The notes under the pieces are model-generated. The model did not search any database. It saw only the letters and a list, made by a program, of their open reading frames with translations, and was not told the origin of the DNA. Made by a program: the position numbers and the translations under genes. Below are positions 1-33,362 of a stretch of 33,362 nucleotides of DNA, piece by piece. Positions within the stretch are counted from its first letter, which is position 1, and each line of letters opens with the position of its first letter. The stretch is from an uncultured Gammaproteobacteria bacterium (GTDB lineage Bacteria > Pseudomonadota > Gammaproteobacteria > Arenicellales > JAANXG01): positions 1 to 33,362 of the forward strand of contig CAMYKW010000068.1 of NCBI GenBank assembly GCA_947259175.1. The letters are read 5' to 3'.

Positions 1-78
1 ACGTAACCCGGGCGAGAAGGGCAAGATTCGATATATGCCATTGATTTTACGGTCAGTTCCCTTAAGGCCGGTGGCCGA

Positions 79-99
79 CTGGTGCAATATGCGGGCTAG
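79..99. repeat. degenerate copy of the ATGCGGGCTAG repeat end
   Basis: The segment ends in ATGCGGGCTAG and begins CTGGTG. It resembles the 22-bp repeat end at 22876-22897 with about three mismatches in the last 18 bases. No partner end is visible to its left, so it is either a decayed remnant or half of an element cut by the window edge. Confidence 0.4.
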
Positions 100-104
100 T
101 GGGT

Positions 105-155
105 GCGGTTTTCAACCGCGAAGCAATCAATCGCGCTTACAAAGCGCTCCCACAA
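105..155. repeat. REP-like pair of small hairpins
   Basis: Two adjacent hairpins are visible: GCGGTT-TTC-AACCGC at 105-119 and GCGCTT-ACA-AAGCGC at 133-147, followed by TCCCACAA. Read on the minus strand this has the form of a REP sequence (TTGTGGGAGCGC...). A related copy of the second hairpin with part of the first occurs at 32896-32937. The sequence lies just past the 3' end of the minus-strand LOG gene, a usual place for REP elements. No gene is seen in bases 1-169. Confidence 0.65.
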
Positions 156-169
156 ATAAATGATGCCGA

Positions 170-898
170 CTACAGGCGCATCAATCGCTCGCGCTCCTCG
201 GTGGATGGCTCGAAACTGCGTCCCTTGTAGTGCTCGAAGATCGCCGCGACTATCGCCGCCGGCTCATCCAACACCTGAAACAACTCGAGGTCCTGGGGAC
301 TCACCGCGCCCAGGCCGATGAGGCTGTCCTGAAACCAGTCCAACAACCCGCGCCAGAACTCGCTGCCGACCAGAATGATCGGAATGCGCTGGGTCTTTTC
401 GGTCTGCACCAGGGTCAGGATCTCGGCGAATTCGTCCAGGGTGCCGAATCCGCCCGGCAACACCACGTAGGCGCTGGCGTACTTGACGAACATCACCTTG
501 CGGCTGAAGAAGTGATTAAAGTCCAGCGCCATGTCCTGGTACTCGTTGGCGGTTTGCTCGCGCGGCAATTGGATGTTGAGACCGATGCTCGGCGACGCCC
601 CCTCGTAGGCGCCCTTGTTCGCGGCCTCCATGATTCCCGGACCGCCGCCGCTGACTACCGAGAAACCCGCGTCGGACAATTCCCGGGCGATGCGCTCGGC
701 CAGTTGATAATAAGGATGCGCCGACGTCATTCGCGAAGAACCGAAAAAACTCACCGACGGGCGAATCGAGGACAAGCGTTCAAAGCCTTCGACGAATTCC
801 GCCATGATTTGAAACACCTTCCAGGATTCCCGGGATAACTGTACGTCGTCGACGGGCTTCAGCCGCAGCTTTTCCCGTGAGCGATCAGGTCTCGCCAT
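170..898 (-). CDS. LOG-family (TIGR00730-type) phosphoribohydrolase-like protein
   Basis: The 242-residue product is a Rossmann-like protein of the LOG ('lysine decarboxylase-like') family. Both diagnostic motifs are present: GGGPGIMEA at residues 84-92 and PGGFGTLDE at 148-156, which form the nucleotide-monophosphate site and carry the catalytic Arg/Glu region in this family. Characterised members release the base from cytokinin riboside 5'-monophosphates or hydrolyse nucleotides such as AMP. The bacterial substrate here is unknown. The N-terminus is longer and more basic than in short LOG proteins, as in the larger proteobacterial branch. The start has a GAGAG-type ribosome site. It is first of a minus-strand series with the dioxygenase upstream, but 65 bp separates them, so co-transcription is only possible. 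Confidence 0.85.
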   Translation of the reverse strand: MARPDRSREKLRLKPVDDVQLSRESWKVFQIMAEFVEGFERLSSIRPSVSFFGSSRMTSAHPYYQLAERIARELSDAGFSVVSGGGPGIMEAANKGAYEGASPSIGLNIQLPREQTANEYQDMALDFNHFFSRKVMFVKYASAYVVLPGGFGTLDEFAEILTLVQTEKTQRIPIILVGSEFWRGLLDWFQDSLIGLGAVSPQDLELFQVLDEPAAIVAAIFEHYKGRSFEPSTEERERLMRL

Positions 899-963
899 GC
901 TCGTATCTCTCGTTGGTTATCGGGTGTGACGTAGTCGAACAGCCCGCGGGGCCGTGTATCGAT

Positions 964-1638
964 TCATACCTCCGCCCACATGCGCACCAGATTGACGTAC
1001 GCGTTGTCGACGCGCCGGGTTTCATCCGCGTCCGGGTGTTGTTGTAACAGCGACTCACGCGCCTGATGCAATTCATACAGTAATTCGCGCTTGGCGGCAT
1101 CGCGCACCAGCGACTGCACCCAGGTTACGGCCACCAGGCGCACGCCTTGCGTGACCTTGGCGACATGATGGCGGCTGGACGCCGGATACATGACCGCATC
1201 CCCGGCGGGAAATTTAACGTATTGGCCGCCGAACGAAGTCGTGATCACCAATTCGCCGCCGGCGTAACTCTCGGGAGGCGACAGAAACACCGTCACCGCA
1301 ATGTCCGAGCGATAACGGGCGCCCTTCCCCATCACCGGGTCGTCGATGTGCGGGCCGTATTCCATGCCTTGTGTGTAACGCGCGAACAAAGGAGCGGCGA
1401 CGTGGTGCGGCAGCGCCGCCGCGGCGTAAAGCGGGTGCTGCACCAGGCTGCCCATGACCAGTTGGTTCAACCGCTCGATTTCACCGCTCGCCTCGACGTC
1501 GACCTCCTCGTTGCGTTTGACGCGCCGCGCCGAGGTTCCGGCGGAGAGTTTTCCGTCGACAAAATGCGCGCGCGCCAGCAGCGCCTGCGCCAGCTCCAGC
1601 TGTTCGCCATTCAACACCGCGGGAATTCTGATCAACAT
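964..1638 (-). CDS. PKHD-type Fe(II)/2-oxoglutarate dioxygenase (PiuC/YbiX-like)
   Basis: The 224-residue protein has the double-stranded beta-helix pattern of PKHD-type hydroxylases. The iron-binding HxD is H97-I-D99, the distal histidine lies in SSRHHVA (H157 or H158) and the 2-oxoglutarate-binding arginine is probably R167 in TQGVR. Length and motif order match the PiuC/YbiX family, often found beside TonB-dependent iron receptors and of uncertain substrate. No receptor is adjacent here; the one in this window is about 29 kb away. A clear Shine-Dalgarno site is not seen before the ATG. It ends 65 bp before the LOG gene. Confidence 0.85.
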   Translation of the reverse strand: MLIRIPAVLNGEQLELAQALLARAHFVDGKLSAGTSARRVKRNEEVDVEASGEIERLNQLVMGSLVQHPLYAAAALPHHVAAPLFARYTQGMEYGPHIDDPVMGKGARYRSDIAVTVFLSPPESYAGGELVITTSFGGQYVKFPAGDAVMYPASSRHHVAKVTQGVRLVAVTWVQSLVRDAAKRELLYELHQARESLLQQHPDADETRRVDNAYVNLVRMWAEV

Positions 1639-1678
1639 GCAGGAGGCTCTGTGGGGACGGCCGGTTCGCCGGCAAGCG

Positions 1679-2722
1679 CTAAAAACGGCTCTCGTTCACC
1701 AACTTCTCGATGGCCGTGGCGCTCTGATCACGGTAGCGGTCATAGGCATCAACAATCTGCCCCGCCACCGCCAGCCAGTGGGACTTTCCATCCCTGACGA
1801 CGGTCTTCAGGTGTTGCATATTGCTGTTACTCAACCAGCTCGAGTAAGCGTCTTCCAGCGAGGGAAACAGGTCCTTGCGCAGCGGACTCAAATTGGCGAA
1901 ATAGAAATGCAAGGATGCCTGATTTTCGTCGTCGAGCAGCGCCGGCAACGCGGACAGGCAGTCGGCGAGCATGTCGCGCACCGCGCGCGCGAACATCTCG
2001 GCGCTGGTGCGGGACACCGTGAACAGCATCTCGTTCCATCGGTCGCCCAGCAGTTCACCAGCCACCACCTCACCGATTTCATGCAGGATGACGGTCTCCA
2101 ACTCGTTCTGGGTCATGCAATCCAGGGCGTGTTCCTGATCGTGTTCGAAGGCGTAACAGCCGATGGCGCGGGCCATGGCGTTCTCGCGTTTACGCCAGCG
2201 CCACTCATCGACTTTCTCCCACAACATGCGGCGCAGCGATTCGCGGCGGATATAGATGGTGGTGCCCTGCGCCATCGCCGGAGGCGCCGCCAGCTCGCGC
2301 GCATATTCGCGGCCGGCCACCAGCACCGTATAGCCGTGCAAGGGCTCGCGGCTGAGCAACTCTCCAAGGAAAAAATACGGTTTTGAGAAGCGGCCGAGTC
2401 CGCCACCGTAAACATAGCCCTCGGGCAGCAGCCGGGCATTGATGGCTTCGCTTTCCATCGGCGCATACTCGACGCCGTCGACGGTGACCGGCAGGTAATC
2501 GCGGTCGATCAGTTCTTCCCAATACGCCTCACGCTGGTCCACCCACAGCCCCACCTCGCCGCTGCTGATGCTGTCGCCGAGACGCAGAGCCTTGCTCCAG
2601 CGGTAGAACTCCCGCATCTTGAGCAGGTACACGCACAGCGTGTAGTCCCCGGCGAATTGTGCATCGGAAATATCGCAGTTCTTCTGCACTGCGGTGACGA
2701 GACTGAAAAAGTCGCTTTGCAT
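1679..2722 (-). CDS. conserved protein of unknown function, 347 aa
   Basis: I cannot name this gene with certainty. The long open frame keeps the local codon bias. The product is soluble, rich in Trp, Tyr and acidic residues, and starts with a Cys-containing segment (QKNCDISDAQFAGDYTLC) that looks conserved in type. A helix with ILHEIGEVVAGE holds His-Glu-x-x-Glu, reminiscent of but not identical to an HExxH zinc-protease helix. No signal peptide or membrane segment is seen. It is upstream of the PKHD dioxygenase by 40 bp on the same strand and could share its transcript. I believe it belongs to a conserved hypothetical family of sulfur bacteria and deltaproteobacteria, but this is from memory. 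Confidence 0.7.
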   Translation of the reverse strand: MQSDFFSLVTAVQKNCDISDAQFAGDYTLCVYLLKMREFYRWSKALRLGDSISSGEVGLWVDQREAYWEELIDRDYLPVTVDGVEYAPMESEAINARLLPEGYVYGGGLGRFSKPYFFLGELLSREPLHGYTVLVAGREYARELAAPPAMAQGTTIYIRRESLRRMLWEKVDEWRWRKRENAMARAIGCYAFEHDQEHALDCMTQNELETVILHEIGEVVAGELLGDRWNEMLFTVSRTSAEMFARAVRDMLADCLSALPALLDDENQASLHFYFANLSPLRKDLFPSLEDAYSSWLSNSNMQHLKTVVRDGKSHWLAVAGQIVDAYDRYRDQSATAIEKLVNESRF

Positions 2723-2786
2723 AATGGATAAGGACGGACCGTCGCTAACCGGTTTAAAGTAGCATGAAGTCCAAGGACGGGCCAGC

Positions 2787-3074
2787 CCAGCGACTATTCT
2801 TGTTGCTTACTGCAAAGAGCCGCACAGTTATTCTATGAAGACACAGCGTAAACTCGAACATGGATCGCCTGGAATAGTCGCTGGGCGACTATTCTTGTTG
2901 CGCACCGCAAAGAGCCGTACAGTTATTCTATGAAGACACAGCGTAAACTCGAACATGGATCGCCTGGAATAGTCGCTGGGCGACTATTCTTGTTGCGCAC
3001 TGCAAAGAGCCGTACAGTTATTCTATGAAGACACAGCGTAAACTCGAACGTGGCTTGCCTGGAATAGTCGCTGG
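2787..3074. repeat. tandem array, three units of a 95-bp palindrome-ended repeat
   Basis: The array starts with CCAGCGACTATTC and ends with its exact reverse complement GAATAGTCGCTGG. Right ends recur at 2872-2884, 2967-2979 and 3062-3074, giving a period of exactly 95 bp. At the two inner junctions the ends are fused as GAATAGTCGC-TGG-GCGACTATTC, so neighbouring units share bases of one palindrome. Units differ at only a few positions. A frame on the minus strand reads through each unit, but it is a by-product of the repeat. The array fills most of the 463-bp gap between two divergent genes. Bases 3075-3185 hold only a small palindrome (GTGCAA-TG-TTGCAC, 3083-3096). Confidence 0.9.
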
Positions 3075-3185
3075 ACAACGTGGTGCAATGTTGCACGCTC
3101 GTGCCGGCGGCCGGCTCAAGCAGTATGCGACCGTCGATCCGCAACGCGCTGAACCGCAACTAACATCTCTCAGGTAAATGTTAAG

Positions 3186-3794
3186 ATGAAAACCCGCATC
3201 CGCGACAAATGGCGCAACCGGAACCGCCAGGGTTCACTGGAGGACAACGCCACCTCCCTCGCCTACGGGATCTGGCAGATCGCTCTGGCGGCGGCGAAAA
3301 ACCTCCATATCGAGGATTTCGACTATGAGTCGGACGAACAACGCACCGCGGTCATCGCGGAATATCTGATGTTCCTGGTACACGTCGCCGACCGGCTTGC
3401 GTTCGCTCAGATGGATCAGGAATCACGCGCGCGGTTTGTCACCACATTGGCGCAACACACGGCGCGTCATTACCAACGCAATGTCGCGGACATCGTGGGC
3501 CACGGGGATTACCGCACCGGCTATATCGAGAAATTGAACGCGCGCGCGGCTGAATACGCGGAAACGCCGTTTACCGACGGGGATCCCGGTTACGAGACGC
3601 GCCGTTGTCTGGGGGAGAAGATTCAGCAACTGATGGGCATGACCCAGACCAACCGCTGGGTCATTCAGCAGGTAATCGACCTGGACTCGCCGGAAGCGGT
3701 CAAACATCTCAAGACCGCCATGGACAACCTGTTCGGCACATCCAATATCGATCCGCGGCCGGCCTCCGAGGAAGCGGTGATCGGCGCGGACTAG
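3186..3794 (+). CDS. conserved hypothetical, mainly helical protein, 202 aa
   Basis: I do not recognise the family. The product is cytosolic by appearance, with no signal peptide or membrane segment, and is predicted from its sequence pattern to be almost all alpha-helical. The first 20 residues are strongly basic (KTRIRDKWRNRNRQ). A cysteine at C142 follows a charged stretch. Downstream, 5 bp away and convergent, is the small gene ending at 3800. The gene follows the tandem 95-bp repeat array by about 110 bp, so any promoter must lie in or just after that array. Codon use is like that of the neighbouring chromosomal genes. Confidence 0.75.
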   Translation: MKTRIRDKWRNRNRQGSLEDNATSLAYGIWQIALAAAKNLHIEDFDYESDEQRTAVIAEYLMFLVHVADRLAFAQMDQESRARFVTTLAQHTARHYQRNVADIVGHGDYRTGYIEKLNARAAEYAETPFTDGDPGYETRRCLGEKIQQLMGMTQTNRWVIQQVIDLDSPEAVKHLKTAMDNLFGTSNIDPRPASEEAVIGAD

Positions 3795-3799
3795 ATTAA

Positions 3800-3994
3800 T
3801 CAGTTCTTGAAGCGGTCGGCGCTGGCGATTTCTTTCGCGGTACCGTCGTCGTAGCCGGCCTCGTAGGCCTCGGTAATCCGCTGTTCTTCGCGCTTGGGAT
3901 TTTCCAGATAACCCCCGATCCAACCCTGGATATACTCGCGATCAACGCCCATCTTTTCTAACTTGTCGATAGTTTCGTAATACATTTTGTCCAT
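3800..3994 (-). CDS. small charged conserved protein, 64 aa
   Basis: The likely start is the ATG at 3994 (MDKMYYETIDKLEKMGVD), preceded by AGAGAA. A longer frame continues upstream into repeat sequence and is judged spurious. The product is highly charged, with 'KLEKMGVDREYIQGW' followed by 'EEQRITEAYEAGYDDG'. Small proteins with this pattern are widespread in gammaproteobacteria, but I know no function for them. There is no signal peptide or membrane segment. It converges on the 202-aa gene with only 5 bp between stops. The repeat copy at 4122-4220 lies upstream of its start. Confidence 0.65.
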   Translation of the reverse strand: MDKMYYETIDKLEKMGVDREYIQGWIGGYLENPKREEQRITEAYEAGYDDGTAKEIASADRFKN

Positions 3995-4121
3995 CACGTT
4001 CTCTAGTGCATGTTGTGGACCGATGCCAGGGCGCGCAATATATTGCATCCCCCCGGCGGCCACAAGCACCCCAATTCGGTAGATGCACCGGCGCCGGCAG
4101 ATACCCAAAAAGAGGGATGGC

Positions 4122-4220
4122 CCAGCGACTATTCCTGTTAGGCACTGGAAAGACTCGCCAGTGATTTCTATGAATAGACGGCGTGGAATCGTAAACTTTT
4201 TTACTGCGAATAGTCGCTGG
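4122..4220. repeat. single 99-bp copy of the palindrome-ended repeat
   Basis: The copy begins CCAGCGACTATTC and ends GAATAGTCGCTGG, the same perfect 13-bp inverted ends as in the 2787-3074 array. The interior is diverged but alignable (ACTGGAAAGACTCGCC..., TATGAATAGACGGCGTGGAATCGTAAAC). It stands between two divergent genes, and the dsrS-like start is 75 bp further on. Confidence 0.85.
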
Positions 4221-4294
4221 ATTCCTGCTGAGCAATCTCCGAGCCGGACTGCTCCCACGCCAAGACTGAAACAACGGTATCTTCGATCACCCGT

Positions 4295-5452
4295 ATGGCC
4301 ACTGCCACATCGACCGAACTGCGCGCGGAAGACGCCTTGAAGCTCAATGTGTTGATCGCCAATGCGCAAGCGATTCGCATTGACGAGGGGACCTTGTGCG
4401 TGCGCGGCATGACCGGCGGCGACGACGCCACCGTGGTCCTGAACCCCAACTGTGCGCCGGAAAAATACCTGCGTTTGGTGCGTGAAATGCTCTCCACCAG
4501 CGCACTGGGTTCACCCCGCGGATATCCGGTGTATTTGCGCCGCTGGACGCGCATGGGAGAAATGAAAAACACCCGGCTCGAGCCGCTGCTGATGCTCGCC
4601 GAGGACGAGGCGGTAATCGCGGCGGCCCGTGCCGGCGGCCTGACCGACGATCTGGCGGCGCGCATCTGGTGGGCGCTGCCTACCGCCGAGGTGGCGCGCT
4701 ACCTGCTCGAACATCCCGGTGTCGTGCGCGGTTCGATGGGGCCGGTGCTGGCCGATTACCTGGCGGAATACCTGCCGTTCGAGGAGTCCCCCGGCGCGTT
4801 GATCGAAACCGTGCGTTTGATCCTGCAAGCGGAGCTGATCAGCGACGCCAAACGCCGCGAAATCTGGCGACGCGGAGGCCGGAAGAGTCACTACTACTTG
4901 GGATTCCTGCGGTCATTACCCGACGCGCTGCCGGACCCGAGGCCGGCGCGCGCGGATCACCCCGCCGTCGCCCGCGGGTTGGCGCCGGTCGCCGCCGAGC
5001 CACTGGCGGCGCAACTGATCCGGGTGCTGTCCGCGCCCGGTCAGACTTATATGAGCACCTGCGCACGGGTGCTGCGCAAGCCCATCGATCAGGATGTGGT
5101 GGTCGAGTTGCTGGACGCGATGCACGACTACTTTGCCCCGCTGCGCACCGAGGATCGCGAGTTCGGCGATCCCGATGCGTTGCAACACCACGTCGCCGCC
5201 ATGGTCCGCGCCGCTGATTCGCGGTGCGCGCCGCTTCGCCGGCGGCTGCCGGGGATCGCAGCCGACCTCGAGGCGATGCTGTTCCTGGCGTACAGCGGCG
5301 AGCCGCTGGTGCGGCCGATCTTCGCGCGCACCGACGCGGTGGGGTCGGTAATGCGCAACAAAATCGCCCCCGTCACCCAGGCCTTGATGGCCGCCATCAA
5401 CCGGCTGTTGGGAGGGTCGTCGACATCAGGGACAACTTATCCTAATCGATAA
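4295..5452 (+). CDS. dsrS: DsrS-like sulfur-oxidation protein
   Basis: The 385-residue product matches my memory of DsrS, the soluble protein encoded in or near dsr operons of phototrophic and chemotrophic sulfur oxidisers. Typical stretches are LNPNC near residue 50, the segment GSPRGYPVYLRRWTRMG (residues 72-88), PVLADYLAEYLPFEE and the region LIRVLSAPGQ. The role of DsrS is not mechanistically settled; in Allochromatium it has been linked to regulation of dsr expression or sulfur oxidation. No dsrAB is in this window. The start ATG has no clear ribosome site. The 3' end overlaps the convergent cupin gene by 16 bp. Further sulfur-relay genes (dsrE2, tusA) lie 3 kb away. Confidence 0.7.
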   Translation: MATATSTELRAEDALKLNVLIANAQAIRIDEGTLCVRGMTGGDDATVVLNPNCAPEKYLRLVREMLSTSALGSPRGYPVYLRRWTRMGEMKNTRLEPLLMLAEDEAVIAAARAGGLTDDLAARIWWALPTAEVARYLLEHPGVVRGSMGPVLADYLAEYLPFEESPGALIETVRLILQAELISDAKRREIWRRGGRKSHYYLGFLRSLPDALPDPRPARADHPAVARGLAPVAAEPLAAQLIRVLSAPGQTYMSTCARVLRKPIDQDVVVELLDAMHDYFAPLRTEDREFGDPDALQHHVAAMVRAADSRCAPLRRRLPGIAADLEAMLFLAYSGEPLVRPIFARTDAVGSVMRNKIAPVTQALMAAINRLLGGSSTSGTTYPNR

Positions 5453-5712
5453 TGCTTGCGTATCGGTTTTTTGATATCCCACACGCACGACAGCCCCGCC
5501 AGGAACACCACCAGGTCGCCGGCGGAGATGGTGACCGGATCGCCGTTGTCGGGGATTACCACCGCTTCTCCCTCGAGGAGATAACAGGTCTCGGTGCTGT
5601 CGTAGGTCCAGGGAAACCGCGACACCTCCTTCTCCCACGTGTCCCACTGCTCAACATGCAAGACCTCGAGCTTCATCGGGGATGGATCGTGCTCTACCAA
5701 TATCTCAGCCAT
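5437..5712 (-). CDS. small single-domain cupin
   Basis: The 91-residue protein is a minimal cupin barrel. It contains the pattern 'TCYLLEGEAVVIPDNGDPVTISAGDLVVF', matching cupin motif 1/2 spacing of the EutQ/DUF861-like group. In full cupins histidines bind metal; here the first motif has 'STETCYLLEGE', with E in the expected ligand region, so metal binding is uncertain. No signal peptide. It is convergent with, and overlaps by 16 bp, the dsrS-like gene. Substrate is unknown. Confidence 0.75.
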   Translation of the reverse strand: MAEILVEHDPSPMKLEVLHVEQWDTWEKEVSRFPWTYDSTETCYLLEGEAVVIPDNGDPVTISAGDLVVFLAGLSCVWDIKKPIRKHYRLG

Positions 5713-5824
5713 TCCTAACTCTCCGCTGCTTGCCGCACATTGTCATTTCCGGTTTTTCAGGTACCAGTCTTTCCGCCGTTCGAGTATCCTGGCCGCCGCT
5801 CACCAGCGGCCGCCGGAGAAATCG

Positions 5825-6154
5825 ATGATCTTGAATATAACAATTGAGGACAGAACATACCGCATCGATGTGCCACAGGAGGTGCTCGATGAAGGTGAAC
5901 CATTTTTTCAGAAGATGGACGCGGACATGGACCGCGGTTGGCAAATGAATCGTGAATACGTGCCCGAGCCCAATACCGAGCAACGCTGCCAGATCGCCGC
6001 CGACCGATTGTTGACCGCGCTACACAATGAAAACCGGAATTCGCTGTTGCTCATGGCCGGCTACATCATCAAGCGCCTGCCCGAGGTACAAGGGGTCGAC
6101 ATCGATACCACCGGCAATATGAGTGAAACCCGGTTTCAATTGCACGAAACCTGA
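5825..6154 (+). CDS. conserved hypothetical protein, 109 aa
   Basis: The likely start is the ATG at 5825 (MILNITIEDRTYRIDVP), preceded by CCGGAGAAATCG, a fair ribosome site. The in-frame extension further upstream has a different composition and is antisense to the cupin gene. The start resembles the beta-hairpin of ZapA-like proteins, followed by helices with 'FFQKMDADMDRGWQM' and 'CQIAADRLLTALHNEN'. I have seen similar short proteins in sulfur-oxidising gammaproteobacteria without an assigned role. It is followed after 17 bp by the dioxygenase gene, so the two probably share a transcript. Confidence 0.7.
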   Translation: MILNITIEDRTYRIDVPQEVLDEGEPFFQKMDADMDRGWQMNREYVPEPNTEQRCQIAADRLLTALHNENRNSLLLMAGYIIKRLPEVQGVDIDTTGNMSETRFQLHET

Positions 6155-6171
6155 TCTCAAGTATCCGATCC

Positions 6172-6807
6172 ATGGGCCCGCAACCTGAATCCGCGCTCGA
6201 CTATACGCTTCGCGAATTGCGCCCCCACAGCTTCATCTACGAGGTGCGCCACGCCCTGACGCGCGAGACATGCGACGACATGATTCGCCGCTTCGAGGCC
6301 CACCCGGAGCAACAGTATGCCGGCCGTATCGGTCAGCAACAGGACCAGGAACGTTCGATCAAGCGTTCCACGGATCTGCGCATCAGTGGCAGACAAGATT
6401 GGAAACCCGTGGATGAGGGCTTATTCATGTCCCTCAGCGCCGCGGTGAACGAAATCGCCAAGATTCATCCGTTTTTCGCATCCAACGCGCTGCGCGACAT
6501 GGGTTACAACATGCAACGCACGGGGCAGGACGAATTTTATCACTGGCACGTGGACAACGGTCCCGGAGAATTCAGTCAACGTCAGCTCGTCGCGATTTGG
6601 TATCTCAACGACGTGGACGGTCCCGGCGGCGAGACGGAATTCTATTTTCAAGACGTCAAGGTCAAACCCGAGGCGGGGAAACTCATCTTGTTTCCTCCGT
6701 TCTGGACCCATACCCACCGCGGCGTCACATTACAGCACGGCGTCAAATACATCGCGACCACATGGGTGTGTTTTAACGGATCGCCGGAAATTTCAAACAC
6801 CGCCTAG
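6172..6807 (+). CDS. Fe(II)/2-oxoglutarate dioxygenase, prolyl-4-hydroxylase-like
   Basis: The 211-residue enzyme has the jelly-roll core of 2OG-Fe(II) oxygenases. Iron ligands are H126 and D128 in HWHVD, with the distal histidine in THTHRG (probably H182). A Lys or Arg after it (K193) would bind 2-oxoglutarate. The strand 'LVAIWYLNDVDGPGGETEFYF' is characteristic of the P4Hc-type family. It is separate in sequence from the PKHD enzyme at 964-1638, so the window has two different family members. The upstream 109-aa gene is 17 bp away. Substrate unknown. The downstream zinc-finger gene is convergent. Confidence 0.85.
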   Translation: MGPQPESALDYTLRELRPHSFIYEVRHALTRETCDDMIRRFEAHPEQQYAGRIGQQQDQERSIKRSTDLRISGRQDWKPVDEGLFMSLSAAVNEIAKIHPFFASNALRDMGYNMQRTGQDEFYHWHVDNGPGEFSQRQLVAIWYLNDVDGPGGETEFYFQDVKVKPEAGKLILFPPFWTHTHRGVTLQHGVKYIATTWVCFNGSPEISNTA

Positions 6808-6826
6808 CCGCGGGCGCACCCGCAAC

Positions 6827-7054
6827 TCAGCCGTCTTCGGTGATGATCTGATTGCATTTGGTTATGCATTCGTCGCAGATATTGACCGCCGGACCGTGGA
6901 TCATGTGCTTCACTTGCGACGTATCGCGACCGCAGAACGAGCAGATGTGCACCGCGATGTCATCGTTCTGGCGCGCAACGATCTTGTCAACCGTGTTCTT
7001 GAGCACCTTTTTCATTTTAGGATTGTTGCCGCCGAGTTTCTTGTCGTCAGTCAT
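6827..7054 (-). CDS. free-standing ClpX-type C4 zinc finger protein
   Basis: The 75-residue protein consists of a basic helix ([17 protein letters not shown]) and one C4 zinc finger with two CxxC knuckles: CSFC at 38-41 and CDEC at 60-63. The stretch [14 protein letters not shown] is typical of the ClpX N-terminal zinc-binding domain, which dimerises and binds substrates or adaptors such as SspB. No AAA+ domain follows. The ATG at 7054 is preferred; a GTG at 7066 would add four residues. Role is not known. It could compete for ClpX adaptors or bind another partner, which is inference only. It sits 17 bp after the next gene upstream. Confidence 0.8.
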
Positions 7055-7071
7055 CGGTGTACCCACGCTTG

Positions 7072-7554
7072 TTACTCACCCCGTTGATCCTTTACACCTC
7101 GGGCGCGCCGCTGCCGCCGCCGGCCTTCGTACTTGTTCACTTCGCGGACGATTTGATCGAACGGAAATGCGGTCATTTCCTGAAACCGTTTCACGGCGCG
7201 ATTCATCATCGCGTGCACGTCGGCAACACGGGACTCCTGCGCGAACGGATCCAGCGCGTTCTGCAGTCCCAACAGGCCGCCGCATTGGATTTTGATCGCC
7301 TTCGCGTGCGGCAGCGCCCCCGGGGTGCGCTTCAATCCAAGCGCGAAATTCGCCCGCCGTCTGAGTTGGTGCAAAAACGCCACACAAATTTCTTGGGCTT
7401 GGGGCGACTGGCAATTCACCGCTTCGCGTTCGGCGATATGACACTTGGCCGCCTGGGGACAGGCGCACACCCGCTGCAGTATCGCTTTTTCAAACGGACA
7501 CGGGGCGGTGATCACTCCCTGATAAGTACGCCGGTATTGTTCCTCGTCGACCAT
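7072..7554 (-). CDS. cysteine-rich conserved protein, 160 aa
   Basis: I do not know the function. The first third is rich in cysteine: C19, C30, C32, C38, C48 and C57, a spacing that could hold a zinc or iron-sulfur site. The middle segment '[29 protein letters not shown]' looks like the conserved core, followed by an acidic helix and a strongly basic tail ([13 protein letters not shown]). There is no signal peptide. It lies between the small gene at 7562-7780 (7 bp upstream) and the zinc-finger gene (17 bp downstream), so the three form a compact minus-strand unit. Confidence 0.75.
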
Positions 7555-7561
7555 ATTCTTC

Positions 7562-7780
7562 TCAATCGTCTTCCGAAGCTTGACGCTCGCGGCGGGTTTT
7601 CAGCAAACTCTCGGCCTCACTGCGGTCCTTGGCGAAGATGATCTTGACGCTGTCGGCATCGTTCCCGCTCTGCTCCGCTCGTATCCGCCGCGCTTCGCCG
7701 CGGGCGTCCCGGTAATGGACGAATTCGTCGACATAGGTTAAGAATCGCTGCGGAGAGATGCGGTAGATAAAATAAGGCAT
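7562..7780 (-). CDS. small conserved protein, 72 aa
   Basis: The product starts MPYFIYRISPQRFLTYVDEF and ends with a charged, helical tail (EAESLLKTRRERQASEDD). It is likely soluble. I recognise the general look of a conserved short protein found next to the Cys-rich gene in related bacteria, but no function. It is the first gene of the 7780-6827 minus-strand unit and is divergent from the 99-aa gene at 7863, with 82 bp between starts that must contain both promoters. Confidence 0.65.
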   Translation of the reverse strand: MPYFIYRISPQRFLTYVDEFVHYRDARGEARRIRAEQSGNDADSVKIIFAKDRSEAESLLKTRRERQASEDD

Positions 7781-7862
7781 CGAGGACCTTTATTCGCTGA
7801 ATCTTGCCTGGCCGGGGCGCATGCCGCGGCTCAAACATCAATACTACACCCGACATCCTATC

Positions 7863-8162
7863 ATGAATGAAAATCAGTCCTTATCCAAAGAAGAACGAAT
7901 CTTAGCGGCGATGCAAAAGGTGTTGACCCGGGTTATCAAGGAAACCGCCACACCGCCGGGTCTCAAACACCCGCTCTCCCAGGCGTGTATCGATGACATG
8001 CGAGCGTGCCTGGTGCTGATCTCCGCGCGAACACAGGAACTCGCTAAGAACGCCGGGCGCCCCAGCAGCGCCCGCCCCCGCTACATCGACGAACCGGTAT
8101 CGCGGGGCCCGGCCTCGGTGCCCATCGACCAGATAAAACGCAAGCGCAAAGACCCCGGGTGA
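7863..8162 (+). CDS. small conserved hypothetical protein, 99 aa
   Basis: The start at 7863 (MNENQSLSKEERILAAMQKVL) is preferred over an in-frame ATG 14 codons earlier, because the extension (MPRLKHQYYTRHPI) looks non-coding. The protein is mostly helical with a core of 'VIKETATPPGLKHPLSQACIDDMRACL' type and a disordered basic tail rich in Pro, Arg and Lys. Function unknown. It is divergent from the 72-aa gene and convergent with dsrE2, whose stop lies 88 bp away. Confidence 0.65.
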   Translation: MNENQSLSKEERILAAMQKVLTRVIKETATPPGLKHPLSQACIDDMRACLVLISARTQELAKNAGRPSSARPRYIDEPVSRGPASVPIDQIKRKRKDPG

Positions 8163-8250
8163 GATTCACGGTGTCGCCGTGAACCACCGGGGTTTGATAA
8201 CCGAGACTGTGCGCTTCTACGGTCGCGGGCGCCAGGCAAGCGCCCGGAGC

Positions 8251-8730
8251 TTATATGAACAGAGTGACGTCGGCGTCGCCTGCGAATTCGAAGAAGGTCG
8301 CGGCGCCACCCAGCTCGATATTGTCCATCAATTCTTCACGTTTTATATCGAACAGATCGATGGTCATCTGACAACCCACGAGCCGGACCTCGGCTTCGAC
8401 ACACAGGTCGCGCAACTCTTCAATGGAGGCCACACCCTTGGCCTTGATTTTCTGTTTCATCATCGTGGTCATCATGCCTTCCATGCCGGGAATGGTGGTG
8501 CCCAGCACCGGAAACCACTTATTCATACCCATCGGCATCGGCATGCCCGGATTACCGAGCGGACTCACTTTCAGGTCCAGCTTCGTTTTAATCAGCTGCA
8601 GCCCGTAAAACGTAAAAAAGATGCACGTCTGGTACCCCAACGCGGAAGCCGTCGAGGCAAGGATGAACGGCGGATACGCCCAATCCAGGGTACCCTTGGT
8701 GGCGATAATCGCCAATTTCTTGTCAGCCAT
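8251..8730 (-). CDS. dsrE2: DsrE2-type sulfurtransferase-like protein
   Basis: The 159-residue protein belongs to the DsrE/DsrF/DrsH-like group, DsrE2 branch. Typical marks are MADKKLAIIATKGTLDWAYPP at the start split from a hydrophobic 'ASTASALGYQTCIFFTFYGL', a Met-rich loop (PGMPMPMGMNKW) and the conserved Cys in VGCQMT (C120). C110 and C36 are further candidates for sulfur binding. DsrE2 is thought to be part of sulfur-relay systems with TusA and rhodanese, moving persulfide sulfur toward sHdr or rDsr. It follows tusA by 72 bp on the same strand and is probably co-transcribed. No rhodanese gene is adjacent. Confidence 0.85.
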   Translation of the reverse strand: MADKKLAIIATKGTLDWAYPPFILASTASALGYQTCIFFTFYGLQLIKTKLDLKVSPLGNPGMPMPMGMNKWFPVLGTTIPGMEGMMTTMMKQKIKAKGVASIEELRDLCVEAEVRLVGCQMTIDLFDIKREELMDNIELGGAATFFEFAGDADVTLFI

Positions 8731-8802
8731 AATCTCTATGCCCTTGAAAAAAAGTTGGTCGTGTATTGGGCCTCAATGTCGAGGCCGCAACCCACCGCGC
8801 GG

Positions 8803-9036
8803 CTATCCGTTTTTCCGCAGTAGGAAATGAAATTCGCCTTCGCTTTCAGTGGACTCGAGCAAGGTGTTGCCGGTCTGTTGTGCGAACGCCTCGAAGTCCT
8901 TGACCGAACCGGGGTCGGTGGCCATGATGCGCAATACCTGTCCGTCGCCCAGATCGTTCAACGCTTTCTTTGCGCGCAGAATGGGCAGAGGGCAATTCAA
9001 ACCGCGGGCATCGAGTTCTTGATCAAATTCAGCCAT
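8803..9036 (-). CDS. tusA: TusA-family sulfur carrier protein
   Basis: The 77-residue product is a complete TusA/SirA-like protein with the signature LNCPLPILRAKKAL. C15 is the persulfide-carrying cysteine. TusA proteins receive sulfur from rhodaneses or IscS-type enzymes and pass it on, to DsrEFH or heterodisulfide reductase-like complexes in sulfur oxidisers. AGGAGAG lies seven bases before the ATG, a strong ribosome site. dsrE2 is next downstream, giving the tusA-dsrE2 order common in sulfur-oxidising proteobacteria. Context with sox and dsrS supports a role in dissimilatory sulfur flow rather than tRNA thiolation, but both remain possible. Confidence 0.92.
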   Translation of the reverse strand: MAEFDQELDARGLNCPLPILRAKKALNDLGDGQVLRIMATDPGSVKDFEAFAQQTGNTLLESTESEGEFHFLLRKNG

Positions 9037-9347
9037 ATTCAGCTCTCCTGTGTTAATTAACGCCGTTTATTGTAGGCTTATCATATCCTGTTCGACCGCA
9101 GCCGGGCGGCGGTGCGAACAAAATCATTACCAGAATTTAATAATAGTATTGTATTAGAAAATACAAAAATATTGAAATCTGGTCTCATCACCGGTAAAAA
9201 CAGGGTGTTTACACCCCTTAAAGTCATCCTGCAACGCAGTTCATCCGTTGAAGACACAGTACGAATCACCACCGGTGAGTGGGCGGCGGTTGCCCCAGGG
9301 GCGCGTCGCGTGAACCCTACCCGGTTCCACTGGTCAGAATCCCGCAT
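9037..9347. promoter_or_regulatory. AT-rich divergent promoter region with palindrome
   Basis: This 311-bp gap separates tusA (minus) from the metalloprotease (plus). Its middle is markedly AT-rich for this genome. It contains an exact inverted repeat TTGTATT-AGAA-AATACAA at 9149-9166, a candidate operator or stem. No gene is supported in the gap. Which of the two genes the palindrome serves cannot be told. Confidence 0.4.
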
Positions 9348-10877
9348 ATGCCGACACCCGTTGTGACCCAGAACAAGTCCTTATTACGCGGTCTCGCTGC
9401 GCGCGCGGCGCCGGGGGGGTTGGCCCGTCGCTGGCGGCGGCACGCGCTCTCGGTGCTGGTGGCCACGGCCACAGCCGCCGCATCCGCCCAGAACCAACTT
9501 CCGGAGCTGGGAGACTACTCGAGCAGCGTGGTCTCGTCCGCTGAAGAACAAAAACTCGGCCGTGAATTCATGCGCGATGCCCGCCGCACGCTCACCTTCG
9601 TCGATGATCCGGAGTTGCACGACTATTTGAACCAACTCGGCCAGCGCCTGGCGGCCAACAGCGACGGCGGCAGCGTGGATTTCTCATTCTACCTCGTCAA
9701 GGACCCGGCTTTGAATGCCTTCGCCGTGCCCGGGGGTCATATCTCGGTGCACACCGGCCTGATCCTGTCCACGCGCCACGAGTCGGAGCTGGCGTCGGTG
9801 CTGGCGCATGAAGTGGCGCACATTACGCAGCGCCATCTGCCGCGCATGCTGGCGGCGATGAAAAGCCAGACCCTGCCGATGACTGCGGCGATTATAGCCG
9901 CCATCCTGCTCGGCGGGCAGGCCGGGCAGGCGGCGCTGGTAGCCAGCAATGCGTCGTTGATTGAACGTCAGCTCAGTTACAGCCGCGATTTTGAGCGCGA
10001 GGCGGACGCGATCGGCATCCGCGCGCTGGCGCGCACCGGATTCGATCCGCGGTCCATGCCGCAATTCTTCGAGCGCATGCAACAGTGGGCGCGGGTACAG
10101 GACTCCAATGCCCCGGAATTTCTGCGCACCCACCCGTTAACCACGGACCGTATTGCCGAATCGATGTCACGGGCGGAACGATATGCCGCGCCGGCGCACG
10201 CGAATGAAGCCCGGTTCATGCACATGCGCGCCAAGATCCGCGCATTGTACGAGAGCGAACCGGCGCGCGCGGTGAAATATTTCGCATCGGCGCTGGAGGA
10301 CAAGCAAGACACGAACATCGGACCCAACCGCTACGGCTACGCGCTGGCGTTGATGGCGTCGTCGCGATACGACCGCGCACGCGCCGAGATCCAGGCCTTG
10401 GTGGCAACGGATCCGGAAAATGTCAGTTACCGCATCGCGCAAGCCGAAATTGAACTGAGCGCGGGTAACCACGACCGCGCCGTCGAACTCTACAGCGCGG
10501 CACTGCGGGAACATCCCGATGCGATGGTCATGCAATTCTACGCGGCGGCGGCGTTGCTCAAGTCCGGCCGGCACCAGGACGCAAAACAACTCATCCGCCA
10601 GTTGATGCTCAAACGCCAGGCGGAGCCGCAGTTGTACGCGATGCTGGCGCGTGCCGAGGGCGAACTGAAAAATCCCCTCGCGGCGCATCAGGCGCTGGCG
10701 GAATACCATTACCTGATGGGCTACCCGCGGGAGGCGCTGCGTCAACTGCGGTTGGCGCGCAGCTATGCCGGGGACAGTTTTTACGCCAGCGCCAGCATTG
10801 ACGCCCGCGTCACCGAGATCGAACAACAACTGCGACTCGCCGGCGAAAAGGTCCAGGCCGAGAACTCACGTCGCTGA
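9348..10877 (+). CDS. bepA: BepA/YfgC-type M48 metalloprotease with TPR domain
   Basis: The 509-residue protein has an Arg-rich N-terminus and hydrophobic stretch ending ATAAASAQ, a likely Sec signal peptide. An M48 peptidase domain follows, with the zinc motif HEVAH at 154-158 and the downstream glutamate in FEREADAIG. The C-terminal 250 residues are TPR-like helical repeats (ALREHPDAMVMQFYAAAALL). This layout is that of BepA, the periplasmic protease-chaperone that assists LptD and BamA assembly and removes stalled outer-membrane proteins. The ATG at 9348 is chosen because the 23-residue in-frame extension lacks signal-peptide character. It is monocistronic by position, 226 bp before soxX. 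Confidence 0.88.
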   Translation: MPTPVVTQNKSLLRGLAARAAPGGLARRWRRHALSVLVATATAAASAQNQLPELGDYSSSVVSSAEEQKLGREFMRDARRTLTFVDDPELHDYLNQLGQRLAANSDGGSVDFSFYLVKDPALNAFAVPGGHISVHTGLILSTRHESELASVLAHEVAHITQRHLPRMLAAMKSQTLPMTAAIIAAILLGGQAGQAALVASNASLIERQLSYSRDFEREADAIGIRALARTGFDPRSMPQFFERMQQWARVQDSNAPEFLRTHPLTTDRIAESMSRAERYAAPAHANEARFMHMRAKIRALYESEPARAVKYFASALEDKQDTNIGPNRYGYALALMASSRYDRARAEIQALVATDPENVSYRIAQAEIELSAGNHDRAVELYSAALREHPDAMVMQFYAAAALLKSGRHQDAKQLIRQLMLKRQAEPQLYAMLARAEGELKNPLAAHQALAEYHYLMGYPREALRQLRLARSYAGDSFYASASIDARVTEIEQQLRLAGEKVQAENSRR

Positions 10878-11103
10878 AATCGGGTAATTAATATCCCTTA
10901 TTGGCGTGTCTAAAAATTTGAATCCGACAAAACCAAGCATTCAGTTAGGGTTACTTGTAATCGTCAGGTGATTGTGATTTAGTCTTTTTCCAACACCATT
11001 TCGGTGCTTTAAACCCTAGATACATAGTGGATATGGCGTGACGCTCGATCACGTTGAACGAGCTTCGGCTCGAGATAAATGAACCGCTAGATGAGGAGGA
11101 TTG
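10878..11103 (+). promoter_or_regulatory. leader and promoter region of soxXYZA
   Basis: The gap contains AT-rich stretches and several small stems. One is CGAGC-TTCG-GCTCG at 11059-11072, a UUCG-tetraloop hairpin about 20 bases before the soxX ribosome site (GAGGAG at 11093-11099). Others are CACC-ATTTC-GGTG near 10996 and CGTGA...TCACG near 11038-11054. I could not assign a convincing SoxR-type operator or a clear -35/-10 pair. No gene is supported here. Confidence 0.35.
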
Positions 11104-11529
11104 ATGCGTAAGACTACCTACACGGTGGCGTTCGGCGCCGCCGCCCTGCTCGCCGGCACGCTGGCGACGATGCCGGTGGCATCCGCCGAGACCCTGCCCG
11201 ACGAGAAACAATGCGGCAAAGCCGCCAAGACCGGCAACAACGTGCTCAAAGGCTGGTGCGCTGCGATCACCCGCCGTAAAGGCAACTGCCTGGCATGCCA
11301 CGGCGTGACCACCAAACAGCGCTGGCCGGAAACCTTACCCCCGGGCGGCAACATGGGTCCGCCACTGGTTGCCATGAAGCAACGATTTCCGGACAAGGCC
11401 AAACTGCGCGCCCAGATCTGGGACGCCACCAAAGCCAATCCGCAAAGCGTGATGCCGCCGTTCGGCAAGCATCACCTACTGTCGGAGAAAGAGATCGACT
11501 ATATCGTGGAGTGGTTGCAAACCATCTAA
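11104..11529 (+). CDS. soxX: SoxX, monohaem cytochrome c of the Sox system
   Basis: The 141-residue preprotein has a Sec signal peptide (cleavage expected near PVASA-ET). It carries one haem site, CLACH at residues 62-66, with a methionine in SVMPPFGKH as the likely sixth ligand. SoxX pairs with SoxA in the periplasm to form SoxAX, which oxidatively couples thiosulfate to the SoxY cysteine. The ATG at 11104 directly follows a GAGGAG ribosome site; an in-frame TTG one codon earlier is less likely. It opens the soxX-Y-Z-A cluster, with gaps of 86, 33 and 60 bp suggesting a single transcript. Confidence 0.95.
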   Translation: MRKTTYTVAFGAAALLAGTLATMPVASAETLPDEKQCGKAAKTGNNVLKGWCAAITRRKGNCLACHGVTTKQRWPETLPPGGNMGPPLVAMKQRFPDKAKLRAQIWDATKANPQSVMPPFGKHHLLSEKEIDYIVEWLQTI

Positions 11530-11615
11530 CGCAAACCGTTCGATTGAACTTTCCCGACTGATTAAGATCTTTAGAACATTGCAATTTCCAATCCCACAGC
11601 AGTGAGGGTAACCCT

Positions 11616-12080
11616 ATGAAACGCAGAACATTCCTTAAAGGCTCGCTGACCAGCGGCGTTCTCGCCGTCGCCGCCGGCGCCGGGTTGTTAAAACCCGGCC
11701 AGGTGCTGGCAGCCGCTTATTCCGAGGCCGCATTCAAGACTGATATTTCCCCGGGCGAGGCGCTGAAGGCCGCGTTGGGCATGTCCGACATGAGCGACAG
11801 CGGCGACATCAAGATCAAGGCGCCGCTGCAGGCGGAAAACGGCGCGGTGGTGCCGATCAAGGTCGAGACTTCCCTGCCCGCCGAGGCCATCGCCATCGTC
11901 GCCGTCAAGAACCCGTCGCCCTTGACCACTTACGTCAACCTGGATGGCGCCGGCGGATTCTACAGCGCGCGCATCAAGATGGGACAAACCTCGGATGTGC
12001 ATGCGGTGGTGAAGTCCGGTGGCAAACTGATGAAGGCCACCCAGCAAATTAAAGTCACCGTCGGTGGGTGTGGTGGTTAA
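11616..12080 (+). CDS. soxY: SoxY, sulfur-carrier subunit
   Basis: The 154-residue protein starts with a Tat signal (KRRTFLKG then a hydrophobic stretch to VLAAA), and ends with GGCGG at 150-154, the swinging-arm motif. C152 is the residue to which thiosulfate and other sulfur species are covalently bound during the Sox cycle. It is exported folded, together with SoxZ, which has no signal of its own. GTGAGGGT precedes the ATG as ribosome site. Gene order and size are standard. Confidence 0.96.
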   Translation: MKRRTFLKGSLTSGVLAVAAGAGLLKPGQVLAAAYSEAAFKTDISPGEALKAALGMSDMSDSGDIKIKAPLQAENGAVVPIKVETSLPAEAIAIVAVKNPSPLTTYVNLDGAGGFYSARIKMGQTSDVHAVVKSGGKLMKATQQIKVTVGGCGG

Positions 12081-12113
12081 TCCCACGATCATGAATTGAA
12101 GAGGTAAAGAATT

Positions 12114-12428
12114 ATGGCTCGTTTAACCAAGATGAAAATCAAGAAAGCCGGTGACCAGCACCAAGTACTGGTCCTGGTCAACCATCCGATGGAGACCGGG
12201 CGGCGCAAAGACTCCAAGACCGGTCAGTTGGTCCCCGCCCACTTCATCAAAAGCATGGCGTTCAAACACAACGGCAAGGTCGTGGCGGAAGCCAATATGG
12301 CCAGTGGTGTATCCAAGAACCCGCTCATCGGCATCCAGATAAAGAGCGCCAAGGCAGGCGATAAGGTGGAGGTGAGCTGGACCGATAATAAAGGTGAAAC
12401 AGGCAGCGCCGAAAGCGCGGTCAAATAA
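12114..12428 (+). CDS. soxZ: SoxZ, partner of SoxY
   Basis: The 104-residue protein is all-beta in pattern and matches SoxZ: a short N-terminus, VLVNHPMETGRRKDSKTG, then PAHFIKSM and a C-terminal KAGDKVEVSWTDNKGETGS. It lacks a signal peptide and is expected to be co-exported with SoxY through Tat. SoxYZ is the carrier on which SoxAX, SoxB and, where present, SoxCD act. AGAGGTAAAG upstream is a good ribosome site, and soxY ends 33 bp before it. Confidence 0.96.
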   Translation: MARLTKMKIKKAGDQHQVLVLVNHPMETGRRKDSKTGQLVPAHFIKSMAFKHNGKVVAEANMASGVSKNPLIGIQIKSAKAGDKVEVSWTDNKGETGSAESAVK

Positions 12429-12488
12429 CTATTATTATGTGTGCGCGCCGGCCTCTTTGGCCGGCGCGTCGACACGGGAGGAGAGGTA

Positions 12489-13343
12489 ATGCGTAAATCC
12501 GTTCTAGCGATCTCGACAATCGCCTTTCTGTGCGGTTCTTCCGCCATGGTGTGGGCGGCACAGGACCCCAAGGTGAAAAAGGAGATCGCCGAGTACCAAG
12601 CCTATTTTAAGAAGCGTTTTCCAACGGTCGGCCTGTCCGACTACAGCGACGGCGTCAACGCCCTGCCGCAATACGCCGAACGGCGTGCGAACTGGGAGCT
12701 GATGATGGAATTCCCGCCGTATGAAGCCGACATGGACAACGCCCGGGCACTGTGGAACAAGCCGATGAAAAGCGGCAAGACCCTGGCCAGCTGTTTACAG
12801 CGTCCGGCGACCAAGTATCCCTATTACAGCGACAAGACCAAAGAGATACGCACCATCGAGCTGGATATCAACGACTGCCTGAAGAAAAACGGCGAACAAC
12901 CGATCAAGAACCTGAAGCACGGCAAGATGGCGCTGCTGATCGCGGCGTTTCGTGAGCAGTTCAACGGCCAGCCGTGGAACATCGACATCGACAGCCCCGG
13001 CGCGGTGCAGGCCTACCAGGACGGCAAGAAGTTTTATTGGACCAAACGCGGCCAATTGAATTTCTCCTGCGCCAACTGCCACGTGCACAGCGCCGGCAAC
13101 AAGCTGCGCGGCGACGTGCTGAGCGCCGGTCTCGGGCACACCACCGGCTTCCCGGTATACCGCACGAAGTGGGCGCTCAAAGGCAAGCCCTGGGGAACCG
13201 TGCATCGCCGTTACGGCGGTTGCAACAGCCAGGTGCGGGCCCAGCCGTTCAAACCCCAGAGCAAGCAGTATCGGGCGCTGGAGTTTTATGAAGCGGCGAT
13301 CAGCACCGGCGTCCCGCTCAAAGTACCGAGCCAACGCCAGTAA
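12489..13343 (+). CDS. soxA: SoxA, catalytic cytochrome c subunit
   Basis: The 284-residue preprotein begins with a Sec signal (cleaved near VWAAQ). It has one CxxCH site, CANCH at 194-198, and the conserved cysteine in GGCNSQ (C245), which in SoxA carries the persulfide haem ligand at the active site. C102 and C130 stand where the first haem of dihaem SoxA proteins is replaced by a disulfide, so this is the monohaem type. With SoxX it forms the thiosulfate-oxidising SoxAX. The ATG at 12489 follows GGAGGAGAGG. A strong terminator begins 18 bp after the stop. Confidence 0.95.
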   Translation: MRKSVLAISTIAFLCGSSAMVWAAQDPKVKKEIAEYQAYFKKRFPTVGLSDYSDGVNALPQYAERRANWELMMEFPPYEADMDNARALWNKPMKSGKTLASCLQRPATKYPYYSDKTKEIRTIELDINDCLKKNGEQPIKNLKHGKMALLIAAFREQFNGQPWNIDIDSPGAVQAYQDGKKFYWTKRGQLNFSCANCHVHSAGNKLRGDVLSAGLGHTTGFPVYRTKWALKGKPWGTVHRRYGGCNSQVRAQPFKPQSKQYRALEFYEAAISTGVPLKVPSQRQ

Positions 13344-13360
13344 CGCAACGGCTTTGGAGA

Positions 13361-13389
13361 AAGCCTGGCCCAAGGGCCAGGCTTTTTTT
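13361..13389 (+). terminator. intrinsic terminator after soxA
   Basis: A perfect stem, AAGCCTGGCC pairing with GGCCAGGCTT around a CAAG loop, runs directly into seven T residues. It separates soxXYZA from soxB, so soxB needs read-through or its own promoter in the remaining 60 bp. Confidence 0.92.
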
Positions 13390-13449
13390 CTGTACTGCGT
13401 GCGCTCCGGCACACGCCCCGAACAGTAACGCAATCAGTGGAGGAGACCC

Positions 13450-15201
13450 ATGAGTCTAACCCGCCGTGAATTTCTGCAGCTCCTGGCGGTGTCCGCAGCC
13501 GCCGGTTTCGACCTCAGCGCGCATGCGCAAAACAAATCAAACCCCTACGAGATTCCGGACTTCGGTAACGTGACCTTGATGCATTTTACCGACTGTCACG
13601 CGCAGCTTCTGCCGGTGTACTTCCGCGAGCCGAGCTTCAATATCGGCATCGGCGACGCAAACGGCCGGGCGCCGCATCTGGTGGGGGACGCGTTTCTCAA
13701 ACATTTCAACGTCGCCCCGGGGACCCTGGAGTCATACGCGTACACCTATTTGGACTTCGAGAAAGCCGCCCGCCAGTACGGCAAGGTCGGGGGATTCGCG
13801 CACCTGAAGACACTCGTCGATCAGATACGCGCGCAGCGCCCCAACCGCAGCCTGCTGCTCGACAGCGGCGACACCTGGCAGGGATCGGCGACGGCATTGT
13901 GGACTAAGGGCCAGGACATGGTGGATGCATGCAAACTGCTGGGGGTAGACATCATGACCGGCCACTGGGAGTTCACCTACGGCATGGACCGGGTCCACGA
14001 CATCGTGAACAATCAACTCAAGGACAGCATCGAGTTCGTCGCCCAGAACGTCATGCTCACCGAGGACGCCCAGTTCGCGGAAAAGCCCGCTTTCGACCTG
14101 GATAGCGGCCAGGTATTCAAGCCATACACCATGCGCGAGGTCAACGGCGTCAAGCTGGCGATCATCGGGCAGGCCTTTCCCTACACCACGCTCGCCAATC
14201 CGCGCTACATGGTGGAGGACTGGAGCTTCGGCATCCGCGACGAACAGGCGCAGAAATACATCGACGAAGTCCGCGGCAAGGGCGCCCAACTGGTGGTCCT
14301 CCTGTCTCACAACGGTATGGACGTCGACCTGAAGATGGCGAGCCGTGTGTCGGGGGCCGACGTAATCCTTGGGGGACACACCCACGACGGCATGCCCAAG
14401 CCCACCCTGGTGAGCAACAAGGGCGGCAAGACCCTGGTGGTCAACTCCGGCTCCAACGCCAAGTTTCTGTCGGTGCTGGATGTGCAGGTGAAAGACGGCA
14501 AGATGCAGGATTTCCGTTTCCATATGATGCCGGTGTTTTCCAATCTACTGCCCGCCGACAAGGAGATGAGCGCGCATATCGACAAAGTGCGCGCGCCGTA
14601 CAAGGACAAGCTGTCCGAGGAGTTGGCGGTTACCGAAACCACGCTGTTTCGGCGCGGCAACTTCAACGGCACCTTTGATCAGTTGATCGTCGACGCGCTG
14701 ATGGATGTGCGCGGGGCCGACCTCGCGTTTTCGCCCGGGTTCCGCTGGGGCACAAGCCTGTTGCCCGGTGACGCCATCACCATGGACAGGCTGATGGACC
14801 AGACCGGCATCACCTACGCGAAATCTACCCTCAACGAGATGAACGGCGAGCTGATCAAGAACATCCTGGAGGATATTGCCGATAATCTTTTCAATGTCGA
14901 TCCGTACTACCAGATGGGCGGCGACATGGTGCGCATCGGCGGTCTCAAGTACACCATCGACCCGACCCAGAAGATCGGCAAACGCCTGTCGAATCTGGAG
15001 CTCAACGGCAAGCCGTTGGATGCCTCCAAGACCTACATGGTCGCCGGTTGGGCCAGCGTCAATCCACAGCCGGACAGCCTCCCCGAGGTGTGGGATGTGG
15101 TCGCCGAGTACCTGCGCGACAAGAAAGTCATCAAGGAAGTGAACGCCAATGTTCCGGTGGTCAAAGGCATCGAGGGCAATCCGGGCATGTCGCTGAGCTA
15201 G
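13450..15201 (+). CDS. soxB: SoxB, sulfate thiol-esterase (sulfur-oxidising sulfatase)
   Basis: The 583-residue protein has a Tat signal (TRREFLQ at 4-10, cleavage near AHAQ) and the two 5'-nucleotidase-family domains. Metal-site motifs of the dimanganese centre are visible: DCHAQL at 48-53, DSGDTWQGS, the SHNGMDVD segment and GGHTHDGMPK. SoxB hydrolyses the sulfonate from the SoxY-thiosulfate adduct, releasing sulfate. The ribosome site is TGGAGGAGA. The stop codon TAG at 15199-15201 forms the first bases of a dispersed repeat. No soxCD follows, consistent with a truncated Sox system. Confidence 0.96.
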   Translation: MSLTRREFLQLLAVSAAAGFDLSAHAQNKSNPYEIPDFGNVTLMHFTDCHAQLLPVYFREPSFNIGIGDANGRAPHLVGDAFLKHFNVAPGTLESYAYTYLDFEKAARQYGKVGGFAHLKTLVDQIRAQRPNRSLLLDSGDTWQGSATALWTKGQDMVDACKLLGVDIMTGHWEFTYGMDRVHDIVNNQLKDSIEFVAQNVMLTEDAQFAEKPAFDLDSGQVFKPYTMREVNGVKLAIIGQAFPYTTLANPRYMVEDWSFGIRDEQAQKYIDEVRGKGAQLVVLLSHNGMDVDLKMASRVSGADVILGGHTHDGMPKPTLVSNKGGKTLVVNSGSNAKFLSVLDVQVKDGKMQDFRFHMMPVFSNLLPADKEMSAHIDKVRAPYKDKLSEELAVTETTLFRRGNFNGTFDQLIVDALMDVRGADLAFSPGFRWGTSLLPGDAITMDRLMDQTGITYAKSTLNEMNGELIKNILEDIADNLFNVDPYYQMGGDMVRIGGLKYTIDPTQKIGKRLSNLELNGKPLDASKTYMVAGWASVNPQPDSLPEVWDVVAEYLRDKKVIKEVNANVPVVKGIEGNPGMSLS

Positions 15202-15219
15202 CCCGCATTTCTCACCAGG
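15198..15219 (+). repeat. 22-bp repeat end overlapping the soxB stop codon
   Basis: The sequence starts CTAGCCCGCATTTC and ends CTCACCAGG. It is identical to 22628-22649 and is the reverse complement of 22876-22897. Its TAG is the soxB stop. The following 80 bp are AT-richer and unlike the other copies, and then the hairpin module at 15301 begins. Confidence 0.8.
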
Positions 15220-15300
15220 CGGCGCCAGGTTATAAATTGGAGTTGTTATTTAAGGCGATGTACCGAATCAACGAAATACACAGTGTGAAGGCAGTCACGC

Positions 15301-15390
15301 CTATCCCGGCCCTGGCTGGTCCTCGCACACCTGCGCTTGGCCTTCACTCGACCCATAGCTCGCTATGGGTCTCGCTCCAGGCGCGGCGCG
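15301..15390 (+). repeat. 90-bp hairpin module, copy 1
   Basis: This block matches 22753-22842 at 88 of 90 positions. Its centre is an exact stem GACCCATAG-CTCG-CTATGGGTC (15350-15371), and CCTGG/CCAGG form a wider outer pairing. Both copies lie next to the 22-bp CTAGCCC repeat end. Confidence 0.88.
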
Positions 15391-15411
15391 TAGGCAGTGC
15401 GTGTCGCACTG

Positions 15412-15439
15412 AAAAAGGGGCCGCAAGGCCCCTTTTTTT
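15412..15439. terminator. bidirectional intrinsic terminator
   Basis: AAAAAGGGGCC pairs with GGCCCCTTTTT around a GCAA loop and is followed by seven T residues. The A-run on the other side gives a T-run on the minus strand, so it can end transcription in either direction. It terminates the soxB unit. Confidence 0.88.
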
Positions 15440-15550
15440 CGCCCGCATTCGTATATAGTACTCGCCGTGAACCCGCGCCGTTTCCCAATCCCGCAGTCGA
15501 CGCCGGCCCGCTGTCCGCAACAACCAGCCGCGCCGGCCGCGACGATAACG

Positions 15551-16258
15551 ATGGGTCGCGCACGGCGTGTACGAAACATGACCGCGCGTTGCCTGGGGGG
15601 GCTTTTGGGATTGATCGTGGCGACAAACGGCGCGGTCCTCGCCGCGGCGCCGTCGCCCCCGGCGACACCCGGCGAGCAGTTTGTCGGCGCCGCGGCGCGC
15701 GGTGACCTCGCCGCCGTGCAACGGTTCCTGAAACGCGGCGTCGCCATCGACAGCAGGGATAGCGGCAACCATACCGCTCTGATTCAAGCGAGCACCAACG
15801 GACGCTACCCGGTGGTCGAGTTCCTGGTGCGCGCCGGGGCCGATTTGGACCTGCTCGGGGCCGGACACTTGACCGCGCTGAACGGCGCGGTGATGTTCAG
15901 TCGCTACTACGTGGCGAAGTTGCTGGTGTCCGAGGGGGCGAATCTCAGTATCCATGACCAATTCGGGCTCACCCCGCTGCACCATGCGGCGGCCCGCGGG
16001 CAAACCAGAATAATGCGCTTGTTGATCGACGCCGGCGCCGACATCAACGCCTTCAGCGCCGGGCATTCGACACCGCTGCACGAAGCCGCCCAAGCCGGAC
16101 AGAGCGAAGCTGTGGCGCTGCTGCTCGAACGCGGAGCGATTCCGGATATCAAGAATCTGTGGGATGCGACCCCGCTGATCTTTGCCCAGGGACGCGGTTA
16201 TCAGGAGATCGTGCGAATGTTGGAAAGGCGCCTGCGGAAGTCAGATCAGCGCCAATAA
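15551..16258 (+). CDS. exported ankyrin-repeat protein
   Basis: The 235-residue protein has an Arg-rich n-region, a hydrophobic core (CLGGLLGLIVATNGAVLA) and a probable Sec cleavage site near LAAAP. About five ankyrin repeats follow, with typical units such as 'NHTALIQASTNGRYPVVEFLVRAGADLDLLG' split over residues 70-110 and 'LTPLHHAAARGQTRIMRLLIDAGADIN'. It is therefore a periplasmic or surface protein-binding scaffold; the partner is unknown. I chose the ATG at 15551. An ATG nine codons later (15578) is possible, and a GTG at 15467 gives an unlikely Pro-rich extension. Its end overlaps the convergent membrane-protein gene by 18 bp. Confidence 0.82.
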   Translation: MGRARRVRNMTARCLGGLLGLIVATNGAVLAAAPSPPATPGEQFVGAAARGDLAAVQRFLKRGVAIDSRDSGNHTALIQASTNGRYPVVEFLVRAGADLDLLGAGHLTALNGAVMFSRYYVAKLLVSEGANLSIHDQFGLTPLHHAAARGQTRIMRLLIDAGADINAFSAGHSTPLHEAAQAGQSEAVALLLERGAIPDIKNLWDATPLIFAQGRGYQEIVRMLERRLRKSDQRQ

Positions 16259-16693
16259 TCGATACTGGTAGCCGATGAGGATGGTGTAACCGAACATCAC
16301 TGCGATGATGATGTGGTAACCGGACACCACTTTCAACAACAGGAACCGCTTGTGGGCCACCAGGAACACGAGGCAAACTGCGGTGATGACGTACTTGACG
16401 CCAAAGAACAGCGTGGCGTCACGCTCGAGCAACTCGCGCATTAACGGATTGACTTCTACCCCGCCAAGATCCAACAGTAGCAACGTGTTGTAGCTGTCGA
16501 CGATGCATAACAACAAAGCCGTTAACGTAATCAGCAACAACATCGGTTCGTGAACATCGACGTAGCACGCCGCCGACGAACTTCGCCGATCACTGTGGCG
16601 TCGCTGGTGGGTAAATTGATACAGGAAAGCGCGCAAGTGGTGTTGGCGCCGATCGAACCCCCCACGTCGATCCGTTAACCTGTTCTGTGACAT
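16241..16693 (-). CDS. DUF5658-type small membrane protein
   Basis: The 150-residue protein has a basic, charged N-terminal third (TDRRGGFDRRQHH... HQRRHSDRRSS) and then about three membrane helices (LLLITLTALLLCIVDSY; FFGVKYVITAVCLVFLVA; VSGYHIIIAVMFGYTILIGY). 'DLGGVEVNPLM' between helices 1 and 2 is the hallmark of the DUF5658 family. Function is unknown. The start at 16693 (MSQNRLTDRRGG) is preferred; the frame stays open upstream to 16849, but that extension would run into the transposon. The transposon inserted about 100 bp upstream of this start, so its native promoter may be displaced. Confidence 0.75.
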   Translation of the reverse strand: MSQNRLTDRRGGFDRRQHHLRAFLYQFTHQRRHSDRRSSSAACYVDVHEPMLLLITLTALLLCIVDSYNTLLLLDLGGVEVNPLMRELLERDATLFFGVKYVITAVCLVFLVAHKRFLLLKVVSGYHIIIAVMFGYTILIGYQYRLLALI

Positions 16694-16789
16694 CGTCACA
16701 ATTAACCATCCCCGTTGCGCTAATAGACCGTACGCCGAGCAGTCTATCCGAATTCGGTAACCGGAAACAGCCGCTATGTCAAACTTCGC

Positions 16790-16797
16790 CGTTTTCC
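16790..16797. repeat. target-site duplication, left
   Basis: CGTTTTCC abuts the left end of the transposon. The right partner at 19541-19548 is CGTTTTTC, with one mismatch, consistent with an 8-bp duplication and one later mutation. Confidence 0.6.
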
Positions 16798-16858
16798 GGT
16801 AGTGGCTCACTTTGAAAATAGGGTTGAAACAAAGCCTTAAAGATGCCACTTTAATGGC

Positions 16859-17107
16859 ATGTTTAAGCGGTTAAGCAAACCCAAACGAGAACGAGACACC
16901 AACCTGTTAGCGAAACAGATTGTCGATCTCTCCACTGGCCAAGCTAAGGACAAAGATCCGGATGAAGGGAAAGACCCTGCGGCCGTAGCTTTGGGCCGAA
17001 AAGGTGGACTTGTTGGCGGCAAAGCACGTGCAGAAAGACTATCCAAAAAGAAGCGTGTTGAAATAGCAAAGAAGGCGGCGAAGGCCAGATGGAATAAGAA
17101 ATCCTAG
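16859..17107 (+). CDS. small basic KGG-motif protein (transposon cargo)
   Basis: The 82-residue protein is very rich in Lys, Arg and Ala. Its second half reads 'ALGRKGGLVGGKARAERLSKKKRVEIAKKAAKARW', where GRKGG and GGKARA are the KGG-type motif also seen in stress-induced proteins and in many small mobile-element proteins. The AKKAAKARW ending resembles histone H1-like DNA-binding tails. Nucleic-acid binding is a reasonable inference, but no function is established for this type. TTA codons occur twice within the first 20 codons, unlike host genes. It begins 41 bp inside the left transposon end and converges on the 71-aa gene, 4 bp apart. Confidence 0.7.
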   Translation: MFKRLSKPKRERDTNLLAKQIVDLSTGQAKDKDPDEGKDPAAVALGRKGGLVGGKARAERLSKKKRVEIAKKAAKARWNKKS

Positions 17108-17111
17108 TGAG

Positions 17112-17327
17112 TTATTGGTTTGCCCATTGTTCTATTTGGGCTATAACTCTCTCAATATAAGTATCGTCACAATCTTTGAGAGAAATAGTAAATACTTGAC
17201 CAGTAGGAGACCGCCATACTTGGGCGTCTCCTGGTAAGGATTTCAGGAAAGAACATCCTTTAGTAGTAAGTAACTGCCTTACTTGTCCCGACGTAAGAAC
17301 TCGACCAGTCCATGGTCTATCCGCCAC
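17112..17327 (-). CDS. small protein, weakly HicA-like (transposon cargo)
   Basis: The 71-residue product reads LTSGQVRQLLTTKGCSFLKS, then GDAQVWRSPTGQVFTISL and KDCDDTYIERVIAQIEQW. The order helix, KG-turn, three strands, helix resembles the small alpha-beta fold of HicA-type toxins, but the catalytic histidine of the usual GSHH segment is missing. The likeness is therefore weak and structural only. The start is GTG at 17327, two bases after the stop of the upstream frameshifted gene, which points to translational coupling. Such coupled pairs behind a palindromic operator are typical of toxin-antitoxin loci, but I cannot show that this is one. Confidence 0.55.
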   Translation of the reverse strand: MADRPWTGRVLTSGQVRQLLTTKGCSFLKSLPGDAQVWRSPTGQVFTISLKDCDDTYIERVIAQIEQWANQ

Positions 17328-17329
17328 GG

Positions 17330-17556
17330 TTAAGTAACCACTTGGGCGGTATCAATCTTCCTGACAATAAAGGCATGTGGAACATGTTCGACCCCTGACC
17401 ATCTTTCATGGGTAGTTTTGGGCTCAGGAACAACTTCTACATTCATGCCGTTATTATGAAGAAACAGCTCTTTGATTGCGGGTATTAAGGACTCCAATAA
17501 ATGCGGTTATTCTTATTTTCTACTCGCAACCTCACAAAAATATTATCTTTCGACAT
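17330..17556 (-). pseudogene. frameshifted small gene upstream of the 71-aa gene
   Basis: From ATG at 17556, with GGGAG nine bases before it, the frame reads MSKDNIFVRLRVENKNNR and then hits a stop after 'IYWSP'. In the frame shifted by one base, coding continues as HLLESLIPAIKELFLHNNG, then MNVEVVPEPKTTHERWSGVEHVPH and AFIVRKIDTAQVVT, with its TAA two bases before the next gene's GTG. Joined, the product would be about 75 residues. The break lies near 17500. It could be a recent mutation, a sequencing error or programmed frameshifting; no classic slippery heptamer is visible. Function unknown; the position is that of an antitoxin or partner gene. Confidence 0.6.
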
Positions 17557-17581
17557 ATGCCACGCTCCCGCTTAGCAGCAC

Positions 17582-17595
17582 CACAATATATTGTG
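17582..17595 (-). promoter_or_regulatory. palindromic operator candidate CACAATATATTGTG
   Basis: A perfect 14-bp palindrome lies 26-39 bases upstream of the ATG of the minus-strand gene pair. A TTGACA box on the minus strand occurs at 17634-17639, too far for an exact pairing with an obvious -10, although TAGATA follows 19 bases later. The position is right for autoregulation of the pair by one of its products. Confidence 0.5.
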
Positions 17596-17827
17596 ATAGG
17601 TTAGTAATCTATCTACTAGTTATTCTGTTTTCTTGTCAATAGAGCGAACCTTACAAAATGTAATTATTTTGAGTTCGTCTCTTACAGCCAATCTAAAGAG
17701 CTGATAAGCAATTGATAATACTCAATATCGGGCTGTGCTGATGGAAAACTAAGAAACCCTACATTGCAGTGTCTCTGCATTTCACTCCTTCTCGGTTGCA
17801 ACTCCTCTTTGATTCCCCTAGAATGAA

Positions 17828-17857
17828 GTAAGGCCAGCTTTTTAGGGCTGGCCTTAC
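17828..17857. other. strong hairpin upstream of the tRNA gene
   Basis: GTAAGGCCAGC pairs perfectly with GCTGGCCTTAC around an eight-base T-rich loop, and CAAAAAA follows on the plus strand. There is no T-run after the stem on either strand, so it is not a clean intrinsic terminator. The remaining bases between 17600 and 17898 contain no supported gene. Confidence 0.55.
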
Positions 17858-17898
17858 CAAAAAATAGTTCGTTTTCTTCTGTAGCACGTACTAATTAT

Positions 17899-17990
17899 GG
17901 AGAGGTGGCCGAGTGGCTTATGGCAGCGGACTTAAAATCCGTCGAGGGTACTGGTACTACCCTCCGTGGGTTCGAATCCCACCCTCTCCG
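17899..17990 (+). tRNA. class II tRNA, anticodon UAA (Leu), Ser-like body
   Basis: All arms fold. The acceptor is GGAGAGG with CCTCTCC. The D stem is GCC with GGC (17908-17910 and 17922-17924). The anticodon stem is GCGGA with TCCGT around CTTAAAA, giving anticodon TAA at 17933-17935. A long variable arm has a 7-bp stem (GAGGGTA with TACCCTC). The T arm is GTGGG-TTCGAAT-CCCAC. The anticodon predicts tRNA-Leu(UUA). However, the discriminator at 17990 is G, not the A73 required by bacterial LeuRS, and the acceptor and GTGGCCGAGTGG segment are those of tRNA-Ser. The following bases read CACC, so CCA is not encoded intact (GCCA appears to have lost one C). It lies inside the transposon. Confidence 0.88.
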
Positions 17991-18056
17991 CACCTTAAAA
18001 GGGCATCGAGAAAGGCGATCTGAACGGCCTAAAGTAGCCTACCTCTCTGTCTATTT

Positions 18057-18626
18057 ATGTATCGACCGGGTCAAAAAATGAACCAATCAACAGTCAATTT
18101 AGAGAAACTGCGCCTCTTTGTCAAGGGCCAGAGGGACTTCCATATAGAGCGGGCAGAAATATACTCACACAATAATTTCCGTAAAAACAAACACCTAGAA
18201 ACCGCAAAAGAGTTCGACGAGCTTCTTGAATACCTAGAGTCGGCTCACACACGCCCTCTCCCCAAAGGACAGCTTGTCCTCGCACTTACTCCAGACGATC
18301 TCGATGGATTGCCAGAGGAGCTAGTGTCCGAACTTAGTATTTCTAGTGCCGATAAAGCGGAGTTCGTGGTTCTGTCGGTCATGGAGGAACACGGCGGAAT
18401 AATGTCCCTTGATCAAATTATGGTGCACTACTATCGCGCCACAGGTGAAATCCCGAGACGGACCGCGATGACCAACCGCGTTTACCGCCTGGGACAAAAA
18501 AAACTAATAAAGAATGTTCCAGGAAAGAAGGGGGTTTATTGTCTTGCATCAATTTCTGACGCAACCCTTGCGGAACTTACGGGAGAAAATATAAAAGGAG
18601 AGAGCCAAACTAAACAAAATGCTTGA
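18057..18626 (+). CDS. winged-helix-like cargo protein, 189 aa
   Basis: The N-terminal half is helical and charged (QRDFHIERAEIYSHNNFRKNKHLETAKEF). The C-terminal half, from about residue 100, has a winged-helix look: a first helix 'AEFVVLSVMEEHGGIMSLDQIM', then 'RTAMTNRVYRLGQKKLIKNV' as recognition helix and a short hairpin 'GKKGVYCLA'. DNA binding is therefore plausible. I do not recognise the family. The ATG at 18057 or the one at 18078 may be used; neither has a strong ribosome site. The stop codon overlaps the -35 box of the transposase promoter, so the two genes are tightly packed. Base composition is lower in GC than the host genes. Confidence 0.65.
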   Translation: MYRPGQKMNQSTVNLEKLRLFVKGQRDFHIERAEIYSHNNFRKNKHLETAKEFDELLEYLESAHTRPLPKGQLVLALTPDDLDGLPEELVSELSISSADKAEFVVLSVMEEHGGIMSLDQIMVHYYRATGEIPRRTAMTNRVYRLGQKKLIKNVPGKKGVYCLASISDATLAELTGENIKGESQTKQNA

Positions 18627-18651
18627 CTCACCTTAAGCGATCATGCATAAT
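18623..18651 (+). promoter_or_regulatory. sigma70-type promoter of the transposase
   Basis: TTGACT at 18623-18628 and CATAAT at 18646-18651 are separated by exactly 17 bp. The expected transcription start falls at about 18658, one base before the preferred transposase ATG, which would make a nearly leaderless mRNA. The -35 box includes the stop codon of the preceding gene. Confidence 0.7.
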
Positions 18652-18658
18652 GTTCAGT

Positions 18659-19531
18659 ATGAACCGGCTGGACATCAAGAAACGGGCACAAATCCTGCAT
18701 TTGTTGGTGGAGGGAAATAGCTTGAGAGCCACGGCCCGAATTGCCGATGTATCCAGAAACACCGTAGATAAACTGCTACAAGACGTTGGATCGGCGTGCT
18801 TAGACTACCAGGACAAGCATTTACGCAACCTTCCCTGCAAACGAGTCCAGTGCGACGAAATCTGGTCCTTCGTGTATTCCAAAGACAAGAATGTGCCTGA
18901 GGAACTTAAGGGCGTATTTGGTTATGGCGACGTTTGGACTTGGACTGCGATCTGCGCGGATTCCAAGATTGTCTCTTGCTGGCACGTCGGGCCGCGTGAT
19001 GCGTATTCAGCCAAAGTGTTGATGGAAGATTTGGCGGGGCGTCTTGCAAGCCGTGTACAACTTACCACAGACGGTCTAAGAGTCTATGTAGACGCGGTAG
19101 AAGGTGCTTTCGGCGCGGATATAGACTTCGCGCAATTAATCAAACTTTACGGTCCAGCCCCCGAACAAGAAAAACGCTATAGCCCGGCGGCATGCAATGG
19201 CGTTCAGAGAAAGAAGATCAATGGCAACCCTAAAAAACGCGATATCTCCACTAGTTACGTTGAACGTCAAAATCTCACGATGAGGATGAGCATGCGTCGA
19301 TTTACTCGCTTAACCAATGCGTTCTCAAAAAAGTTGGAAAATCACATGCACGCTATTTCGCTGCATTACATGTATTACAATTTCGGGCGGATTCATCAGA
19401 CCTTGCGAGTCACGCCAGCGATGGAGGCTGGCGTATCGGATCATGTCTGGACGCTAGAGGAAATTGCTGGACTAGTGAAAGATGAACTGCCCAAGAAACG
19501 TGGCCCATATAAAAAGCGAATTTCAAAGTGA
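18659..19531 (+). CDS. IS1-like DDE transposase
   Basis: The 290-residue protein starts MNRLDIKKRAQILHLLVEGNSLRAT with a helix-turn-helix (VSRNTVDKLLQDVG). A DDE catalytic core follows: D66 in VQCDEIW, D138 in TTDGLRVY and E202 in SYVERQNLTMRM. The last segment, SLHYMYYNFGRIHQTLRVTPAMEAG, is typical of the long IS1-related transposases often annotated as 'IS1 family' (ISMhu11-like). It recognises the terminal repeats and catalyses cut-and-paste or copy-type transposition. No frameshift is needed, unlike classic IS1. In-frame TTG and ATG codons at 18623 and 18650 are less likely starts. The coding region ends inside the right terminal repeat. Confidence 0.88.
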   Translation: MNRLDIKKRAQILHLLVEGNSLRATARIADVSRNTVDKLLQDVGSACLDYQDKHLRNLPCKRVQCDEIWSFVYSKDKNVPEELKGVFGYGDVWTWTAICADSKIVSCWHVGPRDAYSAKVLMEDLAGRLASRVQLTTDGLRVYVDAVEGAFGADIDFAQLIKLYGPAPEQEKRYSPAACNGVQRKKINGNPKKRDISTSYVERQNLTMRMSMRRFTRLTNAFSKKLENHMHAISLHYMYYNFGRIHQTLRVTPAMEAGVSDHVWTLEEIAGLVKDELPKKRGPYKKRISK

Positions 19532-19540
19532 GCCACTACC

Positions 19541-19548
19541 CGTTTTTC
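19541..19548. repeat. target-site duplication, right
   Basis: CGTTTTTC abuts the right end of the transposon and matches the left flank CGTTTTCC at seven of eight bases. Confidence 0.6.
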
Positions 19549-19569
19549 TCGAAACTTATACAAAGATCT

Positions 19570-20325
19570 TTATCGTGTTGAAGTGACGCGCTGCCGGCGT
19601 CGTTGGCGCAGGCTGGATAACAGCATGGACAGCAGATAGGCCACCCCCGCCACAAGAATGATGGTAGCGCCTGCGGGCAAGTCCGGTTGATACGACGCGG
19701 CCAGCCCCACCGTGCAGAACAGGGCTCCCAATACGGTGGCAACGATCATCATCCGGCCCACGGTGTTTACATAGTGCAAGGCGATGGCCGCGGGCAATGT
19801 GAGCAGTGCAATCACCAGGATTAACCCGACCACGCGAATCAGCAGCACCACGGACACCGCCACCAGACAAAGCAACAGCATGTAGAACAACGTCACCGGC
19901 ACACCGCGCAGCCGCGCGTACTCTTCATCAAACGCCACCGCAAGAAATTGGCGGTAGTACAACGCCACCAGCACCAGCAGAACAACATCCAGCGCCGCCA
20001 TCAACCACAGATCCCAAGTCGTTACCAACAATATGTTACCGAACAGGTAAGTCATCAGGTCGACCTGGTAGCCCGGCGTCTGGGAAATGAACAATATCCC
20101 GGCGGCCATGCCGACGGCCCACATGGCGCCAATCAAAGTGTCCTCCTGTTGCCGCCAGCCGAGGGTCGCCCAGCCGATGAGCAGCGCCACCGCGATCGCC
20201 GCGATCAACGCGCCGTACATCGGCTCCGTCCCCAGGAAAAATGCAGCACCCATCCCGCCGAGCACCGCGTGGGCGATTCCGCCGGCCAGAAATCCGATCC
20301 GTTTCACCACCACGTAACTGCCCAT
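19570..20325 (-). CDS. metal ABC transporter permease, N-terminally truncated
   Basis: The 251-residue product is an ABC-3-type permease (ZnuB/MntB family) with the conserved GGIAHAVLGGMG near the start and 'VVGLILVIALLTLPAAIAL' late in the chain. Family members normally have about 25-30 more N-terminal residues with a first helix before the GxYVVVKRI segment. An ATG at 20347, two bases after the ATPase stop, starts MEFLHSLNGQ in another frame, exactly how such permeases begin. The DNA between that start and GSYVVVKRI is only 22 bp. A deletion has apparently removed helix 1 and shifted the frame. Translation may restart at 20325, but function is doubtful. The transposon ends 29 bp downstream of the stop. 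Confidence 0.8.
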   Translation of the reverse strand: MGSYVVVKRIGFLAGGIAHAVLGGMGAAFFLGTEPMYGALIAAIAVALLIGWATLGWRQQEDTLIGAMWAVGMAAGILFISQTPGYQVDLMTYLFGNILLVTTWDLWLMAALDVVLLVLVALYYRQFLAVAFDEEYARLRGVPVTLFYMLLLCLVAVSVVLLIRVVGLILVIALLTLPAAIALHYVNTVGRMMIVATVLGALFCTVGLAASYQPDLPAGATIILVAGVAYLLSMLLSSLRQRRRQRVTSTR

Positions 20326-20349
20326 TCAATGAATGAAGAAACTCCATCG

Positions 20350-21075
20350 CTAACCCGTGTGCTCCACCATGTGCACATCTCCACCGTACAACTCACGGAT
20401 CACCGCGCCGTCGATGGCTCGCGTGGAGTGACAAATCAAAGTACGGTTGACGCATGCGACGCGCCCGACATACCGGGAGATAAACCCGATGTCGTGGGAG
20501 ACCACGATAATCGTCACCCGCTCATTGAGCTGCCGCAGCAGCTCGAAGATATCCGACTCCATGCGCACGTCGATGTTGGCGGTCGGTTCGTCCAACATCA
20601 GGATCCTGGGTTCACTTGCCAGTGCGCGGGCCAATAACACCCGTTGCAACTGACCTCCCGACAAGGTGTTGAGACGCCGGCCGCAGATGCTCGATGTTTC
20701 GGTTTTCTCCATTACCCCGCGGGCAATGTCACGATCCCGCCGCGAGTAACCGCCCAGCGCCCGGGAAGTCCCCAAACGCCCCAGCAGAACGGTTTGCTCC
20801 ACGGTGATTGGAAAATCACGGGCGAATGGAGGGTATTGGGGGACGTAACCGATAATACGCGAGCCCTCGCCGGGATCGCGTCCGTCCACCGCGACGGTTC
20901 CCGCGGCCGGCCCCAGGAAACCGAGCATCAGCCGGAGCAAAGTCGTCTTACCGCCGGCGTTGGGTCCGACGACACCCAGGAATTCACCCTCCTCCACGTC
21001 CAGATCCACATGCTCCAGGACTAGCGGACCGCCGTAGGAAAACGTGACATCGCGCACGCGTATCACCGCCGTCAT
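20350..21075 (-). CDS. metal ABC transporter ATP-binding protein
   Basis: The 241-residue ATPase has all motifs: Walker A GPNAGGKTT at 37-45, signature LSGGQLQRV, Walker B ILMLDEPTANID and the switch histidine in VVSHDIG. Relation to ZnuC/MntA-type ATPases is clear from length and from the flanking genes. Its start overlaps the stop of the substrate-binding gene (ATGA), and the original permease start lies two bases after its own stop, so the operon is translationally coupled. It would energise uptake of Zn(II), Mn(II) or a similar ion. The metal cannot be told from this subunit. Confidence 0.88.
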   Translation of the reverse strand: MTAVIRVRDVTFSYGGPLVLEHVDLDVEEGEFLGVVGPNAGGKTTLLRLMLGFLGPAAGTVAVDGRDPGEGSRIIGYVPQYPPFARDFPITVEQTVLLGRLGTSRALGGYSRRDRDIARGVMEKTETSSICGRRLNTLSGGQLQRVLLARALASEPRILMLDEPTANIDVRMESDIFELLRQLNERVTIIVVSHDIGFISRYVGRVACVNRTLICHSTRAIDGAVIRELYGGDVHMVEHTG

Positions 21076-21980
21076 TGGTTCACCGCCGCGATCGTCCGCG
21101 CCACCTCGAGTAAGTTTTGCACGTAGTCCTCCGCCAGTGGATCTATGGCAACGACCCGGCCTCCGATTGCGTTAGCCACCGTGGCCGCATGTTTGTGGCT
21201 GACGCGGCTGTCCACGAATACGGTATCAATCCCCTGTGCCCTGGCGTAGTCGATCAAGCGCGCCAGGGCCCTGGGACCCGGCTCCTTACCCTCGACCTCG
21301 ATTGATACCTGGCGCAAATCGTAGGCGTCGGCGAAATATCCCCACGCCGGATGAAATACCATGAACGTCCGCTGGCGCAGGCTCGCAAACAAGGCACGAA
21401 TTCGCTGGTCGAGCCGATCCAGCTCGGCGGCCAGGCGACGATAATTCGCTTCATATTCCGCGCGGTGAGCCGGATCGAATGCACCCAATCTGGCCGCCAG
21501 CTGTGCGGCCATTGTTGCCGCCATCGGCGGACTCAACCACACATGCGGATCTTTTTCATTTCCATGGGTTGCGCGCTGGGCCCCCTCATGGTGATGCCCG
21601 GCCGTGTCCCGCAGGGTCAATTCCTCGCGCGCATCGATGATCATCATTCCCGGATTGAACGACACAATACGCTCCATCCAGGCGTTCTCGAACGGAACCC
21701 CGATACGCACAAACACATCCGCTTCGGCCAACGCAGTCATTTGTTTAGGCGTCGGTTCATAGGTGACGGGACTGTGGCCCGGGCGCACCAGCACCGACAC
21801 CCGCACCCGTTCGCCGCCGATCCGTTCCACGAAGAATCGCTGCGGCGCCACGCTGACGAATACGGAAAACGGCGACGCCGCCGCCGGCAGGCTGCAGCAA
21901 AGGATCAGTATCCATAACACCGTTCGTTCGATCAACAACGAAAACACCTCGAATATATCCACCCATTCATGTCGACGCAT
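21072..21980 (-). CDS. metal-binding periplasmic protein (ZnuA-like)
   Basis: The 302-residue protein has an N-terminal hydrophobic signal (VLWILILCCSLPAAAS). Cluster A-I metal ligands are present: H69 in RPGHSPVTYEP, H146 in DPHVWLS, H210 in VFHPAWGY and probably an acidic residue in the C-terminal IDPLAEDY segment. A short His-rich loop (HHHEGAQRATHG) precedes the second histidine, a feature of zinc-specific ZnuA proteins, though shorter than in E. coli. Three histidines favour zinc over manganese. The first 15 residues before the signal core look unusually long, so an internal TTG or GTG start is possible. No clear Zur box is visible in the 70 bp upstream. Confidence 0.87.
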   Translation of the reverse strand: MRRHEWVDIFEVFSLLIERTVLWILILCCSLPAAASPFSVFVSVAPQRFFVERIGGERVRVSVLVRPGHSPVTYEPTPKQMTALAEADVFVRIGVPFENAWMERIVSFNPGMMIIDAREELTLRDTAGHHHEGAQRATHGNEKDPHVWLSPPMAATMAAQLAARLGAFDPAHRAEYEANYRRLAAELDRLDQRIRALFASLRQRTFMVFHPAWGYFADAYDLRQVSIEVEGKEPGPRALARLIDYARAQGIDTVFVDSRVSHKHAATVANAIGGRVVAIDPLAEDYVQNLLEVARTIAAVNQ

Positions 21981-22036
21981 GGGTTCGAGATTATGTGGGA
22001 CAGCGTTGGGCTAAAACCATTGATTCTGCTTGTCGA

Positions 22037-22049
22037 GAATAGTCGCTGG
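22037..22049. repeat. solo end of the palindrome-ended repeat
   Basis: GAATAGTCGCTGG, identical to the right end of the 95/99-bp repeat, stands alone between the ZnuA-like start and the lipoprotein stop. No matching left end is present; a decayed CAGCGTTGG lies about 40 bp away. It is followed by GCTATC, the same six bases that follow the right end at 22751. Confidence 0.65.
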
Positions 22050-22050
22050 G

Positions 22051-22473
22051 CTATCTGGCGGCAAAACTGAAATCAAACGCCGGCGTGGCGGCGGGACACC
22101 CCAGTAAAACCTGGCCCGACCCGGTGATGGCGCCCCCGGAGACCGCGCCCGTGATCTGTGTCGTGGTCGGACAAGGGAAACCGCCGACCACGCACTCGCC
22201 GCTGCCGGAGGCGTCAAACGCATCGCCATCCAGACGCAGGTCCTCGGGGACATCGCCGCTGCAAACAATGCCGCCGCCGGCGACGTCGAATTCGATATTC
22301 CCCGCGGCGTCGATGATGACGGTCAGCGGGAGTGAACCCAGGCCGGCGACGCTCACCGATCCCTCGTAGGTCCCCGCATGGGGCGTGGGCCCGCCGCTGC
22401 TGGTGCCGCCGCCGCCACATGCGGCCACAGTCAGTCCCAGGCAACACAATACGGCGACTCTCAACCGGTGCAT
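22051..22473 (-). CDS. small secreted lipoprotein, unknown function
   Basis: The start at 22473 (MHRLRVAVLCCLGLTVAACGGGG) has AGAGGTGG eleven bases before it; an open frame further upstream has no coding character. LTVAAC is a lipobox, with Cys 19 as lipid anchor followed by a Gly-rich linker (GGGGTSSGG). The mature domain of about 110 residues is a beta-rich barrel type with 'GTYEGSVSVAGLGSLPLTVIIDAAGNIEF', and cysteines in GIVCSGD, GECVVGG, FPCPTT and LLGCPA that could form two disulfides. I know no function. Its stop codon lies two bases beyond the solo repeat end. Confidence 0.75.
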   Translation of the reverse strand: MHRLRVAVLCCLGLTVAACGGGGTSSGGPTPHAGTYEGSVSVAGLGSLPLTVIIDAAGNIEFDVAGGGIVCSGDVPEDLRLDGDAFDASGSGECVVGGFPCPTTTQITGAVSGGAITGSGQVLLGCPAATPAFDFSFAAR

Positions 22474-22652
22474 GATGGTTACGTCCACCTCTTTACTGTT
22501 GCGCGTATTGGCCGTCAGCCGGCGCATCCAAGCACCATGCGCGCGTGCCGCGTTGCGGGCGGCGCGATGATTTTGTTGCGATCTCGCGCCGCGTGGCCTG
22601 GACGATGAGCCGCCACGCGCCGGCGGCCTAGCCCGCATTTCTCACCAGGCGC

Positions 22653-22751
22653 CCAGCTACTATTCTTGTTAAGCACTAAAAAGACTCGTATGGTAGTTGT
22701 TCGAAGACACATCGTATATTCGAACATAGCTTACCTTAGAATAGTAGCTGG
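22653..22751. repeat. 99-bp palindrome-ended repeat, covariant copy
   Basis: The ends are CCAGCTACTATTC and GAATAGTAGCTGG. Compared with the copies at 2787 and 4122, the sixth base of the left end is T instead of G, and the matching base in the right end is A instead of C, so the ends remain perfectly complementary. The interior keeps GAAGACACA and TCGAACAT. Confidence 0.88.
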
Positions 22752-22752
22752 G

Positions 22753-22842
22753 CTATCCCGGCCCTGGCTGGTTCTCGCACACCTGCGCTTGGCCTTCGCT
22801 CGACCCATAGCTCGCTATGGGTCTCGCTCCAGGCGCGGCGCG
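22753..22842 (+). repeat. 90-bp hairpin module, copy 2
   Basis: It differs from 15301-15390 at two of 90 bases. The central stem GACCCATAG-CTCG-CTATGGGTC is at 22802-22823. Confidence 0.88.
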
Positions 22843-22893
22843 CAACTGCACGAGTCCTGCGCCAGCATCCGGGATCCTGGTGAGAAATGCGGG

Positions 22894-23361
22894 CTAGTCG
22901 GCCTGCAGCGCCTCGAGCACCTTGGCCGGATGATCGGCGGCCTTGGCGACCTTCTTCCAGTGTTTCTTTACCTTGCCGTCCGGGCCCACCCACACCGTGG
23001 AGCGGATCACACCCATAGTCTTTTTTCCGTACATCATCTTTTCACCATAAGCGCCGTATTTGGTCATTACTTTGCGATCCGGGTCCGACAGCAGGGTGAA
23101 CGGCAGCTTGTACTTGCTGGCAAATTTCTCGTGCGATGCCTCGCTATCAGGCGAGATACCCAGTACCACGGTGTCGAGTTTTTGGATCTTTTTCCACAGG
23201 TCGCGAAACCCGCAGGCCTCCTTGGTGCAGCCCGGGGTGTCGTCCCGGGGATAAAAATACACAATAACGTTCTTGCCGCGCAGGTCGCGTAACGCGACCT
23301 TATCGCCGTTCTTGTCTTTCAGGGTGAACGCCGGCGCCGCTTTGCCTTCTTCAATTGCCAT
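22894..23361 (-). CDS. bcp: peroxiredoxin Q/BCP
   Basis: The 155-residue thiol peroxidase carries the peroxidatic Cys in RDDTPGCTKEACGF (C45) and the resolving Cys five residues on (C50), the atypical 2-Cys arrangement of BCP/PrxQ. It reduces hydrogen peroxide and organic or lipid hydroperoxides in the cytoplasm with thioredoxin as donor. Length and core motifs are complete. It lies 107 bp downstream of nrdJ on the same strand; that gap shows no strong terminator. Its TAG stop is embedded in the inverted repeat at 22876-22897. Confidence 0.93.
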   Translation of the reverse strand: MAIEEGKAAPAFTLKDKNGDKVALRDLRGKNVIVYFYPRDDTPGCTKEACGFRDLWKKIQKLDTVVLGISPDSEASHEKFASKYKLPFTLLSDPDRKVMTKYGAYGEKMMYGKKTMGVIRSTVWVGPDGKVKKHWKKVAKAADHPAKVLEALQAD

Positions 23362-23468
23362 CTATCGGTCTCCAAGCTGAATCGGTTTGCCAACAATGCG
23401 TATTCTACACTTAGCGCGCGCAAAGTCTGCGCGTAACCGAAGCCCGAATCGCAGACCCCGATACCCCC

Positions 23469-25289
23469 TCAATCCCCCTCGCGCTCGATGACGCAGCAGT
23501 GGATATTGCCCTGTTCCGGCGACAACAGCTCGCCGGTGACCGGATTGGGGCGGTAGGTCGTGCATCCCTTCAATCCCAGCCGGTAGGCACGCTCGTACAG
23601 TTGCTTGAACTCCGAGAACGGGGCCTGTTCGCCCACATTGATCGTCTTGGATATGGCTTGATCCACATGGGGTTGCAGCGCCGCCTGCATCAATAGATGG
23701 TCTTGCGGTGGGATATCGCGCGCAGTGACGAAATATTGCGCGTCTTCGGACCGTTGCTGCCCGGCGCGCCACAGGCGCCATGCGAAATCAACCACCGACT
23801 GCGGGGAGTACTCCCCGTCCGGTTCCATCATCCGACGGGTGAACGCCAGGTCATAAATGGGCTCAACACCGCCGGAGACGTTATTCGCCAACAGGCTTAT
23901 CGATCCGGTGGGCGCTATGGCCAGCAAATGGCTGTTGCGCAGACCGCGCCCGGCGATGCCGGCACGTATGTCGTCGGGCAGCGAGCGAACGAATTCACCC
24001 GTCAGATGGGCGTCCGTGTCCAGCGACGGGAAGCTCCCTTTGGCCTGTGCCAATTCGATGGAGGTGCGGTAAGCCGCGTGGCAGATTACCGCCATACATT
24101 GCCGCGCCAGTTCCCGTGCGGGGTCCGAATCATAGCGCAGGCCCAGCATCGCCAAGGCATCTCCCAGGCCGGTGATCCCAAGACCGATGCGCCGGGTGCT
24201 GCGGGCCTGCTCGCGTTGCGTATCCAGCGGATAACCCGAAATGTCGATGACGTTGTCCAGGAACCGTATCGCGGTGCGGGTGGTTTCAATCAGACCCGTG
24301 GTGTCGATGCGGGCGCTTTCCTTAAACGCATCCGACACGAATCTAGTTAAGTTGATCGAGCCTAGATTGCACGCGCCATAGGGCGGCAGGGGCACTTCGC
24401 CACAGGGGTTGGTTGCGGTGATACGCTCCCGGTACCAAAGCGGGTTGGCGGCATTGATGCGATCCACAAACAGGACACCCGGTTCGGCAAAGTCGTACGT
24501 CGCCCGCATCAAACGCTCCCACAACTCCCGCGCGCTTACCCGTTTGACCACGCGGCACGCCACCGGTACATCGGAGCCCGACCATACGGTGTCAATGGTT
24601 TCGGCCGGCTCGCCGTCGTCCTCCAGCCCGTCGGCGGGAAACACCAACGGCCAGTGTTGATCGCCGTGCACCGCCTGCATAAACGCATCGCTCACCAAAA
24701 CCGACAAATTGAAGTGGCGCAACTCATGCTTGTCGCGTTTAGCGTCTATGAATTGTTCGATGTCGGGGTGGTCGCATCTCAAGCTCGCCATCATCGCCCC
24801 GCGCCGGGCTCCGGTGGAAAGTATGGTGGCGCACATCTTGTCCCAGATGCGCATGAACGACACCGGCCCGGAGGCAATATTGCCCACCGCACGCGCATAA
24901 GTCCCCGCCGGCCTTAGGGTCGAAAAATCATAGCCGACGCCGCCGCCTTGCTGCATGGTGATCGCACCCTCCTTGAGGGCATCGAAGATCCCATCGATGG
25001 AGTCTTCGATGGCGTTCATCACGAAACAGTTGAACAGCGTCACCCGGCGGCGGGTGCCGGCGCCGGCCAGGATCCGTCCCCCGGGAAGGAAGCGGAAGTT
25101 CTTGAGCGCCAGGTAAAACGCCTGCGACCATGAATCGGCGTCTTTTTCGACGGCGGCGGCGGCGCCGGCGACACGGCGCCAGGTGTCGTCGATGGTGCCG
25201 TCGTGAATGTCATCGCCGTCTTTATACTGGTACTTGGCCCGCCAAACCCGCCTCGATACATCACAGATGAACGGATCCGTGAACGCCAT
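23469..25289 (-). CDS. nrdJ: B12-dependent ribonucleotide reductase, class II
   Basis: The 606-residue enzyme has the RNR barrel with catalytic cysteines in TLFNCFVMN (C88) and NPCGEVPLPPYGACNLGS (C296 with glutamate E298). It shows the glycine-rich QQGGGVGYDFS and SILANNVSGGVEPIY-type segments and the C-terminal GCTTYRPNPVTG. The terminal HCC pair can serve as the thioredoxin-reducible cysteines. It makes deoxyribonucleotides with adenosylcobalamin as radical source, with or without oxygen. It lacks an N-terminal ATP-cone. The start is 19 bp after the universal-stress-like gene, so it is likely expressed from the Lon-like promoter. No cobalamin riboswitch is visible nearby. Confidence 0.93.
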   Translation of the reverse strand: MAFTDPFICDVSRRVWRAKYQYKDGDDIHDGTIDDTWRRVAGAAAAVEKDADSWSQAFYLALKNFRFLPGGRILAGAGTRRRVTLFNCFVMNAIEDSIDGIFDALKEGAITMQQGGGVGYDFSTLRPAGTYARAVGNIASGPVSFMRIWDKMCATILSTGARRGAMMASLRCDHPDIEQFIDAKRDKHELRHFNLSVLVSDAFMQAVHGDQHWPLVFPADGLEDDGEPAETIDTVWSGSDVPVACRVVKRVSARELWERLMRATYDFAEPGVLFVDRINAANPLWYRERITATNPCGEVPLPPYGACNLGSINLTRFVSDAFKESARIDTTGLIETTRTAIRFLDNVIDISGYPLDTQREQARSTRRIGLGITGLGDALAMLGLRYDSDPARELARQCMAVICHAAYRTSIELAQAKGSFPSLDTDAHLTGEFVRSLPDDIRAGIAGRGLRNSHLLAIAPTGSISLLANNVSGGVEPIYDLAFTRRMMEPDGEYSPQSVVDFAWRLWRAGQQRSEDAQYFVTARDIPPQDHLLMQAALQPHVDQAISKTINVGEQAPFSEFKQLYERAYRLGLKGCTTYRPNPVTGELLSPEQGNIHCCVIEREGD

Positions 25290-25308
25290 GGGTCAGCTCA
25301 TTATCGTG

Positions 25309-26103
25309 TCATGAAACGATGATTAACGGACAGACGAGTTCGTCCAGCAAGAACGCCGGTAGTTTCCCGAATAGCGATGATTCGCCGCGCGGCCAGAAAA
25401 ACATGCTCGATCCCTCCGCGAGAATGGCACGCAACGCTTCCCCGGCGTCGCCCCCCGCAATCGCCCGGAAACGAACCGGTGCGTCGCCGAGCAGGTCTTT
25501 CGCCTCGGCGGCCAGCCTCTTGAACGACCTCCTTGCGATCACAACCACCAGTTCCGCGCCGCGCTCGATGCTGAAATCCCTCGCCATCGCCAGCGCCCGC
25601 TGGGCGGCGGGCGATCCGTCAAACACCGTCCACACCGGCCGCGGGCCGGCGCCGCGGGCCGGCCGCCGGCGTTGCATGCGCGCAGCCACCGTGCGCAGTC
25701 GCACGCCGGCGACATGGCTCAGTATCACGACATCGGTTTCTTCCGCCGCCTGCATGGCGGCGCTGACGTAGTGTCCGCGGACCACCTTCAACGACGTCTT
25801 GATTTGTCGCTGCGCGGATTCATTCTCGAGCAGCTGGCGGATGCGCTCGGCGTCGGCCTGCAGCGCGCGGGTCACCGCATGCCGGTCGAGAGGACGCGAG
25901 GCGCCGCTGGTGCGGTCCAGTTCCCGGGCGAAGGGCAACTCGGCAAGGGAAAACAGGTTGATGTCTTCGATGAACAAGGCCATCAGGTGCGCCTGCACCC
26001 GCGCCGCGATGTCCGCCGCCGTCTTCAAGGTGTCGACACTGCTGCGCGAGGCGTCGATGACCACCGTCACCCGGGTCCCGGATTTTTGTTGCGGCTCGTT
26101 CAC
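25309..26103 (-). CDS. universal-stress-protein-like protein, two domains
   Basis: The 264-residue product has two Rossmann-like halves. The first is TVVIDASRSSVDTLKTAADIAARVQAH split from LMALFIEDINLF, a typical UspA N-terminal strand and helix; the second runs from PVWTVFDGSPAAQRALAMA to the C-terminal VCPLIIVS, with a degenerate nucleotide loop (GESSLFGKLPAFLLDEL). The usual G-2x-G-9x-G(S/T) ATP signature is not clear. It starts with GTG that overlaps the Lon-like stop (GTGA), and nrdJ follows 19 bp on. Function presumably lies in stress response, but the specific role is unknown. Confidence 0.75.
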   Translation of the reverse strand: MNEPQQKSGTRVTVVIDASRSSVDTLKTAADIAARVQAHLMALFIEDINLFSLAELPFARELDRTSGASRPLDRHAVTRALQADAERIRQLLENESAQRQIKTSLKVVRGHYVSAAMQAAEETDVVILSHVAGVRLRTVAARMQRRRPARGAGPRPVWTVFDGSPAAQRALAMARDFSIERGAELVVVIARRSFKRLAAEAKDLLGDAPVRFRAIAGGDAGEALRAILAEGSSMFFWPRGESSLFGKLPAFLLDELVCPLIIVS

Positions 26104-28511
26104 TCTTTGTCCCGGTCCTCGCGTTCGCGGCCGTACTCCCTGCGCCGTGTCGCCAAACCAATCAGCGCCCGCTCTACTTTACCGTTCACCGAATCCGGGG
26201 GATACTCGTCATTCCGGTCTCGGACCCCCGCCTCAACACCGGTGAGCAGCGCGACGGCCTGGTCCACGGCATCCACCGCGTAGATCTCGAACTCACCAGC
26301 CGCCACCGCGGCGACCACATCGTCGCGCAACATCAGATGCGGCACGTTGGAACGCGGAATGAGCACCGCCTGCTCCCCGGTCAATTCGCCGGCGCGGCAA
26401 ATATCAAAAAAACCCTCGATCTTCTGGTTCACGCCGCCGATGGCCTGCACCTCGCCGATTTGATTGACGGAGCCGGTCACCGCAAACGATTGTTTGATCG
26501 GCAGGCCGGACAACGCCGACAACAACGCGCAGAGCTCCGCCAGGGATGCGCTGTCGCCCTCCACCAGTCCATAGGATTGCTCGAACACCAGGCTCGCCGA
26601 CATCGACAGCGGATGGCCCCGGGCGTAATGGGAAGCCAGGTAATTCGACAGGATCAGCACGCCCTTGGAGTGAATATTACCGCCCATTTCGGTCTCGCGC
26701 TGGATATCGATGACCTTCCCGGACCCCAGTCTCATGGTTGCGGTGATTCTGGCGGGCTGCCCGAACGAAAACCCACCCAGGTCGAGAACCGACAATCCGT
26801 TGATCTGGCCGACCTTCTCATCCTTGATGTCGATTTTCAAAGTTCCACGGCGGATCGCCTCATAGATGTGTTCGCGTACGCGGTCCAGCCGGTAGATTTT
26901 GTCGTCAATGGCCTGTTGCACGTGCCCCCGGGAAATCAACTGTTGCGCGCCCTGGCGGGCGTGAAAATCCGCCTCCTGCATGATGTCGACAATTTCCCGC
27001 ATGTGAATGGACAACTTCTCCGTGTCTTCGGCAAGACGCGAGCTGTGTTCGATGAGCCGCGCCACCGCCCCTTGGTCCAAATCCAACAGGGATTCCTGGC
27101 GTGCGATACGGCCCACCAAACGCGCAAACTGGACATTGGAGTCCGCATCGCGATCCATGCGTTCATCGAAGTCCGCGGCGACTTTGAACAGATCCGAGAA
27201 CTCAGGATCGTATCGACTCAAAAGATAGTAAAGCATGCGCTCGCCGATCAGCACCACCTTCACGTCCAGGGGTATGGGTTCCGGTTCGAGAGACACGGTG
27301 CTCATGAAACCCAAGGCCTTCTCCAGGGGCTCGATGCGAATCTCCCGTGAGCGCAGCGCCCGCTTCAGCCCGTCCCACGCGAAGGGTTGCGTCAATACGC
27401 GCATCGCATCCAGGATCAGGTAGCCGCCGTTGGCGCGGTGCAGGTCACCGGACTTGATCAGCATGAAATCGGTGACCAAGGTCCCCATTTGCGCGCGATA
27501 TTCCACCCGCCCCACCATGTTGGAGTAGGTCGGCAGATCCTGGTACACCACCGGCGCCGCCTGCTCTCCGTCATGATCGATGATCACGTTTACATTGTAA
27601 CGATTCAATGCGTCGGGTTTGGAGCCGATGCCCAACAGGCCGGCTTGCGGCTCGGACTCGCCGCGAAAATCGCGCACGTGTTCGACGATGTCGCGTTCGA
27701 CGTCGTCAAGGTATGCCACCACTTCCGGCAGGTCTTTGTGGCGGTCCTTTATCAGGCCGATCAAATGATCCGCGGCATACCGCCCAATTTCGCGATCCAA
27801 TTCCTTGATCTTTTCCCGTGTTTCCTTCTGCCAGATGGGAATCTGCCGGATGATCCGCTGCAGCCGCTTCTGCAGGTCCTCGACCGTTCTCTCGATGTTT
27901 TGTTTGTCCTCCGGGGACAACTGTTCGAACGACTCCGGGCGGATCACCTCGCCTTTCTTGTCCAACGGCGCAAACGCGAAGCCGGCGGGCGTATGCAGGA
28001 AGCGGATATTGTGTTCGCCCGCCTCCGTCGCCAACTGGCTGAGCGCCTGGTCGCGCCGCTCGTTCAACTCCTGTTCCAGCTTCTCGACACGCGAGTGATA
28101 TTCCTCGGCCTCGAACGCCGAGGGGATGGCCGATCCCAGATCTTCGATCAGTTGCTGCATGTCGTCCCGCAGCGTCACGCCGCGACCGGCGGGCAGACGC
28201 AACGCGTTGGGCTTGTGTGGCGTGCCGAAGTTGTACACATAACACCAGTCTGAAGGCGCATCCCGCTTCGCGGCCTGCTGTTCGAGGATGCGCTTGACAA
28301 TAGTGAAACGGCCGGTTCCCGAGGAACCCATGGCAAAGATGTTGAATCCGTCCCTGGCGATGCCGGTGCCGAAATTAATGGCGCCCAGGGCGCGCGGCTG
28401 ACCGATCACGCCGTCGAATTCCTCCAAGTCCGAAGTATCCTGGAACGGCAACCGGCTGCTGTCACAAGGGGTGTACAAAACTTCTGTGGTTAGCGGTTCG
28501 ATTCGCGGCAT
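26100..28511 (-). CDS. Lon-like ATP-dependent protease, AAA_32/LonB-like type
   Basis: The 803-residue protein has an N-terminal Walker-like loop GSSGTGRFT (62-70), an inserted coiled coil around residues 140-260 (VEKLEQELNERRDQ..., NIERTVEDLQKRLQR), a second ATPase part with ANGGYLILDA, and a C-terminal Lon protease domain. The catalytic dyad is S654 in EGDSAS and K697 in GGVNQKIEG, 43 residues apart as in E. coli Lon (S679/K722). It closely resembles a Pseudomonas Lon-like protein family I know from memory, in which the GTGR loop is also usual. It is a soluble ATP-dependent protease of unknown substrates. It heads the four-gene minus-strand group. Confidence 0.9.
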   Translation of the reverse strand: MPRIEPLTTEVLYTPCDSSRLPFQDTSDLEEFDGVIGQPRALGAINFGTGIARDGFNIFAMGSSGTGRFTIVKRILEQQAAKRDAPSDWCYVYNFGTPHKPNALRLPAGRGVTLRDDMQQLIEDLGSAIPSAFEAEEYHSRVEKLEQELNERRDQALSQLATEAGEHNIRFLHTPAGFAFAPLDKKGEVIRPESFEQLSPEDKQNIERTVEDLQKRLQRIIRQIPIWQKETREKIKELDREIGRYAADHLIGLIKDRHKDLPEVVAYLDDVERDIVEHVRDFRGESEPQAGLLGIGSKPDALNRYNVNVIIDHDGEQAAPVVYQDLPTYSNMVGRVEYRAQMGTLVTDFMLIKSGDLHRANGGYLILDAMRVLTQPFAWDGLKRALRSREIRIEPLEKALGFMSTVSLEPEPIPLDVKVVLIGERMLYYLLSRYDPEFSDLFKVAADFDERMDRDADSNVQFARLVGRIARQESLLDLDQGAVARLIEHSSRLAEDTEKLSIHMREIVDIMQEADFHARQGAQQLISRGHVQQAIDDKIYRLDRVREHIYEAIRRGTLKIDIKDEKVGQINGLSVLDLGGFSFGQPARITATMRLGSGKVIDIQRETEMGGNIHSKGVLILSNYLASHYARGHPLSMSASLVFEQSYGLVEGDSASLAELCALLSALSGLPIKQSFAVTGSVNQIGEVQAIGGVNQKIEGFFDICRAGELTGEQAVLIPRSNVPHLMLRDDVVAAVAAGEFEIYAVDAVDQAVALLTGVEAGVRDRNDEYPPDSVNGKVERALIGLATRRREYGREREDRDKE

Positions 28512-28853
28512 CGGCTGATCTCGCAGGAGTTCATTAGGGACGAGTGTGCGTGGCCATTAATCCCGACTCCATGATGATAATCAATTCATTGCCGATTGTG
28601 ATCATGCCGCTATCACGCATACGGCGCGCGCTTACCCGCCCCGGCAAGCGGGCTGCATGCTGCGCTGCAGCGAACCGGTGCGCCGCGGCGCGGTGATCCG
28701 TTCGCTCCGCTTCTGACGCCTTTCGTCCAAAAGCCGACCGCCGGCAGCCACGCCGCGCGTGCCCAAAGACCCCCAATCGCGGTAGGATTCCGCCAGTAGT
28801 CGCACGACAACAATTAAATATTCGCGTATACACGAAGGAGAAGAGAGGAGATC
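28512..28853. promoter_or_regulatory. divergent intergenic region, 342 bp
   Basis: The region separates the Lon-like gene (minus) from the beta-propeller gene (plus) and must hold both promoters. AAGGAGAAGAGAGGAG at its right edge is a strong ribosome site for the plus gene. An AT-rich stretch (TGATGATAATCAATTCATT near 28571-28590) stands out. Small open frames on the minus strand lack coding character. I see no convincing -35/-10 pairs. Confidence 0.35.
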
Positions 28854-30110
28854 ATGTCAATTACCGCCAAACGCGTTGTCTACTTCTGCGCCGTCTCATT
28901 GATGACCGCCGGCGCCACCGGCGCCGCCGCCCAGAATCTCAAAAAGCTGCAGGACTTCAAGACCACCGGCACCGCGCTGCAGCTGCAGACCGTGCCCCAG
29001 ACCGGCCCCCAGGCTGACGCGCTGAGAAACATCCTCAAGCGCATCAAACTGCCGGACGGCTTCAAAATCGATCTGTACGCCATCGTTCCCGACGCGCGGC
29101 ATATGGCGGTGGGCAACAATGTCGGCACCGTATTCGTCGGCACCCGCAAAACCGCCGTGTGGGCGGTCACCGATCGGGACCGGGACCGCGTCGCCGACGA
29201 AGTGAAGCGCTTCGCGCCGAGCATCGACTTCAAGGTGCCCAACGGCATGTGTTTCTCTAAGGACGGATTCTTATATATCGTTGAGCACAACCGCTTGCTG
29301 GTGTTCCCGGCTGCGGAGTTTTTCTATGAAGGACCCGACGTCGCGGTCGGTATCGTCAAGGAACCACTGATCCCCAAAGACGAAGAATCCTTCAACCACG
29401 GGGCGCGGGTATGCGACATCGGTCCGGACAACAAACTGTATGTCGCCCAGGGGCAGCCGTACAACGTGTTCGCGCCGGAAAAAATGGAGAAATACGACCG
29501 CACCGGCATTGGCGGCATCGTGCGCATGGACCGCGACGGCAAGAACTGGGAGGTCTATACCCGGGGCATCCGCAATTCCGTTGGTATGGCGTTCAACCCG
29601 GCCAACGGTGAGTTGTGGTTCACCGACAATCAGGTCGACGGTATGGGCGACGACATCCCGCCGGGTGAACTCAACCGCGTGACCGGCCCGGGACAAAATT
29701 TCGGCTTTCCCTGGTACGGGGGCGGCAAGGTGCGCACCGCGGAGTACAAAGACTCCGAACCCCCCGCGGACGCGGTGTTTCCGGAGGTTGAAATGGACGC
29801 CCACGCGGCGGACCTGGGGATGATGTTCTACACCGGCAAGATGTTTCCCAAGAAATACCGCGGCGGCATCTTCAGCGCCCAGCACGGTTCGTGGAATCGC
29901 ACCACGCCCATCGGCGCCCGCATCATGTTCACGTCGTTGAACGAGGATGGGAGCGCGGCGGCCACCGAGGTGTTCGCGTCCGGTTGGTTGAACGAAGAAA
30001 CCGGGGAATATCTCGGACGGCCCGTCGACGTAATCCAGTTTCTTGACGGTTCGATGCTGGTGTCCGACGACCTCACCGGCGCGATTTATCGCATTTGGCA
30101 CGACGGCTGA
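28854..30110 (+). CDS. exported sorbosone-dehydrogenase-like beta-propeller
   Basis: The 418-residue protein has a signal peptide (cleaved near GAAAQN) and the six-bladed propeller pattern of the sorbosone/PQQ-dependent glucose dehydrogenase family: 'LPDGFKIDLYA', 'NGMCFSKDGFLYIVEHNRLLVF', 'GIRNSVGMAFNPANGELWFTDNQVD', 'GPGQNFGFPWYGGG' and 'IFSAQHGSWNRTTPIGARI'. These include residues of the expected cofactor and calcium site, but PQQ use is inferred from family only. The natural substrate is unknown. A small cytochrome c gene follows after a hairpin, a pairing that would give the dehydrogenase an electron acceptor. The ribosome site is very strong. Confidence 0.85.
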   Translation: MSITAKRVVYFCAVSLMTAGATGAAAQNLKKLQDFKTTGTALQLQTVPQTGPQADALRNILKRIKLPDGFKIDLYAIVPDARHMAVGNNVGTVFVGTRKTAVWAVTDRDRDRVADEVKRFAPSIDFKVPNGMCFSKDGFLYIVEHNRLLVFPAAEFFYEGPDVAVGIVKEPLIPKDEESFNHGARVCDIGPDNKLYVAQGQPYNVFAPEKMEKYDRTGIGGIVRMDRDGKNWEVYTRGIRNSVGMAFNPANGELWFTDNQVDGMGDDIPPGELNRVTGPGQNFGFPWYGGGKVRTAEYKDSEPPADAVFPEVEMDAHAADLGMMFYTGKMFPKKYRGGIFSAQHGSWNRTTPIGARIMFTSLNEDGSAAATEVFASGWLNEETGEYLGRPVDVIQFLDGSMLVSDDLTGAIYRIWHDG

Positions 30111-30132
30111 GCCGGTATTGACACGTAACCAG

Positions 30133-30165
30133 GGGTAGCACCGCGGAACCCTCGCGGTGCTACCC
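30133..30165. terminator. perfect 13-bp hairpin between dehydrogenase and cytochrome
   Basis: GGGTAGCACCGCG pairs exactly with CGCGGTGCTACCC around a seven-base loop. It lies 22 bp after the dehydrogenase stop. No T-run follows on either strand, so termination is possible but not certain; it could also reduce rather than stop read-through into the cytochrome gene. Confidence 0.6.
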
Positions 30166-30189
30166 TGCGTCAGCCGTGTATAATTTTGT

Positions 30190-30564
30190 ATGCGTCCAAG
30201 CAAACCAACGCGCGAGCCCGGTAACGCCCTGACCGTGATCGTCGCGGCATGGGCGGCTTTGACCATCGGCTGGCCGCTGGATGCCGCGGCGGGCGACCCC
30301 TTGGCGGGCCGCCGGAAAGCCGCGGCCTGCCGCACCTGCCATGGGCTGGATGGCCTCAGCCGCCAACCCGACGCACCGCACATCGCCGGACAGGTGGCGG
30401 TTTACCTGCGCGATCAACTCGTGAAATACCGCTCCGGGGAGCGCGCTCATCCGGTGATGGGGGTCATCGCCAAACAACTTTCCGATGCCGACATCGACGA
30501 CCTGGTTGCGTACTACTCGAACGTAAAGTTCGAGGTCGAGGCGCCGCCCAAGCCCGCTCACTGA
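30190..30564 (+). CDS. small monohaem cytochrome c
   Basis: The 124-residue preprotein has a basic N-terminus, a hydrophobic signal (ALTVIVAAWAALTIGWPL) and cleavage near DAAAG. Haem is bound at CRTCH (47-51), and a methionine in HPVMGVIAKQLSDADI is the likely distal ligand. The ending DLVAYYSNVKF is typical of class I cytochromes c4/c5-type monodomain proteins. It probably takes electrons from the propeller dehydrogenase upstream. TATAAT occurs at 30179-30184, only five bases before the ATG, and no ribosome site is seen, so the start or promoter is unusual. Confidence 0.85.
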   Translation: MRPSKPTREPGNALTVIVAAWAALTIGWPLDAAAGDPLAGRRKAAACRTCHGLDGLSRQPDAPHIAGQVAVYLRDQLVKYRSGERAHPVMGVIAKQLSDADIDDLVAYYSNVKFEVEAPPKPAH

Positions 30565-30667
30565 TTACCATGAAACCACGCGGGCGGCCTTTCCCGCCGC
30601 CGCGGCCAAGAATGCCAAAATAGTTAACCAGGACTTTCTCAGCTTCCGCCACCGAAGATTCGCGATC

Positions 30668-32803
30668 ATGTTTGCCTCAATGCCCACCCCCGTCAACGCC
30701 AAGCACCGAACCCGCCGTCGCGCCGGCGCCGCGGTGGCGGCCCGGCATACGGCGCGGGGATTGCTGCTCGGCGCCGGTGTCCTGTGCGCCTCCCCCGGAC
30801 TCACGCAGGACGACGCCACGCCGGTGGAAGAGCCGATTATCATCACCATTACCGGCGGCCGCATCGCGCCCCCCGCCGACCGGGTACCGGCGGCGATCTC
30901 GGTGGTGGACCAGAACAGCATCCAGCGGGGGACGCAGCAACTCGGCCTGGACGAGTCATTGGCCGGTGTTCCGGGTTTGTTCCTGCAGAATCGCTATAAC
31001 TTTGCCCAGGACTTGCGGATTTCCATACGCGGATTCGGCGCACGGGCGAACTTCGGTATTCGCGGCATCAAGATTCTGGTCGACGGCGTGCCGGAAACGC
31101 TTCCCGACGGTCAGGGACAGGTGGACAGCATAGACCTGGGATCCGCGCAGCAGATCGATGTCATCAGGGGCCCCGCATCCTCGCTGTGGGGCAACGCCTC
31201 CGGCGGCGTCATCAATATCACCACCGAAGACGGTCCGTCGCAGCCGTTCCTCGATGCCGGCGCCGCGTTCGGTGAGTTCGGTTATCGCAAGTACCAACTC
31301 AAGGCCGCCGGCGAGCGCGGCCGCGTCAACTATCTGGCCAACGGGTCGCGGCTCGACTTGGACGGCTATCGCGATCACAGCCGGGTGAAGAACAAACTAT
31401 TCAACTCCAAGGTGCGCCTCGCGCTCGGCGATGGCGCGAACCTGGTCACCCTGGTGAATCTGACCGATTCGCCGCTTGCCCAGGACCCCGGGTCGTTGAC
31501 CCGGGAGCAGATGGCCATGGATCCCACGCAGGCGCGTCAGCGCAACGTGCTGTTCGACGCCGGCGAACGAGTAGATCAGCAGAAACTCGGTTTCGTATTC
31601 AACAACCGATTCGATGAACACCGGGAACTCACGGTGCGCAACTACTACGTGTGGCGCGACTTCGAAAACCGGTTGCCGTTCGTGGACGGCGGCGCGGTGC
31701 GGTTTGACCGGTTTTTCGTCGGCGGCGGGGCGTTGTATTCCCATGACGGCGAGTTACTGGGTCTGAACAACCGGTTGGCCGCCGGCATCGATATCGACCG
31801 GCAGGACGATGATCGTCAACGGTTTGACAACGATCAGGGCATACAGGGGCCACTGGCATTCGACCAACAGGAGAAGGTGACCGGCGCCGGCGCGTTCATT
31901 CGCAGCGAGCTCAGCGTCACCGAACAACTCGACCTGTTCATCGGCGTGCGCTACGACCGGATCACGTTTGACGTCGATGACCGGTTCCTGATCAACGGCG
32001 ACGACTCGGGAAAGCGCACCATCGAACAAATCAGTCCGATGACAGGGATAGTCTACGACTTGTCACCACGCACCAATCTCTACGCCAACCTGTCCACTTC
32101 CTTTGAAACCCCCACGACCGCGGAATTCGCCAACCCATCCGGTCAGGGCGGACTCAATCCCGATCTGGAACCGCAAACGGCCGTCAACTATGAACTCGGT
32201 ATCAAAGGCACGATCAACGGTGGCGTCCGTTACCAGGCGGCGCTGTTTCACATCGACATCGAAGACGAGCTGATACCGTTCGAAGTCGCGGGGCAACCCG
32301 GCCGTACGTTCTTCGTCAATGCCGGCGAGTCGACCCGTGACGGGCTGGAGCTCAGCGTGTCGGCGCAGATGACGCCGGGCTGGAGCGTATCTTTGAGCTA
32401 CACCTATTCGGACTTCGTGTTCGACAAGTTTACCGACAACGCGGGCAACGTGTTCGACGGCAACCGGACCCCGGGCGTACCCGAACACCTGCTGCGCGCC
32501 GGCCTCTCGTATGAGCGGCGGGGCCTGTTCGCCGACTGGGAGTTTCTCCATGTCGACGAGTTCTTCGTCGACAACGCCAACAGCGAGAAGAACGAGGCAT
32601 ATACCGTTTCCAACCTCAAGGCCGGTTACGGCGGGAACCTCGACGACTGGGAGTGGAAGCTGTATGCGGGCGTAAACAACCTGTTCGACGAGGCCTACGC
32701 CGCCAATGTCCGCATCAATGCGTTCGGCGGCCGCTACTTCGAACCCGCCCCGGAGCGAAACGCCTACGCCGGCATCCAGCTGCGCTACTTGTTTGGCCTT
32801 TAA
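30668..32803 (+). CDS. TonB-dependent outer-membrane receptor
   Basis: The 711-residue protein carries a long basic N-terminus and a signal peptide (LLLGAGVLCASPGLTQ), a possible TonB box in EPIIITITGGR, and a plug domain from about residue 70 to 190 (AAISVVDQNSIQ, VPGLFLQNR, SIRGFGARANFG, IRGPASSLWGN, GGVINI). The rest is a 22-strand barrel with many alternating strands (ATSFETPTTAEF-type 'NPDLEPQTAVNYELGIKG'). The family includes siderophore and metal-chelate receptors such as FecA-like and copper-related ones. The ligand is unknown. The ATG at 30668 or Met-5 is possible. It follows the cytochrome gene by 103 bp. Confidence 0.92.
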   Translation: MFASMPTPVNAKHRTRRRAGAAVAARHTARGLLLGAGVLCASPGLTQDDATPVEEPIIITITGGRIAPPADRVPAAISVVDQNSIQRGTQQLGLDESLAGVPGLFLQNRYNFAQDLRISIRGFGARANFGIRGIKILVDGVPETLPDGQGQVDSIDLGSAQQIDVIRGPASSLWGNASGGVINITTEDGPSQPFLDAGAAFGEFGYRKYQLKAAGERGRVNYLANGSRLDLDGYRDHSRVKNKLFNSKVRLALGDGANLVTLVNLTDSPLAQDPGSLTREQMAMDPTQARQRNVLFDAGERVDQQKLGFVFNNRFDEHRELTVRNYYVWRDFENRLPFVDGGAVRFDRFFVGGGALYSHDGELLGLNNRLAAGIDIDRQDDDRQRFDNDQGIQGPLAFDQQEKVTGAGAFIRSELSVTEQLDLFIGVRYDRITFDVDDRFLINGDDSGKRTIEQISPMTGIVYDLSPRTNLYANLSTSFETPTTAEFANPSGQGGLNPDLEPQTAVNYELGIKGTINGGVRYQAALFHIDIEDELIPFEVAGQPGRTFFVNAGESTRDGLELSVSAQMTPGWSVSLSYTYSDFVFDKFTDNAGNVFDGNRTPGVPEHLLRAGLSYERRGLFADWEFLHVDEFFVDNANSEKNEAYTVSNLKAGYGGNLDDWEWKLYAGVNNLFDEAYAANVRINAFGGRYFEPAPERNAYAGIQLRYLFGL

Positions 32804-32895
32804 ACCACGATCAATATCCGCTGGAAGCGAATTACACCCACAAAAGATACCAACTGCCGAGAACGCTGAACCGAGAACAAATTCACGGGACACGT

Positions 32896-32937
32896 AACCG
32901 CGATTCCGACCATCGCGCTTGCAAAGCGCCGCCACAA
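32896..32937. repeat. REP-like hairpin, second copy
   Basis: AACCGCGA, then ten variable bases and ATCGCGCTTGCAAAGCGC, ends with CCACAA. This has the same layout as the pair at 105-155; the stem is GCGCTT-GCA-AAGCGC. It lies past the TonB-receptor stop. Confidence 0.65.
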
Positions 32938-32944
32938 CTCCTTT

Positions 32945-33032
32945 GTCATCCTGAGCAACGCGAAGGATCTCAAAACAGCCAGACACCGATACGGAACTCA
33001 AGATCCTTCGGCGCGGTGCGCCTCAGGATGAC
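32945..33032. repeat. long inverted repeat with GTCATCCTGAG ends
   Basis: GTCATCCTGAG at 32945-32955 pairs with CTCAGGATGAC at 33022-33032, and CGAAGGATCT at 32961-32970 pairs with AGATCCTTCG at 33001-33010. The motif GTCATCCTGAGC...GAAGGATCT is a widely dispersed intergenic repeat in many bacterial genomes. It may act as a transcription terminator or be a remnant of a small mobile element. Confidence 0.8.
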
Positions 33033-33053
33033 ATCTCGGGCGCGGTTGGGGAG

Positions 33054-33133
33054 TAAATGGGGTCAGAGGAGTAGGACTAAATGGGGTCAGAGAACAATTA
33101 ACGCTAACATTAGAATAAATTATTCTCTGACCC
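33054..33133. repeat. TAAATGGGGTCAGAG direct and inverted repeats
   Basis: TAAATGGGGTCAGAG occurs at 33054-33068 and 33078-33092. GGGTCAGAGAA at 33084-33094 pairs with TTCTCTGACCC at 33123-33133, with four further paired bases inside. Sequences of this type commonly flank REP-associated Y1-type transposase genes; no transposase is present here. Confidence 0.75.
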
Positions 33134-33158
33134 TGTTTCTCCTCTTCTGCAGCAGGCC

Positions 33159-33362
33159 ATGGCGCACGTTTCCGCGGAAACGCTCGGGGTGGACGTTCCC
33201 GCGGAAACGCCGGTGCCGGACGAGGACCCGCCGTCGGCCCGGCGGGCGGATGGCCTGGAGCTGATGGCCGAGTCGTTCCTGGCCCAGGGGGCGAATAGCG
33301 GCGGCGATCGTTATCAGGTGCTGGTGCACGTGGATCGCGAGGTATTGGCGGGCGGAACCGCC
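33159..33362 (+). CDS. partial DUF222/HNH-endonuclease-family protein
   Basis: The frame is open to the window end (68 codons). 'RRADGLELMAESFLAQG', then 'GGDRYQVLVHVDREVLAGG' are a recognisable part of the DUF222 region of the 13E12/HNH family, which usually stands about 150-200 residues into those proteins. The normal N-terminal half is not present upstream; instead the GGGTCAGAG inverted repeat ends 26 bp before the first ATG. It thus looks like a 5'-truncated gene that may restart at 33159. The HNH motif, if any, lies beyond the window. Confidence 0.6.
   Translation, partial: MAHVSAETLGVDVPAETPVPDEDPPSARRADGLELMAESFLAQGANSGGDRYQVLVHVDREVLAGGTA

Follow-up and report, generated by a model that had tools for sequence, protein, structure and literature searches.

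A tRNA gene with the body of a serine tRNA and an anticodon reading the leucine codon UUA is carried, in conserved form, by a transposon of an uncultured gammaproteobacterium, and as far as sequence comparisons go this can be regarded as established. The tRNA (Table 1) is the only one that ARAGORN found in the window, i.e., the whole stretch of 33,362 nucleotides analyzed here (positions 17899–17991, plus strand, anticodon TAA). We consider it moderately likely that this gene is a selected mobile missense tRNA, which travels as a transposon passenger, is probably charged with serine and would insert this amino acid at some UUA codons.

Table 1. Features of the tRNA-bearing transposon and its insertion site (window positions).
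Feature	Position	Strand	Evidence or remark
Class II tRNA, serine body, G73	17899..17990	+	ARAGORN, Rfam, isotype models, folding
Anticodon UAA of the tRNA (reads UUA)	17933-17935	+	Sequence
IS1-type transposon, 2743 bp, tRNA inside	16798..19540	+	Inverted repeats, near-perfect target duplication, four related contigs without insert
Left terminal inverted repeat GGTAGTGGCTCACTTTGAAA	16798..16817	+	
Right terminal inverted repeat	19521..19540	-	Perfect complement of left repeat
Target-site duplication, left copy CGTTTTCC	16790..16797		7/8 with right copy
Target-site duplication, right copy CGTTTTTC	19541..19548		7/8 with left copy
82-aa basic protein, KARW-type C-terminal motif	16859..17107	+	Similar left-end gene in several other family elements
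71-aa ORF	17112..17327	-	Conserved in congener's copy (70 aa)
Hairpin upstream of tRNA	17829..17858		29/30 bases kept in congener's copy
189-aa protein	18057..18626	+	75% identical in congener's copy; C-terminus judged winged-helix-like by eye only
IS1-type transposase, 302 aa, single ORF	18623..19531	+	Pfam PF03400 (24.8 bits) and HTH

ARAGORN labels the tRNA as Leu, a label that is derived from the anticodon only. The Rfam tRNA model matched over exactly positions 17899–17990 (59.8 bits, E-value 1.1e-10) with every arm present in the alignment, and together with ARAGORN and a direct reading of the sequence this bears out the coordinates and letters given in the original prediction. The minimum-energy fold (-40.6 kcal/mol, z-score -3.29, with 0 of 200 shuffled sequences equally stable) comprises the acceptor, anticodon, variable and T arms as well as a shifted D arm. 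The acceptor stem (GGAGAGG/CCTCTCC) forms part of a 7/5 acceptor branch, the variable arm is long, the anticodon loop (CTTAAAA) has kept U33, and no CCA is encoded, G73 being followed by CAC. By its G15-C48-G73 combination and its D arm the tRNA is serine-like: G73 occurred in 16 of the 17 serine-anticodon tRNAs compared, and A15-U48-A73 in 13 of the 20 leucine-anticodon tRNAs. The seven exceptions among the latter were the window tRNA itself, its copy in a congener (G004), three similar tRNAs from viral contigs, one tRNA with C73 and one with A73. In leucine identity A73 is described as crucial, and G73 in its place can switch leucine to serine (PMC9976931).

To score isotypes, we built covariance models, one from 14 serine tRNAs and the other from 12 leucine tRNAs gathered in the present analysis. 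The serine model omits three of 17 rows (a U73 form, an odd one from a viral tRNA array and a near-duplicate) and the leucine model eight of 20, namely the seven without A15-U48-A73, including the window tRNA, and one canonical viral-array row. The window tRNA, which lies outside the training sets, scored 90.5 bits on the serine model versus 42.0 bits on the leucine model, so that the comparison of isotype models suggested in the original prediction came out for serine. The host tRNAs scored are themselves members of the training sets; four of five leucine tRNAs reached 89.3–94.6 bits on the leucine and 40.2–53.9 bits on the serine model, and two serine tRNAs 87.0 and 95.8 bits on the serine and 38.0 and 41.7 bits on the leucine model. 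Taken together, the window tRNA has the G73, the G15-C48 pair, the long variable arm and the isotype score of a serine tRNA and departs from one in its UAA anticodon, whereas of the leucine features it has the anticodon and lacks both A73 and a leucine isotype score. The serine body, the UAA anticodon and G73, all of which had been predicted, are thus upheld by the sequence and its diagnostic positions. The anticodon arm (GCGGACTTAAAATCCGT), which had been called leucine-like, is not specifically so, as it matches that of the host tRNA-Ser(CGA) (GCGGACTCGAAATCCGT) in all but two anticodon bases, and a Leu/Ser chimera, likewise proposed before, was rejected for the same reason.

The host genome (4.18 Mb, 121 contigs) contains leucine tRNAs with the anticodons UAA, CAA, UAG, CAG and GAG and serine tRNAs with UGA, CGA, GGA and GCU; its canonical tRNA-Leu(UAA) has A73 and lies on a different contig from the window. 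UUA accounts for 14 of 587 leucine codons in 14 long window ORFs outside the transposon and for 7 of 57 in three ORFs of the element. This difference and the UAA anticodon would suit an ordinary extra tRNA-Leu, charged by LeuRS and helping to translate the UUA-richer genes of the element. Such a role is nevertheless very improbable in view of G73, G15-C48, the serine-like D arm, the isotype scores and the fact that the host already possesses a canonical tRNA-Leu(UAA).

A full recoding of UUA, which had also been raised in the original prediction, appears unlikely from the sequence data, since UUA still means leucine. Besides the presence of the canonical tRNA-Leu(UAA), this is indicated by the window transposase, whose four UUA codons fall on alignment columns dominated by alanine (28 of 59), valine (34), leucine (55) and leucine (59), i.e., on leucine or mixed columns and never on serine columns, serine occurring in at most 5 of 59 sequences. 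Recoding confined to the transposon was considered as well and rejected: neither the UUA codons in the transposases of the two elements with UAA tRNAs nor the AGY codons in those of two elements with Arg-like tRNAs (see below) ever occupy columns dominated by the other residue, with serine at UUA in at most 5 and arginine at AGY in at most 6 of 59 sequences among the residues listed. As UUA still reads as leucine, any insertion of serine would have to be partial.

The transposon surrounding the tRNA has terminal inverted repeats matching at 20 of 20 positions. Its insertion site is empty in four related contigs (L035, L036, L037, and L039), in which the flanking genes, encoding a DUF5658 protein and an ABC-3 permease, are ~30–100 bp apart. 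A neighboring znuA-like gene is closest to genes of uncultured gammaproteobacterial assemblies. The transposase, the inverted repeats and the target duplication, which in this type is expected to span 8–9 bp, are those of an IS1-type transposon; the Pfam score of the transposase exceeds the PF03400 cut-off of 24.1 by a thin margin, and its plasmid relatives are annotated as IS1 family transposases. The predicted location on mobile DNA is supported by the repeats, the near-perfect duplication, the relatives without insert and a second copy elsewhere. A remnant of an integrase-element attachment site was rejected, since the insert is bounded by transposon inverted repeats and the tRNA is located 1.1 kb into the element.

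As for the remaining genes of the element, no Pfam match was obtained for the 82-aa protein, which is weakly similar to phrog_2384, or for the 71-aa ORF, and positions 17331–17600 hold what is left of a 59-aa ORF whose frame is open in the congener's element. The 189-aa protein yielded no match in Pfam, PHROGs or PADLOC and no relatives in the viral contigs searched, and its single-sequence fold prediction had a mean pLDDT of 34. Partial relatives of it were found in two phages and one plasmid; two of these three had no tRNA in the stretch examined, and the third has a tRNA-Met and a tRNA-Arg ~1 kb away. The tRNA pattern was present in two of 109 genomes of the order, including the host's own, and the 189-aa protein in the same two, whereas a slightly looser tRNA pattern was found in the own genome only among 369 genomes sampled from the class, a sample to which the congener does not belong.

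The second copy of the transposon, in the congener, is 2,999 bp long, has the same gene order and sits at a different site, BLAST of the 18 kb compared having found matches only inside the element; its target duplication is perfect (8/8, CTGGACTG). Its transposase contains one in-frame stop, and its tRNA is intact, has the same UAA anticodon and encodes CCA. The two tRNAs are identical at 84 of 92 positions and the rest of the elements at 1873 of 2584 aligned positions (72.5%), a difference with a binomial P of 7e-6 if sites are assumed to be independent; no other 92-nt stretch exceeds 85% identity. Of the eight differences between the tRNAs, five lie in loops, one replaces a G-U by an A-U pair and two are mutually compensatory changes of the T stem, so that every stem change keeps pairing. 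Conservation of the hairpin 40 nt upstream is on a par with that of the tRNA.

The same pattern of conservation recurs in another tRNA-bearing pair of the family, from genomes G711 (locus L413) and G892 of the same genus, whose tRNAs are identical at 76 of 76 positions and whose remaining sequence is identical at 1298 of 1610 (P 8e-8), the G892 element and its transposase being truncated. Both comparisons speak against a decaying passenger, i.e., a captured tRNA-Ser that has drifted and lost its function, as do the retained anticodon and the preserved pairing. The lack of an encoded CCA in the window copy and the broken parts of these elements (the 59-aa ORF in the window, the stop in the G004 transposase and the truncated G892 transposase) would be in line with decay, to which we assign only a small probability.

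To place the element within its family, relatives of the transposase were collected from viral contigs, i.e., contigs classed as viral by IMG/VR (79 loci kept), from plasmids (19 records, four examined as regions), from relatives in the order and family (8 of 60 genomes; regions examined for the congener and three further genomes) and from a phylum sample (46 of 398 genomes; 15 regions examined), and 109 stretches from loci with the transposon repeat sequence were added. A uniform scan of 212 sources gave 119 transposase matches, 75 of them with both repeats and 65 distinct by their end sequences. For the repeats, up to three mismatches to a loose consensus were tolerated (at most two at both ends in 52 of the 65), and a target duplication was likewise present in 52. 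ARAGORN identified a tRNA inside the repeats in four of the 65 elements, namely those of the window, G004, viral contig L242 and G711, so that the tRNA has to be seen as optional cargo. These four elements represent three lineages, in each of which anticodon and body disagree, and all four tRNAs lie upstream of the transposase and on its strand. When these 65 elements were scanned separately by their T arms, under partly stricter conditions, only the window and G004 were recovered. In the order of G711 the transposase occurs in 54 of 398 genomes, and among 30 loci kept a tRNA was found at that of G711 only, to which the region from G892 adds a second tRNA-bearing locus. The tRNA search matched in seven of 75 genomes of this genus, the five others being Thr or Arg tRNAs with fitting anticodons. 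On viral contig L229 (positions 1–2989), a dense array of many divergent tRNAs ends right at a transposon of the family.

The L242 and L413 tRNAs have the anticodons ACU and GCU, respectively, which correspond to serine AGY codons, and are not serine tRNAs by the usual rule, since they do not possess a long variable arm. C33, which is found in the L413 tRNA, should impair decoding; in the L242 tRNA the anticodon stem contains a U-U mismatch, and the fold is no better than those of shuffled sequences. Both tRNAs have A20, C35 and U36, bases given as determinants of arginine identity in bacteria (PMC9976931), and share the D loop GGATA, among the tRNAs compared, with seven arginine tRNAs and one Gly and one Thr call. 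Nearest-neighbor scores are slightly in favor of arginine for L242 and near even between the identities for L413. We infer from these features that both may have arginine identity.

When Arg-like bodies combined with an RCU anticodon were searched for by a pattern scan, 27 stretches were obtained, which together with L413 amount to 25 distinct cores in 29 places; ARAGORN recognizes 27. Their anticodon loops are CTACTAA (9), CCGCTAA (8) and CTGCTAA (8), and 8 of the 25 distinct tRNAs have C33. Class I tRNAs of this Arg-like kind, with the anticodon GCU or ACU (L374, L413, L487–L512), are found repeatedly on viral contigs, often with no other tRNA on the same piece. At L508 the tRNA (Rfam, 66 bits) lies directly upstream of a transposase of the same type, with no clear inverted repeats in the piece examined, and at L506 it follows just after a fragment of such a transposase. 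A large ORF beside the ACU tRNA of L494 (positions 7593–8756) has a start resembling the small left-end protein of the transposons, and L512 falls into the same BLAST group as this ORF. Proteins beside the tRNAs of L413 (positions 4526–5026) and L512 (positions 3047–3535) end in DDEIPF and DDDVPF, which resemble the acidic tip of single-strand-binding protein.

Serine-body UAA tRNAs with G73 were also detected by pattern scans on the viral contigs L134, L136/L137 and L147. Of 33 stretches from this part of the work, most are not tRNAs according to ARAGORN. Five further viral contigs (L153, L160, L166, L167, and L170) share one identical UAA tRNA with a serine-like D arm and C73. On the viral contigs L133 and L135, the 5′ half of a tRNA-Ser with the loop CTTAAAA is present, where ARAGORN sees no tRNA, in addition to a complete tRNA-Ser(UGA).

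The transposon family often carries TA-like or defense-like genes. There are 115 cargo ORFs of at least 140 aa, and among the 109 scanned the leading Pfam families were HTH_3 (19), Peptidase_M78 (18), P63C (6), SDH_protease (5) and SocA (4), with Fic and HipA found once each. PADLOC matched RmrA (up to 16 per model; RmrA is part of RosmerTA), PD-Lambda-2_B (15), CapP (12), CapH (8) and RmrT (2); these counts overlap and do not prove defense, because the same HTH-M78 proteins match several models. An Abi_2 protein is encoded downstream of the tRNA in the L242 element. Such cargo would be compatible with a non-translational RNA, i.e., a decoy, an antitoxin or a mimic of the target of an anticodon nuclease or another tRNA enzyme, in which the odd anticodon serves that purpose. 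The conservation of the upstream hairpin (29/30) and the C33 in 8 of 25 Arg-like tRNAs, which argues against decoding, point in the same direction. On the other hand, Pfam recognized no nuclease domain in the ORFs of the window element, the window tRNA keeps the canonical features of a working tRNA including U33, and BLAST across the tRNA loci revealed no shared partner protein beyond the small left-end protein and the transposase. Proteins of a coiled-coil and winged-helix type, as judged by eye, adjoin the tRNAs of L413, L508, L512, L134 and perhaps the window; since BLAST joins none of the three compared and similar-looking proteins also occur in elements in which no tRNA was found (L186, L208, and L408), we do not claim a common partner. 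A role as decoy or antitoxin is regarded as possible though doubtful; it is the main rival of the reading that we favor, a low-level missense agent tied to defense-like cargo.

Several known systems resemble this tRNA in part. The tRNA-Ser(CAG) of the Candida CUG clade, which has G33, also combines a serine body, a leucine anticodon and G73; it has replaced the leucine reader genome-wide, whereas the window tRNA coexists with a normal tRNA-Leu(UAA) and keeps U33. Bacterial allo-tRNAs (Mukai et al. 2017, as covered in PMC7609411) likewise unite serine identity with a non-serine anticodon; when tested in E. coli, two from Silvibacterium bohemicum inserted serine at the leucine codons CUC and UUA (PMC7609411). 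They have 8/4 or 9/3 acceptor branches (PMC7609411), unlike the window tRNA with its 7/5 branch and long variable arm, a distinction that the original prediction had drawn correctly. One allo-tRNA pseudogene overlaps a transposon-related ORF (PMC7609411); the window tRNA differs in lying inside a transposon with defined ends. The nev-tRNAs of nematodes are conserved class II tRNAs with the anticodon of another amino acid as well, and differ in being eukaryotic and leucine-accepting in vitro; they can be mischarged, and no mistranslation was detectable (PMC4300185). This precedent cautions against taking the conservation of a misfit tRNA as a sign of mistranslation. IS1-family elements with passengers share the IS1-type transposase, the inverted repeats, the 8-bp duplications and the cargo with the window element. 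A literature search for such elements revealed no tRNA passenger apparent from the records alone, and searches combining mistranslation with transposons or allo-tRNA with transposase found no paper. Phage-borne tRNAs are mobile as well, and serine-body UAA and Arg-like AGY readers occur on viral contigs; in the usual phage tRNAs the body matches the anticodon, and they supplement decoding.

In the missense reading, the anticodon of a tRNA-Ser would have been changed to read the leucine codon UUA, and the tRNA would be carried along as passenger of the IS1-type transposon. By the identity rules, the host SerRS would charge it and LeuRS largely would not; serine charging follows from these rules and from the allo-tRNA precedent (PMC7609411) by analogy. 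The charged tRNA would then compete with the normal tRNA-Leu(UAA), placing serine at a fraction of UUA codons. As UUA is rare in the host, the cost of missense at home would be low. We speculate that the tRNA may act as a mild missense agent or as a stress or defense factor, not as a decoder, because the family carries TA- or defense-like genes and mismatched tRNAs in two other lineages.

Some observations count against the missense reading. CCA is encoded in the congener's tRNA and absent in that of the window, the one promoter-like match upstream of the window tRNA on the same strand is no better than expected by chance, and a tRNA is present in just 4 of the 65 elements. The C33 of many Arg-like tRNAs and the stem mismatch and poor fold of L242 likewise weigh against it. 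Furthermore, serine at UUA in the window transposase should hurt the element, since two of these codons fall on leucine columns. An extension of the missense reading to the whole group, which we deem rather unlikely, is that IS1-type transposons and some phages carry missense tRNAs (serine at UUA, arginine at AGY) as RNA cargo that favors codons rare in a GC-rich host and common in AT-rich invaders, mistranslation then hitting the invader or tripping a stress response.

If charged with serine, the window tRNA would be a natural, mobile tRNA of canonical shape that violates the code in a bacterium whose code itself is standard. The mismatched tRNAs in related transposons hint at mobile tampering with protein synthesis, and with three lineages among 65 elements, all mismatched in anticodon and body, the question is directly testable. 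If the missense reading is true, transposons would spread missense tRNAs under selection and may provide a test bed for how mistranslation is tolerated or used.
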